Shown piece by piece: positions 1-64,000 of a DNA stretch of 64,000 bases (within the stretch, counting starts at the first letter, position 1; each line of letters begins with the position of its first letter). The notes under the pieces are model-generated. The model was not told the origin of the DNA and did no database searches. It saw only the letters and a program-made list of their open reading frames with translations. Position numbers and translations under genes: made by a program. The DNA lies in NCBI GenBank assembly GCA_021650895.1, contig CP091278.1, forward strand, positions 2,137,659 to 2,201,658, read 5' to 3'. Origin of the DNA: Candidatus Jettenia sp. Lineage in GTDB: Bacteria > Planctomycetota > Brocadiia > Brocadiales > Brocadiaceae.

Positions 1-331
1 TCGCAATAGCTGCCGGCAAACCCACAGCCCCTACCACAGCGGAAACCACAATGTCTACTTCTTTTTTTAGAACAATTTCTTCCAAACAATTGTTTCCCGT
101 AATTACTTTTACATTATTGTTTGGAAAGCGACTTTTTATCTTTTCAACTAATTTGCTATCGTTTAAGGCAATATATGTTGGCTTGAATTCTTCAATTTGA
201 TCGGAAAGCAATTCCCATCGTGAATTTGAGGAGAGACCAATAACTCGAAACTTGTCTTTTAAATTTCGAGCAACTTCAAGAGTGTTTTTACCAATCGAGC
301 CTGTAGAACCAAGAATAACAATATTTTTCAT
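1..331 (-). CDS. dxr: 1-deoxy-D-xylulose 5-phosphate reductoisomerase, N-terminal part (runs off the window)
   Basis: Second enzyme of the MEP isoprenoid pathway, converting DXP to 2-C-methyl-D-erythritol 4-phosphate with NADPH in the cytoplasm. About 110 N-terminal residues are visible. They begin MKNIVILGSTGSIGKNTLEV, the glycine-rich NADPH-binding start typical of the family, and later include a VDIVVSAVVGAVGLPA segment, also characteristic. The ATG at 331 lies one base after the ispG stop, so the two MEP genes are almost certainly co-transcribed. The 3' end lies outside the window, so the catalytic domain cannot be assessed. Confidence 0.93.
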   Translation of the reverse strand, partial: MKNIVILGSTGSIGKNTLEVARNLKDKFRVIGLSSNSRWELLSDQIEEFKPTYIALNDSKLVEKIKSRFPNNNVKVITGNNCLEEIVLKKEVDIVVSAVVGAVGLPAAIA

Positions 332-332
332 T

Positions 333-1385
333 TTAGGACATCTGGGCAATTTCTTCTAGGAGTTCCTCTACCATACGATCTTCCGGTATTTTCCGCACCT
401 TCTCACCTTTCTTAAAAAGGAATCCAAATCCCTTTCCTCCAGCAATACCGATATCAACTTCACGCGCTTCGCCAGGACCATTAACAACACAACCCATAAT
501 CGCTATTTGGAGATGTTTTTTATCCTTTGGTAAACGCTGTCTAACTTTTTCTACGATATTTACTAAATCGATCTCACAACGACCGCATGTAGGACAAGAT
601 ATAAGTTCTGTCTTTTCGCTTTTATAAAGGCCAAGCGCTTCAAGAATATCATAACCAGCCTTAATCTCTAGTTCGGATGCACCAGTATAAGAAACCCTTA
701 AGGTATCCCCAATACCCTCAGAAAGTAACGCTCCAATACCAATAGCTGATTTAATAGCAGCAAGGCTTGGCGGCCCTGCAGCGGTAACACCTAAATGCAG
801 TGGATAATCACACAGGGCAGCTATAGATCTATAGGCGCTTAAGGTTGAAGGAACATCTGAAGCCTTGAGAGATAATACAATATCCTTAAATCCGATTGAT
901 TCAAAATGCTCACAATAATTCAGGACTGTTTTTACCATCAACATTGTTAAATCCTCGTGTTTATCTTCATTACCACGAACAGATCCTGAATTAACTCCAA
1001 TACGAATTGGAATGCCCTTATCTTTAGCAGCACGTACAACCTCCTCCAGCTTCTCTTTATCCTTCATATTTCCAGGGTTAATTCGTATTTTATCAACCCC
1101 TTGCGCAATAGATTCCAATGCTAAGTGATGACCGAAGTGGATATCAGCAACGATTGGAATTCGTATCTGCCTTTTAATAGCGCCGAGACATCTAGCCACA
1201 ACAATAGTGGGTACTGCAACACGTACGATGTGACATCCTATCGCCTCAAGCTCCTTAATTTGCTGAACCGTAGCATCAATATTCTCTGTGTGGGTTTTAG
1301 TCATAGTCTGCACAGAGATTGGATTTTCTCCACCAATTAATACACCACCAACATTAACTACCCTTGTTTTCCGCCTTTGAATCAT
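333..1385 (-). CDS. ispG: 4-hydroxy-3-methylbut-2-en-1-yl diphosphate synthase
   Basis: Iron-sulfur enzyme of the MEP pathway that reduces ME-cPP to HMBPP. The protein has 350 residues, the length of the compact bacterial form without the extra central domain. The N-terminal TIM-barrel part contains HTENIDATV and a DIHFGHHLAL segment near residues 81-90. The C-terminal [4Fe-4S] ligands are visible as CPTCGRC (Cys264 and Cys267) and GCVVNGPGEA (Cys299 and Glu306). It is directly followed by dxr with a one-base gap, which places two steps of isoprenoid synthesis in one operon. No unusual features; identification is secure. Confidence 0.96.
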   Translation of the reverse strand: MIQRRKTRVVNVGGVLIGGENPISVQTMTKTHTENIDATVQQIKELEAIGCHIVRVAVPTIVVARCLGAIKRQIRIPIVADIHFGHHLALESIAQGVDKIRINPGNMKDKEKLEEVVRAAKDKGIPIRIGVNSGSVRGNEDKHEDLTMLMVKTVLNYCEHFESIGFKDIVLSLKASDVPSTLSAYRSIAALCDYPLHLGVTAAGPPSLAAIKSAIGIGALLSEGIGDTLRVSYTGASELEIKAGYDILEALGLYKSEKTELISCPTCGRCEIDLVNIVEKVRQRLPKDKKHLQIAIMGCVVNGPGEAREVDIGIAGGKGFGFLFKKGEKVRKIPEDRMVEELLEEIAQMS

Positions 1386-1497
1386 AATCTTATGATAAAT
1401 TTTATATTTACAGTAATTTTAGGATACAAAGCATCTATAGACTAGCAATTATATTAGCATCTTATTGATTTTGTCAAATGTAAACTTACTATTAACC

Positions 1498-2154
1498 TTA
1501 GTTACCAGACAACGTTGCACGCCAATTCGTTGAAAGAAGATGGCAAGAAGCAAGTTCAGCAGCAGCATCTTTATCCTCGTACCGGCTATGCATAATTTTA
1601 TTGGCACAAGCAATAGTCCACTGTGGAAATGGCCGATCAAGAAGGATTAATGGAAGGCCTCTTTCGACAAATCCCTCGTAAATAACCCTAAAATACCAAC
1701 CTGTCCGACCACTGAGTTTAACCCTTTCAGCTAAATCTTGAATCCTCCATCTGTTTGATATCTTCCAGCATGGCTGCCGAGGTTGAGAAACTTGTAATTG
1801 GCTATCTCCAATAGCATACATATCACCGATACAAACAGACTCCTCGGTAAGCCCCTTCACAGTAAAGTTTTCTCCGAATGCTCCGTAGGGTAACTTAACA
1901 CTTACGATTTCATTATGCCAGGCGGTATAGTGATCAGCAGAATATCCAAGAACTGCCTTATCAGCACCACCGTGATGTTTCAGATCAGCTTGACCATCAC
2001 CTGAAAGATTTGACTTGCCTAACCAAATCCTCCCTTCTACAGGTTCTTTGAAAAATCCGGTTAACCAAGAATTTTCACTAACAAGCGAACCCGTCTCTAT
2101 GTTAACAATTTTAGGTCTGCCGACTTGAATTGAAAGTATATAAGGCGCTTCCAT
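1498..2154 (-). CDS. MOSC domain protein, YiiM-like
   Basis: A 218-residue protein of the MOSC superfamily, whose members handle sulfur carried on a conserved cysteine, often in molybdenum-cofactor metabolism or Moco-dependent reduction of N-hydroxylated compounds. The conserved region KHHGGADKAVLGY, followed by YGAFGENFTV and SQPRQPCWKI with the single conserved Cys, matches the YiiM type. The natural substrate is not deducible. The ATG at 2154 is preceded immediately by AGAGG, so ribosome-binding spacing is poor, but the N-terminus YILSIQVGRPK starts as the family does. It lies upstream of ispG with a 112-base gap. The nearby molybdoenzyme NxrA makes a Moco-related role attractive but unproven. 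Confidence 0.8.
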   Translation of the reverse strand: MEAPYILSIQVGRPKIVNIETGSLVSENSWLTGFFKEPVEGRIWLGKSNLSGDGQADLKHHGGADKAVLGYSADHYTAWHNEIVSVKLPYGAFGENFTVKGLTEESVCIGDMYAIGDSQLQVSQPRQPCWKISNRWRIQDLAERVKLSGRTGWYFRVIYEGFVERGLPLILLDRPFPQWTIACANKIMHSRYEDKDAAAELASCHLLSTNWRATLSGN

Positions 2155-2182
2155 CCTCTTTATATTTCCATCTTAAACCAAA

Positions 2183-2224
2183 AAAAATTCCAGTGAAGTA
2201 TTTTGCAACCTCACTGGAATTTTT
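2183..2224 (-). terminator. Intrinsic terminator, possibly bidirectional
   Basis: A perfect 14-bp inverted repeat (2183-2196 against 2211-2224) with a 14-base loop lies between the cupredoxin-like gene (stop at 2265) and the MOSC gene. The arms end in A and T tracts, so on the minus strand a T-rich tail follows the stem. It terminates the 2265-2990 gene and would also work on the plus strand. Confidence 0.8.
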
Positions 2225-2264
2225 ATAGCAGCACATTTTAGGTAAATAATTTACATTGTTAAGC

Positions 2265-2990
2265 CTATCTTCTTCTCTTTAACTCAAAATTTGACGTAGT
2301 GGCTTTTCCCGCCTCTACCGTCACATCCTGAGACATCTCCTTGAGTTTTTCATGCCAAGTCTTTAGCACATAGTTTCCTGGGGGAACACCTTCAATTGTA
2401 TAGTTTCCATCCTTATCTGTAACTGCAAAATAAGGATTATCAAAAGACACAATATAGCCTGCCATTTCTGCATGAACATTACAAAGCAGAGGCGTCTCAC
2501 CAATGACATCAAAAGATACCTCTTTTACAACACCTGTAGGATAAGTACCCAAATTAAATTGTAAAGCTGCCGTTGGAGGTGAAAACACATTATGGCGTAC
2601 TGCATCACTGTTGGGAAAGTCTACTACAGTACCCTTCTGTAATGCTACAACCCTGGGTACATAGGTAAGATTAAGCTGATCAACAACTGCATGCTCAGAG
2701 GGAGGAGGAAATTTATTCTCTCCTACTTTCTCAATATATACAACAGCATCAGCATTATTCCTCATTTTTTGACAGGTAACTACACCCGTAATAGAACCTG
2801 CATTCTCTACCTTTGGCAGGTTTTTAACAGTCTTTTTCAGTTTTTGCTGTGCCTCTTCCAACTTCTTTTGTGCTTCAGCAATTTCTTCTGCTGTTAAAGC
2901 TTTCTTTTCCTCTTGAGCCCAAGTTAATGAACTATATGAAAATGCAATCACCGATAACGAGAGTATACCAGAAATTAAATATCTCTTCAT
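2265..2990 (-). CDS. Exported cupredoxin-like protein with carboxypeptidase-type regulatory domain
   Basis: A 241-residue secreted protein. A signal peptide (about residues 1-25, ending LTWAQ) precedes a short Lys/Glu/Ala-rich coiled-coil stretch (about 30-58). The next 100 residues look like a blue-copper fold: VRHNVFSPP supplies a His, and PLLCNVHAEMAGYIV supplies the Cys-x2-His-x3-Met pattern of a type 1 copper site. The last 60 residues (YFAVTDKDGNYTIEGVPPGNYVLKTWHE) match the carboxypeptidase regulatory-like beta-sandwich. The gene lies just after nxrA but beyond a terminator, so it is probably its own transcript. A paralogue with the same architecture lies at 20511-21266. Likely role: periplasmic or anammoxosome electron carrier; the partner is not known. 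Confidence 0.75.
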   Translation of the reverse strand: MKRYLISGILSLSVIAFSYSSLTWAQEEKKALTAEEIAEAQKKLEEAQQKLKKTVKNLPKVENAGSITGVVTCQKMRNNADAVVYIEKVGENKFPPPSEHAVVDQLNLTYVPRVVALQKGTVVDFPNSDAVRHNVFSPPTAALQFNLGTYPTGVVKEVSFDVIGETPLLCNVHAEMAGYIVSFDNPYFAVTDKDGNYTIEGVPPGNYVLKTWHEKLKEMSQDVTVEAGKATTSNFELKRRR

Positions 2991-3040
2991 AAATTCTTTT
3001 TTCTCCCTTTATACAAAATGAATGAAAAAAATCTAAATTA

Positions 3041-3081
3041 AACGAGCTAACCGATGTGGTATAACCATCTGCTAGCTCGTT
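3041..3081 (-). terminator. Terminator of the nxrCBA operon
   Basis: A perfect 9-bp inverted repeat (AACGAGCTA at 3041-3049, complement at 3073-3081) encloses a second small stem. On the minus strand it directly follows the nxrA stop and is trailed by a T-rich run (complement of 3025-3040). Confidence 0.75.
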
Positions 3082-3103
3082 ATCATATTTTACAAAATTT
3101 ACC

Positions 3104-6100
3104 TTACGCTTTTTCCACCTTTACCAATTCTCCGCCCAGGTATTTTTTCATGAAATCATTCTCGTTGCCAGCGGTATACCCTGTCTTTGCCGGATCCCAC
3201 AATCCCTTACCTCCAATGCCACCATCCTCCGCCTTGGTGATCTTTACCAAGGTCTCTTTTGGCACTGTGTTGATACCATGATTGTCTGCCTCAAAACCAA
3301 AAACAAACTTCATACCAATCTTTGCTTTGTGGAACAGACTATCCAATTGATGCATGGGCATGGACCAATCTCTGGTAATACTCTGTTGTGATCCATAACG
3401 GAAGCTTGACTGATACCCGGTGCCTGCCGATAGCGCCCTTCCATCAGGTCTTGTCTCATGGGCCTTCACCGACCGCTCTGTTGAAATGCACGCAGAGTGC
3501 TTCATCATGGTCACTCCATACGGATATGCCGGATTGTACTTACACCGTAACATCAGACGCGCTATCTTATAGAACGGGTCGCTTGGCTTCCACCCCTCAT
3601 ACGGCCTGTCCGCAGGGTTGGCATCTACATAAACATAATCACCATCATTGATACCTAAATCCTTCGCCGCATCAGGATGCATATGGATTTGATGTTCTCC
3701 CACGCCTGGCATTCTCTTGTCCATCCTGTAGGGGTCACCAAAGTTGTTATTCCAGATAAAGTTCCAGTCCGTTACTGCCCACTGGGAGTGTACCGTATGG
3801 CGGGATTTCGGTGTTACACAATAGAACTTATATCCCTTCTCCCACAAGAAGTTCTTCGTTTTCTTTGTCTCAGCCCATGACTTCTTGATGTTCCTTACCG
3901 TTCTCTCATCCCAATGTTCTGCATTCTCCGGTATTCCATAATCATCCGGACGGATATACGGATTGGTGCTGACGATGACATTCGGAAGATACTGGGTTGC
4001 CTCCGGTCCTTCACGGTGTACGATAAAGTTCTCTCCGTACTCAATAATCTCCGATTCATCATTGTACCCCTGTAACCTTCCTGTCGGTGTATAGAAAGGA
4101 AGGCTCTCATGTACCTGTTCCCAGAATGGATGTCTCGGATAGGTACGGTAGAGCAATAAGGCAACTCCTGGTTCGCCATATTTCCCATTAATGATGTCAA
4201 CAAAACTGTACCCCTTTGTCGTCGTACTGCCATCCAATAATCTCTGGATATAGACCTCTGGTCTTCCCTCAAGGGCAAACTTCCAAACATCATGGAATCT
4301 CATATCTCTGAGGAGTTCTCCAAGCTTGGCTCCCATACCCGCAAGGATCATCACATCATCCTTAGAGTCGTTCACCGGTTTTATGCCACCCTTCCATATC
4401 TGAATGAAGGGATTGGAGCATGAGGTGGTAATCTCATGGGTCTCAAACTCTGCCCAGGAGTTCGCCGGAAATGCAAAATCGGCATATTCAATAGAACCGG
4501 TCATCTCTATATCGTTCGACATGATTTGTTCGATATTGGGATTGACATTCTTCAGCATCTGGTACACATGCTTGGCATTGTTTACCAGGTTTACGTTCGT
4601 AAACCACATGATCTTCGTTGGTGTCGGCATGTGGGTTTTACCCGTAAAGCATTTCCGTCCATACTTTGGGGTATTCACAATTAACGGCCTGTCATTATGA
4701 TTCCAGTACGCCACTTCTTCATCATAGGCACGTCCCTTTACCTTGAGTTCCGTTGCAGGTGCATCGGGATCAAGGTTCGGGTTAAATACATCCTCTGCTA
4801 CCCATCCATAGAATCCGGGACCACTCCACTTTGATGCCTGGAAATTGCCCGCCTTATAGTTACCTGCCCAGGTATGAGAGCCTGAACCAGGATAACCCAC
4901 ATTCCCCGTTAACATCAGAGGTAAATAGGTCGACCTATTCATAAGTGTTGCGTGGAACCAGTGATTGATACCCTCACCGTAATGGATTGCTACCGGTTTA
5001 ATGGTTGCTATATCATGTGCCAGCCTTACGATTAACTCCTTTGGTGAATTCGTCATTTCAACGACACTGTCAATATCGTAATCTTTCAGATGTATTTTAT
5101 ACATCTCGAAGAGCGGCATGACCTCAATTTCCTTGCCATCTACCGTTTTCACCTTGAATACTCCATCGAGAGCCGGGTCAATACCTTTTGCAATAAGCTT
5201 ATCACCAACATCATCACGGGTAATCGCTTTTGGGCTATTTGTCTTTGCGTCCCATACCACAAAGTCTCCGATAATCTCCCTCTGGTCATCATGTAAGCCG
5301 TGAATCTTATAGCTTGCCCCATGTGACATATCCTCTAGTTTATAATCCGGGAAGATATCTTTCGCCTGCAGCCTCTTCAGGGTATCTGTTCGAACGAGTA
5401 AGGGGAAATCGGTAAACTTCTTCACATAATCTGCATCATACAGCTTCTCATCCATGAGGATCTTGGTTATCCCCAGGAACAATGCCGTATCGGTATTACA
5501 CTTGATCGGTATCCAGTAATCTGCCTTTTGAGCAGATGGGCTATATTCGGGGGTAATAACAACCAGCTTCCCACCTCTCTCGAAAACCTGTGTTAACCAG
5601 TGTGCCTCAGGCATCTTATTCTCAATAAGGTTCTTTCCGGTCTGGATTACCAACTTTGAGAACCGTACATCGTTCATGTCTACATCCGATGTCTGCAATC
5701 CATGAGAGAACGGATGTCCAGGGGCCTGATCACCATGCCAGGTATAGTTTGACCAGTTTCTACCACCCAATGCCTTGTCAGGACCAACACCTCTGTTGTG
5801 ACTATCGACCAGGGCAAGGGAATTGTTAAACCGGTACATCCCGTATTTACCAATAACACCCAAGAGACCCATACCACCACGTCCCTTAAAGGTTCGTGTG
5901 CCGGCACCCTTCATCGCATCAACCATCTCTTTAGGATAGCCTTGATCCAGGAGTTTCCGTGCGCCTTCTTCTCCACTGTACTTCTTGGTAATGTGGATAA
6001 TACCCTTTGCAGCATAGGTCCAGGCATCATCCCAGGAGGCCTTTAAGAGTTCATCCTGACCTCTGGCATCAAACATATACTTTGATTTATTTTCCGGTGT

Positions 6101-6553
6101 TAGTTCCGGGAATCCATCATCAGCCCATTGCTTCCATCCCTTTCGGATCAGAGGATACCGTAATCGATAGGGGCCGTATACCCTGCGATGGAAGGTATAT
6201 CCTTTCAGGCACATTCTGGGGTTCCAGTTCCTTGTAGCCTTATTTCCATACAGGTCTGCGTAGTTCTGATGATCATAATTCTGTTCAACCCTCATGAGTA
6301 CTTCGTTTCTCACAAATGCCCTCACTCTACAGGCATGGGTATCATTGGGAGAGCAACAATAAGTGAAGGTACGATCGTACCGGTACTGTTCTCGATATAC
6401 ACTTTCCCATGCACGGTCTGGATAAGCATCCAGGGGGTTTCCAACTTCTACAGCGGGCTTTAATAACCTGAACGCCATTGCCTTATTGGCAAGGGTAAAG
6501 GTCGCACCCGTTGCGCCTGCCACCTGTAGGAAAGTCCTCCTCGTAAATTTCAT
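3104..6553 (-). CDS. nxrA: Nitrite oxidoreductase alpha subunit (molybdopterin oxidoreductase)
   Basis: Catalytic subunit of nitrite oxidoreductase, oxidising nitrite to nitrate at a bis-MGD molybdenum centre; in anammox bacteria the complex is located in the anammoxosome. The start at 6553 gives 1149 residues beginning MKFTRRTFLQVAG, a Tat signal; an upstream ATG in frame lacks a ribosome site, whereas this one follows AAGGAG. Iron-sulfur ligands are Cys66/67, Cys75 and Cys115, a spacing unlike the H-x3-C-x3-C of NarG. The QTSDVDMNDVRF segment corresponds in position to the NarG stretch carrying the molybdenum-ligating Asp. Length and motifs fit the periplasmic-type NXR of anammox bacteria and Nitrospira. 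Last gene of the nxrC-nxrB-torD-HExxH-nxrA operon, closed by the terminator at 3041-3081. Confidence 0.95.
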   Translation of the reverse strand: MKFTRRTFLQVAGATGATFTLANKAMAFRLLKPAVEVGNPLDAYPDRAWESVYREQYRYDRTFTYCCSPNDTHACRVRAFVRNEVLMRVEQNYDHQNYADLYGNKATRNWNPRMCLKGYTFHRRVYGPYRLRYPLIRKGWKQWADDGFPELTPENKSKYMFDARGQDELLKASWDDAWTYAAKGIIHITKKYSGEEGARKLLDQGYPKEMVDAMKGAGTRTFKGRGGMGLLGVIGKYGMYRFNNSLALVDSHNRGVGPDKALGGRNWSNYTWHGDQAPGHPFSHGLQTSDVDMNDVRFSKLVIQTGKNLIENKMPEAHWLTQVFERGGKLVVITPEYSPSAQKADYWIPIKCNTDTALFLGITKILMDEKLYDADYVKKFTDFPLLVRTDTLKRLQAKDIFPDYKLEDMSHGASYKIHGLHDDQREIIGDFVVWDAKTNSPKAITRDDVGDKLIAKGIDPALDGVFKVKTVDGKEIEVMPLFEMYKIHLKDYDIDSVVEMTNSPKELIVRLAHDIATIKPVAIHYGEGINHWFHATLMNRSTYLPLMLTGNVGYPGSGSHTWAGNYKAGNFQASKWSGPGFYGWVAEDVFNPNLDPDAPATELKVKGRAYDEEVAYWNHNDRPLIVNTPKYGRKCFTGKTHMPTPTKIMWFTNVNLVNNAKHVYQMLKNVNPNIEQIMSNDIEMTGSIEYADFAFPANSWAEFETHEITTSCSNPFIQIWKGGIKPVNDSKDDVMILAGMGAKLGELLRDMRFHDVWKFALEGRPEVYIQRLLDGSTTTKGYSFVDIINGKYGEPGVALLLYRTYPRHPFWEQVHESLPFYTPTGRLQGYNDESEIIEYGENFIVHREGPEATQYLPNVIVSTNPYIRPDDYGIPENAEHWDERTVRNIKKSWAETKKTKNFLWEKGYKFYCVTPKSRHTVHSQWAVTDWNFIWNNNFGDPYRMDKRMPGVGEHQIHMHPDAAKDLGINDGDYVYVDANPADRPYEGWKPSDPFYKIARLMLRCKYNPAYPYGVTMMKHSACISTERSVKAHETRPDGRALSAGTGYQSSFRYGSQQSITRDWSMPMHQLDSLFHKAKIGMKFVFGFEADNHGINTVPKETLVKITKAEDGGIGGKGLWDPAKTGYTAGNENDFMKKYLGGELVKVEKA

Positions 6554-6616
6554 ACTTCCTACTCCTTTCTCAAATAAAAACATTTATACAAAAATTTTAA
6601 CTATTAAAGCCCTATA

Positions 6617-7570
6617 TTAACAAACGGAACCCCGTACCTTATACACCTCTATACATCTCTCGCAAACACCATCATCAGGTTCCCAATTAGGGAAATCTCT
6701 CTTAATATTATCTATGATATAAGAATCATAATTGAGATTTTCAACCCAATTATAGGTACGAAATTGACACAAAGGACATTGTGCTCCAGGCAAGAGCGTT
6801 TTTTTCACTTTTTGAACATGCTTTATTGGCAATCCTTCTGAAATCTTGATCACCTTATTCACATCTTTAGCCAACTCTAATATCTTATTATGTGTTAAGT
6901 ACTCATCTTGCCAGAGAACATTAAAAATCGCAGCTTTTATTTCTGTTGGAATCTTTTTATACAAAGATTCAAATTCTGCATATCGTCCTTCTTTGTCTGA
7001 AATGGTTTCCTTCCCTTTTCTTATCAACCTGCTATCTACAAATATATCCCAAAAGATACTATATCTTTCCGTAATAATACTCTCTTCCATAGGATTACAA
7101 CCGAGACGTTCATCCCTATAGCCAAAAGATTCGCTGAGCATATCGGAAACATGCATTAATTCATGACGAATCAATCTTTTTAGATATGCAATTTCCTGAA
7201 AGCGGTCAATTAACAATTTTACAATAATCCGTTTTTGCTCAGTTCCTTCACCTGGCCCTTTCGTAAGACTAGAGCCTTCATCAAAAGGATTTTTTGCCTT
7301 TGTTATCACCCCACCGATAACTTTTCCTTCAAGATCGGGAAACTCATCAAAAGATTCTTTAATCAGGTTAAAAAAGCCAAGTTTCTTAAAAAAATCCCAT
7401 TCAATCTTTTTAAATTGTGCCGGCCTTTCATCCAAAGGAAAATTCTCGTAGACAGGGTCAGTAAGAGCGTGATATTCATTCGTAAGAGCATAATCACCTT
7501 TTTCCTCTTTTGCCTTTAATTCTCGGAAAATCGCTTCTTCGATTAAATTTGGATCAAATTCAATTTTCAT
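6617..7570 (-). CDS. HExxH protein with C-terminal zinc-binding cysteines, embedded in the nxr operon
   Basis: A 317-residue soluble protein that I cannot assign to a named family. Residues 131-140 read KRLIRHELMH, a full HExxH metalloprotease motif (His136, Glu137, His140); a third ligand could be one of the Glu residues in NPMEESIITERYS about 20 residues later. The C-terminus carries two Cys pairs, CPLC and CERC, consistent with a zinc ribbon. There is no signal peptide. The start at 7570 has GGAG six bases upstream, and the gene begins 11 bases after the torD-like stop, so it is translated together with NXR. Location between the chaperone and the catalytic subunit suggests maturation, processing or quality control of NxrA; this is inference from context. 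Confidence 0.7.
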   Translation of the reverse strand: MKIEFDPNLIEEAIFRELKAKEEKGDYALTNEYHALTDPVYENFPLDERPAQFKKIEWDFFKKLGFFNLIKESFDEFPDLEGKVIGGVITKAKNPFDEGSSLTKGPGEGTEQKRIIVKLLIDRFQEIAYLKRLIRHELMHVSDMLSESFGYRDERLGCNPMEESIITERYSIFWDIFVDSRLIRKGKETISDKEGRYAEFESLYKKIPTEIKAAIFNVLWQDEYLTHNKILELAKDVNKVIKISEGLPIKHVQKVKKTLLPGAQCPLCQFRTYNWVENLNYDSYIIDNIKRDFPNWEPDDGVCERCIEVYKVRGSVC

Positions 7571-7581
7571 ACAAACTCCAT

Positions 7582-8373
7582 TTAATCTAAATTACTATCT
7601 TCTGAAGAAGCACAGGATAAACACTCATCCGGAGCGCCAGCTACCATCTCTTGATTTAGATCAGATTCTTTAAACATCTCAGTTTTAACATCCATCAATT
7701 TCATCTCTAATCTCATAAACTCTTTTGTTAATGCAGCTAATGCATGATAAAAACCTTCTTCTGCCTTTCTGCCAAACAAAATCGCAAAGAGTGGCACCCA
7801 TTTCCCAATATGTTCCTTAAGAAACTTCTTTTGTGCATCTACACATATTTGCACCTTTTCTTCCCCATCATTTTCTTGCGCATAAGCTTGCTTATACAAC
7901 AAAAAATGCATAAATTCCAGTTCTACACCAACATGGTCGCCTCGTTCTTTCTCTACATCAGATGTTTCCAATCCAAAGGCATTATAAAAACCCTGAATGT
8001 CTGCTAGTTCATGCGTTTGTTGATATATGTGCGCAGAACCATACTGGGTTTCATATAATGGGCACTCTTTCGATATCGTGTGACCTACAATGCGCTGATA
8101 TGTCTTCTGTAAGACTTCAACAGGGGTATTGCCATACACCTGATGTATCTCATCTAAACATCTGCGCAACTCCTTCACATCATCAATTTCTTTATAGCAA
8201 AGTTCCAAGTTTTTTTTGTACTCTTCAAAATCAGAACTCTTGAAAATCGAAAGATTCTTTTCTATTGGATAGAGATAGCACGCAGAAAGAATATGATACA
8301 GAATACTACGCGTTAGCAAATTTTCCACGTTAGAGGCAACAGGTTGGTCCAAAAGATCACTATCAACTGCCAT
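7582..8373 (-). CDS. TorD/NarJ-family chaperone for NxrA
   Basis: Cytoplasmic all-helical chaperone of the TorD/DmsD/NarJ group, which binds the Tat leader and apo-form of molybdoenzymes until cofactors are inserted. The 263-residue protein has the diagnostic central segment YETQYG, a helix ending ERGDHVGVELEFMHFLLYKQ, and a long C-terminal helical part. The start is set at the ATG at 8373, preceded by GAGG six bases upstream; a TTG four codons earlier has no such support. It sits 14 bases after the nxrB stop and before the HExxH gene, the expected place for a dedicated NxrA chaperone, since NxrA has a Tat signal. Confidence 0.85.
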   Translation of the reverse strand: MAVDSDLLDQPVASNVENLLTRSILYHILSACYLYPIEKNLSIFKSSDFEEYKKNLELCYKEIDDVKELRRCLDEIHQVYGNTPVEVLQKTYQRIVGHTISKECPLYETQYGSAHIYQQTHELADIQGFYNAFGLETSDVEKERGDHVGVELEFMHFLLYKQAYAQENDGEEKVQICVDAQKKFLKEHIGKWVPLFAILFGRKAEEGFYHALAALTKEFMRLEMKLMDVKTEMFKESDLNQEMVAGAPDECLSCASSEDSNLD

Positions 8374-8387
8374 AATAAACCTCAATC

Positions 8388-9602
8388 CTAAATTGAATTT
8401 AAATGTTTCGGGTCTCTAATATAAATAGGTTCTTCTACCGTTGTTCTCACAATCTCCTGACCATCCTCGCCAAACCCGATAACAGTATCGTTGAACATCT
8501 CAAATTTCTTCCCATGAATTACCGTTTCAAATACCTTAGGGCCTTCCTCTATCTTATATTCGAATACAATTGACTGGGTCATCCTGAATAAGGACATGAC
8601 CGCTAACAACTCTCTCGAAGGCACCATAAATTTCTCAACTGCTTCGTCTACACCAGGACCAAACATCTGCCTTAAATATGATCTTGGCGCCCATCTCGGT
8701 GGTATGTAATAGATATTCGGTTCCGTTCCAAACTGCGGATACAACGGTAATGCTACCTTATGATGTCTGATTAGCCAGGTTACCGGGTTTTTCGGATTAT
8801 CATCTAAAAATCCCTGCAACCGAATTTGCCCTACACAAGCAGACATACACCGGGTTTCCATAGGACGTCCCTTCGTTAAGGGATCTTTCCCCTCGATCCT
8901 AGGATAACAGGCAATACATTTTTCGCTCACCCGGGTCAAACCTCTATACATCGGTTTTTTATAGGGGCACTGCTCAACACACTTTCGGTATCCCCTGCAC
9001 CTTTTTTGATCAATGAGAACAATTCCATCCTCTTTCCTCTTATAAATTGCCTTTCTCGGACAGGCAGCTAAGCAGCCAGGATACGTACAATGATTGCAAA
9101 GCCTCTGAATATAGAAAAACCATCGGCTATGTTCCGGCAATGAAGAGTATTCATCTGGCTTATTATTACTCTTTGCTACATCTTCACCAAAATTAGGTGC
9201 TCTCCATTCTTTATCCTCGGGAATATATCCTACCGCCCATTGGTTCAGGTTCTTCTTTGCAGATGCCTCAAAAATAGTATCACCTTCATACACCCCGTAC
9301 GGAGAAAGTTTCTCATCTTTCTCATCAGTATACCAGGTATTTTCACCGTTATCGATAAGCTTTAATGTCTTAACGTCCCATGATTGGGGATAGCCACCGT
9401 ATGGCTTCGTTTCCACATTATTCCACCACATGTACTCCTGTCCCTTATTATACGTCCATGCGCTCTTACAGGCCATGGTACAAGTCTGACAGGCAATACA
9501 CCTATTGATGTTAAATATTGCTGCAAACTGCTTTTTTGGTCTGGATTCAAAATAGGGATACTCCATACGTCTCCCTAGATGCCAGTTATGTACTAGTGTC
9601 AT
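8388..9602 (-). CDS. nxrB: Nitrite oxidoreductase beta subunit (iron-sulfur)
   Basis: Electron-transfer subunit of NXR, 404 residues, related to NarH and DmsB. Four cluster-binding groups are visible: Cys35/38/41/45, Cys169/172/177/181, Cys202/208/212 and Cys229/232/252/256. In the third group the position of the fourth cysteine is Tyr (CRGYRKC), as NarH has Trp, so a [3Fe-4S] cluster is expected there; the others should hold [4Fe-4S]. No signal peptide is present, so export would be by hitchhiking with Tat-bearing NxrA. A strong ribosome site (AAGGAGG) precedes the ATG at 9602. Electrons would pass from NxrA through these clusters to the haem of NxrC. Confidence 0.95.
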   Translation of the reverse strand: MTLVHNWHLGRRMEYPYFESRPKKQFAAIFNINRCIACQTCTMACKSAWTYNKGQEYMWWNNVETKPYGGYPQSWDVKTLKLIDNGENTWYTDEKDEKLSPYGVYEGDTIFEASAKKNLNQWAVGYIPEDKEWRAPNFGEDVAKSNNKPDEYSSLPEHSRWFFYIQRLCNHCTYPGCLAACPRKAIYKRKEDGIVLIDQKRCRGYRKCVEQCPYKKPMYRGLTRVSEKCIACYPRIEGKDPLTKGRPMETRCMSACVGQIRLQGFLDDNPKNPVTWLIRHHKVALPLYPQFGTEPNIYYIPPRWAPRSYLRQMFGPGVDEAVEKFMVPSRELLAVMSLFRMTQSIVFEYKIEEGPKVFETVIHGKKFEMFNDTVIGFGEDGQEIVRTTVEEPIYIRDPKHLNSI

Positions 9603-9641
9603 TTTTTCAATCCTCCTTAACTTTATTTTCCACAGAGTAAA

Positions 9642-10616
9642 CTATTGCCAAGCAACCTTTTCCAATATTGCAGGATGCCATTGAGTAGATATATTTTTTT
9701 GTCCGTTCCTATCCTTTTCCGCACCATTCCATACAGCCATATTAAAAAATGCTTTTCCACCAGGAACAAATTGCACATCATGAGGATCCTCTGTTATCAA
9801 CGGACGATACATAATTACAGTCCATACACCATCTTCGTATTTACTACATCCATTTACATCCTGATGGTCTTGAGTGGTAAGGGTACCAAAACCTTCTGCA
9901 TTCAAATCTTCTACGGATCTTCCTCTTCCAGGCTGAGAGAGTAAGTTATGTGCTGCCCTACCACCGGACAAAACCGCAACACTGGTTATTAAGTCCCTGT
10001 GGTAATATACACTGTATGGATTAGTATTAAAATCATCATGCATATTCGGATATTGCGCCTCAACATCCTCTAATTCACCCTTCACAAGTAAATCAGCATC
10101 CCAGTCCGATTTCCAGTGCCAAAGATTTGTTGGTTTCTCTCTATCTCCCATCCTTGGACTAAAATGTTCTGCTGGTGTTATTTCTACAGCACCTAAAGGA
10201 AACATCAAAGCAACGGCGTCTCTGAATTCCTGAGCAGCAATCGCCCTTGCATTCTTTGTTGGATCGCTCCACGTAATTTGAAAGTAAATCATCATCCCAT
10301 CATGAATTGCCTTTACCTCTGCGCTACTGATAGAACCCCCACCATTCGGAAATGCCTTATCTTGTATTTGCAACCCAATCTTAACTTCCGAAGCATCTTT
10401 GAACGAACCCCTTAGCGATTCAACATCCATATGATATGGTTTTTCCACCGGCACATACTTTACGGTCAAAATATCCTTTGCAGGAGTAAATTCTTCTTCG
10501 CTCATCCCTTTAACCCCTGGTGCTGTTTCCTCAGCTGCGTATACCGTAGCGCTAAGCAAAGCACAGCTTAGGAGGGTTAAACCATATCTCTTTAACATCC
10601 TATAACCTTTCATCAT
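9642..10616 (-). CDS. nxrC: Nitrite oxidoreductase gamma subunit, haem-binding
   Basis: Exported 324-residue protein of the ethylbenzene dehydrogenase gamma / DmsC-like haem b family, proposed to accept electrons from NxrB. A signal peptide (LKRYGLTLLSCALLSATVYA) is followed by a beta-rich domain with IYFQITWSDPTKNARA and the FNMAVWNGAEKDRNGQKNIS stretch typical of the family. The start at 10616 is chosen because GAGGAGAGGG lies just upstream; an ATG nine codons earlier would put this ribosome site inside the gene. First gene of the nxr operon. A related domain is fused to a dihaem cytochrome at 14702-16297. Confidence 0.88.
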   Translation of the reverse strand: MMKGYRMLKRYGLTLLSCALLSATVYAAEETAPGVKGMSEEEFTPAKDILTVKYVPVEKPYHMDVESLRGSFKDASEVKIGLQIQDKAFPNGGGSISSAEVKAIHDGMMIYFQITWSDPTKNARAIAAQEFRDAVALMFPLGAVEITPAEHFSPRMGDREKPTNLWHWKSDWDADLLVKGELEDVEAQYPNMHDDFNTNPYSVYYHRDLITSVAVLSGGRAAHNLLSQPGRGRSVEDLNAEGFGTLTTQDHQDVNGCSKYEDGVWTVIMYRPLITEDPHDVQFVPGGKAFFNMAVWNGAEKDRNGQKNISTQWHPAILEKVAWQ

Positions 10617-11208
10617 TTCCCTCTCCTCCTCTAAAAACTTCATTTCAACTATTTTTAAATAGATTTATATCTTTATTCCTCTTATTTATTAAGTTACGAA
10701 AAGAAATCACATTAATTCCACTTTCCTCCTTCCCACTACTGTAATTAAATTTTGATAAATCAAAAATTTTTACAGGTTTAGACAAAATTCATTAATGCAG
10801 CAAAATATGTTCCATTTCCCAAAACCAGCACATCCTTAAATAAAGCACCTTTACTATGTTATTTCAGCATAAACATATTAACTATTCTTGCTATTTAAAA
10901 AAGTCCATAATAAAACCATCTCTTACTGAAATAAATAATGCACAACTGAAATATAGATTAAGGAATTGAAACGAACAAGAGGCTCACAATCTTTTATAAT
11001 TTTGCTATGTCTATTTGGTGATAGTTCATCTTGATGTTTAGTATTAACTTCCATATTAACTAGTGGATTGGAAACCAATGAGGACATAATAACGCACACA
11101 TATCGAGGTAGATATAAATCGATGGTTAGCTGACAGCTATATTTATATCCAGAAAAAACAACACTTCCTAAATTAAAATTGGTTCATTTTACGCCAGGTA
11201 GCATCTGA
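10617..11208 (-). promoter_or_regulatory. 592-base AT-rich gap upstream of nxrC
   Basis: No convincing gene is present on either strand. The gap must hold the promoter of the nxrCBA operon. A short palindrome with 6-bp arms (TTTTGATAAATCAAAA, 10750-10765) lies about 135 bases upstream of the nxrC start and could be an operator. It resembles an FNR box but its half-sites are two bases too close. Confidence 0.4.
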
Positions 11209-12546
11209 CTAAGTCTTATGTAACATACTGTCGCCCATAAGCCCGGCTTTCGCCTTATTGACAACCTCCACAGTTATTTCACAATATCCCTTCTCCTGCG
11301 CAAATTCCTCAATTTTCTTTCTGATAACTCCTCTGATAAAGGGAGGGATACGTTCTGTTTGCTCTTGAGCCTCATCTGTCCAAATTACTAATTTATGCCC
11401 CTTTCCAACAGACTCTGTACAAAGCTCCTGATCTCTGTCAATCGATTTTAACTCACCATTTTCTTCCATTGGTAGACTATAGGAACTCATAGCAAAAACA
11501 TTCTCTTTCTCAGGCACAATCCTACTATCTGAAAAATTCATTGCGTTTTCTGATTTTACCCCTGCATTCTCACCTGTAAGTAATATATTACATGGTGCCA
11601 ACCTTAACAGATTTTCAGTAGTACCACCAATATCCAAACCATTCGTATTGTGGATACCAGTACGTCCTAAAATTAACAGTGAGGGCTTTTCATTATGGAT
11701 ATGCTTTATTATCTGATCATACGGCTTACCATCCATAAGTATTGTATTGATCTTCACGCCACGGCCTTCTGCTATAGATCTTGCCTGATCCAGATGATTC
11801 TGGTATATTTTTGCTAATCCCTTATCGATAATCTCTTCATGGAGCGTTTCCTGTTCCTTAAATCTGAAAATTTGGCCTGCCTCTTTGGAAAGCACCTTTG
11901 CAATACTCTCAAAAGCAACACGATGATAATGCGGATCAAAAACAGATACGGCATCAATATTGAGATCGAACATTTGAGCAAACGTGAGTGCGGCTTTAAC
12001 ACCAGAAAAAGATGCGGGGCTACCATCAACCGCAACTACAACCTTTCCTTCCAAACGTTTATTTTTCACCACAAGAATATCTGTTTTGACACGCCTGATA
12101 ACACGTTCACAAACACTACCAATTACGCTAGTATCTACTGCTGCTAAACCCAAAGCCCCCATAACAAGTAAATCATAACAGCCTCTCTGTACTTCTTTAC
12201 TAATCTCATAGTAATTCTTGCCTTCCAACAAGAGTTCTTCATGAGTCACCGAAGCTTCGCGGCACTTATTTTTAAATACATCAAGATACGATTCAGAAAT
12301 CAACTTCAGTCCCATATTAATCAACGAAGTATGAAGCTCTCTTTGCCGATGAAGAACATTTTCGTCTTGATATTGTTGTGGTAAACCCTTCTCCATATCA
12401 CGGAATCGCTTCTGATGCAGAGTAGCATCATAGACATGACATCCGACTAAATGGGAATGAAGTTTTCTCGAAAGGTCAATTCCCAAATCAATACAAAAAT
12501 TTGAATGGCATGAATTATCAATTGCAATAAATATTTTCTTATACAT
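11209..12546 (-). CDS. Tandem universal stress protein fused to a PCP_red-like domain
   Basis: A 445-residue cytoplasmic protein with three parts. Residues about 1-165 form a first UspA domain (YKKIFIAIDNS, then DLLVMGALG and GSVCERVIRR), and about 166-325 a second (GKVVVAVDGSPASF, LLILGRTG, GGTTENLLRLAPCNILL), both with the ATP-binding glycine pattern. After a linker, about 385-435 (IWTDEAQEQTERIPPFIRG, then KKIEEFAQEKGYCEITVEVV) match the small domain known from the C-terminus of protochlorophyllide reductase subunit ChlB/BchB. It follows the cytochrome genes by 27 bases and probably ends that operon. A sensing or protective role is likely; the combination is unusual. Confidence 0.75.
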   Translation of the reverse strand: MYKKIFIAIDNSCHSNFCIDLGIDLSRKLHSHLVGCHVYDATLHQKRFRDMEKGLPQQYQDENVLHRQRELHTSLINMGLKLISESYLDVFKNKCREASVTHEELLLEGKNYYEISKEVQRGCYDLLVMGALGLAAVDTSVIGSVCERVIRRVKTDILVVKNKRLEGKVVVAVDGSPASFSGVKAALTFAQMFDLNIDAVSVFDPHYHRVAFESIAKVLSKEAGQIFRFKEQETLHEEIIDKGLAKIYQNHLDQARSIAEGRGVKINTILMDGKPYDQIIKHIHNEKPSLLILGRTGIHNTNGLDIGGTTENLLRLAPCNILLTGENAGVKSENAMNFSDSRIVPEKENVFAMSSYSLPMEENGELKSIDRDQELCTESVGKGHKLVIWTDEAQEQTERIPPFIRGVIRKKIEEFAQEKGYCEITVEVVNKAKAGLMGDSMLHKT

Positions 12547-12573
12547 AAAAATGTTTCATTAGAGTTTTAAAAA

Positions 12574-13140
12574 TTATACTGTTTCACTCTTGAGTTTTTT
12601 CAACTCACTAATAGCCCCTATAGCTAATGCAATAGTGACCACGCCCACAAATGCCCATCGAACCGATGTCTTGAAAATAGTATCTTTTGCTTCTTCGACA
12701 ATCTGTTCCTTTGCAGCAACAACTGGTTTCTCTGTTGTTTGCGTTGAGAGACTTCGTATATAAGCCACCAACTCCTTAATCCTTTTTTCAGTTAAAGTAT
12801 GGCCCCAGGGAGGACAAAGGTTAGATTTATCGACGGATTTAGACCCATCCGTAATAGATTTTATAAGTTGGTCATCTGTCCTTTTGCTCATATAATCGAG
12901 ATCTGTTAAATTTCTCGGTTTAGGTTTTAAATCTATGGTAAAAAATGTCCCATCACCTTTCCCTTTCATTCCATGACAGGGCGAGCAATAATATTCAAAG
13001 GTTTTTTTTGGTGAAAGCAAAAACACCTGGTCTCGCGGTGAAACATCCAAACCATTTGCAATGCTATATGCACTAATTACAACACTTACAGCAAATACCG
13101 GTAAAATTATAATCTTTTTACCAAATGAAAAATATCCCAT
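12574..13140 (-). CDS. Membrane-anchored monohaem cytochrome c
   Basis: A 188-residue cytochrome c. An N-terminal hydrophobic segment (IIILPVFAVSVVISAYSIA) directs export, one CSPCHG motif near residue 53 binds haem c, and the distal Met is probably within the YMSKRTDDQL or PPWGHTL region. A second hydrophobic helix near residues 158-178 (WAFVGVVTIALAIGAI) would anchor the C-terminus. The start codon overlaps the stop of the tetrahaem cytochrome gene by one base, showing translational coupling. Likely an electron carrier linked to NXR. Confidence 0.85.
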   Translation of the reverse strand: MGYFSFGKKIIILPVFAVSVVISAYSIANGLDVSPRDQVFLLSPKKTFEYYCSPCHGMKGKGDGTFFTIDLKPKPRNLTDLDYMSKRTDDQLIKSITDGSKSVDKSNLCPPWGHTLTEKRIKELVAYIRSLSTQTTEKPVVAAKEQIVEEAKDTIFKTSVRWAFVGVVTIALAIGAISELKKLKSETV

Positions 13141-14633
13141 TATTTACCTTCCTCTTTCTTCTTCACGTGGTCCACTAAAAAACCTACCATAGCCTTTAAT
13201 TCATCTTCAGATAAATTAAAGTTCGGTTCTAAAGCTTGTGGATTTGCTTGCTGCGGATTTTTTATGTGACTTAGTATATACGCTGGTTGTAATCGATCTC
13301 CAACAGTAGCAAGGTTTGGACCTACCACTCCACCTCCTTTAGTTCCTTCAGCATGACAGGTGTTACAACCCTTATCATAAAATAATTTTTCACCCATGGA
13401 AACTATTTCCGGAGAAGGCACCTCACCCTTAAAAATATCCTGTGGAAGCTCTTTATTAAGTAAATACTTATCCATAAATTCAGTAGCGACTTTCGCATCT
13501 TCTTCGGTTAAGTTAAACTTTGGCATTTGCTGACTTAAAGGGCGTATAATATCCGGCGCTTGTAAAAATTCTTGTTCCCACCCCATTTTAATCTTATTAC
13601 CAACGAATGTTAAATTAGGGGCATACGTTCCACCCTTTTCCTGTATCCTATGGCAAGTTAAACAACGTATTTCATAAAGAAGTTTTTCGAATCCTGCCAA
13701 ATTATCTCGTTTCTTTTCCACAACCGGCATTAATTCTGAGATCCCTTTTACATCATGGCAAACAAAACATCTGGCTTTTTCAACTATATCCCTCCCTTTT
13801 TCAGCCAGCGTATTATCCTTTCTTATGCTACTAAATTCCTTTTCCGTTAATACCTGAATCTCCTGCTGTTCTGGTTTCACCTCTGTAGTCTCTTCTTCAT
13901 CTGCTTCTTCAGGCATAAACTGGGTATCGCGCATAATAAATTCAACAATATCTCTTATCTCGTTATCAGAAAATCGGAATTGTGCCATCATAGTATCCGG
14001 AAAATGACCCTTCGTGTTTTTCAGCCAGTCATACAACCAATTCCTGTTTATCTTTGTTGTAATCTCACCTAAATCTGGTCCTACACCTACATTGCCACCA
14101 ACACTTTTAATAGGATGACAAATCGTACAACGGGCACGGCCCCACACACCTTTTCCACTATTATAAATCTTGTCCATCTTATCATATTCGTCATCTGAAA
14201 GTTCGTCATCCTTTTTCAGCAAAAATGCATCCCAGGCCACCTGTGGAACCTCTTTATCTGCAATACTACTCAAATAAACAATAACAGCCTTAATTTCTTC
14301 AAAGTTTAAACCAAGATTCGGCATTTTTGCATTTGGTACTACTTTTTTTGGATTAGCAATCCACCTGGAGATCCATTCCACCTTAGCCTTATTCACAACA
14401 TTTACCAGTGGCGGCCCATTTTTAATCCTCTTATAAGGGTCTTCAAGCTCAAGGGGAAGAACCGTCCATTGCTCTGGAATCCGGTATTTTTTGTCTAAAT
14501 CTAAATAGATCTGATCTATTTTTCGCTCTTGTCCAAAAGAATTACATAGAAATGCCATCAATGACAGGCTAACCATAGCAAGGGAAGCCAGCATTGTTCT
14601 CCGCGGTAAGCAGACCATTGATCTTATTCTCAT
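13140..14633 (-). CDS. Exported tetrahaem cytochrome c built from repeated class I modules
   Basis: A 497-residue protein with an N-terminal export signal (MLASLAMVSLSLMAFLCNSFG). Four haem c motifs are present: CTICHP, CFVCHD, CLTCHR and CNTCHA. The first about 100 mature residues also look like a class I cytochrome module (ANPKKVVPNAKMPNLGLNFE and a final VIVYLSS helix) but lack CxxCH, so this copy appears to have lost its haem. An acidic linker (EEADEEETTEV) divides the protein. It is the fifth gene of the block running from 21266 to 11209 and overlaps the next gene by one base. Confidence 0.85.
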   Translation of the reverse strand: MRIRSMVCLPRRTMLASLAMVSLSLMAFLCNSFGQERKIDQIYLDLDKKYRIPEQWTVLPLELEDPYKRIKNGPPLVNVVNKAKVEWISRWIANPKKVVPNAKMPNLGLNFEEIKAVIVYLSSIADKEVPQVAWDAFLLKKDDELSDDEYDKMDKIYNSGKGVWGRARCTICHPIKSVGGNVGVGPDLGEITTKINRNWLYDWLKNTKGHFPDTMMAQFRFSDNEIRDIVEFIMRDTQFMPEEADEEETTEVKPEQQEIQVLTEKEFSSIRKDNTLAEKGRDIVEKARCFVCHDVKGISELMPVVEKKRDNLAGFEKLLYEIRCLTCHRIQEKGGTYAPNLTFVGNKIKMGWEQEFLQAPDIIRPLSQQMPKFNLTEEDAKVATEFMDKYLLNKELPQDIFKGEVPSPEIVSMGEKLFYDKGCNTCHAEGTKGGGVVGPNLATVGDRLQPAYILSHIKNPQQANPQALEPNFNLSEDELKAMVGFLVDHVKKKEEGK

Positions 14634-14701
14634 ACAAACTCCTTAACAAGAAATATTATCTCTGAGTGACTCTTAACTTTAGAATTCATCTTCATTTCAA
14701 T

Positions 14702-16297
14702 TTATTCATTTTCTTCCAATTTTGGTGGAAACCTACGCAATCTAGCTATAAACCATAGTTCAACACTTGCTCCCATGATGATAGCAACTAATACATAAGC
14801 AAAGATGGTCCTCGGTACAGGTTTTTCCAGCAAAACATAATACCATGCTGAGACGGATTTTTGAGCACCGGTATCACTATTCGAACCATCCCATGCCGCT
14901 AATGCCACAGGAATCAATTTGCCAGTCTCAAATTGAATATCCCCCTTTACATCATCTGTTTTAAGAGACCTTTTCAACACAACCTTCCATCTTCCATTCT
15001 GATAAATACCTTTTCCACTTACATTTTGACTCTCAGGTGGCTGAGTTGTTACATTTTTAAAACTCTTGGCATTTAATTCGCTTACCTCTCCAGATTCTGT
15101 TTCCTGGGCCTCAATAATAGCGCCAAAACCCTCATGCCAGTACGCCTTCCATGACCATAAATTCACTGCCCCACTGGAATCACCCATTGCGAAATATGGT
15201 TTCTTTAATGATTCAGGGATTTTCGTTGGAAATTGAACAGAAACCCCATCACGAAAAACCTCCTCCTGCTTATTCGTAGCATCATCCCATTCAAGTAAAA
15301 ACACGATTTCATCTTTGTTATACATTGCTCTAACGCTAATTGCATCAATTGAAGGCGTCCACAGCCGGGGAGTTGCAATGATTTGCCCAGCTAATGGAAT
15401 CTCAACTGGAGTTGCCTTGTCCCAATTAGCATCTGAAGCATCAATTGGTAGCTGATCATCTTCTGCTAATTTTGCTTTAATTACTACGTCCGAAACCATG
15501 TCTTTTGCTATACTTTTCACATAATGAGCAACATGCCAACGATCTTCATCAGCAAGTTTTTCTAAATAAGAACCCATAGGTGTTTCATTAAAACCTGTTG
15601 AAATCGTACGATAAATATCTTCTATTGTATTACCACCTTTGAAGAGCCATCCCTTGGTTAAATCTCTAGCCCGATAGGGTAAATTCCATTCTGATTGCAA
15701 AGCAACAGTTAATGGTCCGTTCCCTCTCCCATCTTCTCCATGGCATTCAAAACACCTCATCTCTTTAAACAACTCTTGCCCTCTCGCCACACTTTCGGGT
15801 GTTGATGCAACACTTCCAACAGATACCGTTTTGATTGCATCGTTTTTTCTAAACTGATCATTAAAGGTCTTAATGTAATAAAGAACTTGCCAACGCTCTT
15901 TCTCACTAATAGTATACCAAAAGGGCATAGCAGTCCCTTCTATACCGCTTGTAATGATTCGAAATAAATCTTCATCAGTTGGAACCGAACTAAAAGCGGT
16001 GGAACGAACCTTGTACTCATTCCTGGTAAAATTTCTTGGTTTTGGAAACATTGTTTTAGCAGCAGGCCCATCGCCTTTACCCTCAATTCCATGACAATAC
16101 CAGCATCTTTTCTCGTAAATCTTTTTTCCTTCAGCAACAGCATCTGGTGTCTCAGATAATTTGGGAGGTACTTCATGTTTATACGTTCTAAACAAATGCG
16201 ATGCCTGAGCAAATACATCTGAAGCAGTCCCAAAGACAATTATGAATATTCCAATTAACCCAAAACCAACTAATACTTTTTTACATGCTTTTATCAT
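14702..16297 (-). CDS. Dihaem cytochrome c fused to an NxrC-like haem b domain, C-terminal membrane anchor
   Basis: A 531-residue exported protein. After a signal peptide come two class I cytochrome c modules with CWYCHG (near residue 67) and CFECHG (near residue 182). Residues about 270-490 resemble the ethylbenzene dehydrogenase gamma-type haem b domain also seen in NxrC, with VFLLEWDDATNKQ and VALAAWDGSNSDTG. A transmembrane helix (IFAYVLVAIIMGASVELWFI) near residue 505 ends in a basic cytoplasmic tail. The fusion could carry electrons from an NXR-type complex directly to c haems at the membrane. Confidence 0.82.
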   Translation of the reverse strand: MIKACKKVLVGFGLIGIFIIVFGTASDVFAQASHLFRTYKHEVPPKLSETPDAVAEGKKIYEKRCWYCHGIEGKGDGPAAKTMFPKPRNFTRNEYKVRSTAFSSVPTDEDLFRIITSGIEGTAMPFWYTISEKERWQVLYYIKTFNDQFRKNDAIKTVSVGSVASTPESVARGQELFKEMRCFECHGEDGRGNGPLTVALQSEWNLPYRARDLTKGWLFKGGNTIEDIYRTISTGFNETPMGSYLEKLADEDRWHVAHYVKSIAKDMVSDVVIKAKLAEDDQLPIDASDANWDKATPVEIPLAGQIIATPRLWTPSIDAISVRAMYNKDEIVFLLEWDDATNKQEEVFRDGVSVQFPTKIPESLKKPYFAMGDSSGAVNLWSWKAYWHEGFGAIIEAQETESGEVSELNAKSFKNVTTQPPESQNVSGKGIYQNGRWKVVLKRSLKTDDVKGDIQFETGKLIPVALAAWDGSNSDTGAQKSVSAWYYVLLEKPVPRTIFAYVLVAIIMGASVELWFIARLRRFPPKLEENE

Positions 16298-16382
16298 AGT
16301 ATTTACTTGCTCTTCTTCCCTTACTGTTTTTAAATAATGCTCTCATTACTGTTTAGATTAAATCAATTTAACCAAACTCGCT

Positions 16383-17153
16383 TTACTCAAGCTTTTCTGT
16401 TTGTCGAGGCATAACGCCTGCAGTATCGTATTCACCCATAATAATCATCCAAATTTCATCATCCTTTAAATCATCTTTCCACGAAGGCATCGCAGAATCC
16501 CACGGTGTAGATTCCGAAGGAAGGCCAGGAGCGCCTTCTTTAATACGCCAGAAAAGATAATTATCTACTACGGTTGCAATGGTTCCCGGATCCTGGAAAT
16601 TAATAGGCCTCAGCCGAAACGAATTAGCAAACGGACCGTTACCGTCCGCTTTTGAACCATGACAGGGACGGCAATATGTTTGAAAGAGTATTTTTCCTTC
16701 TTCGATACTTTTCCGCTGAGTATCAGCATCTTTTTGCCGAAATGGATTTTCAAGTTTTTCAAATTCCTGAGGTAATGTCGGATGCTGAATCCTTAATTCT
16801 ACAGGTGAGGCAGCGCCAGGAATTGACCAGGAATACACAAACCAACCTACAATAACCGGAAATGATACAAATAATATTTTCTGTAGCAACGATTTTATTA
16901 TCGGCCCACGGCTTGGCAGGAGAAAACTTAAAAAATCAGCAAACTTCTGATTACTGGTAGTTGCGTACACCAATCCTGCCAAAACGCCCATTATCATATA
17001 CCACATCATCAAAGTACTTGGCGTGGGCATTGGATGGCTTTTTGCCATCAAAATCTGAAAGACTTTTGGTGAAGCATATTTGAGAAACATGAACAAACAG
17101 ATGACAGCCAGGATTACCCATATCATCAAAAATGCACTACGTTTTTTAGCCAT
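16383..17153 (-). CDS. Membrane-bound monohaem cytochrome c
   Basis: A 256-residue protein with three N-terminal hydrophobic segments (LMIWVILAVICLFMFL, LMMWYMIMGVLAGLVYAT and ILFVSFPVIVGWFVYSW), followed by a periplasmic domain with one haem c motif, CRPCHG, near residue 175. The C-terminal SAMPSWKDDLKDDEIW segment provides the probable Met ligand, as in many short cytochromes of quinol-oxidising complexes. It is co-directional with the other cytochromes and probably functions as a membrane-tethered electron shuttle for the bd-like protein encoded upstream. Confidence 0.82.
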   Translation of the reverse strand: MAKKRSAFLMIWVILAVICLFMFLKYASPKVFQILMAKSHPMPTPSTLMMWYMIMGVLAGLVYATTSNQKFADFLSFLLPSRGPIIKSLLQKILFVSFPVIVGWFVYSWSIPGAASPVELRIQHPTLPQEFEKLENPFRQKDADTQRKSIEEGKILFQTYCRPCHGSKADGNGPFANSFRLRPINFQDPGTIATVVDNYLFWRIKEGAPGLPSESTPWDSAMPSWKDDLKDDEIWMIIMGEYDTAGVMPRQTEKLE

Positions 17154-17205
17154 TCATAATACTCCTAACTATATATTCCTTCGCATATACGACAACGTCT
17201 TTGAT

Positions 17206-18156
17206 CTATTTTAGACTCTGTAAATAGGATACAACCCCGTAAAAATCCTTAACGCTCAACAATTCACTGATGTTTCCTGGCATGATCGAAACCTCCTGTT
17301 TTTTCATTTCCTCAATATCGCTTTTCGGGATTACTATTTCTTCGATCTCGCCACTTTCTTCTTTCAATAATACAAGCTCCGTATCCGTCTCACTTTTTAT
17401 CAATCCATTATAGGGAATTCCATCGGTTGTTATCACATACATTGTCTCGTACCCCTTTACAATCTTCGCACTAGGCGTTAAAATGGACTCTAAAAAATAC
17501 TCCGGTGTTTGAATTGCACCTATACCGGTAAGCTCAGGTCCGACCTTCTTCCCTTTTCCATTCACAACGTGGCACTTTCCACAGGTAACAGGGCGTGTTT
17601 CATCGAAAAATACCTTTTCCCCTTCTTTCGCATCAACAACCATCGGAGGCACCCAGGGCTTTACCTTCTTTTTTGATGCTTCAGGTATTTTATCCTTATA
17701 CTTCATAAGAGCGCCGATATCTGCCTCCCCGCCTAAAGTTTGAAGATATGCAATTACCGCAAGTATTTTCTCGCGAGAGAGCATGATAGGTGGATCGAAT
17801 ACTTTGGGCATAATTTTATCATAACCCTTTACAATATACTTTTCCGGGTCAACAATGGATTCTACAAGATAATCCAATCCAGAGGCCATTCCCAATTCCT
17901 TTGCACGTTCTTCTGCCCTCGATGCCAAACCATCCTGATCAGGCCCTCTTGTAGCGCTTCCGCTTGTTCCTATCTTATGACACGTACTACATTGCCCATC
18001 CCCCCAAAATATCTTTTCTCCTGCCTCAGGGCTGACACCGCCTGCGGACTCCCCTCCCCCTGTACCAGAAAGTCCGGCTACATATATCGTGATATAAATA
18101 TAAAACCCTATAACTGCTACTCCAAAAGCCGTAATTTTTAACATGCTTTTATTCAT
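17206..18156 (-). CDS. Dihaem cytochrome c with planctomycete-type haem-binding domain
   Basis: A 316-residue protein with an N-terminal membrane segment (ITAFGVAVIGFYIYITIYVA). The first module carries CSTCHK and the second CGKCHV. The second half (GPELTGIGAIQTPEYFLESI, KGYETMYVITTDGIPYNGL, SIMPGNISELL) matches the haem-binding domain first described from Pirellula and Verrucomicrobium, which supports planctomycete origin. It is 116 bases downstream of the bd-like gene. Likely role: electron transfer at the membrane. Confidence 0.83.
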   Translation of the reverse strand: MNKSMLKITAFGVAVIGFYIYITIYVAGLSGTGGGESAGGVSPEAGEKIFWGDGQCSTCHKIGTSGSATRGPDQDGLASRAEERAKELGMASGLDYLVESIVDPEKYIVKGYDKIMPKVFDPPIMLSREKILAVIAYLQTLGGEADIGALMKYKDKIPEASKKKVKPWVPPMVVDAKEGEKVFFDETRPVTCGKCHVVNGKGKKVGPELTGIGAIQTPEYFLESILTPSAKIVKGYETMYVITTDGIPYNGLIKSETDTELVLLKEESGEIEEIVIPKSDIEEMKKQEVSIMPGNISELLSVKDFYGVVSYLQSLK

Positions 18157-18272
18157 AAGTTCTCTATGCCTTCATTTTAACATCTTAAGATTTTACCAGA
18201 TAAATCTTCTACGTTCTTAATTCACAACGGTTACATTGCACTTGATTGCAGCCATAATCCACCATACAGTTT

Positions 18273-20453
18273 TTAATGAGTATCGGTATATCCAGCCGCT
18301 ATTCCTTCTGGCTTACTCTCATACTCATAATCCTTCACTTTTTCCTTCTCTTTTTTATCTCCTAAATTAGCCAACCAGAACACGAAAGCAACCAAACCCA
18401 GGAATAGAGCTACGATCAAACCAACAATTCTTCCCATATATGCCAGAGTCGGAGTGTACGCCCATTGCGATGTATCTTGTAAAACACCGTAAATATGCCA
18501 ATCCATCCGTAAACCTGAACGTATGAAACCCATTAAACCCATCAGAATAACAATAACCACACACAAAAGTATCAGGGCATATTGAGATCTGACCGGCATT
18601 TTTCCCCATACAATACCTCCCACAAGTTTCGCTTTGCGGAAAATAAAGACGTCTATAATAGCATTCATGATCAAGCAACTCATCACAATGGAGACCTGCG
18701 TTACCGATAAGTATCGTAATACCAAGTTCGCTTTCTGCATAACCTGGAAACCATAATACCAAAAGTAGAGCACGGCAATACATGCTGTCACGGCAAATAA
18801 TATAGCCTGCCCTAACTTTCCTTTGTCCTTAAAAGTCAGGAAAGCAGCTAGACATACAAAGAAAGACTGGATATAAAGTGCAGCTATCAACGGCTTCACA
18901 AAGACTTTTATATTAGCCTCCAACTCAACAAAATTGAGTGAAATTGCATAGGAAACCAACATCAATAAACAGAAAATCAATGCCGAGAATATCCCAATCT
19001 TACCTGCCTTTCCCTGTTCGGAAAACGGGATAGTCTCTCCCTTGTTGCTTCGACGATAAATTAGGAATGAAAAGAAGGTAGCGAGAATGATCAGGTTAAC
19101 AACAGCATTTTTTGCTGCCATGACTCCAAAGTATTTAGAGAATGGATGATACTGTTCACCAATCATAGCCCTTTCTTCACCACTCAAAGGGAGATTGTGA
19201 GGGGTTAACCACACAGCAAAACACATAAAGATAACAAATATGAGATATTTAATAAACTTGGTATATCGCTCCGAACCTTTAATTCTTCCCATTCCAAGCC
19301 ATAAATAATAATTTGCACCAATAAAGAGCATACCAATCAAGATGGCCTGGATAATAAATGTCCATGAGAAAGCGCCACCCATCATGATATTACCCATTAC
19401 CGGACTAGAACTATAGACTTCCCTTCCTAACCAATAACCGGCAAACGGAAGAGGGATAAGCGCCCCAACCCCTATAAAGTTTCCCACATAACCCATCCAG
19501 TCATAGTGGGCTCTTTCTTCTTCCGTCTTTGCACCAAGGAATTTTACTGCCGCATATGCTCCAACCACGAAGCCACCAAAACAGACATTAGCAATTAACC
19601 GATGAATGTTTACCGGCATCCAGAGCGGATTATATATAGCATGATATAAACTCAATAGTTTGCCCGTAGACGGGACAATACCAGCAGGGCTCATCATATA
19701 GGTTGCCCATGAGTTTGTTAAAAACATAAGCCCTGTGCCAAAAAGATTCAACAAAACACCTAATGTTATATGGAACCATTTTTTTGCAGCAGAGCCTTTA
19801 AGGATCTCCCATGAGTAATAGTAACCATATAACGTAAACGCCTCGCCAAAAAACATCAATGCATAGACATACATAGTCGGTGCAAAGACATTTGTCATAT
19901 GGCCCATGAATTCCGGATATAAACCAAATAAGCAGAATCCAAGCAAACCACCCAAGGACGCAGTTGTAGCAAATGCCGCAGACAATAGCTTAGTAAACTC
20001 CTTTGCCATCTTATCATACTTAACATCGCCACCCTTAAAGCCGACAATTTCAACAATAACCGCAAAAATAGGAACACCAAGCACAAATGCCGCAAACATA
20101 AGATGCAATTCCGATACAATCCAGACCACCACGCGGGAATCTATTCCAAAAAATGGACGGTATTGAACAGGACCTACTTCTTCTTCCTCCGCAGCAGCAG
20201 TCGTTGTTCCTGCTCCCTCCACAGCTCCTCCTTCAGGTACTTGTAAAGGAGCTGACGGCTGACTTCCCGCTTCAAATTGCGGTAGTTCCACACCTGACGC
20301 AGCACTCTCACCCTCTTTCACCGTTTGCGCCAAGACATCTGGTGTAAATGCATCAAGAAATGAAATGGGTGAAAAAAACAATGTAATAAACAACAAAACA
20401 ACGGCAAAAAAACGTCTTCTTGTAAACTGCAGTAATATCTCAAATTTATTCAT
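18273..20453 (-). CDS. Cytochrome bd oxidase subunit I-like membrane protein
   Basis: A 726-residue multi-spanning protein, longer than usual CydA (about 450-520 residues). After a cleavable-looking leader and a Ser/Pro/Gly-rich periplasmic stretch to about residue 95, about 14 hydrophobic helices follow. The segment WIVSELHLMFAAFVLGVPIF contains a His in the position of a haem b ligand, and NIHRLIANVCFGGFVVGAYA is another conserved His-bearing helix. The canonical CydA quinol-loop and GRQPW motifs are not visible, so oxygen reduction cannot be assumed. Similar proteins accompany NXR genes in other nitrite oxidisers and are usually described as bd-like. In an anaerobe it more plausibly passes electrons between cytochromes and quinones. 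Confidence 0.78.
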   Translation of the reverse strand: MNKFEILLQFTRRRFFAVVLLFITLFFSPISFLDAFTPDVLAQTVKEGESAASGVELPQFEAGSQPSAPLQVPEGGAVEGAGTTTAAAEEEEVGPVQYRPFFGIDSRVVVWIVSELHLMFAAFVLGVPIFAVIVEIVGFKGGDVKYDKMAKEFTKLLSAAFATTASLGGLLGFCLFGLYPEFMGHMTNVFAPTMYVYALMFFGEAFTLYGYYYSWEILKGSAAKKWFHITLGVLLNLFGTGLMFLTNSWATYMMSPAGIVPSTGKLLSLYHAIYNPLWMPVNIHRLIANVCFGGFVVGAYAAVKFLGAKTEEERAHYDWMGYVGNFIGVGALIPLPFAGYWLGREVYSSSPVMGNIMMGGAFSWTFIIQAILIGMLFIGANYYLWLGMGRIKGSERYTKFIKYLIFVIFMCFAVWLTPHNLPLSGEERAMIGEQYHPFSKYFGVMAAKNAVVNLIILATFFSFLIYRRSNKGETIPFSEQGKAGKIGIFSALIFCLLMLVSYAISLNFVELEANIKVFVKPLIAALYIQSFFVCLAAFLTFKDKGKLGQAILFAVTACIAVLYFWYYGFQVMQKANLVLRYLSVTQVSIVMSCLIMNAIIDVFIFRKAKLVGGIVWGKMPVRSQYALILLCVVIVILMGLMGFIRSGLRMDWHIYGVLQDTSQWAYTPTLAYMGRIVGLIVALFLGLVAFVFWLANLGDKKEKEKVKDYEYESKPEGIAAGYTDTH

Positions 20454-20510
20454 TATCAGTGCGCCTTTTTAAACAAGTAATTTACACAAACCATAACCCA
20501 TTGATCACTG

Positions 20511-21266
20511 TTATTTCTTTGTAAAAGTAAAATCTACCACAGCTTCTTCTTTCGATTTTACAGCAACATCACTGGTCTTTTTCCCAAGCTTCTCCTGCCA
20601 TGCCTCAATTTTGTAAGATCCGGCGGGAACATTCTCGATTTTAAAACTTCCGTTTTCATCAGTAACAGCAAAATATGGATTAGCCTTTACTACAATAAAA
20701 GCACTCATCCATTTATGCACATCACACGTTATCTTTACCATTTCTGGAATATCGAATTTTTTTGTCATTTTCCCACCGCCCGATACACCTTCGTTGAAAC
20801 CAGGATTCTTAATAGACCAGGAATGGAGATTATGCATTACGTTATCGCTGTTGAGCAAATCGACACTACTTCCAATAGATACCGCAAGTACATGAGGAAT
20901 AAATAAACACTCCTTCTGATCCAACACGGCTGTCGTTACTTCTGCCTTTTTTCCAGCAGCAATATCAACTAAAGAAACAACAACATTCTTAATACCTTTT
21001 GATTCTCCATTAATAACCAACTCCTCCGATTGCTTATTATCATGACCACACGTCTGCTCATCCTTGTCTATTTTTAACGCTTTTACTGCTGGAATATCAC
21101 CGTCAAACTTAACAGTGCCAACAATCACTCCACCATCAGCAACCTCAACCTCCTGGTAAGCTGGCGCTTTATCCGCTGCCATAGCAGCATGGCTTACCAC
21201 TAGCGTACTACTCATTGTGCCAAACATCAGACCACCGATAATCATCAGTCGCAAACTTTTTACCAT
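20511..21266 (-). CDS. Exported cupredoxin-like protein with carboxypeptidase-type regulatory domain
   Basis: Paralogue of the 2265-2990 product. The 251-residue protein has a signal peptide (to about AAMAA), a plastocyanin-like region with VMHNLHSWS and VKITCDVHKWMSAFIVV (His, Cys, His and Met suited to a type 1 copper site), and a C-terminal regulatory-like sandwich (YFAVTDENGSFKIENVPAGSY). The start at 21266 is set by GGAGGT five bases upstream; a TTG five codons earlier would place that ribosome site inside the gene. It lies 57 bases before the bd-like gene and is the first gene of the haem block. Confidence 0.77.
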   Translation of the reverse strand: MVKSLRLMIIGGLMFGTMSSTLVVSHAAMAADKAPAYQEVEVADGGVIVGTVKFDGDIPAVKALKIDKDEQTCGHDNKQSEELVINGESKGIKNVVVSLVDIAAGKKAEVTTAVLDQKECLFIPHVLAVSIGSSVDLLNSDNVMHNLHSWSIKNPGFNEGVSGGGKMTKKFDIPEMVKITCDVHKWMSAFIVVKANPYFAVTDENGSFKIENVPAGSYKIEAWQEKLGKKTSDVAVKSKEEAVVDFTFTKK

Positions 21267-21689
21267 TATAACCTCCATCAACCTTTCAAAAGTTACTATG
21301 GATTTTAAAATCCTAAATTAATCTAAAAATAATAAGCGTTTATATGTGTAAAATAAAATATTTATCCTATAATTGTATAACAGATTTGTCAACCAGAATC
21401 TCAGGCCTTACAGAAATCCACTATATTTTCCAGGTAAAATTTATTTTACATTCTTTTAACGGTTTCTAGATTTAACAATATCCATACCTTTCTATTTAAA
21501 AAGTAAAAAAATTTAAAAAAATATACATAAGTAATTAATTATTAAGTTCTTATTTTAAATACATCTTGGTATTGAAAATATTTATCAAACTTTAATTCAT
21601 TAATACAAGATTTCATAGTTGAAATAATAGTTTCAAATTTAAGATTACAAAATTATTCAGATACACTAAATACTAAGTAAAAAATTTTT
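21267..21689 (-). other. AT-rich gap before the 20511-21266 gene
   Basis: A 423-base, strongly AT-rich interval. It should contain the promoter of the cupredoxin/bd-like/cytochrome block, but I see no clear operator, terminator or small gene. Confidence 0.4.
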
Positions 21690-22814
21690 TTAGTTTAATG
21701 TTCTTCTCAATGTTTCAATGGTTTTAGGGTTCGTTAATTTGCCCGGCTCCACAATTACATCTGGCTCCATCTTAAATCGCCTTACCCAATCAGTCTCAGA
21801 AAGAGGTTTCCAATACACCTTATACAACCCAGGAGGTATATTCATAAAATGATATACCCCATCCTTATCCGTAACAGTCTCAAACTCCACAGATCCTTCT
21901 ACCGGACGGTATCCCTTTGTTAACAAACCAATCTTTTCTAATATTTGTAATTTTACCTGGCAATCCGGAAGCGGCTTTGCACCATGCAATATCTTCCCTT
22001 CAACACTACCGAAACGTACTGTTGACGGAATGGAATCTCCCTTTAACGGATATTCATCCCTTATTTTCTCCGATTCTTTATCCATTTCCTTATCTGTCAG
22101 GCCTTCACTTAATTCCTCTCCTAATCCAGAAGCCTTATCAGCTTCTTCTTGTAGTAGTTTTTCATCTATATTCGAGTCCGATATTTCGTCATCTAGTAAT
22201 ACACTTTTGGTCTTAATTTCTGACAAGTTATCTTCTTCTGCTGGGTTTTCTTTTTTTGTCTTTTTTGTTTTTAGCCTGTAATGTTTTTCTACACCCACTT
22301 TGTCTTGATCCGTCCTTATCTCATCAGCGATTGCCTTCTCTTCAAGACTATCGCTCATAGAAAATTCCAATTTCTTCTCTTCTGGGATTTGTTCTGATTT
22401 CTTTTCTTCGGCGATCTGGTCTATTACGATTTTTGGCTCATGTTCAATTTCGGTAAGTGCCGTATTGATCTGTTTATCATGGGATTGAAAAGACATTTGG
22501 AGTGCGGAAATTGATGAAGTAGGGATCAATACTTGTATAGAATCGTCAGTAATCTCTTTAACTTTACATTCTATTGCCACATTTGAAATATTCAAAAAGA
22601 TCACATCGGAATAATTTTTCGTATCTGAAAATTGCATATTTAAGGATTTTACGTCATTTTTCAAGATTATCGCTTTTATACATTCATCTGCAACACCTAT
22701 CACTTTAAGATCAATACTTTTACTAATATTCTTTAAAGTTAGTGTATCTCCATTCGCCGTGGCATAAAAACCCATCATGATAAGAAAAACAACAATCCTA
22801 CATTTTTTCATCAA
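21690..22814 (-). CDS. Exported protein with acidic/lysine-rich linker and carboxypeptidase regulatory-like domain
   Basis: A 374-residue protein not assigned to a named family. A signal peptide (CRIVVFLIMMGFYATANG) precedes about 90 residues of repeated beta-type sequence: LKVIGVADECIKAIIL and CKVKEITDDSIQVLIP look like two copies of one motif. Residues about 120-265 are rich in Glu, Lys, Asp and Ser and probably extended or coiled. The C-terminal 95 residues (GSVEGKILHG, then VTDKDGVYHFMNIPPGLYKV) form a regulatory-like beta sandwich, as in the two cupredoxin-like neighbours but without a copper site. Possibly a structural or surface protein of the cell envelope or anammoxosome. Confidence 0.65.
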   Translation of the reverse strand: MMKKCRIVVFLIMMGFYATANGDTLTLKNISKSIDLKVIGVADECIKAIILKNDVKSLNMQFSDTKNYSDVIFLNISNVAIECKVKEITDDSIQVLIPTSSISALQMSFQSHDKQINTALTEIEHEPKIVIDQIAEEKKSEQIPEEKKLEFSMSDSLEEKAIADEIRTDQDKVGVEKHYRLKTKKTKKENPAEEDNLSEIKTKSVLLDDEISDSNIDEKLLQEEADKASGLGEELSEGLTDKEMDKESEKIRDEYPLKGDSIPSTVRFGSVEGKILHGAKPLPDCQVKLQILEKIGLLTKGYRPVEGSVEFETVTDKDGVYHFMNIPPGLYKVYWKPLSETDWVRRFKMEPDVIVEPGKLTNPKTIETLRRTLN

Positions 22815-22974
22815 CGAATATTCCTAATTAAAGTATGAAATTTAAACGCCCGCATTTAGCTGAATTATGATATTGGTTAAGATGTTTTTCTTCCGCACGC
22901 TATTTGAAAATTTATACTGTATTATAGCTAAATAAGTTTAACATGCGGTAATTTTATATCAACTAAAAAAATAT

Positions 22975-23006
22975 GGGGTAATTATGAGTACTTTCATAAT
23001 TACCCC
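22975..23006 (-). terminator. Intrinsic terminator after the multicopper oxidase gene
   Basis: A perfect 13-bp stem (22975-22987 with 22994-23006) has a six-base loop. On the minus strand it is followed by a T run (complement of the A tract at 22964-22970). It lies 106 bases beyond the stop at 23113. Confidence 0.8.
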
Positions 23007-23112
23007 AAAAGAATAGTTCATTACTAAATCAGAAAAACTATCAGATGTAATTTACTGTATCACATTGGAATCCCAAACTAGATTTACAGAAGATGGAGGC
23101 GTAAAATTTACA

Positions 23113-24384
23113 TTAATGTTCTAAAGGATTATACGGTTTTCCTTCTGTTAAAGGGACATCCGGCTTCGCTACCTTCTCTTTGCTTCTCACATCAAAGATA
23201 GTCAGAGCACCTAAAGGATACTTGCCAGTTGATACCATCCCACGCAAGTTATGATCATGCATAATTGTTATCCCTGCGCCTAAATTGCATGACAAGCATT
23301 TCCTTTGGCTCGCAAAGTGAGGTATCTTTACCAGCACATCAATCCTCTCACCACTTGTGATACAAAGGGTATCTTTCTCATAGCTACTTTTTAATTTCCT
23401 TCCATCCAATGCAATTACCTCCATATGGTATCCATGCGGATGGATTGCAAAAACATGATCAGCACCAATAGCCATAAAACGCAAGAGAACCGTTTCATCC
23501 TCATACGCTACAATCCTTGAACGCGGATCATTTATTACGGAACAAGGATGGTACAGATTATCGGTAAAAGTCCTTCCATTGATCAAGAAATAATCAGCCT
23601 TCCAGTCCTGCAAACCATGAACAACACCTGCCTCCTGTAATTGCTCATTTGCAGTAGCAGACAGCTCACTAAAAAACAACGTATAATCCCTATCATACTT
23701 ATACCCGTAAGCCGTTTTCGTCCTATCCTGATGAATAATAATAGGGAAATACATCCCGGCCAGGATATGGTTAAAACTATCTACATGGCAGTGCCCCATA
23801 AAAGAGCCTTCATACTGCGGTGTTAATTCATAAGTAAATGATTTATGTTCTAGCACCGGGTCTACTGGTAAAGAGGGTACACCGTCAACCGAAGGGGTTA
23901 AATCCAAACCATGAAAATGAATCGTATGCGCTACATGATTAATCCCTGAATTCGGATCCGCACAATGCATACCCGTATTATGCAAGGTAATCCTTGCCTT
24001 TTCACCAACAAAAAGATGTATAGGGTCACTCGGTACTTTAACAGGCTCTAAGAGCTGTTCTACTTGCTCTTTCGTAGTCACTTCTCCTACATCTTTAAAA
24101 CTACCTTTAGCATGGGTATATCCGAAGACCCATACTAGCTCACCATTAGCCATTTCTATATAACCGTCTGTAGTATATAGGTGAAAATTCCAAACGCCAT
24201 CCTTATCACGTTCACCCAAAATATCCCCATTTGTTACACTGATCAGGTCCTGTTCTTCCGGGCTAAGATTCCAAACCGCAGTTTGTTTTGCCTCTTCCCC
24301 AAGAACATTTGACATTGTTACACATGGTGTGATACTCAAGAATACTCCAACCGTCCACCACCCTATTAGCTTTACGATACCCAT
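23113..24384 (-). CDS. Two-domain multicopper oxidase with type 1 copper in domain 1
   Basis: A 423-residue exported multicopper oxidase (signal peptide to about residue 30). All four His-x-His pairs of a trinuclear cluster are present: His156/158, His198/200, His315/317 and His376/378. Type 1 copper ligands appear in the first domain: His153 (HTIHFHG), Cys199 and His206 (HCHVDSFNH) and Met211. In the second domain the matching positions lack Cys and the leading His (FAIHPHG, MHDHNLRGM). That pattern fits a type C two-domain laccase-like enzyme, on the evolutionary path to copper nitrite reductase. Substrate could be copper(I), a metal or a small nitrogen compound; not determinable here. The gene has its own terminator at 22975-23006. 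Confidence 0.82.
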   Translation of the reverse strand: MGIVKLIGWWTVGVFLSITPCVTMSNVLGEEAKQTAVWNLSPEEQDLISVTNGDILGERDKDGVWNFHLYTTDGYIEMANGELVWVFGYTHAKGSFKDVGEVTTKEQVEQLLEPVKVPSDPIHLFVGEKARITLHNTGMHCADPNSGINHVAHTIHFHGLDLTPSVDGVPSLPVDPVLEHKSFTYELTPQYEGSFMGHCHVDSFNHILAGMYFPIIIHQDRTKTAYGYKYDRDYTLFFSELSATANEQLQEAGVVHGLQDWKADYFLINGRTFTDNLYHPCSVINDPRSRIVAYEDETVLLRFMAIGADHVFAIHPHGYHMEVIALDGRKLKSSYEKDTLCITSGERIDVLVKIPHFASQRKCLSCNLGAGITIMHDHNLRGMVSTGKYPLGALTIFDVRSKEKVAKPDVPLTEGKPYNPLEH

Positions 24385-24456
24385 CGCCTTCCCCTTTCCC
24401 TAAACAAGTTAAACAAAATACAAAATCACCACCTAATTTCTTTTCAACATCCGGTC

Positions 24457-24840
24457 TCAGGTAATCACTTGTCTCCCTTCCCATAAATCCTTTAATACCA
24501 CCTTTAACTCCTCGATATCGACAGGCTTTATCAAATAATAATCACAGGATGCAGTTTTTAGAATGTCCTCAACTACCTTAAGAGAACTACATGCGGTGAT
24601 AACCACGATTATCATAGATGCATGCCTTTTTTTTACTTCATGAATCAGGGCTAACCCATTCATCCCCGGCATATTCAGGTCTGTTATAATAATGTCAAAA
24701 CTTTTCCTGGATAAAAGGCTTAATGCATCGGAGCCAGAAAGGACGCCGGAAACAGGATATTCATCACGAGTTAAAATCCTTACCAAGCCATCAAGCGTAG
24801 TTTTGTCATCATCTACCAGCAATAATCTTGGCTTTGTCAT
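24457..24840 (-). CDS. Stand-alone response regulator receiver protein
   Basis: A 127-residue receiver domain with no output domain. Phosphorylation site Asp lies in IIITDLNMPG, the acidic pair in LLLVDDDKTT, and the conserved Lys in YYLIKPVD. Of the first 62 residues, 46 are identical to the receiver of the split NtrC-type regulator at 26447-27792, so one arose by duplication of the other. It could act as a phosphate sink or competitor for the histidine kinase at 27828-28934. It lies 72 bases upstream of the multicopper oxidase gene. Confidence 0.88.
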   Translation of the reverse strand: MTKPRLLLVDDDKTTLDGLVRILTRDEYPVSGVLSGSDALSLLSRKSFDIIITDLNMPGMNGLALIHEVKKRHASMIIVVITACSSLKVVEDILKTASCDYYLIKPVDIEELKVVLKDLWEGRQVIT

Positions 24841-25011
24841 AAGAGAAATTGTTTAGAAAAATTTAGCATTATCTTTATTCCCTGTCTTATTACACAACTC
24901 CATTACCTTTCGAATTTCCTTTTTCTCTCCATAGCCGTACAGGATTTATTTTTTTATAATCATTTTATAGAAAATATCTCCAACGAATACGTAAACCATG
25001 TGCGACATGGA

Positions 25012-25209
25012 TCACGGATGGTATTTTATTCTTTGTGTAGGACAAACAAGAGCTGCCTTCTTTACATCTTCATCATGAGAAGCAATATCTACACCGTGCT
25101 TTACCGAAGGCCCTGTCTCTTCTGAGTAATCAAAAACCTTCTTCGCCTCTTCAATACACATTACACACTTAATACAATTACCCTCAAACCGAATGATATT
25201 TGTCCCCAT
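25012..25209 (-). CDS. Small single-cluster [4Fe-4S] ferredoxin
   Basis: A 65-residue ferredoxin. The motif GNCIKCVMCIEEAKKVF provides three Cys, and ALVCPTQRI the fourth, the arrangement of monocluster ferredoxins. The start at 25209 follows AAGGAGGTGG with five bases spacing; an in-frame ATG nine codons upstream would bury this site. It lies between a receiver protein and a protoglobin, and could supply or sense low-potential electrons. Confidence 0.82.
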   Translation of the reverse strand: MGTNIIRFEGNCIKCVMCIEEAKKVFDYSEETGPSVKHGVDIASHDEDVKKAALVCPTQRIKYHP

Positions 25210-25379
25210 TCCAACCACCTCCTTCTTAAAACACAATCTTCACACCCACTTAAACCAAAAGTGAATGGCTAATAGCTACTTTTTAAAATCGCACTTCCTG
25301 ATAATCTTCTGCCTTGAAATTCCATATTCGCCTTCTTTTCAAACCTATATCCCCATGATTACTCAGGATTATTTTGAAG

Positions 25380-25418
25380 ATCACCCCTTTATCCTTTGTT
25401 GATAGGAAAAGGGGTGAT
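25380..25418 (-). terminator. Hairpin after the protoglobin gene
   Basis: Arms 25380-25390 and 25408-25418 are complementary (11 bp) with a further TCCT/AGGA pairing inside. It lies 40 bases after the stop at 25458. No clear T tract follows, so termination is likely but not certain. Confidence 0.5.
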
Positions 25419-25457
25419 TATACATTCTCAAAGAACTCTACCTAAAATAATGGATAA

Positions 25458-26114
25458 TTACATCCATGCTCCAAAGTAATCGATATGGTAAACATCGATA
25501 ATCATCCAGAAGAGCTTTGTCCAGGCAATAGTAATCCTGCGCAACTTTTCAGGATCATCCTTCAGTTGCTCGGCAAGAAAATTAAACAAGTACTGGTGTA
25601 TATAACCCCACAGAGCAAGGTTCAGTCTCATGGGTATGTAAAGGTCTTCAAAACCAAAGATAGGTACATGTACAGCGCCAACCCAACGAACGAAATTCCA
25701 AAACTCTTCATCCCATTTACACTCTAATATCTTAAGCAGAAACCTTCTCTGCCTCGCCCTTCTGATAGTAACATACTCCTTAGCAATCTTGCCCGTCTCG
25801 TCTCTGAACCACCTCGATAACCAGGGATCGTTTATAAGCTTTTCCCAATAAATGTGGTCCAGAATCGCCTCAAGTTTTGGCGCTAAAATCTCTTTTGATT
25901 CCTTAATAGCCTCTGTATCTTTGTCGGTAAAATTTAAACACTGAGACATATATTCGTAACGTTTCATTATATCTAAACTGGTTTCTCTATGGAGGTTCCA
26001 TGCCCTGTTAAATTCGGGAACATCCAAAACCGGGTTACGCTTACCCGCTGATATCTTCTTCTCTCCCTCCATGGGAAACATCTTCAAGTATGCATTTGCC
26101 ATAACTGAACTCAT
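25458..26114 (-). CDS. Protoglobin-like haem protein
   Basis: A 218-residue, all-helical protein resembling protoglobins and the sensor part of globin-coupled sensors. The helix NFTDKDTEAIKESKEILAPK and the following segment fit the N-terminal half, and WVGAVHVPIFGFEDLYIP carries the probable proximal His. The protein ends soon after the last helix (WMIIDVYHIDYFGAWM) with no output domain. A strong ribosome site (AGAGGAG) precedes the start. In a nitrite-processing locus, binding or sensing of NO or O2 is plausible; haem binding is inferred from the family. Confidence 0.72.
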   Translation of the reverse strand: MSSVMANAYLKMFPMEGEKKISAGKRNPVLDVPEFNRAWNLHRETSLDIMKRYEYMSQCLNFTDKDTEAIKESKEILAPKLEAILDHIYWEKLINDPWLSRWFRDETGKIAKEYVTIRRARQRRFLLKILECKWDEEFWNFVRWVGAVHVPIFGFEDLYIPMRLNLALWGYIHQYLFNFLAEQLKDDPEKLRRITIAWTKLFWMIIDVYHIDYFGAWM

Positions 26115-26446
26115 CTGTTGGTTCTCCTCTTAAAAAGTATAGAAATTTTATCCATTACACGTAATTTTTACTATTTACAACCTACACAACTACTTGATGA
26201 AATAGTATTGCAATCATCAAAATAAATTCATGTAAGTTGCTCATCGTAATAAACAACTTGCATACCAATAAACCTCAGATAATTATATTCTTTGTTATAA
26301 GTGCTATGTATGTTGCGTGTTAAGAATGGTTATATTTTTTAATCAGGGGTGCGTGTCAGGAAGTTACTGAGCAAAAAGATGCTTTTTAGCGAAAAATTTG
26401 CGGGAATATGGTGTGAAACACAAAAAGGCTTGAAAAAATTTCGTCA
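26115..26446 (-). other. 332-base gap between protoglobin and regulator genes
   Basis: No gene seen. The part next to 26115 should hold the protoglobin promoter. A weak hairpin (AAAAAG/CTTTTT around 26373-26387) lies just beyond the regulator stop and may terminate it. I found no sigma-54 promoter matching TGGC-N7-TTGC. Confidence 0.4.
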
Positions 26447-27792
26447 TTAACCCCACTCTTTTACCTTATACTCAATTTTTCTATTTGATATCCCGAGTAT
26501 TTTTGCAGCCTCTTTTTTACTTCCCTGTGCCATCAGGAGTGTCTTTTGGATAATCTCTTTTTCGGCCTCTTTTAATGAGATACCCAGTGGAATTTTGATT
26601 ACTGATATATCGTCCTTATTTGGAATAACATTTCCTGGTAAATGATCAACAGAGAGCGTATTTTTTTTACAAAGTACAATGGCCCGTTCAATGACATTTT
26701 CCAACTCTCTAACATTCCCCGGCCAGTGATAAGCGCATAACGCATCCATCGCCTCGGGGGTAAAACCCTTAATTTCCTTTTTATACTTTTTCGTATATTT
26801 AATAACAAAAAAATTAGAGAGAATAGGAATATCATCCCTTCTCTCTCTTAATGGCGGTAAATTAATGGTAATAACATTCAAGCGATAAAACAGGTCTTCC
26901 CGAAACCTTCCATCAGAGACTTCTCGTTCCAGGTCCCGATTGGTTGCTGCAATAAAACGAACATCCACCTTTAAGGTTTTTTCACCGCCAACACGCTCAA
27001 ACTCACCTTTCTCCAGAACCCGAAGCAGTTTTACCTGTACCTTCAAACTCATCTCGCCCACCTCATCAAGAAAGAGTGTGCCGCCATCCGCCATTTCAAA
27101 CCGGCCTTTTCTGGTCTGAATAGCGCCGGTAAACGCCCCCTTTTCATGTCCAAACAGTTCACTTTCCAGTACCCCTTCCGATAGTGCAGCACAATGCAAG
27201 GCGATAAAAGGTCTGGCAGACCTGTCGCTCTGATAATGGATGGCATTGGCTACAAGCTCCTTTCCCGTTCCTGTTTCACCTAAAATCAGGATTGAAGCTG
27301 TACTGGGGGCAACATCTTCTATCATATGAAATATCTGTTGCATCTGAGAGGTACTGCCAACGAGTTCAGAAAATTTATACCTGTCTTTCAACTTCTCCTT
27401 CAATATACGATTTTGGACAATCAATTGCTGCTTTTCCCATAACTTTTCCAATACCACCTTTAACTCTTCTATATTTATCGGCTTTGTCAGGTAGTCATCT
27501 GCCCCGCATTTTATAGCTTCCACGGCCGTTTTTACCGAACTATATGCGGTAATAACTACAATCGCCGCCGATTCTTCCCTTTTCCGTATCTCATGAATCA
27601 GTGATATCCACCCATTCCCGGCAACTTCATATCAGTTACGATAATATCGAAGTTCTTCCTGGAGAGAAGATTTAAGGCATCATAACCGGATACAGCACCG
27701 GAAACCGTATATCCGTCATGCGTCAATATCTTTACTAATCCATCAAGGGTATTTTTATCATCGTCTACCAGTAACAGGCTTGGTTTTGTCAT
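26447..27792 (-). pseudogene. NtrC-family sigma-54-dependent response regulator, split by a frameshift
   Basis: Reading from 27792, an intact receiver start (MTKPSLLLVDDDKNTLDGL, IIVTDMKLPGM) stops at a TGA near 27598. One base shifted, the receiver resumes (SLIHEIRKREESAAIVVIT, then CGADDYLTKPI) and continues without interruption into the AAA+ domain: Walker A GETGTGKE, the sigma-54 contact loop GAFTGA, and arginine-finger region [13 protein letters not shown] Fis-type helix-turn-helix (GSKKEAAKILGISNRKIEYK) ends the protein. A single missing base close to 27593-27598 explains everything. It may be a genuine disruption, a sequencing error or, less likely, programmed frameshifting. The partner kinase lies directly upstream. 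Confidence 0.85.
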
Positions 27793-27827
27793 AAAAATTT
27801 TATGGTTACCTGTAAAATTAAGGCTTC

Positions 27828-28934
27828 CTAATTATTTTCGTTAACCGGAATCGCAATAATAAATTTACTCCCTTTCGGGGTTTGCTCCAATCGTATTGTT
27901 CCTCCATGGGCCTGGATAATATTTTGGGCAAAGGAAAGACCTATTCCGGTACCTCCGTTTTTCGTAGTATAAAATAAGTTAAATATTTTATCCTGAATCT
28001 CATCAGGAATCCCAGGACCTGTATCCTGACAAGAAATCAATATTCCGTCATGACTATATTGCACACCTACCCGCAATCCTCCCCCATCTGGCATTGCTTC
28101 GATACCGTTAATCAGGATGTTCAGAATTGCCTGCTTCATCTTATCCTTATCCACCTTTACTTTCGGCAGTGCATGCATAACGTCTAATTCTACATAAATA
28201 CCATTCAATTGAGCCTGAGGCAAAAGCAAAGAAGTGATCTCATTCAGCATCTCGCCTATATTGACAAGGCTTTTGTTCAGTTCTCCTGTTCTGGAAAATT
28301 GCAAGCACTCCTCAACAAACCCGCTTAAACGGATGACTTCTTTCTGAACTATCGAAACTATTTCAAGGAATTCTTTTTTCGACTTACTGCTTAGCTTGTG
28401 GGTATCCTGTATTTCACGTTCGAGCACTAACATTTGAATATTCATGGCATTTAAAGGATTTTTAATCTCATGTGCCAATTCTGCAGCAAACGTACCCAGG
28501 GTAGATAAGGTCTTTGACTTGAGAATCTCATCTGCAAATTTTTTTCTCTCACGAATATCTTCCATAATGGTAACAATATGCGTTACCCTTCCTTCTGCAT
28601 CTCTAATAGCCGATGCATTTGCCTCTATCCATGATTCACTACCGTCACCCCTTGTAATCATGAGTTCTCTGGAAGTTTTAGAAAATTTGCCTTGAAAAAT
28701 GTCCATACCTGGACAAAATTTCTCTGTCAAACACATACCGGTAGAAGTATGGCACTGAAAAATATCCCCGCAATCCTTCCCAACAATCTTCTCTTTTGAC
28801 CATCGGGTGATTTCTTCACAGGCATGATTAAAGAACACCACCCTCCGGTTTATATCTTGTATCATTATCCCTTTGCCTGCACAATCCAGGGCTTGATTTA
28901 AAATTTGATTTATCTTCGTACTGTCATTTTTCAT
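27828..28934 (-). CDS. PAS-domain sensor histidine kinase, NtrB-like
   Basis: A 368-residue soluble kinase with no membrane segment. Residues about 10-130 form a PAS domain containing four closely spaced cysteines (CGDIFQCHTSTGMC and KFCPG), followed by an H-box AELAHEIKNPLNAMN, then N-, G1- and G2-boxes (NILINGIEAM, DTGPGIPDE, GGTGIGLSFA). It phosphorylates the Asp of its partner, most likely the NtrC-type regulator 35 bases downstream. The cytoplasmic PAS cysteines could bind a metal or an iron-sulfur cluster as in NreB, but this is inference. Confidence 0.85.
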   Translation of the reverse strand: MKNDSTKINQILNQALDCAGKGIMIQDINRRVVFFNHACEEITRWSKEKIVGKDCGDIFQCHTSTGMCLTEKFCPGMDIFQGKFSKTSRELMITRGDGSESWIEANASAIRDAEGRVTHIVTIMEDIRERKKFADEILKSKTLSTLGTFAAELAHEIKNPLNAMNIQMLVLEREIQDTHKLSSKSKKEFLEIVSIVQKEVIRLSGFVEECLQFSRTGELNKSLVNIGEMLNEITSLLLPQAQLNGIYVELDVMHALPKVKVDKDKMKQAILNILINGIEAMPDGGGLRVGVQYSHDGILISCQDTGPGIPDEIQDKIFNLFYTTKNGGTGIGLSFAQNIIQAHGGTIRLEQTPKGSKFIIAIPVNENN

Positions 28935-29699
28935 AATTGTTCGTATAATAAATTTTATTATCGGGCTTAATCCGAAAAAAGCTTAAAAACCTTCAAACCT
29001 CATTTCATAAGCCTATCAAAATTTTTACAAAAGTAAATGTCAAACCTGAAAATGCTATGTATAAGAAACTTATCGATTTTGTGCAGAATTTAAGATTGCA
29101 AGAGGAATTGTAAGTAACATGGGCAGGTGCTACTTGTCATTCGAGTACGGTTTTGATTACTTCAATTGTTTCAATCCTCATCCAGTCCGAAGACTGGATG
29201 CTACCTTACTTCCCCCCTCATCCAATGGATCGGTACCTGGTTTCAATCCTCATCCAGTCCGAAGACTGGATGCTACATTGAGCCTTATAGGGTTTTTCAT
29301 CACGGTGATGTTTCAATCCTCATCCAGTCCGAAGACTGGATGCTACAAGGCTGCAGGGACACTTAATCTATCAACAGGGTTTCAATCCTCATCCAGTCCG
29401 AAGACTGGATGCTACTCAGCTCATCGATCTTCCTGGTATACGTACGCTGGTTTCAATCCTCATCCAGTCCGAAGACTGGATGCTACGAACCCGCAACGCC
29501 CTCCGATGGAGGGGTACAGACGTTTCAATCCTCATCCAGTCCGAAGACTGGATGCTACATCGGGAATGAATACCTGAGCGGTGTACCTTATGTTTCAATC
29601 CTCATCCAGTCCGAAGACTGGATGCTACGGATGCCCTCGATGCGGCAGAGGAGTTTGAGAAAGTTTCAATCCTCATCCAGTCCGAAGACTGGATGCTAC

Positions 29700-29735
29700 G
29701 CAAAGAATGGGAGGGAGAGTACGGCACCAGTTGTG
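29700..29735 (-). repeat. Duplicated spacer, copy 1 (spacer 8 from the low end)
   Basis: This 36-base spacer is identical to the one at 31421-31456; its plus strand begins GCAAAGAATGGGAGGGAGAG. Neighbouring spacers on either side differ, so only one unit is shared. Confidence 0.95.
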
Positions 29736-31420
29736 GTTTCAATCCTCATCCAGTCCGAAGACTGGATGCTACATTGCCTCTTGGAGAGAGGGATACGTGT
29801 CTATATCGTTTCAATCCTCATCCAGTCCGAAGACTGGATGCTACGCAGGGAGAAGGTTTTAAGATATATGGCAGATAAAGTTTCAATCCTCATCCAGTCC
29901 GAAGACTGGATGCTACACGCGCCGAGGAGCGATTTGGCAAGACCTGGCAGGTTTCAATCCTCATCCAGTCCGAAGACTGGATGCTACATTGCTGACGCTT
30001 TTCCTGACTATCTGCACCAACGTTTCAATCCTCATCCAGTCCGAAGACTGGATGCTACGGAGTAGAGCCGGGCAATCTGTTTTACCATGTCATGTTTCAA
30101 TCCTCATCCAGTCCGAAGACTGGATGCTACCGGATTGCAAAACAGCACGGCTACACATCCGGCAGGTTTCAATCCTCATCCAGTCCGAAGACTGGATGCT
30201 ACCAAGCAGCAAGGAAGCCATCATGCGCCTGGGCAGGGTTTCAATCCTCATCCAGTCCGAAGACTGGATGCTACTTGTTGTATCCTTCTTGAGAGATGTC
30301 GGCAAGAGTTTCAATCCTCATCCAGTCCGAAGACTGGATGCTACCCAGACAATAGAGCCTTCCAGTGCTTCTCCTGGATGTTTCAATCCTCATCCAGTCC
30401 GAAGACTGGATGCTACAGACAATAACTAATTTCCCGTTGACATCTTTTACCGTTTCAATCCTCATCCAGTCCGAAGACTGGATGCTACGATTGTCGGCGC
30501 CGATTACCTTTATGGTAATATCGGTTTCAATCCTCATCCAGTCCGAAGACTGGATGCTACTTGATAGCCAAGATATTCCAACCCCGCAGGGCGTGGTTTC
30601 AATCCTCATCCAGTCCGAAGACTGGATGCTACGAATACCTTACCTCTACCCGTACCGGCCCGGCAGAGTTTCAATCCTCATCCAGTCCGAAGACTGGATG
30701 CTACCTACGGGGAAGGATCTGAGATTAAACCGATCTCGGAGTTTCAATCCTCATCCAGTCCGAAGACTGGATGCTACATGAGGTACGCCTGCGGACAGAC
30801 ACAGTATACATGTTTCAATCCTCATCCAGTCCGAAGACTGGATGCTACCCACGAAAAAAATCTGTAGAATCAACCAGTGTTTGTTTCAATCCTCATCCAG
30901 TCCGAAGACTGGATGCTACTCACAAAACGTTAACGAAATAACAACCCTGGACAGTTTCAATCCTCATCCAGTCCGAAGACTGGATGCTACTTGCCCACTG
31001 TTTGCATGAGGGTTTCAGGTCGCTGTTTCAATCCTCATCCAGTCCGAAGACTGGATGCTACATACCACAGATTCCCCTCATGTTCTTCATGCTCGAGTTT
31101 CAATCCTCATCCAGTCCGAAGACTGGATGCTACGGGAAGGTTGAGAAGTTTCTTGTTTGGTTTCGGCAGTTTCAATCCTCATCCAGTCCGAAGACTGGAT
31201 GCTACGGACTTTCCAGAGATAAACAACCCGGTTTGTATGGTTTCAATCCTCATCCAGTCCGAAGACTGGATGCTACATCGCCACCCAGTACTCACTATCC
31301 ACATTATCAAGTTTCAATCCTCATCCAGTCCGAAGACTGGATGCTACCGGAGATCCCTTTGTGAGTTCGATGCGTGACTGCCTGTTTCAATCCTCATCCA
31401 GTCCGAAGACTGGATGCTAC

Positions 31421-31456
31421 GCAAAGAATGGGAGGGAGAGTACGGCACCAGTTGTG
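31421..31456 (-). repeat. Duplicated spacer, copy 2 (spacer 32 from the low end)
   Basis: Identical to 29700-29735, 24 repeat units away in the same array. Confidence 0.95.
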
Positions 31457-33144
31457 GTTTCAATCCTCATCCAGTCCGAAGACTGGATGCTACCCCCGTG
31501 CTTCTTAATAGCCACCCGCCGCTGCAGTGTTTCAATCCTCATCCAGTCCGAAGACTGGATGCTACAAAAAGCCATGCCCCAATACTATCCTTACCGAGAG
31601 TTTCAATCCTCATCCAGTCCGAAGACTGGATGCTACGTTTTCTTCGAGTGCGCCTCCGGCATAGAGGGCGTGGTTTCAATCCTCATCCAGTCCGAAGACT
31701 GGATGCTACATAGCCCGGAAGAAGTTGAGCACCTCTTCCTTGGTGTTTCAATCCTCATCCAGTCCGAAGACTGGATGCTACATGCGTAACCCCGCGGTCG
31801 CAAATTACCCGTACAGTTTCAATCCTCATCCAGTCCGAAGACTGGATGCTACTTCTTCATTTTTACCTATCCTTATCCGCAAAAAGGTTTCAATCCTCAT
31901 CCAGTCCGAAGACTGGATGCTACGTCACATACACCCGGTTATCGACAGGGCAATACTCGTTTCAATCCTCATCCAGTCCGAAGACTGGATGCTACGGCCA
32001 ATGCCATAGTGTTGCGCTCAAATCAAATGGCACGTTTCAATCCTCATCCAGTCCGAAGACTGGATGCTACGTGCTTTCAGACCACTTGCCGGGTGGAGCC
32101 AGCACTGGTTTCAATCCTCATCCAGTCCGAAGACTGGATGCTACTTTCTCCCCATATTTTTCCCTTGTTATCTCTTATGTTTCAATCCTCATCCAGTCCG
32201 AAGACTGGATGCTACATTCTGCATCAGGATACCATCTCGATCCCTTGTTGTTTCAATCCTCATCCAGTCCGAAGACTGGATGCTACTTCGATTTTTTGGT
32301 TTTACCATCACGGCCCTTTCTGTTTCAATCCTCATCCAGTCCGAAGACTGGATGCTACTCATCCTTAATGACACCCTCATACGTTAAGTACCGTTTCAAT
32401 CCTCATCCAGTCCGAAGACTGGATGCTACTTTCTTAGCCGTGGCAATGGCTTCGTCTACATAAGTTTCAATCCTCATCCAGTCCGAAGACTGGATGCTAC
32501 GAGTTTACCAAAATGCGGGAGCAGCCATTTGAGGGTTTCAATCCTCATCCAGTCCGAAGACTGGATGCTACACCAGTAAGGTAATTATTTGTTATACTCA
32601 TTTTGTTTCAATCCTCATCCAGTCCGAAGACTGGATGCTACTCGATGTCGGCGGTAGTCCTGATGCCGAGGGTTTTGTTTCAATCCTCATCCAGTCCGAA
32701 GACTGGATGCTACAAACCTGTTCCGGTACCATTGGTGTGGATGGTCTGTTTCAATCCTCATCCAGTCCGAAGACTGGATGCTACCTTGGGTGTAACGGTA
32801 GAAACGTTAGTAGCTGGAGGTTTCAATCCTCATCCAGTCCGAAGACTGGATGCTACTGAGTGTCATTACATCAAATCTTACAAAGCGCAGAGTTTCAATC
32901 CTCATCCAGTCCGAAGACTGGATGCTACCTTGCAGGAATTGGTATTTCAGAGTGGCAACCTGGTTTCAATCCTCATCCAGTCCGAAGACTGGATGCTACA
33001 ACTCCAGTATGAAGACAAACATCAGCTTGTATTACGTTTCAATCCTCATCCAGTCCGAAGACTGGATGCTACTTTAGTTCCTCCTGGCTGGGCAGCAGAT
33101 AGCAAAGGTTTCAATCCTCATCCAGTCCGAAGACTGGATGCTAC

Positions 33145-33322
33145 GCTACTACTTTTTAGGTATTTAAACTCCTGTACTTATGTACTACAATCTGCGAACT
33201 TCCTATTTTTACTTTATAAAAATGCCTCTTTCCCAATATATCACCTCCTTAAAGTATTCAACTTCAATACTATACATAGGTTTGCGAACCTTCACTGTTT
33301 TCGATGCTACAACAGGTTCGCG
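33145..33322 (-). promoter_or_regulatory. CRISPR leader between cas2 and the array
   Basis: A 178-base AT-rich stretch between the cas2 stop and the first repeat on the transcribed strand, the expected place for the crRNA promoter and spacer integration signals. It holds an inverted repeat (GCGAACCT 33284-33291, AGGTTCGC 33314-33321) just after the cas2 stop, which may terminate the cas operon. In its loop, GTTTTCGATGCTAC (33297-33310) looks like the two ends of a repeat with the middle removed. Confidence 0.7.
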
Positions 33323-33613
33323 TTATATAATTAAAGGCTCATCGAAAAATATTGTTTTATTAACACCGTGTTCTTCTACATGTTCATCCCGTGGCTCATG
33401 CAATCTGTAGAATCTAAGGCTATCTTCTTTCACATCAATTTCTTTCAGTAATTTACGCCTTAACGTCTCAAATTGTGCCTGATCTACAGAACATTCAAAT
33501 ACAGACTTTTGAACTCTTTGGCCAAAATCCTTACATGCCTGGGCTACCCTGCGTAATCTTCTACGCCCATCTTTTGTCTCGGTAGTAACATCATAGGTAA
33601 CTATTACCCACAT
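33323..33613 (-). CDS. cas2: CRISPR adaptation protein Cas2
   Basis: A 96-residue ferredoxin-fold protein that forms the Cas1-Cas2 integrase core for spacer acquisition. It begins [20 protein letters not shown], with the conserved Asp of the beta1 strand, and has the [16 protein letters not shown] segment seen in type I-C Cas2. It is the last gene of the cas operon, next to the leader. A ribosome site (AAGGAGGA) precedes the ATG. Confidence 0.95.
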
Positions 33614-33693
33614 GTCTTCCTCCTTAAGTTTCTCAGTTTTTATCGAACGAGAATACTATATTCAAACTCCGTGCCTTTTTCTTCTTTCATTCC

Positions 33694-34725
33694 TTAAGAA
33701 TATAAAATTGGTATATACTCTTCTATATCTCCCCTTAAGTGTCTTGCCAGGAGCCTGGCCTGAATATGAGGAACCAGCCCAAAAGGAATCTTTTCCTCCA
33801 ATAATGAGTGGGTAAATTCATCCTGCTTCCGTTTCTGGTAAGCAACAACAACGGTCTTTCTTCCCCCTTCATTTAAATAAACCGCACCTCCTTCTCTCTC
33901 TTCGAAATCCTTTTTTGTAAGCTGTTTCAGGTTTATGAGAGTAAGGGCAAGTCTATCTGCTAAGACCGAACGTAATTCCTCCATGAGGTCCAATCCGAGA
34001 GAAGGTCTCCCAGGCCTGAGGGCATGTAGAAAACCCATTTGAGGATCTAACCCCACGCCCTCCACTGCCGAGACACAATCATTCAGAAGCAGTGTATAGA
34101 GAAACGATAGTAATGCATTCATCAGATCTTTTGGCGGACGCCGGGTGCGGCCATTCATCATAAATATTTCCCTGTTTTCCTTGACCATTGTATCAAAAAC
34201 CTGAAAATAGGCATTGGCTGATATACCTTCAAAACCTCTGATCTCATCGATGTTACTACTTTTCTTAAGGTGAATGAGTGTATCGGAAAGAATAGTTGCC
34301 GCTTGTCTTAATTGTGTTTCTGTTTCATTGTTCTCCGTCTCTCTGGCACCCCTTAAAAGGATCTGCCGAGAATTCTGTAGTTTTGCGGCTACAATATTTT
34401 TCGCAATCGAGGCGGCTTTCTGTGTATCCCTTACAGCCTCATACTGTGCTTGACGGAGAAGGACATTCCCTGTTATTTTACCAACCACTCTGGCAAGAAA
34501 ACGACCGCTCATATCGAGAAAGACGATGGCCTTGCCATTTTCCGTACAGCGATGCATAAGGAATGGACTCATCATCACATTTCCAATAGTAAATATCGCT
34601 CCCAAATGATGCAATGGCACTTGAAGCTGTGTCTTGCCTTCAACCTCTACCTTCACTGTTTCATGGTCTAAAGTAAGATAAGCACCCTGGGTCATTACAT
34701 AAAGGGTATTCAGAAGCTGCTTCAT
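33694..34725 (-). CDS. cas1: CRISPR integrase Cas1, type I-C
   Basis: Metal-dependent DNA integrase that inserts new spacers at the leader end. Length 343 residues, normal for Cas1c. N-terminal MKQLLNTLYVMTQGAYLTLD and the beta domain VPLHHLGAIFTIGNVMMSPF are typical, and the catalytic helical domain contains GVGLDPQMGFLHALRPGRPS with the conserved His and, a little later, Asp. A good ribosome site (CAGGAGGG) precedes the ATG. In most I-C operons cas1 directly follows cas4; here a HEPN/nucleotidyltransferase pair separates them. Confidence 0.96.
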   Translation of the reverse strand: MKQLLNTLYVMTQGAYLTLDHETVKVEVEGKTQLQVPLHHLGAIFTIGNVMMSPFLMHRCTENGKAIVFLDMSGRFLARVVGKITGNVLLRQAQYEAVRDTQKAASIAKNIVAAKLQNSRQILLRGARETENNETETQLRQAATILSDTLIHLKKSSNIDEIRGFEGISANAYFQVFDTMVKENREIFMMNGRTRRPPKDLMNALLSFLYTLLLNDCVSAVEGVGLDPQMGFLHALRPGRPSLGLDLMEELRSVLADRLALTLINLKQLTKKDFEEREGGAVYLNEGGRKTVVVAYQKRKQDEFTHSLLEEKIPFGLVPHIQARLLARHLRGDIEEYIPILYS

Positions 34726-34752
34726 ATTTCCCTCCTGGTAGTATTTACCGTT

Positions 34753-34785
34753 GCCGAGAACCCAAAGAACGCAAAGAAAACAGAG
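34753..34785 (+). repeat. Purine-rich flank on the cas1 side of the HEPN/MNT module
   Basis: Plus-strand sequence starting CCGAGAACCCAAAGAACGC and continuing AAAGAAAACAGAG. A similar motif, in opposite orientation, lies at 35529-35561, so the two bracket the toxin-antitoxin-like pair. Confidence 0.45.
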
Positions 34786-34808
34786 CTTTCAAATACTATA
34801 CATGTAAC

Positions 34809-35132
34809 TTAAACGATCCGTTCGCCTGTTTCGATTATTTCTTTAATATAAGGGTTGGTTTCGTCAAAATCAGTCCTGGCAAATGAGTGTGGTTCTATTC
34901 TCAAATCCACATCTCGTGTCAACTTCATCAATTGAACATCTTCGTCAAAACCATCAATATCGTCTTTATCCCAAAAGATGGCAAGGTCAATGTCGCTATC
35001 TTTATGATACGTATTTTTCGCATAAGACCCATAGAGATACAAACGCCAGACAGGAATATTATTTTTTTTAAGGTTATCGAGGTACTTTTTGATAATTTGA
35101 TAAATTAACTGCTTATCTTTCTGACGAGCCAT
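34809..35132 (-). CDS. MNT-type nucleotidyltransferase (antitoxin-like)
   Basis: A 107-residue minimal nucleotidyltransferase of the MntA/KNTase group. The active-site pattern is visible as LYGSYAKNTYHKDSDIDLAI (Gly-Ser and two Asp), with a third acidic residue in TRDVDLRIEP. In characterised HEPN/MNT pairs this enzyme adds nucleotides (AMP) to the HEPN partner and silences it. The gene overlaps the end of the HEPN gene by 28 bases, so translation is coupled. Its placement between cas4 and cas1, in cas orientation, means it is expressed with the CRISPR genes; a functional link is inference. Confidence 0.85.
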   Translation of the reverse strand: MARQKDKQLIYQIIKKYLDNLKKNNIPVWRLYLYGSYAKNTYHKDSDIDLAIFWDKDDIDGFDEDVQLMKLTRDVDLRIEPHSFARTDFDETNPYIKEIIETGERIV

Positions 35133-35497
35133 TGTCTAAACTCCTTAATTTTACCGATGTAACATTCGCTAAACTCACGAGTTGCCTTTTTGTAAAATCT
35201 TCTCTTGTAGTCCGGGTATCTTGCTTCCAAATTGAATGTTGTAACTTCTAATAGAAAATTTTTCTGTTCCTCTGAGAGTTCAAGGTTTGCACTTTCAGCA
35301 ATCTTCAATAGATGATGAATTTGCGGGAATTTATTATCAATGTGTTTAACGTAGCAGGCTTTCAACAATTTCTCAAGTACAAGATGTCCAACGAACAATG
35401 CCCAGACGTAATGTCCACTGATGAAAAGGCTCTCCATAGCCTTAAAATCAACCTCGGATGAATCGAGCCAGTACTTTATTATTTCGTCCTTTGTCAT
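35105..35497 (-). CDS. HEPN domain protein (toxin-like partner of the nucleotidyltransferase)
   Basis: A 130-residue all-helical HEPN protein: AMESLFISGHYVWALFVGHL, then VLEKLLKACYVKH, is the conserved helical pair. The RNase motif R-x4-6-H of active HepT toxins is absent; the only arginines lie in the last 35 residues with no following His, so ribonuclease activity is doubtful. The start at 35497 follows GGAG with eight bases spacing; an ATG 20 codons upstream lies inside a repeat-like purine-rich flank. The gene follows cas4 by 96 bases and overlaps the nucleotidyltransferase. Confidence 0.82.
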   Translation of the reverse strand: MTKDEIIKYWLDSSEVDFKAMESLFISGHYVWALFVGHLVLEKLLKACYVKHIDNKFPQIHHLLKIAESANLELSEEQKNFLLEVTTFNLEARYPDYKRRFYKKATREFSECYIGKIKEFRQWLVRKISS

Positions 35498-35528
35498 ATG
35501 GTAATTCTCCGCTGTTTTGTAATCAAAA

Positions 35529-35561
35529 TTTTTCTTCGTGCCTTTCGTGTTCTTCACGGTT
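35529..35561 (-). repeat. Purine-rich flank on the cas4 side of the HEPN/MNT module
   Basis: Minus-strand sequence containing CCGTGAAGAACACGAAAGGC followed by ACGAAGAAAA. It resembles the motif at 34753-34785 in inverted orientation and the degenerate purine-rich repeats dispersed in many bacterial genomes. Confidence 0.45.
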
Positions 35562-35593
35562 AAAATCTTTTTGGTTGTGATTATCCTGCCATG

Positions 35594-36217
35594 TTATTCC
35601 ACAACAAACAACTTTTTCATTAAACTGTGGTATCTAGTCTTATTGTGTATCGCTTCAGGCAGACACGATTCCTTAAGTGAACAGTCCCTGCACCGTTTGT
35701 CATTAACAGGGGGTGGCACTAACTTTTCTACCATCATCTTGTGAATAGCAGAGGTAACCTCTTCCACCTGATTTCGCATGGTTTCTGTAAAGACAACCTC
35801 TTTTCTTTCTCTGGATGCATGCCAGAAGATAGCACCTTTCTCAACCGTTACCTTAAGCATCTCTTCAAGACAGATAGCCTGTGCACAAACCTGCAGGCTT
35901 TCATGATGACCTGCCCTATGTTTCCCTGATTTGTATTCCACAGGATAAGGAACGTTTCCATGGAATTCTACCATATCGGCTTTACCCACAAGTCCAAGTC
36001 GCTCAGACCATATCGGCAATGCCCGCTCACATCGGACAGTCTCTTTGAGACGAGATGATTCAATATCAACATTTTCATGTACCGCCCTGCCGCGCAGGGT
36101 ATACAAGTTTTCATCAAAGGTCTGCTCTATATGGATAAGGGCGCACTGGCGCGGGCAGTAGCTGTAATGCTCCAGGGCAGAAACCATGATAGGTTCAATT
36201 TTTTCATGAGAAGACAT
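35594..36217 (-). CDS. cas4: CRISPR-associated exonuclease Cas4
   Basis: RecB-type nuclease that trims prespacers and selects PAM-bearing ends during adaptation. Length 207 residues. Iron-sulfur cysteines are visible near the N-terminus (YCPRQCALIHIEQ) and C-terminus (CRDCSLKESC), and the nuclease motif VPYPVEYKSGKH in the middle. The start at 36217 is preceded by AAAGGAGG; an ATG 11 codons upstream overlaps the previous gene and lacks this support. Encoded 29 bases after the four-helix-bundle gene rather than next to cas7. Confidence 0.94.
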   Translation of the reverse strand: MSSHEKIEPIMVSALEHYSYCPRQCALIHIEQTFDENLYTLRGRAVHENVDIESSRLKETVRCERALPIWSERLGLVGKADMVEFHGNVPYPVEYKSGKHRAGHHESLQVCAQAICLEEMLKVTVEKGAIFWHASRERKEVVFTETMRNQVEEVTSAIHKMMVEKLVPPPVNDKRCRDCSLKESCLPEAIHNKTRYHSLMKKLFVVE

Positions 36218-36246
36218 GAGAGCCTCCTTTCCGTCTTCTGAATAGT

Positions 36247-36825
36247 TCAAAACTTCTTATCTCTATTGCGCATCTGTGATCGTGTACGATAGAGCCTTTC
36301 CGTAAATCCACCATTTTTCAGGAACTCCTTTTCCAATGCCCGCAACTGCTGGTCGAGTAGGTAGTTTGTCTGATGGATCAAGCAGACTAAGGTATTTGCA
36401 GCTACTTCAGGAGGCGAAGCCTCAATATAAGTCTTATAAGTCAAATAAGACCTATTTTCCAGATAACAGAGTTTCCTGACTTCTTTAGCACTTGGATTGT
36501 CTTTTGACCAGAGCGACAATCCCTTCTGGCGCAGATAATCCTGAAAATCAAGAAGCAGTTCTTCAAGGCTTGCCCGCGCCACGCCAATGAGCTTAAGTTC
36601 GGTTTTTTTGGATGTGCCAGAGGCCATACTGCCTTCGGCAATGTTCTGTTTACCGCTGCGTGCTGCCTGCACCATTTGATCATGGGTACGGGAACGGTGG
36701 TCGATGAAGCGGTTGCAGAACACTGTTGTAGCATCAAAGACAATCTCCGCCATTTGATAAGACTGTAGTTCCCAATACCCACCGTGCGGCGGTATGAGCT
36801 GCGGTGATTCATTTTGATCAGTCAT
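36247..36825 (-). CDS. Four-helix-bundle (S23/avd-like) protein inserted in the cas operon
   Basis: A 192-residue helical protein of the four-helix-bundle group related to S23 intervening-sequence and avd proteins. Typical features are an N-terminal PPHGGYWELQSYQMAEIVFD, the QMVQAARSGKQNIAEGSMAS motif, and the long helix ELKLIGVARASLEELLLDF. Members often bind nucleic acid or structured RNA; some assist retroelements. No reverse transcriptase or template repeat is seen here, so a diversity-generating retroelement is not indicated. The gene is in cas orientation, 19 bases after cas7 and 29 before cas4, hence probably co-transcribed. Its role in CRISPR is unknown. Confidence 0.78.
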   Translation of the reverse strand: MTDQNESPQLIPPHGGYWELQSYQMAEIVFDATTVFCNRFIDHRSRTHDQMVQAARSGKQNIAEGSMASGTSKKTELKLIGVARASLEELLLDFQDYLRQKGLSLWSKDNPSAKEVRKLCYLENRSYLTYKTYIEASPPEVAANTLVCLIHQTNYLLDQQLRALEKEFLKNGGFTERLYRTRSQMRNRDKKF

Positions 36826-36844
36826 TTGGAATTATCTCTTGTTT

Positions 36845-37696
36845 TTAAAATACATTTCCTTCCGGCCACACTTTCATTTCGATTCCGGATGGGAGTTTCT
36901 CATTATCGACAGTAATCGTATAATCTTCTTTCTTCCGCTGTGGTTCTGCGTTTTTTGTCACTTTCACACGATCAAATAACCTGCCTGATAGTTCATTCCC
37001 CAAGTGACTCGCATGTTTGAATATAACCAACTTTCTTGAATTCATCTCCCCACGAGCTGCTGCCCGGTCATGCTCGAAGGCATTGATTAATGCTTTCCAT
37101 AATAATTTCAGATCGTCATCAGAGAACTTTGTTTTTCTGGCATCAATAGCTGATATAAAACCATGCATCCTATAAAGTGCATAGGGCACTGTAGATTTCC
37201 GTCCAAACGTTGAAGCATACTCCCTGCTTTCCTGTTTTTTAGCATCCTCTTCTGTAGTTACAGCACAGCGTGTTATAGAGTGTTCCGCTTGATATATGCG
37301 GTCTTCTGAACGGGCAAAGGTAAATTGCACCGGTCCCCGAACTGTTCCAGCACCTTTATTCCCTGTCGATAACACTGCGCCGAATGTCCTTATATCGAAA
37401 TACTGTGCACATAATCCATCCTGACGCTGCTGTATATTCGCACCAGAAGCAGCATCGATAATCTTATTCAAAATCTGCTCTTGCCTGATAAATATATCGA
37501 AAGGAGGTCTAAGCTCTTTTTCTAACATGACATAATTCCTGACTTTCCTTTTAATGCACACATCGGTAACCAAACCGTGCTGATCTTCAGCATCAGCCCT
37601 AGGCAAGTTTACCTGATCAGGATCGCCGTTAGGATTGCCGTCTTTCACATCAAACAGAAACACAAAATCATACCGATTCTTTATTGCTTCAATCAT
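36845..37696 (-). CDS. cas7: Type I-C Cascade backbone protein Cas7 (Csd2)
   Basis: RAMP protein that polymerises along the crRNA spacer to form the Cascade backbone. The 283-residue sequence starts with the diagnostic FVFLFDVKDGNPNGDPDQVN and contains FGAVLSTGNKGAGTVRGPVQ, both hallmarks of Csd2. It begins three bases after the cas8c stop. No anomalies. Confidence 0.97.
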   Translation of the reverse strand: MIEAIKNRYDFVFLFDVKDGNPNGDPDQVNLPRADAEDQHGLVTDVCIKRKVRNYVMLEKELRPPFDIFIRQEQILNKIIDAASGANIQQRQDGLCAQYFDIRTFGAVLSTGNKGAGTVRGPVQFTFARSEDRIYQAEHSITRCAVTTEEDAKKQESREYASTFGRKSTVPYALYRMHGFISAIDARKTKFSDDDLKLLWKALINAFEHDRAAARGEMNSRKLVIFKHASHLGNELSGRLFDRVKVTKNAEPQRKKEDYTITVDNEKLPSGIEMKVWPEGNVF

Positions 37697-37699
37697 GTC

Positions 37700-39478
37700 T
37701 TATTCCTCCCCTGTTTTATCTTGAGTTTTTGAGATAAATTGTTTTTGCCTCTGATGATAATAACCAATAGCGAACTGACCTTGCTGCTCCAATGAAAAAG
37801 TGGCCGGAAAGCTGCGAATATCTATATCCCTACACAATTCCTGAAGTTTTTTATCAAGCATAATCGCAAGGCCGGGTTTTTCACTTTTCAGTTTTGTGAA
37901 ATGCTTTGAATTCAGGTTAAACAACCGTCCAAATGCGGATGCAGGAGAGGTCATGGCATAGGTAAAATATCTCTCCCGTATTCCGGCGTTTACATTCCCT
38001 AATGCGGCATACTGAATGCCCTCTAGTTTTGCAAAAATCTGCCCGCAAATATAGGCTACCGGTTTATTGTCTTGCGCAATATTTTCTGTGATCATAAAAC
38101 TGCCTCCTTTCCTATGACGATTTAATATCAGTTTTATCAAAGCAGCCTTGTCAGCAGTAACCCCATCCAAACGTGACCGATGAAGCACTTTTGTTAACAT
38201 CCATAAGGGTGGCGGAGTGTTTTTCAGTGCTGCGTTCCATAAATATGTGGCAACTCTCGCCAGTGATGTATCGTCTTTGTCATAACTACCGTCGCTGTTT
38301 TTTCTCTGACAGCATTTTGCCAGATCATACAGCCTGGCATAATGTGTTTGGGTCTTTTTTAAGTCCGCATTATATTCATCAATTGCAATATCCTGAAACC
38401 ACTGAGCTATTGATTTTCGAAAATCAAACAAACTGGTCTCAATCCAGTCCCGTACCGCAATCCTCGCCGCAGAGCCGGAAAGCGTACATGAATAAAACTG
38501 GTCAGATTCAAGATAACGACTGTCTCTTTCGGTGCCTGATGCCACAGATTCAATAAGCCTTGCAACATCAGACGGACTAGGCGCTTCGAGATAATCTATC
38601 TCATCCAATTTTTCATTTTTGCGAGTCCAGAACACCATAGCAGTATCTGAGCCAAAATTTTTACGATTAGTATATTTGAAAATCTTTTTTTCTTTCCCAT
38701 TTTTACTTCTTTCAACAATTTCATTTCCGGATGATAAAAGCCAATTTAGCCCCTCAACATACGTTTTAGCACAATTAGTACATATCGATGAGTTGTTGTT
38801 TCCTTTTAAATCATACGACTCAAAGGCGTTTTCATTATACGAAACCAATGCACAACCACTTGATTGCCCGTCAGGAACTTTTTTGATCATGCCGTGCGGT
38901 ATGTCTTCAACCGGATAATCTGTTTTGCCACAAACAGAACAGTTCTTCTGTAATTTAGCTAAGCTTTCTTTTTGTACAGTCTCATACTTTTCTATAATCT
39001 TTCGTAAAACAGCCGGTTTTTCATGAATACGATGACCTTCGGACTGAATTCGAAAACCAATATTGCCTTTTCTGTTTTTCTCATCAGGGATGGCAATTTC
39101 AAATGCTTTTAATGCTTTATCTACTCCATTAACTTTATTCTGCTTATAAAATGATATAATTGGCTTCAATTCACTCAATTCTTGGTATTCAGTTAATTTC
39201 TCTAGAAATAATTCATGTTTCTTTTTTGATACTTCTCCACCATAGCAAAGCACTTCCTCAGCTTTATCGAGTAGTAATCGGGCTTTCCCCTTCTTTGCGG
39301 TTATAGCCTCGGATTTAGTTGTTTTTTTCTCAAACAACTCAAACTTCTGAAAACAACCATCTTGAGTTATAACTATCTCCATAGAGATAGGCTCGTCTCT
39401 AATCGCATCATGGATCCATTCATTATCAACTCTTTCTGCTCGAAGCGTTTTTCCTAAATAGCTTAGCTCCTTGATCAT
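37700..39478 (-). CDS. cas8c: Type I-C Cascade large subunit Cas8c (Csd1)
   Basis: Large subunit that recognises the PAM and recruits Cas3; in I-C an internal start usually also yields Cas11. The 592-residue length is normal. The zinc-binding cysteines are visible as CSVCGKTDYP and, about 50 residues on, CTNCAKTYVEGLNW. Central VFWTRKNEK and C-terminal FGRLFNLNSKHFTKL segments also fit Csd1. The start overlaps the cas5 stop by four bases (ATGA). I did not identify the internal Cas11 start with confidence. Confidence 0.96.
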   Translation of the reverse strand: MIKELSYLGKTLRAERVDNEWIHDAIRDEPISMEIVITQDGCFQKFELFEKKTTKSEAITAKKGKARLLLDKAEEVLCYGGEVSKKKHELFLEKLTEYQELSELKPIISFYKQNKVNGVDKALKAFEIAIPDEKNRKGNIGFRIQSEGHRIHEKPAVLRKIIEKYETVQKESLAKLQKNCSVCGKTDYPVEDIPHGMIKKVPDGQSSGCALVSYNENAFESYDLKGNNNSSICTNCAKTYVEGLNWLLSSGNEIVERSKNGKEKKIFKYTNRKNFGSDTAMVFWTRKNEKLDEIDYLEAPSPSDVARLIESVASGTERDSRYLESDQFYSCTLSGSAARIAVRDWIETSLFDFRKSIAQWFQDIAIDEYNADLKKTQTHYARLYDLAKCCQRKNSDGSYDKDDTSLARVATYLWNAALKNTPPPLWMLTKVLHRSRLDGVTADKAALIKLILNRHRKGGSFMITENIAQDNKPVAYICGQIFAKLEGIQYAALGNVNAGIRERYFTYAMTSPASAFGRLFNLNSKHFTKLKSEKPGLAIMLDKKLQELCRDIDIRSFPATFSLEQQGQFAIGYYHQRQKQFISKTQDKTGEE

Positions 39479-40209
39479 AGCGATGCCTCCTTTTCTTCTT
39501 GTTGATTGAACTCATAGATTGCAGAAGAAACCTCACTGTCAATTGCTGGCTGAAAATGGCTCGACCGCATCATTTTGTCGTTCTCAGGAACTTCACAGTT
39601 CAAAACACCGTTACGTATCGCAACATCATGGAAAAATAAAGGCTCCGGTTTTCCTTTTTCATCATAAAATATATCGAAAAGCATACTTCCAATAGGAATG
39701 GTTTCCCTGATCGGTTGTTCAGTTCCGTCCGGTTCCACAAACTCAGCCGAAAACTCACGGACACCAAGGTACGGCCGGTGCCAGCATTGTCCTTTTTTTA
39801 CGCGGCGAGGAAACATTCCTTCGTTTCCAGCACTCATTCCAACGTATTTTTCAAGTCTGGTTTTATCGGATATTTGCGTCATGTAAATTGAAGCTTCAAT
39901 GACATATGCTACATTCCTTAAGATCACACTATTTCTCTGAGCGCGCTTTTCTTCAATCATAATGGGACTGCGACCTTGCTTTGAATTAATCTCATTCCGC
40001 TTAATCGTACAAAAGCGTATCGGGTTCAAGATCAGTATTCGTCTGACATACCACTGAAATTCTGGCTTCCACAGAATCGAGTCAAGAATGCCCCGCGCCG
40101 CCGATGGCGTCATGCAGGGATACGTCATGCGTTCAACCTTCAAATCTGGCCTTGTAAAACACGCGAAATCGCCCTTTACCTTAACTCTTACTATTCGATC
40201 ATCGAGCAT
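39475..40209 (-). CDS. cas5: Type I-C crRNA endonuclease Cas5d
   Basis: In type I-C, which lacks Cas6, Cas5d cuts the pre-crRNA at the 3' base of the repeat hairpin and stays bound to the 5' handle. The 244-residue protein begins MLDDRIVRVKVKGDFACFTR and contains the typical MTYPCMTPSAARGILDSILW motif with a candidate catalytic Tyr. Strong ribosome site AGGAGG upstream of the ATG. The predicted cut would leave an 11-base handle AGGATTGAAAC, as in the characterised Bacillus halodurans system. Confidence 0.96.
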   Translation of the reverse strand: MLDDRIVRVKVKGDFACFTRPDLKVERMTYPCMTPSAARGILDSILWKPEFQWYVRRILILNPIRFCTIKRNEINSKQGRSPIMIEEKRAQRNSVILRNVAYVIEASIYMTQISDKTRLEKYVGMSAGNEGMFPRRVKKGQCWHRPYLGVREFSAEFVEPDGTEQPIRETIPIGSMLFDIFYDEKGKPEPLFFHDVAIRNGVLNCEVPENDKMMRSSHFQPAIDSEVSSAIYEFNQQEEKEASL

Positions 40210-40224
40210 GCATATACCTCCTGA

Positions 40225-42402
40225 TTATACGACCAATTTATCCGCCTCTATTGGCATGACTGAAATACCTGTCTGAGAGTCATAGTTCCCGTACCACACC
40301 ATGAACCCCTGATCCATTGTTTTGCACATCTGTCTATTCTGGAAAATGAAATGTTCATAGACTTGAACCGTATACGCTTGCATTCTCCTATAATCATCCC
40401 TTGATAAAAATTCCTTATATTCAAGCGAATGTAGCAACTGCCTGCTCTCATTGCTGTAGTTGTAGATATACAGTCCTTTGGTAATATTCTGTATTATGCG
40501 ATAGCCGTCGTTTACCGTTTCAAAATCAAACCTCTCGCGTCCTTCATTGATATTATATTTATCGGGATCAACGTAGAGCTGTATTACCTGGGCATAGTAT
40601 TCATTGAATATCGTATGCCCATGTAATTGATCGATGTTTCGCTTAATTAGATCTTCCGCATGTCCTGCACAAGCAGCATAAGTCTTGTCCGGCATACCAC
40701 CGTCCTGCAATTTAAATAAAAATACTTTTCCGCCTAACTCGCCTAATTTACCCTCACGATTACAACGACCTGCAGACTGAATGACTGCCTCAAGCGGCGC
40801 TATAGCGCGAAACATAACAGGGAAGTCGAAATCAACACCCGCTTCAATAAGCTGCGTAGAGACTACCAATATTTTCTTTTCTGCTTCCAGATCATCCCTG
40901 ATATTCTTAATCACCGCTTTTCGATGAGAAGGACACATTGCCGTTGATAAATGATATTTCTTTTCCCAATCCCCAAGATTCTTGGTGCAATTATAGAACT
41001 CCAATGCTGCTTTTTTTGTATTGAATATGACCAGTGCGGCATCGCCTGCTCGTATTACAACTTCAAGAAGGCCGTTGTAATCAATCGGCTTTAAATCATT
41101 CAATAAGCGATACTCAACACGCTTTGTTTTTTCGTAAAGTACCGTGGGGTCATCTATGAGGGGAGAAATCGTATTTATGCCGTCAAACCCTTGTCTTTTT
41201 TCAAAGGCAGGTTGTGTTGCCGTGCAGAATAGAAACGATGTGTTCATAACGGCTTGAACATCTTTAAGTATCTGTACTGTCGGCAATATGACTTCTTTTG
41301 GAATTGCCTGAACCTCATCAAATATCACCACAGCCTCAGCTATGTTATGAATCTTGCGACACTGGGACGGTCTGTTGCTGAATAGTGATTCAAAGAACTG
41401 AACAGTTGTTGTGACAATGATAGGGTAATCCCAATTTTCACACGCCAGTCTTTTACGCTTTTCAATAGCAGAACAGCTTTCTGCCACATCCCGACTGTTA
41501 CGATCGACTTCATTGTAGCCAGAATGATGCTCAAGCACCCATTCTTCACCAAAAATGGTTTTTAAAGTCTGGGCAGTCTGGTCTATGATGTTTATGTATG
41601 GAAGGACTATTATTATTCGTTTTAAATCGTTCTTTTTCGCATGGCGTAATGCCCATGCCATAGATGTAAGTGTCTTACCCATTCCAGTCGGTAGGGTTAA
41701 CGAATAAAATCCGCAGGGCATATCCGTTTTCTGAAGTGCTTGATTGCGGGTGTTGTTGCGCAATTGATTGATTTCACCCTCTTTGGGTTTTTTGGAAAAT
41801 TCCTTTTCTAATTTGTCTATCATATCATCTACTGGCAAGGGAACTCCGATGCGCATCTTAAATGTATCTTGCTCAAAGTGCTCTTCCGTAGAAAGCCAAT
41901 CGCCATCCGTTAAAGCGCTAAAAAGGCATCTTGTAAAAACTTCGCGCCGAAATGGTTCAGTAATAGACAACAAATCGGGTGGTTTGATTTCCGCCTTATT
42001 GACCCCTGTGTCATTGAGAAAGGTTCTTGTTATATCTTCAAATTCAGAAACTTCACCCCGAAGGTAAGGCTCCGTATCGCTCTTCCAGGCTGATTTATCT
42101 GGTAATCCCTTATGATGTCCGTCAATCGCAATGGATGCCTCAAGAACTTTAAGAATTCTCGCATACCCGGCACCCCATGAGGCATGAGGAACACTACCTC
42201 GTTTTCCACCATTTTCTAGATACCTTTGAAATGCAAGCTGATACTTGCCAAGGTCATGTAATAAACCTGCCATCTTGAAAATCGGTTTATAGGTTTCGTG
42301 ACACGCAAAGGATTCTGCAAATTTTGCGGTTTGATGCAGGTGTTTTGACAAACCATGTTTCTCGTTACGATTATTTTCTGAATGCGCATAATACCCAGGC
42401 AT
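40225..42402 (-). CDS. cas3: CRISPR nuclease-helicase Cas3
   Basis: Degrades target DNA after Cascade binding. 725 residues. The N-terminal HD nuclease domain has YYAHSENNRNEKHG and MAGLLHDLGKYQLAFQ; the helicase has Walker A TLPTGMGKTLTSM, motif II FDEVQAIPKE (DEVQ rather than the commoner DEVH), motif III TATQP and motif VI QSAGRCNREGK. The start at 42402 is the second of two adjacent ATGs and has GGAGG six bases upstream; a GTG six codons earlier lacks one. First gene of the operon. Its start abuts a relic of another cas3 reading frame. Confidence 0.95.
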   Translation of the reverse strand: MPGYYAHSENNRNEKHGLSKHLHQTAKFAESFACHETYKPIFKMAGLLHDLGKYQLAFQRYLENGGKRGSVPHASWGAGYARILKVLEASIAIDGHHKGLPDKSAWKSDTEPYLRGEVSEFEDITRTFLNDTGVNKAEIKPPDLLSITEPFRREVFTRCLFSALTDGDWLSTEEHFEQDTFKMRIGVPLPVDDMIDKLEKEFSKKPKEGEINQLRNNTRNQALQKTDMPCGFYSLTLPTGMGKTLTSMAWALRHAKKNDLKRIIIVLPYINIIDQTAQTLKTIFGEEWVLEHHSGYNEVDRNSRDVAESCSAIEKRKRLACENWDYPIIVTTTVQFFESLFSNRPSQCRKIHNIAEAVVIFDEVQAIPKEVILPTVQILKDVQAVMNTSFLFCTATQPAFEKRQGFDGINTISPLIDDPTVLYEKTKRVEYRLLNDLKPIDYNGLLEVVIRAGDAALVIFNTKKAALEFYNCTKNLGDWEKKYHLSTAMCPSHRKAVIKNIRDDLEAEKKILVVSTQLIEAGVDFDFPVMFRAIAPLEAVIQSAGRCNREGKLGELGGKVFLFKLQDGGMPDKTYAACAGHAEDLIKRNIDQLHGHTIFNEYYAQVIQLYVDPDKYNINEGRERFDFETVNDGYRIIQNITKGLYIYNYSNESRQLLHSLEYKEFLSRDDYRRMQAYTVQVYEHFIFQNRQMCKTMDQGFMVWYGNYDSQTGISVMPIEADKLVV

Positions 42403-42561
42403 CATATTCCTCCATGCCACAGCCCTGCCAAAAAAGCCAAGTCTCCAGCACTAAATTTATTAGCAAATTTTTTCGATAGTCTGACAACCATCTTTCGGAT
42501 GGTCACTGAGTATATACCATTGGCCTTCTGAATTAGCGGAGTGGGTATAGAATTCTTCCAT
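42402..42561 (-). pseudogene. Relic of the 5' end of a second cas3 gene (HD domain start)
   Basis: From an ATG at 42561 the frame reads MEEFYTHSANSEGQWYILSD, closely resembling the start of type I Cas3 HD domains, and ends at a TAA near 42460. Shifted by one base after an A6 run it continues FANKFSAGDLAFLAGLWH, which aligns with the segment of the intact cas3 ending at its HD motif (MAGLLHD), then closes at a TGA at 42402. So the fragment covers about 50 residues up to the HD histidine and breaks off where the present operon begins. It is too divergent to be a recent copy of the adjacent cas3. Confidence 0.75.
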
Positions 42562-42685
42562 GATAAATAATTTCTTAATTATTTAATCAATATAGAAAGA
42601 AATGCTTATTCTGCGGTAACTTGTGCGGGTCATAATAGCACATTGTGTATTTGCGTCAACAGAAATTTCTCGTTTTGAAAAACAC

Positions 42686-43495
42686 TTAAAACTGTTCGCT
42701 CTGTCGTGCCGCAATCATAATCTTTGCACAGGCTTCTGCATCGGATGCGGCATCGTGGTGTTTCAAGGGGATTCCAAGGAATGTACATACGGTGGGCAGA
42801 TTTGCCCGACGAAGTTTCCATATCTTGCGGGCAAGCTTCACTGTACACTGAAAGGGAAGTGCCGGTGGTAATACATTAGCATTCCGACAGCATGCCATCA
42901 GGACAGACCGGTCAAAACTCGCATTATGCGCAGCTATAAATTCAGCACCTTCAAGCTTTTTATTTATCTGCGGCCACAGTTCATGAAACTGCGGTTCGTT
43001 GGCAACGTGTTTCCATGATATGCCATGAAGATAGGTAAATTCAAAAGTACGCCGTGGTGGACGAATGAGGAATTGCGCCCGATCAATAATCTGATCGCCA
43101 AGGACTTTGACAAGTGCGATAGAACAGGCGCTGTCACGCCCGTAGTCTGCGGTCTCAAAATCAATCGCAACAAAACAACCATGCAGATTCAGATTTTCTA
43201 CATTCTTAAATTGTACTGGCAACACTGATCTCTGTAAACTCGGATACGAATTTTGCTGTGATAAAATGGTTCTCGTTGGAAATACATTATCTGAAAGAAT
43301 ACGGTTAATATTCTGAGTCTCTTCTCGTAATAATAACTCAATGATATCCGTACAGTTTCCTTTATCTGCTATACCATAATATTCACACATTGCTTTAGCT
43401 TCCAACTCGCTTACGTATCGAAGGAACGTTTTTGGTGGTATATCAGGTAAACTCTGTATAAGCTGCACACATCTTCTGCTTGCTACGGAGGTCAA
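42686..43495 (-). CDS. DEDDh 3'-5' exonuclease (DnaQ-like) next to the cas operon
   Basis: A 269-residue protein with an exonuclease domain from about residue 105: Exo I FVAIDFETADYG, Exo II HNASFDRSVLMACC and Exo III HDAASDAEACAKI give the Asp-Glu-Asp-Asp plus His set. The N-terminal 100 residues (KTFLRYVSELEAKAM, NCTDIIELLLREE) are not recognised. The start is uncertain: the frame opens with TTG at 43495 and has no ribosome site. In another frame an ATG at 43531 reads MVLDFKLKNIDLRSKQKM, so a frameshift near 43475 may have separated the true start. Same strand as cas3 and upstream of the relic. DnaQ-type exonucleases can trim prespacers, so a CRISPR role is possible. Confidence 0.78.
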   Translation of the reverse strand: MTSVASRRCVQLIQSLPDIPPKTFLRYVSELEAKAMCEYYGIADKGNCTDIIELLLREETQNINRILSDNVFPTRTILSQQNSYPSLQRSVLPVQFKNVENLNLHGCFVAIDFETADYGRDSACSIALVKVLGDQIIDRAQFLIRPPRRTFEFTYLHGISWKHVANEPQFHELWPQINKKLEGAEFIAAHNASFDRSVLMACCRNANVLPPALPFQCTVKLARKIWKLRRANLPTVCTFLGIPLKHHDAASDAEACAKIMIAARQSEQF

Positions 43496-43605
43496 TGTTT
43501 TTCAGTTTAAAATCGAGGACCATACGCTTTAGCGTATCTCTTCCCAGGAACGACAATATGGCTATGTTAAGATTCATAGATATTTTTTAATCTTGTTAAT
43601 ATTCA

Positions 43606-43679
43606 GTAGAGCAAGGCTTTAGCCTTGCTTCCCCGCATGAACGTGCACGGGAGAGAGCAACCCTAAAGGGTTGCCCTAC
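43606..43679. repeat. REP-like element with two hairpins
   Basis: A 74-base element bounded by GTAG and CTAC. Left hairpin GCAAGGCT/AGCCTTGC (611-628 of 43 kb) and right hairpin GCAACCCT/AGGGTTGC (657-674) each have 8-bp perfect stems with two-base loops. Related termini recur at 58147 and 60014. It lies in the 562-base gap 43496-44057, which otherwise shows only the gltX promoter. Confidence 0.7.
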
Positions 43680-43921
43680 ATAACTGAAATTCCTATACAT
43701 AAATAGGCATTCGGCTACTTTTATAACAGTAGTTTATTTGAATTTCCTAAACATAAAATTAGGTTAATATTACCATGAAGGTATATAAAATCATAGCCCA
43801 AAGATAATTCCATTCTCTTTCACTTTAGCTACATTATATACCTTGCTCTGGTAACAAAATAAGGAATTATTTTGAAAATAATATTCGAGACTTACTCCCC
43901 TTCGGGAGGCTAATAAAACGC

Positions 43922-43951
43922 TTGACACTTTTATTCTGAATTCGTTATTAT
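43922..43951 (+). promoter_or_regulatory. Sigma-70-type promoter upstream of gltX
   Basis: TTGACA at 43922-43927 and TATTAT at 43946-43951, 18 bases apart, about 105 bases before the gltX start. A small hairpin (CTCCC/GGGAG) lies just upstream. Confidence 0.55.
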
Positions 43952-44057
43952 ATAGTCTTATTCATTATTATATTACTCACATTTGTAACTGCCTCATTAT
44001 TCCATAAACAACCTGGATAGATATAAATACATGAGCTTTTAGAGAAAGGAATACGAT

Positions 44058-45416
44058 CTGAATTCCAACGTCAAAGTCCGTTTTGCACCGAGTCCCACAG
44101 GTTACCTCCATATCGGCGGAGCAAGAACAGCGCTCTTTAACTGGCTTTTTGCAAGGCATAATAAAGGTACTTTTCTTTTACGTATAGAGGATACCGATCA
44201 ACAACGCTCTACCGAAGAAGCTACACAAGCCATCCTCGATAGCATGAAGTGGCTGGGGTTAGACTGGGATGAAGGTCCGTATTTCCAAAGTCAACGATTG
44301 TCTGTCTATAAGGAATACGCAGAGAAATTAGTTGCACAAGGAAGTGCATTTTATGATACCGATGCTGAAGGCCGTAAGGCTATTCGCTTTAAAATGCAGG
44401 AGGGAGTAACCCGATTCGACGATCTTATCCATGGTCCTATTACGTTTGACACGGCCCTTATCGAAGATTTCGTAATTCTTAAAGCAGATGGTTTTCCAAC
44501 CTATAATTTTGCCTGCGTAGTAGACGATGCGGATATGGGGATTACCCATATTATTCGGGGGGACGATCATATATCGAATACGCCCAAGCAGATTGCCCTT
44601 TATAAGGCCTTTGGGTTTAAGATTCCGGAATTTGCTCATATCCCGATGATCCTTGGAGAAGACGGGTCAAGGTTAAGCAAGCGTCACGGAGCAACCTCTG
44701 TTACTGAATATCGGGACAAAGGTTATCTTCCTCATGCCCTCGTAAATTTTCTTGCCCTTTTGGGATGGTCACCCGGTAACGATCTGGAAATTTTATCGAT
44801 TCAGGAAATGATCGATAAATTTACCTTAAAACGTGTGAATAAAACCAGCGCTCAGTTTAACAATACCAAATTGGACTGGATGACTGGCCAATACATCAAG
44901 AATACTCCTGTCGGACAACTCGCAACTGAGGTTAAAAGGTTTTTTGAAAAATCAGATATTACTATGGGAGAAATCTCTTCGGAATGGTTAACAAATTTAG
45001 TAGAATTGTACCATGAACGGTTTAAGACGTTTCAGGATTTACTGAATCAAACAAGGTTTTTCTTTACGGATACTATTGAATACGATCAGGTTGCCGTAGA
45101 TAAATTTCTCAACAAGGAAGGAATTGCCGGATTGTTAAAAGAGGTATACTCAGCCCTTTCTCTCCTTAAAGATTTTGATAAAAAAAACTTAGAGGAATCT
45201 TTGCGTGCATTGACCGTAAAGATTGGCATTGGATTTTCTAAGCTTGCCCAACCTTTACGGGTAGCTATTACCGGAAAGAGCGTAAGTGCTGGCATCTTCG
45301 AAACTATGGAGCTTTTGGGAAAAGAGAAGACACTGAAAAGACTCAACTACACCGTAAAAAACCTCAGTGAAAAATCAGATGCAGTTAAAATAAACGCATC
45401 GGGAAGGACTTGCTAG
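44058..45416 (+). CDS. gltX: Glutamyl-tRNA synthetase, apparent CTG start
   Basis: Class I aminoacyl-tRNA synthetase charging tRNA-Glu. The conserved N-terminus NVKVRFAPSPTGYLHIGGAR, with the HIGH motif as HIGG, is encoded from 44067; the KMSKS-type motif is GSRLSKRHGATS. In frame upstream there is a TAG at 44038-44040, and the only start-like codon between is CTG at 44058, preceded by AAGGA with seven bases spacing. This gives 452 residues, slightly short for the family. An ATG at 44244 would delete the HIGH motif and is rejected. A CTG start is rare; a base error for ATG or GTG is possible. Confidence 0.92.
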   Translation: MNSNVKVRFAPSPTGYLHIGGARTALFNWLFARHNKGTFLLRIEDTDQQRSTEEATQAILDSMKWLGLDWDEGPYFQSQRLSVYKEYAEKLVAQGSAFYDTDAEGRKAIRFKMQEGVTRFDDLIHGPITFDTALIEDFVILKADGFPTYNFACVVDDADMGITHIIRGDDHISNTPKQIALYKAFGFKIPEFAHIPMILGEDGSRLSKRHGATSVTEYRDKGYLPHALVNFLALLGWSPGNDLEILSIQEMIDKFTLKRVNKTSAQFNNTKLDWMTGQYIKNTPVGQLATEVKRFFEKSDITMGEISSEWLTNLVELYHERFKTFQDLLNQTRFFFTDTIEYDQVAVDKFLNKEGIAGLLKEVYSALSLLKDFDKKNLEESLRALTVKIGIGFSKLAQPLRVAITGKSVSAGIFETMELLGKEKTLKRLNYTVKNLSEKSDAVKINASGRTC

Positions 45417-45469
45417 ATAGGATCGTTAAGATTTATACATTATTTTATCTTTTTTATGTATCCCTTTTC

Positions 45470-45486
45470 ATCCTGTAAATCCTGTC
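45470..45486. repeat. Short dispersed-type direct repeat
   Basis: ATCCTGTAAATCCTGTC contains two copies of ATCCTGT separated by two bases, a motif often scattered in intergenic regions of bacterial genomes. It lies in the gltX-thpR gap; no function is evident. Confidence 0.4.
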
Positions 45487-45514
45487 AATAATAAAACTCT
45501 TAAGATATTCAGGT

Positions 45515-46078
45515 ATGAAGGTAAGGCTTTTTGTCGCCGTTGAAATTCCAGAGGAAATCCGAAAAAAATTAGGAGAGTTCCAGGATAAACTGAAAAAGGC
45601 AAATGCGGACGTGGGCTGGGTAGCTCCTGAAAATCTTCATATTACCCTCAAATTTATTGGGTCTCTTGATGAAGAAAAAATTGATGAAGTTATCCGCATA
45701 ATAAAAGATTCAGCAGCCGGCACAAAACTATTCGATCTTAATTATATGGGTGTTGGTGCCTTTCCAACAGAAAAAAATCCACGGATTGTTTATGCTGATG
45801 TAATAGATTCAAACGGGATTTTAGCAAAAATCCATGAGAAACTGAATAATCAACTCATAGCATTAGGTGTAAAGCATGAGGATCGTAAATTTGAAGCACA
45901 CCTTACCGTAGGCCGTATAAAGACACGCAAGAATGTAAAAAGGCTTATGGAAATTCTGAATTCGTACAATGGGTTTCATTTTGGTTTAGCACAGGTAACC
46001 CGGATAGTTTTGATGAAAAGTGATCTTTTGCAGAAAGGACCCATATATACGAAGTTACATATTATTAATTTAGTTTAA
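45515..46078 (+). CDS. thpR: RNA 2',3'-cyclic phosphodiesterase (LigT/ThpR family)
   Basis: A 187-residue 2H phosphoesterase acting on RNA with 2',3'-cyclic phosphate or 2'-5' linked ends. The two catalytic motifs are [11 protein letters not shown] near residue 44 and [10 protein letters not shown] near residue 128, each with a His and Thr. It starts [19 protein letters not shown], the usual family beginning. It lies between gltX and recA on the same strand. The biological substrate in bacteria remains unclear for the family. Confidence 0.92.
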
Positions 46079-46107
46079 TTATGACTTTTTATATGGGTGA
46101 ATATACT

Positions 46108-47181
46108 ATGGTCAAATCTGAAGTAGATAAAGAGAAACGGCAACAAGCACTAGAGAGGGCAGTCTCCCAGATTGAGAAGCAATATGGGAAGGGCACAATA
46201 ATGACGTTGGGAGGTGACACCAAGATAGATGTCCCCACAATTCCAACCGGAGCTTTATCTCTGGATATTGCGTTAGGCGTGGGAGGGATTCCACGCGGAA
46301 GGATCGTTGAAATATTTGGTCCGGAATCTTCGGGCAAAACGACCCTGACTCTTCATATTATTGCGAATGCGCAGAAAAATGGCGGTACAGCTGCTTTTAT
46401 CGATGCCGAGCATGCCCTGGACCCTGACTATGCTAAAAAATTGGGGGTAGATTTGGATAATCTCATGGTCAACCAACCTGACACAGGCGAACAAGCACTT
46501 GAGATTGCAGAATTACTGGTAAGGAGTAATGCCGTAGATATCATTGCAATTGATTCCGTAGCCGCACTTGTTCCTCGCGCAGAAATTGAGGGAGAAATGG
46601 GAGATTCCCATGTAGGTTTACAAGCGCGGTTGATGTCACAAGCATTGCGTAAACTAACCGGGTGTATTTCAAAATCCCAAACTACGGTCATATTTATTAA
46701 CCAGATCAGAGAAAAAATCGGCGTTATGTACGGAGGAAATCCCGAAACAACACCAGGCGGAAGGGCACTCAAATTTTATTCCTCAGTACGTATCGATATA
46801 CGGAGAATAGGGAGCATAAAAGATGCTGATGTAGCAATCGGAAACAGGGTTCGTGCTACCATTGCAAAAAATAAGGTTGCTGCCCCTTTTAAGAAAGCAG
46901 AGTTTGACATTCTCTATAACACCGGCATATCGCGTTCAGGGGATATTATAGACCTTGGTGTTGAACATCAAATTATCGATAAATCTGGCACCTGGTTCTC
47001 TTGTGGTGAGGTACGATTAGGGCAGGGAAGGGAAAACTCTCGCCAATTTCTCGAGGAGAATCCTCAATTAATGGTGGAAATTGAACAATCTATCCTTAAA
47101 AAATTAAGGCCAGAAAAGGCCACTGAAGAAGCTTCACAAAAAAATAAGGCAGAACCGCAGTCCAGGAAGGGTGAAAAATAA
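46108..47181 (+). CDS. recA: Recombinase RecA
   Basis: ATP-dependent strand-exchange protein and SOS co-protease. Walker [11 protein letters not shown], the [10 protein letters not shown] segment, Walker [21 protein letters not shown] and loop L2 [20 protein letters not shown] are all present. The start at 46108 ([20 protein letters not shown]) gives 357 residues, normal for RecA, with GGGTGA seven bases upstream; two earlier ATGs have no ribosome site. The C-terminus is lysine- and glutamate-rich. No inteins or interruptions. Confidence 0.97.
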
Positions 47182-47190
47182 TTTACTATT

Positions 47191-49851
47191 ATGAGAACAA
47201 GCGAAATTCGAAGTAAATTTCTCAATTTTTTCGAAAAAAAATCTCACGCTGTGTTACCCAGCGACTCACTAGTCCCACAGAATGATCCAACCCTTCTCTT
47301 TACCGGCGCTGGGATGAATCAGTTTAAAGATATGTTTCTGGGTAAAGGCAACCTGAACGTCAAAAAAGCAGCGACATGCCAGAAATGTCTTCGCACCGGA
47401 GATATTGATAACGTGGGCAAAACGGCCTCTCATCATACATTTTTTGAAATGCTTGGAAATTTCTCCTTCGGTGATTATTTCAAGCAGAAAACTATTGAAT
47501 GGGCATGGGAATTCCTGATACAGGAACTAAAAATTTCAGAAAAACGCTTAAGCGTAAGTGTTTACAAAGATGACCATGAATCATATGAGATTTGGGAAAA
47601 ACACATCCATATACCTAAATCAAGGATTTACCGATATGATCAAAAGGATAACTTTTGGCCAGCAAATGCACCACTATTAGGGCCGAATGGACCTTGTGGC
47701 CCCTGTTCTGAAATATTTTTTGACCAGGGAGAGAAAATCGGCTGCGGGAGAAAAGAATGCGATCCCGCATGCGATTGCGACCGGTTCGTGGAGATATGGA
47801 ACCTGGTATTTACTGAATACGACCGCAAAGAGGGCGGCAAGCTTGAGCCACTACCTCATCAAAATGTCGATACGGGTATGGGTTTGGAAAGAATGGCGCG
47901 TGTTATGCAAGGGGTACAAACAAATTTTGATATTGATATCTTCCATCCTATCATCTCATCCATAGAAGAAATAACACATTTAAAATACAACGGCAGGGTT
48001 GAAAATACAGTACTCATGCGCCGTATTGCAGACCATGTAAAGGCATGTGTGTTTTGCATTTCCGATGGTGTACTTCCCGGCAATGAGGGACGTGGATATG
48101 TTGAGAGGCGGTTGTTGAGGCGAGCCATTCGTGATGGTACACAATTGGGTGTAAAAGATAGCTTTCTTTACAAATTGGTACCGATTGTGAGCAATGTAAT
48201 GCAAGATTACTATCCTGATATTAAGCAGAGAAGAGAAAATATTGCGCGAATTATAAAGAATGAAGAAGAGAAATTTCACGAAACGCTGGAACAGGGAACA
48301 CGTATATTGGAAGAGCTCATGGAAACTTTGCAAAAAAGCAAACAAAAGACTCTTTCCGGCAAAGAGGCCTTTAAACTATACGATACCTACGGCTTTCCCT
48401 TAGATATGACAGAAGCTATTTTAAACGAAAAAGGTTTTGTCGTTGATAGAAACGGTTTTGAGGATGAACTCAAAAAACAACGATTACAGGCAAGAACGGC
48501 TTCCCAAATGACCGGACAGGTCTTCGATACAGGTCCGCTCAGCAAGATTAAAGATATTTCAAAGGGTTCGAAATTTTTAGGTTATAATCAAAACACCTGC
48601 CAGGGAAAAATAATTGCCATTATCCAGAACAACGAGCTTGTAGATATGGCTATTGTTGGAAGTGAGATAACGGTAATTTTAGATCAAACGCCTTTTTATG
48701 GTGAATCAGGCGGACAAATTGGCGATACCGGAATTTTGGAGTCGGACGGAACCCTGATCCAGGTTACTGATACAAGAAGGAACGATGATTTTACTCTCCA
48801 TACAGGAAAAGTAATAAAAGGAGAACTAAAGGCAGGGATCGTTGTTGAAGCAAAAGTTGACGTCCAGCGAAGAAATGATATCCGCAAGAATCATTCGGCA
48901 ACACACATTCTCCATTATGCTTTACGAAGAGTAATAGGCCAGCATGCGGAACAGGCAGGTTCTCTGGTAGCACCAGATCGCATACGTTTTGATTTCCATC
49001 ATTTCTCCGCCTTAACAAAGGAAGAAATAACACGTATTGAAGACCTGGTAAACGAGAAAATACTCGAAAATGTACCGGTATCGGCAAAAGAATTAACCAT
49101 CCAACAGGCAAAAAATGCTGGCGCCCTGGCTCTTTTTGGAGAAAAATATGGAGAGTTGGTAAGAATGCTCTCTATGGGAGATTTTAGTAAAGAGCTTTGC
49201 GGTGGAACTCATGTAGACAATTCAGGAGAAATCGGATTATTCAGGATTGTTAGTGAGTCATCCGTTGCTGCCGGAATCAGACGTATCGAAGCCGTAACAG
49301 GCATGTCGACATTAAAGAGAGAAAGAGAAAAAGAAGGCATTATCCAGGAGGTATGTGAGATACTGAATACGGCTGAGGGCAAATTGGTTACAAAAGCGCA
49401 GGATATCTTACACGAATTAAAGAATTTACAAAAAGAGCTCAGCAGGGTAAAGCAAAAAGAACTCAGCAGTAAGATTCATACTCTTATCGAGGATGCCAAA
49501 GAGGTATCAGGGGTAAAGATTATTACAAGAAAATTAGAGGATGCAACGGTAGACGACTTGAGAAAAACGGCTGATCTGTTAATAAAATCTGCTGAGGATG
49601 TAGCCATTATATTAGGAGCTATCCAGGATGGACGAGTAACAATAATCGCAGCCATGAGCCCTAATTTAGTTAAGCGTGGCTTCCATGCAGGGAATATCTC
49701 GAAAGAAGTGGCAAAATTAGTTGGCGGAGGGGGAGGTGGCAGACCCGATATGTCGCAGGCCGGAGGGCAATGGGTAGAAAAGTTAGATGATGCGCTTCAG
49801 TTCGCTACAGAATTGTTGAGCAAGAAAATCCTTCAAACGGTTAGTTCGTGA
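47191..49851 (+). CDS. alaS: Alanyl-tRNA synthetase
   Basis: Class II synthetase, 886 residues, full length. The N-terminal catalytic core begins RTSEIRSKFLNFFEKKSHAV and contains LLFTGAGMNQFKDMFLG. The editing domain shows the HSATHILHYALRR and CGGTHVDNSGEIGLF motifs, with the zinc and catalytic His/Cys residues, and the C-Ala region ends in GGGGGGRPDMSQAGG. It starts nine bases after the recA stop, so the two are probably co-transcribed. Confidence 0.97.
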   Translation: MRTSEIRSKFLNFFEKKSHAVLPSDSLVPQNDPTLLFTGAGMNQFKDMFLGKGNLNVKKAATCQKCLRTGDIDNVGKTASHHTFFEMLGNFSFGDYFKQKTIEWAWEFLIQELKISEKRLSVSVYKDDHESYEIWEKHIHIPKSRIYRYDQKDNFWPANAPLLGPNGPCGPCSEIFFDQGEKIGCGRKECDPACDCDRFVEIWNLVFTEYDRKEGGKLEPLPHQNVDTGMGLERMARVMQGVQTNFDIDIFHPIISSIEEITHLKYNGRVENTVLMRRIADHVKACVFCISDGVLPGNEGRGYVERRLLRRAIRDGTQLGVKDSFLYKLVPIVSNVMQDYYPDIKQRRENIARIIKNEEEKFHETLEQGTRILEELMETLQKSKQKTLSGKEAFKLYDTYGFPLDMTEAILNEKGFVVDRNGFEDELKKQRLQARTASQMTGQVFDTGPLSKIKDISKGSKFLGYNQNTCQGKIIAIIQNNELVDMAIVGSEITVILDQTPFYGESGGQIGDTGILESDGTLIQVTDTRRNDDFTLHTGKVIKGELKAGIVVEAKVDVQRRNDIRKNHSATHILHYALRRVIGQHAEQAGSLVAPDRIRFDFHHFSALTKEEITRIEDLVNEKILENVPVSAKELTIQQAKNAGALALFGEKYGELVRMLSMGDFSKELCGGTHVDNSGEIGLFRIVSESSVAAGIRRIEAVTGMSTLKREREKEGIIQEVCEILNTAEGKLVTKAQDILHELKNLQKELSRVKQKELSSKIHTLIEDAKEVSGVKIITRKLEDATVDDLRKTADLLIKSAEDVAIILGAIQDGRVTIIAAMSPNLVKRGFHAGNISKEVAKLVGGGGGGRPDMSQAGGQWVEKLDDALQFATELLSKKILQTVSS

Positions 49852-49888
49852 GTATCGGATTTACTTACGCTGGCATACGAGTTTTTCC

Positions 49889-49917
49889 TTGACAATAATG
49901 GTATATCTATATAAAAT
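49889..49917 (+). promoter_or_regulatory. Sigma-70-type promoter for the rpmF-fatty acid operon
   Basis: TTGACA (49889-49894), a 17-base spacer and TAAAAT (49912-49917), about 180 bases upstream of rpmF. The alaS-rpmF gap (49852-50096) holds no gene. Confidence 0.6.
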
Positions 49918-50096
49918 TTTTTGACTTAGAAGGGACATAGCACCATAAGCGTAAATTCAATAACAGAATATTTATACGAGAGATTATAAAGAATTACGAT
50001 GAAGTATCGGGAAGTTTAAGAAAGAATGTCTCTGTAATCCCTTTTTATTCCCAGTACTTCTTTTTTTATTATTTGGAATTTTTATAGAGGTGATAC

Positions 50097-50324
50097 ATGC
50101 CTAATCCGAAGAGAAGGTTTTCGAATTCAAGGACGCGTAAAAGACGGACCCATGATAAATTGACCCCTCCAGTCATTCCGCTTGCCGAAAATATGGAAAA
50201 AGGTGCTGGAGTACGCTCAAAGCGATATATTTGTTCGCATTGTAAACAGGTAAATCAGCCACACACGGTCTGTCATAATTGTGGATACTACCGAGGTAAA
50301 CAGGTTATCACTGTTGAAAGGTAA
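50097..50324 (+). CDS. rpmF: 50S ribosomal protein L32
   Basis: A 75-residue basic ribosomal protein beginning MPNPKRRFSNSRTRKRR, as L32 does, with a zinc-binding pattern CSHCKQVNQPHTVCHNCGYY (four Cys, the C+ form). rpmF commonly heads the plsX-fabH fatty-acid operon, as here. An AGAGG ribosome site is visible before the ATG. Confidence 0.96.
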   Translation: MPNPKRRFSNSRTRKRRTHDKLTPPVIPLAENMEKGAGVRSKRYICSHCKQVNQPHTVCHNCGYYRGKQVITVER

Positions 50325-50328
50325 ATCC

Positions 50329-51345
50329 ATGAGAGTTGCAGTAGATGCAATGGGTGGAGATAAGGCCCCACATGAAATTATTAAAGGATCAATTCTCGCT
50401 GCACAACAATTACGAGATGATGATATTATATTGGTAGGTGATGAAAATACTCTGAGGCGAGAGTTAAACACTTACGGAACGATACCGAAAAATATTACCA
50501 TTCATCACGCATCTCAAATAGTCCAGATGGATGATCCTGCAACCTATTCTATACGCCAAAAGATTAATTCATCAATTACACAAAGTGTCGAACTTGTAGC
50601 TCATGGAGAAGCTTGTGCCGTAGTAAGCGCCGGACATACAGGTGCAACCGTAGCTGCATCGACATTACACTTAAGAACTTTGAAAGGTGTTCGCCGCCCG
50701 GGTATTGCGGCTGCACTTCCCACACGGCAAGGAGTATGCCTAATCATTGATATAGGAGCAAACATAGCCTGTAAGCCACTCCATCTTTTCCAATATGGTG
50801 TTATGGCAGCAGTCTATTATCGATGTATCTTCGGTATAGAAAACCCAAAGGTTGGGCTTCTCAATATCGGTGAAGAGGATGCGAAGGGAAACGACCTTGT
50901 GAAAGATACCTTTACACTCCTCTCCAATTCGAATTTAAATTTTGTAGGAAACGTAGAAGGCCGTGAAATATTTGATAATAAAGCCAACATAGTTGTCTGT
51001 GAGGGTTTTGTAGGAAATATTATATTGAAATTCGCAGAAGGACTTTCCATGAGTCTTCTGTCAACAATTAAGGCAGAATCGCTCAAGAGCTTTTGGACAA
51101 AGTTAGGTCTATGGTTGTGCAAACCAGCCTTCGAACCATTAAAGGCAAAAATGGACTTTGCAGAATATGGCGGCGCTCCCTTACTGGGAGTTAACGGTAT
51201 TTGTATTATCTGTCATGGCAGATCTGACTCTAAGGCTATCCAAAATGCCATAAAAGTTGCGTTGAAGCTATCAAAATACAAGGTCAATGAGCATATTGTT
51301 TCCGAATTCGAAAAGATCAATATGCTTACGGCACATGTTGTTTAA
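50329..51345 (+). CDS. plsX: Acyl-ACP:phosphate acyltransferase PlsX
   Basis: Converts acyl-ACP to acyl-phosphate for phospholipid synthesis. The 338-residue protein begins MRVAVDAMGGDKAPHEIIKG, the invariant PlsX start, and contains VVSAGHTGATVAAS. The start at 50329 is four bases after the rpmF stop with AAGG upstream; a frame opening earlier inside rpmF is rejected. Confidence 0.96.
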   Translation: MRVAVDAMGGDKAPHEIIKGSILAAQQLRDDDIILVGDENTLRRELNTYGTIPKNITIHHASQIVQMDDPATYSIRQKINSSITQSVELVAHGEACAVVSAGHTGATVAASTLHLRTLKGVRRPGIAAALPTRQGVCLIIDIGANIACKPLHLFQYGVMAAVYYRCIFGIENPKVGLLNIGEEDAKGNDLVKDTFTLLSNSNLNFVGNVEGREIFDNKANIVVCEGFVGNIILKFAEGLSMSLLSTIKAESLKSFWTKLGLWLCKPAFEPLKAKMDFAEYGGAPLLGVNGICIICHGRSDSKAIQNAIKVALKLSKYKVNEHIVSEFEKINMLTAHVV

Positions 51346-51390
51346 CTGACTAGTCACCTATTAATCTCCTCTGGATAATTAAAATTATAC

Positions 51391-52380
51391 ATGCAACAGA
51401 ATCAAAGGGCTTCAATTACAGGGATAGGATCATACCTGCCAAGTAAGATTTTAACAAATTACGATTTAGAAAAACTCGTTGAAACTAGTAATGATTGGAT
51501 TGTCCAGCGAACGGGTATTAAAGAGCGCCATATTGTTGAAAACGGTGTAATAACATCGGATCTTGCTACACAGGCATCAATATATGCAATGGAAGATGCA
51601 GGGGTTTCTCCACAAGATTTAGATATGATTATTACTTCTACGATAACGCCTGACCATATCTTTCCTTCAACCTCATGTTATATACAACAGAAATTAGGAG
51701 CAACAAGGGCAGGCGCTTTTGATATATTGGCGGCATGCGCTGGATTTATTTATGCATTAGCTATTGGAGAAAGCTTCGTAAACTCTGGAGCAATAAAAAC
51801 CGCTTTAGTGGTAGGGGCTGAATGTTTATCGAAAATCACCGATTATACTGATCGCTCAACCTGCGTTCTGTTCGGAGATGGCGCTGGCGCTGTCATTATA
51901 CAGAAAAATCCTACAAAACACGAGATTTTGTCTACCCGTTTAGCTGCAGATGGATCACAAGCAGATGTACTTATTATGCCTGGAGGAGGATCGAAAAATC
52001 CAGCATCTCTGGAGTCTATCCAGCAGAGAGCGCATTATATCCAATTTAGAGGAAAAGAAGTATTTAAACTGGCTATTAACAATATAACAAACTTAATTTT
52101 AGAAACAGCAAATGAGAATGGGCTGAAACTCGCCGATATAGACTTGATTATCCCTCATCAAAGCAATCTAAGGATTATTGAAGCAACTATGGAAAAGCTT
52201 GGACTTCCCATGGAAAAGGCATTTGTAAATATCGATAAATATGGAAATACATCATCTGCCTCTATTCCTATTGCAATTAATGAAGCCCGAAAGGAAGGGC
52301 GCCTCAAAAAAGGAAACATTGTTATGCTCGTTGCATTTGGGGGAGGATTAACGTGGGGGTCTTCAATTATTCGATGGTAG
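51391..52380 (+). CDS. fabH: 3-oxoacyl-ACP synthase III
   Basis: Condenses acetyl-CoA with malonyl-ACP to start fatty acid synthesis. 329 residues. The catalytic triad is visible: Cys in FDILAACAGFIYAL, His in LIIPHQSNLRIIEA and Asn in NIDKYGNTSSASIP. Part of the plsX-fabH-fabD-acpP-fabF operon. Anammox bacteria make ladderane lipids; whether this housekeeping FabH is involved cannot be told here. Confidence 0.96.
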   Translation: MQQNQRASITGIGSYLPSKILTNYDLEKLVETSNDWIVQRTGIKERHIVENGVITSDLATQASIYAMEDAGVSPQDLDMIITSTITPDHIFPSTSCYIQQKLGATRAGAFDILAACAGFIYALAIGESFVNSGAIKTALVVGAECLSKITDYTDRSTCVLFGDGAGAVIIQKNPTKHEILSTRLAADGSQADVLIMPGGGSKNPASLESIQQRAHYIQFRGKEVFKLAINNITNLILETANENGLKLADIDLIIPHQSNLRIIEATMEKLGLPMEKAFVNIDKYGNTSSASIPIAINEARKEGRLKKGNIVMLVAFGGGLTWGSSIIRW

Positions 52381-52385
52381 AAAGC

Positions 52386-53327
52386 ATGCAAAAGATAGCA
52401 CTTCTTTTCCCTGGTCAGGGTACACAGTATGTAGGAATGGGAAAGGATTTTTATTTGCATTTCAAGGAGGCACAGGAGGTATTCCATGAAGCTAATGAGG
52501 TACTGGGGTTTGATATCGCAGCGCTTTGTTTTCAAGGAAAACAAGAGGAATTAAACAAAACCTCTCTGTGTCAGCCTGCCATACTTGTTACAAGCATGGC
52601 AATATTAGAAGTCTTAAAGAAAAATTCCCCAATCCAAACAAGCGCCTGTCTTGCCACTGCCGGTCTTAGCTTGGGAGAATATACAGCTCATGTATCTGCT
52701 GGTTCAATAACTTTTACTAATGCTGTGCGACTGGTATATAAGCGAGGCATCTTCATGCAAGAGGCCTGCAACGCAAATCATGGAGGGATGGTTTCTATTA
52801 TTGGATTAGAAGATGAAAAAGTAGAACAAATTTGTACAGAAATCCGGGCAGAAGGGGTTATTTGTGCTGCAAATTATAATTGTCCGGGACAGATAGTTAT
52901 TTCAGGAGAAAAATCAATTTTGGAAAAAGCATCGGCATTAGCTAAAGAACGGGGCGCAAAAATAGTTGTCCCTTTGAAAGTAGACGGTGCATTCCATTCG
53001 GAATTAATGAGCCCCGCAAGTGGTAAACTCTCAAAGGAGCTGGAATTAACACCAGTCTTAAAATCAAATATACCGGTTGTGGCAAATATCAATGCAAGGT
53101 ATGTGAGTGAGCCTGATGAGATAAAAACATCTTTATCAATACAATTGAACAGCCCTGTGCGATGGCATCAATCAATGTGCACTTTAATACAAGACGGATT
53201 TAATCAGTTTTATGAAATTGGTCCGGGAAAATCATTATCGGGCCTCATGCGAAGGATCGATTCTACCCAAAAAATGATAAATATAGATACCGTGGAAACC
53301 TTTAAAAATTTAATGAAATCGATTTAA
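52386..53327 (+). CDS. fabD: Malonyl-CoA:ACP transacylase
   Basis: Loads malonyl groups onto ACP. The 313-residue form from the ATG at 52386 starts QKIALLFPGQGTQYVGMG, the conserved beginning, and contains GLSLGEYTAH with the nucleophilic Ser and VDGAFHSELM with the catalytic His. Longer frames from 52353 or 52374 overlap the fabH end and add residues foreign to the family. Confidence 0.95.
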   Translation: MQKIALLFPGQGTQYVGMGKDFYLHFKEAQEVFHEANEVLGFDIAALCFQGKQEELNKTSLCQPAILVTSMAILEVLKKNSPIQTSACLATAGLSLGEYTAHVSAGSITFTNAVRLVYKRGIFMQEACNANHGGMVSIIGLEDEKVEQICTEIRAEGVICAANYNCPGQIVISGEKSILEKASALAKERGAKIVVPLKVDGAFHSELMSPASGKLSKELELTPVLKSNIPVVANINARYVSEPDEIKTSLSIQLNSPVRWHQSMCTLIQDGFNQFYEIGPGKSLSGLMRRIDSTQKMINIDTVETFKNLMKSI

Positions 53328-53352
53328 TTTTAACGTAAGGAGGTAAAAAACC

Positions 53353-53586
53353 GTGTCAGCAGTTGAAGATAAGGTTAAAGAAATTATTACAAAACAAATG
53401 GGAGTAAAAGGCGATCAGATTACAAAAGACACATCATTTATTAATGATTTAGGAGCTGATTCTTTGGATACTGTAGAATTGATCATGGAATTCGAGGATG
53501 CCTTCGATATGAATATTCCTGATGAGGATGCGGAGAAAATACGTACCGTAGGAGATGCCGTTAAATACATAGAGGAACACAAATAA
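53353..53586 (+). CDS. acpP: Acyl carrier protein
   Basis: A 77-residue acidic ACP, with the phosphopantetheine site Ser in [16 protein letters not shown]. The start codon is GTG, preceded by AAGGAGGT, so the start is clear. It lies between fabD and fabF as in most bacteria. Confidence 0.97.
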
Positions 53587-53588
53587 AA

Positions 53589-54833
53589 ATGCAAGAGAGA
53601 CGAAGGGTTGTTATCACAGGCATCGGCGCAGTTACACCTTTAGGGCTGGAAAAAAATATACTATGGTCGGCGCTGTGCGAGGGAAAAAGCGGTATTAAAC
53701 CTATCACTTCTTTTGATACCTCAGCATTTGATGTACACTTCGGCGGAGAAGTTAGCGATTTTGATTCCAGTAGGTGGTTCGACATTAAAGAGGCGCGTCG
53801 GTTAGAGCGCTTTGCACAATTCTCCGTAGTCGCTTCTACAAATGCTATCAATGATGCCGGATTGGAATTGAATAACTACGATGCAACAAGGGTAGGGGTT
53901 TTAATTGGTTCTGGCATGGGTGGTTTACAAGAAATTGAAAACCAACATAGTATTCTTGTCAATAAAGGTCCATCAAGGATATCCCCCCTTATGATTCCTA
54001 AATTGATGGTTAATGCCGCTCCGGCGCAGGTGGCAATACGATTCGGGATCAAAGGGCCTAACTATGCACTGGTAACAGCATGCACCACAGGCGTTAATTC
54101 TATCGGAGAGGCAGTCAGGATTATTCAGAGAGGGGACGCAGAGATCATGATCGCAGGAAGTTCAGAAGCGATAATCACACCTTTAGCCCTCAGTGGATTT
54201 AACGCCATGAAAGCCCTTTCTACACGCAATGATGCTCCACAGAAAGCCAGTCGGCCCTTTGATAAAAATCGAGATGGCTTCGTCCTTGCAGAAGGAGCTG
54301 GTATCGTTGTACTAGAAGAATTTGAAACAGCAAGAAAACGAGGCGCAAATATCTATGCAGAGGTATCGGGATACGGACTTAATGCCGATGCCTACCATAT
54401 TGCAGCGCCAGAAGGTAATGGTGATGGTGCGGCAAGGTGTATGAATAGCGCCTTAAAAGATGCCAAATGTAACCCAGAAGAAATTGACTACATTAACGCA
54501 CATGCTACATCAACTCCTCTCGGTGACAATATCGAAATAAAGGCTATTAAAAAAGTTTTTGGACAGTACGCCCCGCAAATTTCTGTGAGTTCAACAAAAT
54601 CCATGTTAGGCCATCAGTTAGGGGCTTCGGGAAGTGTTGAGGTAGTGATCTGCGCCTTAGTAATTAAGGAAGGTATTATTCCTCCAACCATCAATTATGA
54701 GACACCTGATCCCGAATGCTCAGGATTAGATTTTATTCCTAATGTCGCTCGTGAAAAGAAGGTCAAACAGGTTCTCTCTAATTCATTTGGCTTTGGTGGG
54801 CACAACGCCAGCATTATATTAAAAGGATTATAA
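53589..54833 (+). CDS. fabF: 3-oxoacyl-ACP synthase II
   Basis: Elongating ketosynthase, 414 residues. It begins RRRVVITGIGAVTPLGLEKN; the active-site Cys lies in ALVTACTTGVNSIGEA, and His residues in NAHATSTPLGDN and STKSMLGHQLGASGS. It starts two bases after acpP and ends the operon. Confidence 0.96.
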   Translation: MQERRRVVITGIGAVTPLGLEKNILWSALCEGKSGIKPITSFDTSAFDVHFGGEVSDFDSSRWFDIKEARRLERFAQFSVVASTNAINDAGLELNNYDATRVGVLIGSGMGGLQEIENQHSILVNKGPSRISPLMIPKLMVNAAPAQVAIRFGIKGPNYALVTACTTGVNSIGEAVRIIQRGDAEIMIAGSSEAIITPLALSGFNAMKALSTRNDAPQKASRPFDKNRDGFVLAEGAGIVVLEEFETARKRGANIYAEVSGYGLNADAYHIAAPEGNGDGAARCMNSALKDAKCNPEEIDYINAHATSTPLGDNIEIKAIKKVFGQYAPQISVSSTKSMLGHQLGASGSVEVVICALVIKEGIIPPTINYETPDPECSGLDFIPNVAREKKVKQVLSNSFGFGGHNASIILKGL

Positions 54834-54899
54834 AAATAGGCACTACCATTTAATAAAAAATATCATACCTCTGTAATTTTCCCTGAGTCTATTCACACG

Positions 54900-54917
54900 A
54901 TAAGCAAGAGTGCTTAT
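54900..54917. terminator. Hairpin between convergent fabF and lpxD
   Basis: ATAAGCA/TGCTTAT with an AGAG loop, in the 120-base gap between convergent genes. No long T tract follows; further short palindromes lie between it and 54953. Confidence 0.4.
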
Positions 54918-54953
54918 TGCCATTTCCCCTATAAAGGCTATAGTAAGTAAGTC

Positions 54954-55967
54954 TTACGGGAGAGTCTTTATGTATTTCTTAATAGCATGATACATTTCTG
55001 GTAGTTTTTTCATTACTACCTGGATGCGTTTTTCATCGTTGATAGGCTTGGCTGGGGAACCCCATACAACAGAACCTGATTCTAAACTTTTATAAACATT
55101 TGAGCCTCCACCAATAATACAGTTATCACCAATATCTACATGATCGGTAATGCCAACATCCTCTGCAATCATAACATTTTTTCCAATCCTGGTACTTCCT
55201 GCGATTTTGGCATATGCAATAAGCATAGTATTATCTCCTATAGTAACATTGTGTGCAATATGCGAATGATTGTCTATTTTTACACCGTTCCCGATGATCG
55301 TCTTATCGAGTGCCGCACGGCAAATTGTTACCATAGCACCGATCTCAACATCATCCCCTATTTCAACGGTTCCTATCTGAGGTATTTTCGTATGTTTACC
55401 CTGTATTTGGAGATAACCAAACCCGTCTTCTCCAATAACGCTATTGCTGTGTATAATCACTCGTTTCCCAATGGTAACCTCTTCCCGAATAGTAACATGG
55501 GGATAAATAATAGAATTATCACCTATAGAACTTTCTTTGCCGATAAATGTATTTGGATAAATGGTAACATTATTGCCTATTCTTACACGATCTTCAATAA
55601 TAACATAAGCACCAATAGAAATTTCTTTTCCCAGAATAGCCTCTTTGCTAATGCTAGATAAAGGATGAATCCCTATGGGGCGCTTGTGTCTCTCTTTAGC
55701 TATGACCTCCATAAGCTTAGTAAAAGCCAAAAATGGATTTGTTTCTATAACAATTTGCGGCCTTTTCAGCGCTCTAATCTCTCGATGTGTAACAATCACA
55801 GAAGCTTTAGATAGCAATGCCTGTGGAATTAATGTATCGTCTTTAATAAAGGTTATATCTCCATCTTTTGCAGTTTCGATACTCGCAATGCCTGTGATTA
55901 TGGTATTTAAATTACCAATAACCCTTCCACCGGTAATGAGCTGAATTTGGTCTAGTGTATATTTCAT
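54954..55967 (-). CDS. lpxD: UDP-3-O-acylglucosamine N-acyltransferase
   Basis: Adds the N-linked acyl chain in lipid A synthesis. 337 residues: an N-terminal uridine-binding domain (about 1-100), then many left-handed beta-helix hexapeptides (GNNVTIYPNTFIGKESSIGD and similar), with the catalytic His probably in NHSHIAHNVTIGDN. Its presence supports a Gram-negative-type outer membrane. Oriented against the fatty-acid operon. Confidence 0.93.
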   Translation of the reverse strand: MKYTLDQIQLITGGRVIGNLNTIITGIASIETAKDGDITFIKDDTLIPQALLSKASVIVTHREIRALKRPQIVIETNPFLAFTKLMEVIAKERHKRPIGIHPLSSISKEAILGKEISIGAYVIIEDRVRIGNNVTIYPNTFIGKESSIGDNSIIYPHVTIREEVTIGKRVIIHSNSVIGEDGFGYLQIQGKHTKIPQIGTVEIGDDVEIGAMVTICRAALDKTIIGNGVKIDNHSHIAHNVTIGDNTMLIAYAKIAGSTRIGKNVMIAEDVGITDHVDIGDNCIIGGGSNVYKSLESGSVVWGSPAKPINDEKRIQVVMKKLPEMYHAIKKYIKTLP

Positions 55968-56035
55968 AATGTATCAAAAGATATTTATAGAACATCGTAT
56001 CATAGCAGAGAATCACAGTCAAACGAACTTTTATA

Positions 56036-56065
56036 TTGACAAATTAGTCTATAATAATGTATACA
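56036..56065 (+). promoter_or_regulatory. Possible glmS promoter
   Basis: TTGACA at 56036-56041 with TATACA at 56060-56065 (18-base spacer), 200 bases upstream of glmS. The rest of the 298-base gap shows nothing distinct; no glmS ribozyme core was recognised. Confidence 0.4.
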
Positions 56066-56265
56066 TGAAAAATCACATCAATACACAAAAGATCATAGCG
56101 ATATTGTATACTCGTTAATAGGAAATAATTTTTCTGATATGTATCTTTTTAACCTTTTATGATGTCTTTGCCAAAGAATAAATATTTTCAAGATTTCGAT
56201 ACTCTTCACGGGTATGATAACCATAGTAAATTTAACAATATCAATAATTTTAAGGAGTAAATCAT

Positions 56266-58092
56266 ATGTGCGGAATTGTCGGATATATCGGGTGTAAAGA
56301 AGCAGTCAAGGTTTTATTAGACGGCATCAAAAGACTCGAATATCGCGGATATGATTCTTCTGGAATGGCATTTATTCAGAATGGTATTTTACATTGTGAA
56401 AAGGCTGTGGGTAAGATAGCTGAGTTAGAAAAGAGACTAAATGGGAATAATTTTCATACCTCTTTAGGCATTGTTCATACACGATGGGCGACACATGGTG
56501 CCCCTACCACGGAGAATGCTCATCCTCATGTTGACTGCAATAACGAAATTGCCGTAGTACACAACGGAATTATTGAGAATTATGATTATTTAAAATCAAA
56601 ATTAGAGCAGGAAGGACACATCTTTAAAAGCGAAACGGATACAGAAGTACTAGCCCATCTTATTGAAAAATATTTTCATGGTGATCTTGAAACAGCCGTC
56701 ATGGAAGCATTACGAGAGGTAGAGGGAACGTATGGTATTGCAGTAATTTCCCAGAAAAATCCCCGAAAAATTGTAGCGGCAAGGAAAGGATCGCCCTTAA
56801 TGATAGGGATTGGAAATCAAGAATATTTTATAACCTCTGATGTTTCTGCTTCGCTGGAACATACCCGGGATGTGGTGTACCTGGATGATAATGAGATAGC
56901 CATTCTCACACCGGACCGCTACGAAACGAAGACCATACAAAACATCCGCACGCATAAAAAAGTTGAAGAAATACTATGGAATCTGGATATGATTGAGAAG
57001 GGTGGCTATGAACACTTTATGCTGAAAGAAATTCATGAGCAACCTCAATCCCTAAGGAACGTTATGCGTGGGCGGGTGGAAAGTAATAACGACTCAGTAA
57101 GATTGGGAGGATTAATCCATTGCGAGCAAGACCTCCGGCAGGCCAGGCGTATCATAATTGTAGCCTGCGGCACATCATGGCACGCAGGGCTTGTAGGTGA
57201 ATACATGCTGGAAGAGTTTGCACGCATACCGGTTGAAGTAGAGTACGCCTCTGAATTTCGATATCGAAACCCTGTGATCGAAAAAGATACCATTGTAATT
57301 GCTATAAGTCAGTCTGGAGAAACGGCAGATACCCTGGCAGCTATACGGGAAGCCAGACAGAAGGGCGCCAAGATACTCTCCATCTGCAATGTTGTCGGCA
57401 GTACGATAGCAAGGGAAGCCGATGGCGGAATTTATTTACATATCGGCCCGGAGATTGGCGTTGCATCTACCAAAGCCTTTACAGCACAAATCGCGGTGCT
57501 TTATTTATTCACCTCTTACATGAGAAGTCTTAGATGTCCATCTTCCCCATTAGACTCAAATATGATTAAGGATATACAATCCATACCGGAAAAGATCCAA
57601 ACTATCCTTAACATGGAAGAACATATCATTGAACTTGCAAAGTTATACAAAGATAATGAACATACTCTTTATCTGGGAAGAGGATACAACTACCCCGTAG
57701 CGCTTGAAGGCGCATTAAAGCTCAAAGAGATATCATATATCCACGCCGAAGGTTATCCCGCAGCAGAGATGAAGCATGGACCTATTGCCCTCATAAACAA
57801 AGATATGCCCGTAGTCTTTATTGCAACAAGAGATAATGTTTACGGTAAGATTTTAAACAATATCGAAGAGGTTAAATCCAGAAAAGGAAAAGTAATTGCA
57901 ATTGCAACTGAGGGAGATGATCAAATTGCAGAAAAGGTAAATCACGTCCTTTACATACCAAAAACTACTGATGTCCTGACACCTCTCCTGTCAGTAATTC
58001 CTCTCCAATTACTGGCCTATCATATGGCAGTCATGAGAGGATGCGATGTTGATAAACCGAGAAATCTTGCAAAGAGTGTAACGGTTGAATAG
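56266..58092 (+). CDS. glmS: Glutamine:fructose-6-phosphate aminotransferase
   Basis: Makes glucosamine-6-phosphate for cell wall and lipid A. 608 residues. The glutaminase domain begins CGIVGYIGCKEAVKVLLDGI with the N-terminal Cys after Met; the two SIS sugar isomerase domains contain IIVACGTSWHAG, AISQSGETADTLAAI and the C-terminal DVDKPRNLAKSVTVE. A clear ribosome site (AAGGAG) precedes the ATG. Confidence 0.97.
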   Translation: MCGIVGYIGCKEAVKVLLDGIKRLEYRGYDSSGMAFIQNGILHCEKAVGKIAELEKRLNGNNFHTSLGIVHTRWATHGAPTTENAHPHVDCNNEIAVVHNGIIENYDYLKSKLEQEGHIFKSETDTEVLAHLIEKYFHGDLETAVMEALREVEGTYGIAVISQKNPRKIVAARKGSPLMIGIGNQEYFITSDVSASLEHTRDVVYLDDNEIAILTPDRYETKTIQNIRTHKKVEEILWNLDMIEKGGYEHFMLKEIHEQPQSLRNVMRGRVESNNDSVRLGGLIHCEQDLRQARRIIIVACGTSWHAGLVGEYMLEEFARIPVEVEYASEFRYRNPVIEKDTIVIAISQSGETADTLAAIREARQKGAKILSICNVVGSTIAREADGGIYLHIGPEIGVASTKAFTAQIAVLYLFTSYMRSLRCPSSPLDSNMIKDIQSIPEKIQTILNMEEHIIELAKLYKDNEHTLYLGRGYNYPVALEGALKLKEISYIHAEGYPAAEMKHGPIALINKDMPVVFIATRDNVYGKILNNIEEVKSRKGKVIAIATEGDDQIAEKVNHVLYIPKTTDVLTPLLSVIPLQLLAYHMAVMRGCDVDKPRNLAKSVTVE

Positions 58093-58146
58093 AAATTCAC
58101 CATTAAAGACGCAGATAAAATGACGTTGGATTATAAGTATAGATTT

Positions 58147-58178
58147 GGTAGGGGCGAACACCAAGGTTCGCCCCTACC
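58147..58178. repeat. REP-like palindrome after glmS
   Basis: Perfect 13-bp arms (58147-58159 and 58166-58178) starting GGTAGGGGCGAAC, with a six-base loop, followed by a T-rich stretch. Between convergent glmS and the DUF1326 gene, it could also act as a terminator. Confidence 0.7.
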
Positions 58179-58246
58179 GGTTATTTTACACCTTACGTGA
58201 ACAATTATTTTTTATTCAAAATATAAACTAAAGAGCTAAAGATCTC

Positions 58247-58933
58247 TCAATCACTGGTAAAGTGAAATTTCGTTGCAAAACCGCTTCTCCCATCATAATT
58301 CCACTCCTGGTTATCCTCATTAAACCGATGATTAACGGCCTTTCCCATATCTAATGTCAAATCAAATTCTTTTGCCCATAGTGTAAAGTTCTTATTGACA
58401 ATTTGGGTAGGTTTTCCTGGATCTCCCTGCCCATGCAACAACTCAATATCTAATGATAATCTATTGGCTACTTCAGCCCTCTTGCGCCATTCAGAAGATT
58501 CTACCTGGATAGGTAGATATCTTACGGTAATCCTTTCAGGTGGAACTTTGCCAAAACGAAACACATGATTTTTAAAAATATCCAATAATGCATTTTTCTG
58601 AATAGCGGAAGCAGTCTTATCATTTATATAAAAAACAATCCAATTTTTATCCGGTGTTGCTGTCAGATCTGTTATTCCTATTACCGTCTGACCATCTAAA
58701 TTATGCTGCCCGTAATTCCCTTTTAGAACACGAAAAACACCGGTAATCTTACATGTTTTATTATGGGTTGGCTCACTTCCGAAGAGACAAGGACAACCCG
58801 GATTGCAGGTACATCCCTCAAAATACTCACCTTCAATTGACCAGGACGGACCAGCCCAAAGGGTGCTGGAGATACTACAAAGTAGAATAGCAAAGATTAC
58901 TCCAGATAGTAAATATCGCAATCTTCTCATCAT
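58247..58933 (-). CDS. Exported DUF1326 protein
   Basis: A 228-residue protein with a signal peptide (YLLSGVIFAILLCSISSTLW, then AGP) and a domain matching DUF1326: GEYFEGCTCNPGCPCLF carries the characteristic cysteine cluster. The role of this domain is not established; the cysteines suggest metal binding. The start at 58933 (or the next codon, 58930) is supported by AGGAGAGG; a much longer frame from 59107 has no ribosome site and adds an unnatural extension. Confidence 0.75.
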   Translation of the reverse strand: MMRRLRYLLSGVIFAILLCSISSTLWAGPSWSIEGEYFEGCTCNPGCPCLFGSEPTHNKTCKITGVFRVLKGNYGQHNLDGQTVIGITDLTATPDKNWIVFYINDKTASAIQKNALLDIFKNHVFRFGKVPPERITVRYLPIQVESSEWRKRAEVANRLSLDIELLHGQGDPGKPTQIVNKNFTLWAKEFDLTLDMGKAVNHRFNEDNQEWNYDGRSGFATKFHFTSD

Positions 58934-59084
58934 TCCTCTCCTTCTAAAAGTAACTGTCGAGTTAAACCACTTAATTACAATTCTGATGAAATATATACCT
59001 CTAAAACTTCCCTTGTAAGACGAGGACATACTTTTATCAATGGAGATAAAAATGTGGATTCGTCTCAGCTTAACCACTCTCATC

Positions 59085-59840
59085 TCATTTTCGAATAAGG
59101 GGAACAAACCGTACAGGGATAATGGATTTCTTTATAATATTCTCAGAAGCATCTTTGGTAATCAACATCAGATCCTGCACTGCATACATACCACCCACAG
59201 GAATAACCATACAACCGCTAGGCTTAAGCTGATCAATAAGTGGTTGAGGAATATGCTCTGCCGCTGCTGTAACGATAATGGCATCAAAGGGGGCATGTTC
59301 AGGCCATCCCTTATAACCATCACCAATCATACCCTTCACATTCGTATAACCCAGCGCTTTTAAATTTTTTATAGCCTCTTTGCCGAGTTTTTCTACAACC
59401 TCTATTGTATATACCTGTTTTACCAATCTCGAGAGAACAGAGGCCTGGTAGCCAGAACCTGTGCCTACTTCCAACACAATGTCATCTTTGTCTACCTTTA
59501 ATAATTCTGTCATAAAGGCAACTACATATGGTTGAGAAATAGTTTGCCCAAATCCAATAGGTACCGGTCGGTCTGAATAGCTAAGGGCACGATTTTCTTC
59601 CGGAATAAAGAAGTGACGAGGTATACACTTCATTGCATCGAGTATTTCTTTATCCTTTATGCCTCGGTAGGCAAGCTGTTCTTCCACCATCTGTTCCCGT
59701 TGCCGTTTAAAGACACCCTCGTCCGTTACAGAGCTTTTAATCCCCAGAGCAGAAACCGCGCTATTAAACGCAGATAAGCTAATAAAGGAGATCGTACTCA
59801 CTATGTATGAGGTAATAAATATAAGAAAACTTGTCTTCAT
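59085..59840 (-). CDS. pcm: Exported protein-L-isoaspartate O-methyltransferase
   Basis: Repairs isoaspartyl residues by SAM-dependent methylation. The 251-residue protein has an N-terminal hydrophobic leader (FLIFITSYIVSTISFISLSA) before the domain; the usual enzyme is about 210 residues and cytoplasmic. The signature motifs are RHFFIPEENRALSYSD, PIGFGQTISQPYVVAFM and SAM-binding VLEVGTGSGYQASVL. The leader suggests action in the periplasm or anammoxosome lumen, although SAM supply there is unexplained. Confidence 0.88.
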   Translation of the reverse strand: MKTSFLIFITSYIVSTISFISLSAFNSAVSALGIKSSVTDEGVFKRQREQMVEEQLAYRGIKDKEILDAMKCIPRHFFIPEENRALSYSDRPVPIGFGQTISQPYVVAFMTELLKVDKDDIVLEVGTGSGYQASVLSRLVKQVYTIEVVEKLGKEAIKNLKALGYTNVKGMIGDGYKGWPEHAPFDAIIVTAAAEHIPQPLIDQLKPSGCMVIPVGGMYAVQDLMLITKDASENIIKKSIIPVRFVPLIRK

Positions 59841-60013
59841 ATGAATTTATTTTTCACATATAGATAACTTTATGATCCTATAAACATTTCACCCCTACGG
59901 GGTTGTTTTTCAAAAAACTACAAGGTTACGAGTTCAAAAGACTACAGTGTTATGAGTTATGGTATATCCTGGTTTACAATCTCATGGAATGTATAGGAAT
60001 TTCAAAGCGATTC

Positions 60014-60043
60014 TGTAGTGGCAAGGTGCGCCTTGCCACTACA
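60014..60043. repeat. REP-like palindrome
   Basis: Perfect 13-bp arms (60014-60026 and 60031-60043), TGTAGTGGCAAGG with a TGCG loop. Its GTAG...CTAC ends match the elements at 43606 and 58147. Confidence 0.7.
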
Positions 60044-60179
60044 CGCCTTTACGGTTTGAAAGTCGCCAAAGGCCTAATGAAACGTAAATAGTAAAAAAAT
60101 AACAATGGAGCATTTCTCCTTAAGTTATCTATAGGATATATAAGGAGAGAATTTTTCATACTCTGTAAACCGGTTCTTG

Positions 60180-60277
60180 GGGTGGCACTGACAAACTTTG
60201 TTTGTCAGCGTTTTGTAATCCATAATCCATGTATGTAGGTAAATAAGCACGGACAAACACGTTTGCCCGTGCCACCC
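60180..60277. repeat. Composite REP-like element
   Basis: Outer 9-bp arms GGGTGGCAC (60180-60188) and GTGCCACCC (60269-60277) enclose two hairpins: CTGACAAA/TTTGTCAG (60188-60208) and GCACGGACAAAC/GTTTGCCCGTGC (60247-60272, one mismatch). Confidence 0.7.
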
Positions 60278-60441
60278 GGTCCGGAATCCCAAAACCTTAA
60301 TTTCGTATCTAGAATCATTTGAAGATAGAGAAAGAGGTCCCGTACAGAATAGGTTTTGGGATAGCTTCTAGTTATATCCACCAAATGAGAATCCGTACAT
60401 GAAAGCTCATTATCGATCAACATCACCATGGCTGCAATGTA

Positions 60442-61500
60442 CTAGGGTATAACTATAATGGAAACATCTTCTCTTGTACGTACTTCACCAATAACATCGG
60501 CAGTCATAACCCCCTTCTCTTTGAGTTTTGCACAAAGTACTTCAACTTTTTCTTCCGGAAGTGAGATAAGCAGGCCGCCGGAAGTCTGGGCATCGAATAA
60601 GACATTTATCAAATCCTCACTTACGTTAGGATCTATTCTAATCGCATCTTTTAAATATTTTTTACTAAGCTTTGATACCCCCGGTATCAATCCCATCCTG
60701 ACATAGCGCTCACAACCTTCGAATATAGGCACACGACCAGCAAAGAAAGATAAGGTAACCATACTGGCTTCTGCCATCTCATGCGCATGACCCATAAGCC
60801 CAAAACCAGTAATATCCGTGCAGGCATTCACGTTTACCTCCAGCATAACTTCAGAGGATGCCCTATTCAACAAGGCCATGCTCTTCGTTACAATACTTAT
60901 ATGCTCTTCAAGAACTTTCCCGGCCTTAATAGCCGATATAATTAATCCTGTCCCTAACGGTTTTGTTAATACCAATACATCCCCTACCCTGGCACCCGCA
61001 TTCGTTACAATCTTCTTAGGATGAATAATTCCCGTAACAGATAATCCATATTTAATTTCATTATCCTGTAACGTGTGACCACCCACAATGACAGCTCCTG
61101 CCTCATTGACCTTATCCGCTCCGCCCTTAAGTATTTCTATCAAAATATCCTTATTCAGTATCTTGAGAGGATAACAAAGGATATTCATAGCCGTGAGAGG
61201 TTTGCCTCCCATAGCATAAACATCGCTTAACGCATTAGCTGCTGCTATCTGCCCGTAATCATACGGATTATTCACTACCGGTGTAAAAAAATCAAGGGTT
61301 GATACCGTAGCTATTTCCTCTGTAATCTTATAAATACCGGCATCAGCAAAGGTTTTGGGACCGACTAACAGATGTTCATTCGGATACTCCGGTAAATTAC
61401 GGAGCACATACGCCATGTCTTCAACGGGGATCTTACCAGCTCATCCACCACACGTTGCGTAATCGATCAATCGTTTTTTTCTCCGTAACAGAGGTACCAC
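60442..61500 (-). CDS. selD: Selenide, water dikinase; apparent selenoprotein with in-frame UGA
   Basis: Makes selenophosphate for selenocysteine tRNA. The frame from the ATG at 61416 covers most of the enzyme (STLDFFTPVVNNPYDYGQIA, NALSDVYAMGGKPLTAMNIL) but lacks the catalytic N-terminus. Upstream in the same frame it continues through a TGA at 61441-61443, reading DYATCGG-U-AGKIPVEDMA, where SelD proteins carry the catalytic Cys or selenocysteine followed by an essential Lys. With GTG at 61500 the product is about 352 residues, the family length. Alternatively an ATG at 61510 (MKGGGTSVTEKK) could be the start if one base of the A7 run is surplus. Co-directional with the lipoprotein gene upstream. 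Confidence 0.9.
61406..61418 (-). promoter_or_regulatory. Candidate bacterial SECIS hairpin of selD
   Basis: ACATGGCGTATGT, beginning 22 bases after the TGA, can form a 4-bp stem with a GGCGT loop. Distance and a G at the loop start fit bacterial SECIS elements, but the stem is short. Confidence 0.35.
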
Positions 61501-61538
61501 CCCCTTTCATAAAAAAGCTACAATTTGTTATATTGATT

Positions 61539-62030
61539 TTACTGAAACCACGACGTCGATGATGCCTCTTTTTTATTAAATTTAGCATGGCACTCATCGC
61601 AACTATTTACCACATTGAAAAAGGCTGTTGTGGCCTTATCCTTATTTTTCTCCTGACAGGCACTGATTAACTGTAATGCACTGAGATGGAATTTAACATC
61701 CAGATTTATAAACTCCACAGGCAAGTCATCTTTATTTGCCCCTGTAAAAACCACGGGACTTGCCGCTTTCAGTTTTTTTGTATCTTCTTTAATATCATTC
61801 CAATTTTGCTGGTTAATTGATGTTGATAAATGTTTTAACAACACCTTAATATTTTTCATATGTACCAGAAAGCCTTCTTCATTTTTAATAAACCCAAGCT
61901 CTTCACTTGCCTTAACTTCCTTTTGCCCCTTTTCGCTGGATACACCTCTCTCTGCCAGCTTTTCCGTTTCTTTTTTACCACAACCGAACATACATACTAT
62001 GAGAATTGCTAAAATAATAGATTTCTTCAT
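61539..62030 (-). CDS. Lipoprotein with cytochrome c-type haem motif
   Basis: A 163-residue protein with a lipoprotein signal (AILIVCMFGCGKK, lipidated Cys near residue 17) and four predicted amphipathic helices. A single CDECH motif near the C-terminus (VVNSCDECHAKFN) resembles the C-terminal haem site of cytochrome c' and relatives. The start at 62030 follows AGGTG; a GTG three codons earlier is less likely. It precedes selD by 28-38 bases. Function unknown; NO or redox handling is possible. Confidence 0.72.
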   Translation of the reverse strand: MKKSIILAILIVCMFGCGKKETEKLAERGVSSEKGQKEVKASEELGFIKNEEGFLVHMKNIKVLLKHLSTSINQQNWNDIKEDTKKLKAASPVVFTGANKDDLPVEFINLDVKFHLSALQLISACQEKNKDKATTAFFNVVNSCDECHAKFNKKEASSTSWFQ

Positions 62031-62116
62031 GTAAGGCACCTAAAAATTAAAGATTTATGAAAATTAATAAAATTTTATGTTAAACGTTCTTCTTCAAAAA
62101 ATCAACTTTTTATTCC

Positions 62117-63292
62117 TCACAATACGCTTAAAGACTTTCCAATCTTCTCAAAACACCCCACTGCCCAGGTAAGATCATCCTGATTGTGTGCAGAGGAGAG
62201 CATTACACGAATGCGCGCCTTATCCATAGGTACTGTAGGATAACCAATAGCCTGAGCAAAGATCCCTTCTTGAAATAATTTTTGGCTAAAATCTTTAGCT
62301 ATCTTAGCATCTCCTATAATAACAGGAGTAATAGGTGTTCTTGTGTAGCCAAGGTCAAATCCGACATGTTTCATTTTCTGCTGAAAAAATGCAGTATTAT
62401 CCCAAAGTTGTTTAACGAATACATCTGAAGTACTGAGAATATTCACAGCTTCAATACAAGCTGCTACATCGGCGGATGCAACAGCGCTGGAAAAAAGGAA
62501 TGGGCGTCCCTTTTGTGACAGGTAATCTGTTATCTTTTTCTTTCCTGCAACATAACCACCTACCACTCCGAATGCCTTTGACATGGTACCTGTCTCAATA
62601 TCGACTTTGCCATGGAGACCAAAATGGTCAACAACACCCCTGCCACCTCGTCCCAAAACACCTTCTCCATGGGCATCGTCTACCATAGTAATTGCCCCAA
62701 AAGCCTCGGCGATCTCCACAATTTCCGGCAGGGGTGCAATATCACCTTCCATACTAAAAACCCCGTCGGTAATAATAAGCTTACGCATGGCACTCTTCTC
62801 ATTGGATATCTTTGCTCGAAGGTCTTGTGGATCACTATGCTTATATCGTATAATCTTAGCCCTTGATAACCTACACCCATCAATAATACTCGCATGATTA
62901 AGTTCATCTGAAAGAACAACATCACCCTCGCCAACAATTGCAGGAATAACGGCCAGGTTTGCACAGAATCCAGATTGAAAGGATAAAGCACTCTCCACCC
63001 CCTTAAAAAGTGCAAGCTTTTGTTCCAATTGTTTGTGCAGTAGTGTCGTTCCAGCAATAGTTCTTACCGCTGCTGGTCCTACACCATAAGTTTCAATAGC
63101 TTTTTGTGTGGCTAACTTTAATCTGGGATTATTGGCAAACCCGAGATAGTTATTTGAGCAAAGATTTAATACCCGTTTTCCCTCTACCATAATCCACGCC
63201 CCTTGCGGCCCCTCAATGGTACGGATATGGATTAATAACCCTGTCTCCTTAAGCCTGTCAAGTTCTTCAGTAATAAAATCAAGTTTATCCAT
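62117..63292 (-). CDS. kbl: Glycine C-acetyltransferase (2-amino-3-ketobutyrate CoA ligase)
   Basis: PLP enzyme of the alpha-oxoamine synthase family splitting 2-amino-3-oxobutyrate into glycine and acetyl-CoA. 391 residues from the ATG at 63292, which has AAGGAG ten bases upstream; a frame from 63337 overlaps tdh. Motifs: [30 protein letters not shown] and the PLP-lysine region [14 protein letters not shown]. It lies 17 bases after tdh, the partner enzyme of threonine breakdown. Confidence 0.93.
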
Positions 63293-63309
63293 GATACGTA
63301 TCGCTCCTT

Positions 63310-64000
63310 TTACATTTTTAAAATAACCTTTCCACATCTTCCGTCTTTCATAAGTTTCATACCCTTCTCATAGTCTTTTAATGAAAATTGATGGGTAATG
63401 ACAGGGCTTGGATCAACGAGGCCGGAAGATAAAAAACGTGATGTCTTATACCACGTAGAGAATATCTTGCGGCCAGTAATCCCATAAATACGTATCTTTT
63501 TAAAGATAACATCCTTATTCAAATCGATATTTACCCGCCTTTCATAAATGCCCAAAATAGATATCCTTCCTCCCGGCGTGATAGCTTTTAAACCCTGGTT
63601 TAGAGCCTGATTGTTACCGGAAAATTCCAGAACTACATCTATTCCACTATCTCCTGTAGCCTCCAGAGCAGTTTGGACCACATCTTGTTTTCTGGGATTA
63701 ATGATACTATGTGCTCCCATTTTCTTACCGATAGCTAACCGATAATCATTAGGATCAGAAATAATAATGAGTGAGGCACTACAAGCTTTGGCAATACCCG
63801 TAGCAAAAAGTCCAATTGGTCCAGCCCCAAGAATTAAAACAGTCTTAGCCGAAACATCCTCAGCCAAAACGGTATCAACAGCGTTTCCGAACGGCTCCTG
63901 AATAGTTGCCCATTCATCCGGAATATGGGAATCATTTTTCCATAAGACATGTTCAGGCAAGATAAGAAATTCGGCAAAGGTGCCATCATGGTCAACTCCT
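63310..64000 (-). CDS. tdh: L-threonine 3-dehydrogenase, C-terminal part (runs off the window)
   Basis: Zinc-dependent medium-chain dehydrogenase oxidising threonine to 2-amino-3-oxobutyrate with NAD. About 230 C-terminal residues are visible. [16 protein letters not shown] and the Rossmann motif [20 protein letters not shown] are typical of Tdh, followed by [18 protein letters not shown] and [20 protein letters not shown]. The N-terminal zinc-binding part lies beyond position 64000. Followed by kbl in the same operon. Confidence 0.93.

Follow-up and report, generated by a model that had tools for sequence, protein, structure and literature searches.

We suggest that the sequence directly ahead of cas3 in a CRISPR-Cas operon of a Candidatus Jettenia species is very probably the scar left when CRISPR effector genes were exchanged in place. 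The locus lies in the window (the whole 64,000-nucleotide stretch of DNA analysed here), within the single-contig 3.82-Mb genome G000, which encodes hydrazine synthase and is therefore that of an anammox bacterium. It is a mosaic with two legible junctions, a decayed stub of an older cas3, and no remainder of that gene elsewhere in the genome.

The cas3 stub and its decay

The present operon is a complete type I-C system with cas3, cas5c, cas8c, cas7, cas4, cas1, cas2 (recognised by reading only) and a CRISPR array (Table 1). Ahead of it, on the minus strand from 42561, the stub reads MEEFYTHSANSEGQWYILSDHPKD, the start of a Cas3, and past a one-base shift it reads VVRLSKKFANKFSAGDLAFLAGLWH. 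The original prediction had seen in 42402-42561 two overlapping minus-strand frames that code for the beginning of a Cas3 HD domain, as far as the HD histidine, and this is confirmed. The frame change had been placed wrongly, at an A6 run; alignment with relatives puts it at a single extra base at 42488-42492, with AAAGATGGTTGTC at 42483-42495 against AAAGA-GGTTGCC or AAAGA-AGTTGCC. The extent needs trimming as well: the interval is cas3-derived down to 42414, but 42413-42402, reading GGAGGAATATGA, already belongs to the present cas3, whose ribosome-binding site and start make up the sequence from 42413 onward (GGAGGAATATGATG). The start of this gene is probably ATG 42405 or 42402 and not GTG 42420.

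Table 1. Features of the type I-C locus in the window, with assignments to resident and incoming DNA as proposed in the text
Feature	Position	Strand	Remarks
Upstream region of old resident cas3	42562-42700	-	~90% identity to sister species G001 and G002
Stub: codons 1-49 of displaced resident ('A-type') type I-C cas3	42414-42561	-	1-nt insertion inside; ends GLWH
One-base insertion shifting stub frame	42488-42492	-	Alignment with relatives
Left junction: start of presumed incoming DNA, GGAGG ribosome-binding site and ATG of present cas3	42402-42413	-	Stub-frame stop overlaps start
cas3 (type I-C), intact, presumed incoming	40225-42405	-	
cas5c, presumed incoming	39475-40209	-	TIGR01876 above cut-off
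cas8c/csd1, presumed incoming	37700-39478	-	TIGR01863 above cut-off
cas7/csd2, presumed incoming	36845-37696	-	TIGR02589 above cut-off
Four-helix-bundle protein gene, right end of swapped cassette	36247-36825	-	TIGR04258/TIGR02436; between cas7 and cas4
Right scar: donor cas4's first six codons (LNYSED) ahead of resident cas4	36233-36250	-	Read from DNA
cas4, resident	35594-36217	-	TIGR00372 above cut-off; ribosome-binding site GGAAAGGAGG at 36223-36232
cas1, resident	33694-34725	-	
cas2 (putative), resident	33323-33613	-	By sequence and position
CRISPR array, resident	29167-33145		56 repeats of 37 nt, GTTTCAATCCTCATCCAGTCCGAAGACTGGATGCTAC

Joined across the shift, the 49-residue peptide shares 61%, 63% and 59% identity with the intact Cas3 proteins of G012, G021 and G022, respectively (Z 26-30 above shuffles), and 63% with the stub of the sister species G001, as against 29% with the present Cas3 directly behind it. 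The fragment is thus the 5' end of a second, divergent cas3, as had been claimed, and G012, G021 and G022 hold intact loci in which the matching cas3 runs on past the HD motif. A tblastn search of 98 related genomes with the peptide found relatives at E-values down to 9e-14. Searched by itself, the peptide was too short and too worn for curated models: neither Pfam nor NCBIfam gave a match, and no PDB chain of relevance was hit. Profile A1, made from relatives of the stub, does match the solved Cas3 chains 8zns (E 6e-17) and 8g9u (E 6e-16). Identity to relatives and this profile together place the stub at the N-terminus of a type I-C Cas3 HD domain. It ends at residue 49 and is frameshifted, with no open frame for HD nuclease and helicase; it is a pseudogene fragment, not a cas3 gene.

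The same identities bear on the idea that the present cas3 underwent a partial tandem duplication at its 5' end, which would account for a Cas3 N-terminus beginning both copies. This is refuted, with next to nothing left in its favour, by the 29% identity to the present Cas3 against 59-63% to another clade, and the DNA upstream of the stub is that of the sister species. An assembly artefact or chimera is similarly far-fetched: although a contig of G032, from another genus, carries an identical stub and cas3, which suggests mis-binning there, the window lies within a single-contig genome, and independent genomes show the same architecture with different sequences. The contig in question (G032:C180, locus L042, 9.8 kb) matches the window at 100% identity across the stub and the stretch of cas3 that was compared, and is probably mis-binned.

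In addition to the broken frame, the stub carries substitutions at positions that are invariant in the alignment of its relatives (e.g. the Leu of HL replaced by Pro). Over this stretch dN/dS was 0.12-0.14 between intact A-type genes and 0.28-0.51 between stubs, at ~50 codons per pair. Judged by these substitutions, the stub is a former gene under relaxed constraint. Decay rather than conservation also speaks against a conserved noncoding regulatory interval, the alternative to the coding interpretation raised at the outset. A related possibility is that the stub has been kept as a leader, either a short cistron or an RNA, which would couple translation to the cas operon or regulate it, its stop overlapping the next start. 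Many stubs do have their stop codon on the next start or only a few bases away from it (the window, G018, G029, G009, G001 and G061), and several have open frames. However, a stop near a random join is not improbable, stub dN/dS is relaxed, and the stubs of G000, G017 (twice), G030, G032:C10, G018:C45 and G004, each ahead of an intact-looking cas3, carry frameshifts or stops or are gutted. We therefore consider such a retained function very unlikely. The stub is a fossil with no sign of function seen. The pattern of stubs in general may also owe something to selection, with a start stub delivering ribosomes to the gene behind it.

Mosaic ancestry of the operon

Effector and adaptation genes of the locus have different nearest relatives, as in an exchange. 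Cas3, cas5c, cas8c and cas7 are 83-90% identical to those of G007:C67 and 68-82% to those of G009, and at most about half identical to those of the other compared loci (G001, G012 and G022). Cas4, in contrast, is 91% identical to that of the sister species G001 and only 44% to that of G009, and cas1 is ~85% identical to that of G012. At the DNA level, G001 matches the window at ~94% over 33300-36196 and at 80-95% over 42414-42700, with no match between; it has the same chromosomal neighbours and a different effector set at that site. The matching flanks with nothing in common between them point to ~6.2 kb (36233-42413, comprising cas3-cas5c-cas8c-cas7, the four-helix gene and six cas4 codons) as foreign DNA.

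At the right edge of this segment, TTGAACTATTCAGAAGAC represents codons 1-6 of a donor-type cas4 (cf. LNYSEDD in G017); immediately behind it come GGAAAGGAGG and then the resident cas4's start. Both edges of the cassette therefore share one form, namely the 5' stub of an interrupted gene and then the ribosome-binding site of an intact one. No direct donor was found; the closest cassette shows 82% DNA identity and lies on a contig that stops before cas4. G007:C67 shares this join and the kind of cassette behind it, and the join may therefore predate the event in this genome. The four-helix-bundle gene is 78-89% identical among many related loci, whose effector genes are mostly only ~30-50% identical, and it may be the right-hand homology arm of exchanges. 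Between cas4 and cas1 (34809-35557) there are two small genes that, judged by sequence alone, resemble a HEPN/nucleotidyltransferase toxin-antitoxin pair, and nucleotidyltransferase-like ORFs occupy the same place in G001 and G028.

We propose the following course of events. An ancestor would have carried an A-type I-C operon at this site, like those intact in G012, G021 and G022, and incoming DNA with a divergent I-C set (cas3-cas5c-cas8c-cas7-four-helix gene) would have recombined into it. The left join would have formed after codon 49 of the resident cas3, immediately ahead of the ribosome-binding site of the donor cas3, and the right join after codon 6 of the donor cas4, immediately ahead of the ribosome-binding site of the resident cas4. 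The upstream region and start stub would have been kept from the resident on one side, and, on the other, cas4-cas1-cas2 with the array. Whatever else belonged to the old effector set would have been lost, and the stub would have decayed afterwards. The direction of transfer in this scheme is inferred, and the old promoter would now drive the new operon. A promoter-like match lies upstream of the stub at 42632-42659, one such match being expected by chance.

A donor origin of the 3' half of the stub was ruled out, as it is 80% identical to G001 against 75% to G007:C67, and the stub is resident-like along its whole length. This places the window's own crossover at or next to the HD motif. The original prediction, which had suggested that a previous cas system was replaced here, is supported and largely right. 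It holds for the effector genes, and not for cas4-cas1-cas2 and the array, which are the resident's and unswapped; it is further refined by the second, matching scar in cas4 and by the recurrence of stubs across the whole order, which makes this more than a one-off.

Recurrent stubs and their breakpoints

Profile A1 was run on genomes of the order (62) and of the phylum (392), and on fetched loci in six frames. Of 28 I-C-like loci in the order, ~24 have a 5' stub of cas3 immediately ahead of their first cas gene (G000, G001, G002, G004, two in G007, G009, G011, G013, G016, two each in G017 and G018, G019, G024, G028, G029, G030, G032:C10, G043, G046, G048 and G061); the loci of G012, G021, G022 and G053 have none. 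Elsewhere in the phylum, stubs occur in ~3 of 30 loci (G406, G321 and G200), and in other phyla in two of 23, both from Verrucomicrobia (L048 and L059); these 23 loci were fetched by a pattern containing the HD motif and are hence left out of the breakpoint count. Two or three consecutive cas3 starts are found in G024, G018:C15 and G007:C61, and such stacked starts are a record of successive systems at one locus.

Stubs also stand ahead of operons that begin with cas5 (L048, L059, L100, L103 and L104), all of them divergent I-C-like operons in the order cas5-cas8-cas7(-cas3); in L100 the Cas8 has no NCBIfam match, and Cas5 and Cas7 score under the I-C cut-offs. G002, a third species of the genus, has at the same chromosomal site (L026, 3231-3704) a stub fused to a late piece of a Cas3 helicase, the I-C operon being gone. 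In G024, the end of cas3 is separated from cas5 by a transposase-like ORF of 357 aa on the opposite strand (L024, oriented coordinates 4849-5922).

The last retained codon of cas3 is 40 in G016, 41 in G200, 42 in G032:C10, 46 in G321, 47 in G019, 49 in G000, G007:C67 and G011 and, listed apart, in G013, 52 in G024 and G030, 53 in G046, 54 in G048, 57 in G018:C15, G029 and G017 (twice) and, each listed apart, in G043 and G061, 62 in G028, G018:C45 and G007:C61, and 112 in G001. Codons 40-62, around the HD motif GLWHDLGK, thereby hold 14 of the ~15-16 junction events counted as distinct, and shared ancestry or repeated horizontal spread could make the independent events fewer than this. If breaks were uniform over codons 30-240, 14 of 15 would fall there with a chance of ~5e-13, or near 3e-12 when G406 (break near codon 100) is added, figures that come from a crude null, an event list drawn up by eye, a codon window picked after the data were seen and a count that stubs shorter than ~30 codons would escape.

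The HD motif is the best-conserved DNA within the first 160 codons of cas3, but not across the whole gene; homology alone therefore fails to explain the cluster, unless the left arm of the donor was short. One explanation would be that the motif is a target site, at which a site-specific recombinase, a homing nuclease or a guide-RNA-directed element cuts and inserts effector cassettes. Agreeing with this are the ~14 of 15-16 distinct breaks within codons 40-62, and the fact that the cassettes behind the breaks begin with different cas3 types or with cas5. Against it, no recombinase gene, terminal repeat or target duplication was seen at the junctions of the window, the exact break varies by codons among events, and the far part of the target gene, which an insertion would leave on its other side, is found neither there nor elsewhere in the genome. 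Spacers match cas3 only at chance level, and array spacers directed at cas3 were rejected as a cause of the break. We give little credence to a target site of this kind, and the join was more probably made by recombination than by a mobile element.

Chimeric stubs are of interest here. Those of G018:C45 and G007:C61 are A-type in their first third and D-type in their second part, and the bases behind their HD motif recur in G028, where the entire stub body is A-type. A common join is seen in the window and in G007:C67, yet the DNA upstream of each stub is that of its own host lineage. The join therefore moves with the cassette and the stub body stays the host's, as expected for a crossover inside the stub near the HD motif. 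Our preferred reading of the break cluster is a crossover at the first conserved block of cas3 DNA, the HD motif, with donors that already bore stubs, and we favour homologous or short-homology recombination with such donors as the means by which stubs spread. More tentatively, and with the balance somewhat against it, the stretch of type I-C cas3 that leads up to the HD motif, its first 40-62 codons, might form a recurrent recombination port, in which a cassette-borne stub serves as a portable left homology arm into any I-C locus and leaves a new stub each time, stacked stubs recording the successive systems.

Relation to known exchanges and remnants

Exchange of effector modules around a fixed adaptation module has been argued from trees and gene order (Koonin and Makarova 2019, PMC6452270), and the present case is alike in that effector genes are replaced while cas4/cas1/cas2 and the array are kept. 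It differs from the account given in the parts of that article consulted, where scars of this sort find no mention, in that the two joins can be read base by base, a stub lies on either side, and the break in cas3 recurs. In type I-E systems of Salmonella and Shigella, 5' cas3 remnants persist after deletion of cas genes (PMC3356390, PMC2886076). This is similar to what is seen here, a 5' piece of cas3 outlasting the other cas genes. In those bacteria, however, the cas system has been lost and remnants come in various sizes, 1.4-2.6 kb for most of those shown (PMC3356390, PMC2886076), whereas here a new effector set follows directly and the remnants are mostly 40-62 codons long. Beyond these enterobacterial remnants, the open-access literature searched yielded no account of a break hotspot or of cas3 stubs that mark an exchange; in-place effector exchange is already known, and it is for the base-level scars and the recurrent breakpoint that we could not find a precedent there.

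The stub is a real and ordinary kind of fossil that opens onto an unusual, testable regularity. Effector-module exchange is usually inferred from trees, and here the joins are legible base by base; stacked stubs record which systems a locus held earlier, and because the breaks cluster at one motif, the mechanism is open to test. Compared with a typical type I-C operon, the window has the extra four-helix gene between cas7 and cas4.

Cas5c is the usual repeat endonuclease of type I-C systems. The closest complete relative of the cassette, in G009, adjoins repeats of the GTTTCAATCCACGCCCCCG type, strongly unlike the 37-nt repeat of the window. The swap thus pairs a presumably foreign Cas5c with a resident repeat unlike that of its nearest complete relative, a natural test of the portability of effector modules.

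Follow-up and report, generated by a model that had tools for sequence, protein, structure and literature searches.

A SelD Reading Frame Interrupted by TGA

Does the in-frame TGA at 61443–61441 of the window (the whole 64,000 nt stretch of DNA analysed) encode selenocysteine (Sec), and is the gene that carries it a complete selenophosphate synthetase? The surrounding frame runs on the minus strand from an upstream in-frame TGA (61509–61507) to a stop codon at 60442–60444 and is broken only by this codon, in the context ...YATCGG-U-AGKIPVED.... The sequence-only reading had placed the TGA at the catalytic Cys/Sec position of SelD, within CGG-U-AGK, in a frame open on both sides, and had regarded the N-terminus of the gene as overlooked.

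Reading the TGA as Sec gives a complete SelD (...KKRLIDYATCGG-U-AGKIPVEDMAY...), which scores 365 bits against the curated equivalog model TIGR00476 (selD, cut-off 125) and can be aligned over its whole length with the solved SelD structures PDB 2yye and 3u0o, which we take to be the Aquifex and E. coli proteins, respectively. The Sec aligns with Cys17 of the E. coli enzyme and is followed by a lysine at +3 (U-AGK, compared with CGCK in E. coli). The aspartate motifs DFF, SDxxAMGG and TDxTGFG are kept, as TLDFF, ALSDVYAMGG and ACTDITGFG. By profile match and homologue alignments, the selD CDS occupies 60442–61491 (minus strand, recoded TGA included), with the TGA (61441–61443) at the catalytic position, so that both the placement of this codon and the openness of the frame around it were borne out.

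The order was sampled with 59 Brocadiales genomes, 33 of which have a SelD match at a threshold of 1e-60; the relatives that carry names in the collection, Candidatus Brocadia pituitae, Ca. Brocadia sapporoensis and Ca. Loosdrechtia aerotolerans, place the window in the Brocadiaceae. One match (genome G052) begins inside the gene and does not cover the Sec site. The family alignment, which had been proposed as a check, shows exactly one TGA at the site in each of the other 32 genes (32/32), at 41–97% protein identity to the SelD of the window, and a family search added two further members with the same TGA.

Most prokaryotic SelDs have Cys at this site (PMC4561486), and the TGA could be a sequencing error for TGC or TGT, or a pseudogene mutation, in an enzyme that is an ordinary Cys form or dead. 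The presence of TGA in every homologue of the order sample that covers the site excludes both, and protein conservation is strong on either side of it; the probability of such an origin is negligible. Translation might also begin after the TGA, at ATG 61416, which opens the ORF listed by a standard caller and would give a SelD without its catalytic loop. This is very improbable: that ATG comes only after the catalytic Sec and Lys, the segment KKRL...C-G-UAGK is invariant or almost so, and the upstream frame, Shine-Dalgarno sequence and NTG initiator are all conserved. The gene thus very probably (about 0.96, a figure for the SelD/Sec explanation that excludes the distal hairpin described below) encodes a selenophosphate synthetase with Sec as its catalytic residue, the UGA being decoded by the organism's own Sec machinery; we infer that Sec is actually inserted into the protein.

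Translation Start of selD

The start codon was located by comparing 24 Brocadiaceae selD genes. In all of them, the codon 16 places before the Sec codon (codon −16) is NTG (GTG in 18, CTG in 4, TTG and ATG in one each), while codons −17, −18 and −15 vary freely. It lies at a constant distance from AAGGGGGTGAT, a near-match to the perfect Shine-Dalgarno sequence AAGGAGGTGAT; in the window, the family-conserved Shine-Dalgarno sequence AAGGGGGTG is at 61498–61506 (minus strand). The initiator is therefore probably the CTG at 61491–61489, CTG being the probable form in this genus. In the second family, the selD start is ATG, one codon further in. The claim of an overlooked N-terminus stands as far as the upstream extension is concerned, given the conserved Shine-Dalgarno sequence and NTG, whereas the start proposed for it, GTG 61500, probably adds three codons too many; this GTG does not vary because it belongs to the Shine-Dalgarno sequence. 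A frameshift at the A7 run, which would lead from an ATG in another frame (61510) into that of SelD, was also considered and rejected, since relatives already have a conserved Shine-Dalgarno sequence and NTG start in the SelD frame.

Selenocysteine Machinery and Formate Dehydrogenase

The host genome (3.82 Mb, single contig) carries the adjacent genes selA (536 bits) and selB (394 bits) at C1:923710–926929, and a tRNA-Sec with anticodon UCA at C1:495853. The prediction that the organism encodes selenocysteine is thereby supported, and the absence of selA, selB and selC from the complete genome, which had been named as the observation that would count against it, is excluded. Further in-frame TGAs had been expected, for example in formate dehydrogenases, and one is indeed found at the catalytic position of a formate dehydrogenase alpha subunit (CART-U-HAPSV, C1:3552697). 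Selenouridine synthase, another possible use of selenophosphate, gave no match over the cut-off in this genome.

SelD and SelA are distributed together across the order. Both are present in 31 of the 59 genomes and both absent from 25, an agreement of 56/59 (Fisher p about 3e-13, uncorrected for phylogeny). Two of the three discordant genomes (G052 and G020) are fragmented drafts; the third, G009, consists of about 10 contigs. It is a nearly complete genome of family f2, with selA present (locus L146, G009:C8) and SelD not detected, while its relatives carry both. The Sec form of FdhA was found in 25 Brocadiaceae genomes, and occurs in SelD carriers. Relatives lacking SelD, where they have a match above threshold, carry a Cys paralogue of FdhA; one of them (G044) additionally has a Sec-type-like FdhA fragment at a contig end. 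SelD and SelA are both absent from G013, G028, G032, G038 and the genomes of family f4. With several lineages of the order devoid of SelD and SelA, the Sec trait has probably been lost or gained more than once within it.

These components suggest a route for SelD synthesis. Guided by a strong Shine-Dalgarno sequence, ribosomes would initiate at the NTG codon, which is CTG in this genus, and at codon 17 the UGA would be decoded by a complex of SelB, GTP and Sec-tRNA, aided by a SECIS stem-loop directly downstream, after which translation would go on through the ATP-binding and catalytic domains. The selenophosphate produced by SelD would be used by SelA to make Sec-tRNA-Sec, and because it feeds this synthesis, SelD would depend on its own product. 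The Sec-type formate dehydrogenase would be the other confirmed client of the Sec machinery.

Stem-Loops Downstream of the UGA Codons

In fdhA, wherever the amino acids directly after the UGA are identical, so are 100% of their codons (robust z 10.6), and the segment holds a near-invariant stem-loop, CGUCGCC-GGUCU-GGCGAUG, a textbook bacterial SECIS close to the classical E. coli loop. The corresponding segment of selD contains a candidate bacterial SECIS at 61413–61427 (minus strand), a 4 bp stem with a G in the loop that is common to both families in the alignment and matches the location of the fdhA SECIS of the same genome. The stem is weak by folding energy, and in Brocadiaceae single-sequence folding does no better than with shuffled sequences. 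Among the peaks of synonymous constraint in Brocadiaceae selD this segment ranks second, with a robust z of 3–4.5 that is barely above the maxima of ordinary neighbouring genes, where z 3–4 is reached too. A SECIS function of this stem is putative.

A Conserved Hairpin Distal to the UGA

In selD, synonymous codons are most strongly conserved about 750 nt downstream of the UGA (codons +245 to +257), within a 63 nt element inside the selD frame (60652–60714, minus strand) that was delimited by synonymous constraint and alignments. Its core, at 60672–60690 (minus strand), is a hairpin of 8 bp with a 3 nt loop, TTGATACC-GGG-GGTATCAA. Over an 8-codon window covering the hairpin, synonymous codons are 99% identical compared with 25% expected, and robust z in Brocadiaceae is 7.8 for 24 genes, 9.9 for 12 divergent genes and up to 11 with 12-codon windows, a constraint equal to that of the fdhA SECIS. 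Peaks in the control genes pcm, kbl (from four genes only) and a short upstream ORF reach 2–4. In the second family, too, constraint is highest at the hairpin (z 4.3).

All 23 Brocadiaceae genes of the initial alignment have 8/8 pairs in the core, and two added genes have the same core (25/25). The second family has CTGATGCC-GGG-TGCATCAG and variants of it, with 7–8 of 8 pairs. There, the outermost U-A pair is changed to C-G, and an A-U pair to G-C via a G-U intermediate that is found in one genus; the other changes are wobbles, and no inner pair is ever broken except the one closing the loop. These stem changes represent few independent events, differences between the two families being inherited. 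A search with a hairpin model found one element each in 31 genomes, all of them SelD carriers, and one weak match (E 0.04) in a genome without SelD. The two deep-branching SelDs of family f5 do not have the hairpin. SelDs outside the order lack it too, those of other phyla averaging 3.5/8 pairs. Comparison with Rfam gave nothing convincing in the hairpin region.

The most likely role of the distal hairpin, held with moderate confidence, is that of a cis-acting regulatory element of the selD mRNA. Conservation of the encoded residues (L-I/M-P-G-V/A-S) is partial, and in the second family random recoding gives 7/8 pairs with a 10–18% chance per gene, both of which would be compatible with a hairpin that is a chance by-product of protein and codon constraint. 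This is improbable in view of the degree of synonymous identity in Brocadiaceae (robust z about 8–11) and of the coincidence with the top peak in the second family, while neighbouring genes reach only 2–4.

A better, though still doubtful, alternative is a DNA-level site (for an operator or for recombination), or a role for the downstream gene pcm rather than for the selD mRNA. As DNA, the hairpin sequence makes a near-perfect palindrome. The gene pcm, encoding protein-L-isoaspartate O-methyltransferase (59085–59840, minus strand, in the window), comes next after selD and on its strand in 35 of the roughly 40 Brocadiales loci examined, in two families with differing upstream genes. However, the 23 nt core occurs once in the genome, the hairpin model has no convincing site outside selD in these genomes, and the hairpin is retained in genome G042, where the downstream stretch examined has no detected pcm. 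Every one-sided change seen in the inner stem preserves pairing in the sense RNA, which weakly favours an mRNA element over a DNA site.

Whether such an mRNA element is tied to selenium decoding is a guess. Through binding of SelB or in another regulatory way, it might adjust selD expression to Sec supply, or it might assist Sec insertion over a long range, the local SECIS of this bacterial gene being weak, but these are unlikely readings, and at about 750 nt from the UGA the hairpin is by position no bacterial SECIS (bSECIS), an element found directly downstream of the UGA. Several other roles were considered. Pairing of a CCCC after the UGA with the GGG loop, judged by eye, is not supported because changes in the loop and the post-UGA segment do not match (e.g., in locus L041). 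Terminator, promoter and slippery-site signals were rejected: on inspection, the hairpin has no U tract as expected of a terminator and no conserved −10 as expected of a promoter, and the A-run that might serve as a slippery site is broken in L025.

Neighbouring Genes and Repeats

Downstream of pcm in the window is a gene for a DUF1326 protein (58247–59107, minus strand), and a DUF1326-like protein is found downstream of selD in about ten relatives' loci. The selD-pcm intergenic region carries repeats at 60014–60043 and 60180–60277, a perfect 13 bp inverted repeat (TGTAGTGGCAAGG...) and an imperfect 17 bp inverted repeat (GGGTGGCACTGACAAAC...), both resembling dispersed palindromic repeats. 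Elsewhere in the window, about 4281–5707 (minus strand) belongs to a large molybdopterin oxidoreductase, whose open frame has 1159 aa and which has a paralogue at C1:763845–765266; it is possibly the alpha subunit of nitrite oxidoreductase.

Comparison with Known Systems

No direct report of selenocysteine in anammox bacteria was found in the open-access papers searched. At the sequence level, the data establish the Sec trait in this anammox-type lineage, where it is used in SelD and formate dehydrogenase, alongside sister lineages of the same order from which it is wholly absent. Genes of this kind will be truncated or split by annotation pipelines. With a conservation matching that of a SECIS, the distal hairpin stands as a concrete candidate for a new type of regulatory element for selenium metabolism.

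SelDs that are selenoproteins themselves are already known. In a published survey, selenocysteine was present in about 19% of prokaryotic SelDs, Cys forms existing elsewhere (PMC4561486), so the Brocadiales SelD adds to a known type. It shares with other Sec-containing SelDs (TIGR00476) a catalytic Sec in the position of Cys17 of E. coli, the Lys at +3, the full domain architecture, the UGA recoding near the N-terminus and the company of selA, selB and tRNA-Sec. It differs in its probable CTG initiator, in this genus, and in the Brocadiales-specific hairpin. Compared with bSECIS elements, the candidate selD stem-loop with its loop G directly follows the UGA, at the same distance as in the strong fdhA SECIS, but its stem is only 4 bp and weak, and the strongest RNA-like constraint in selD lies at a long distance from the UGA, a location for which no bSECIS elements are described.
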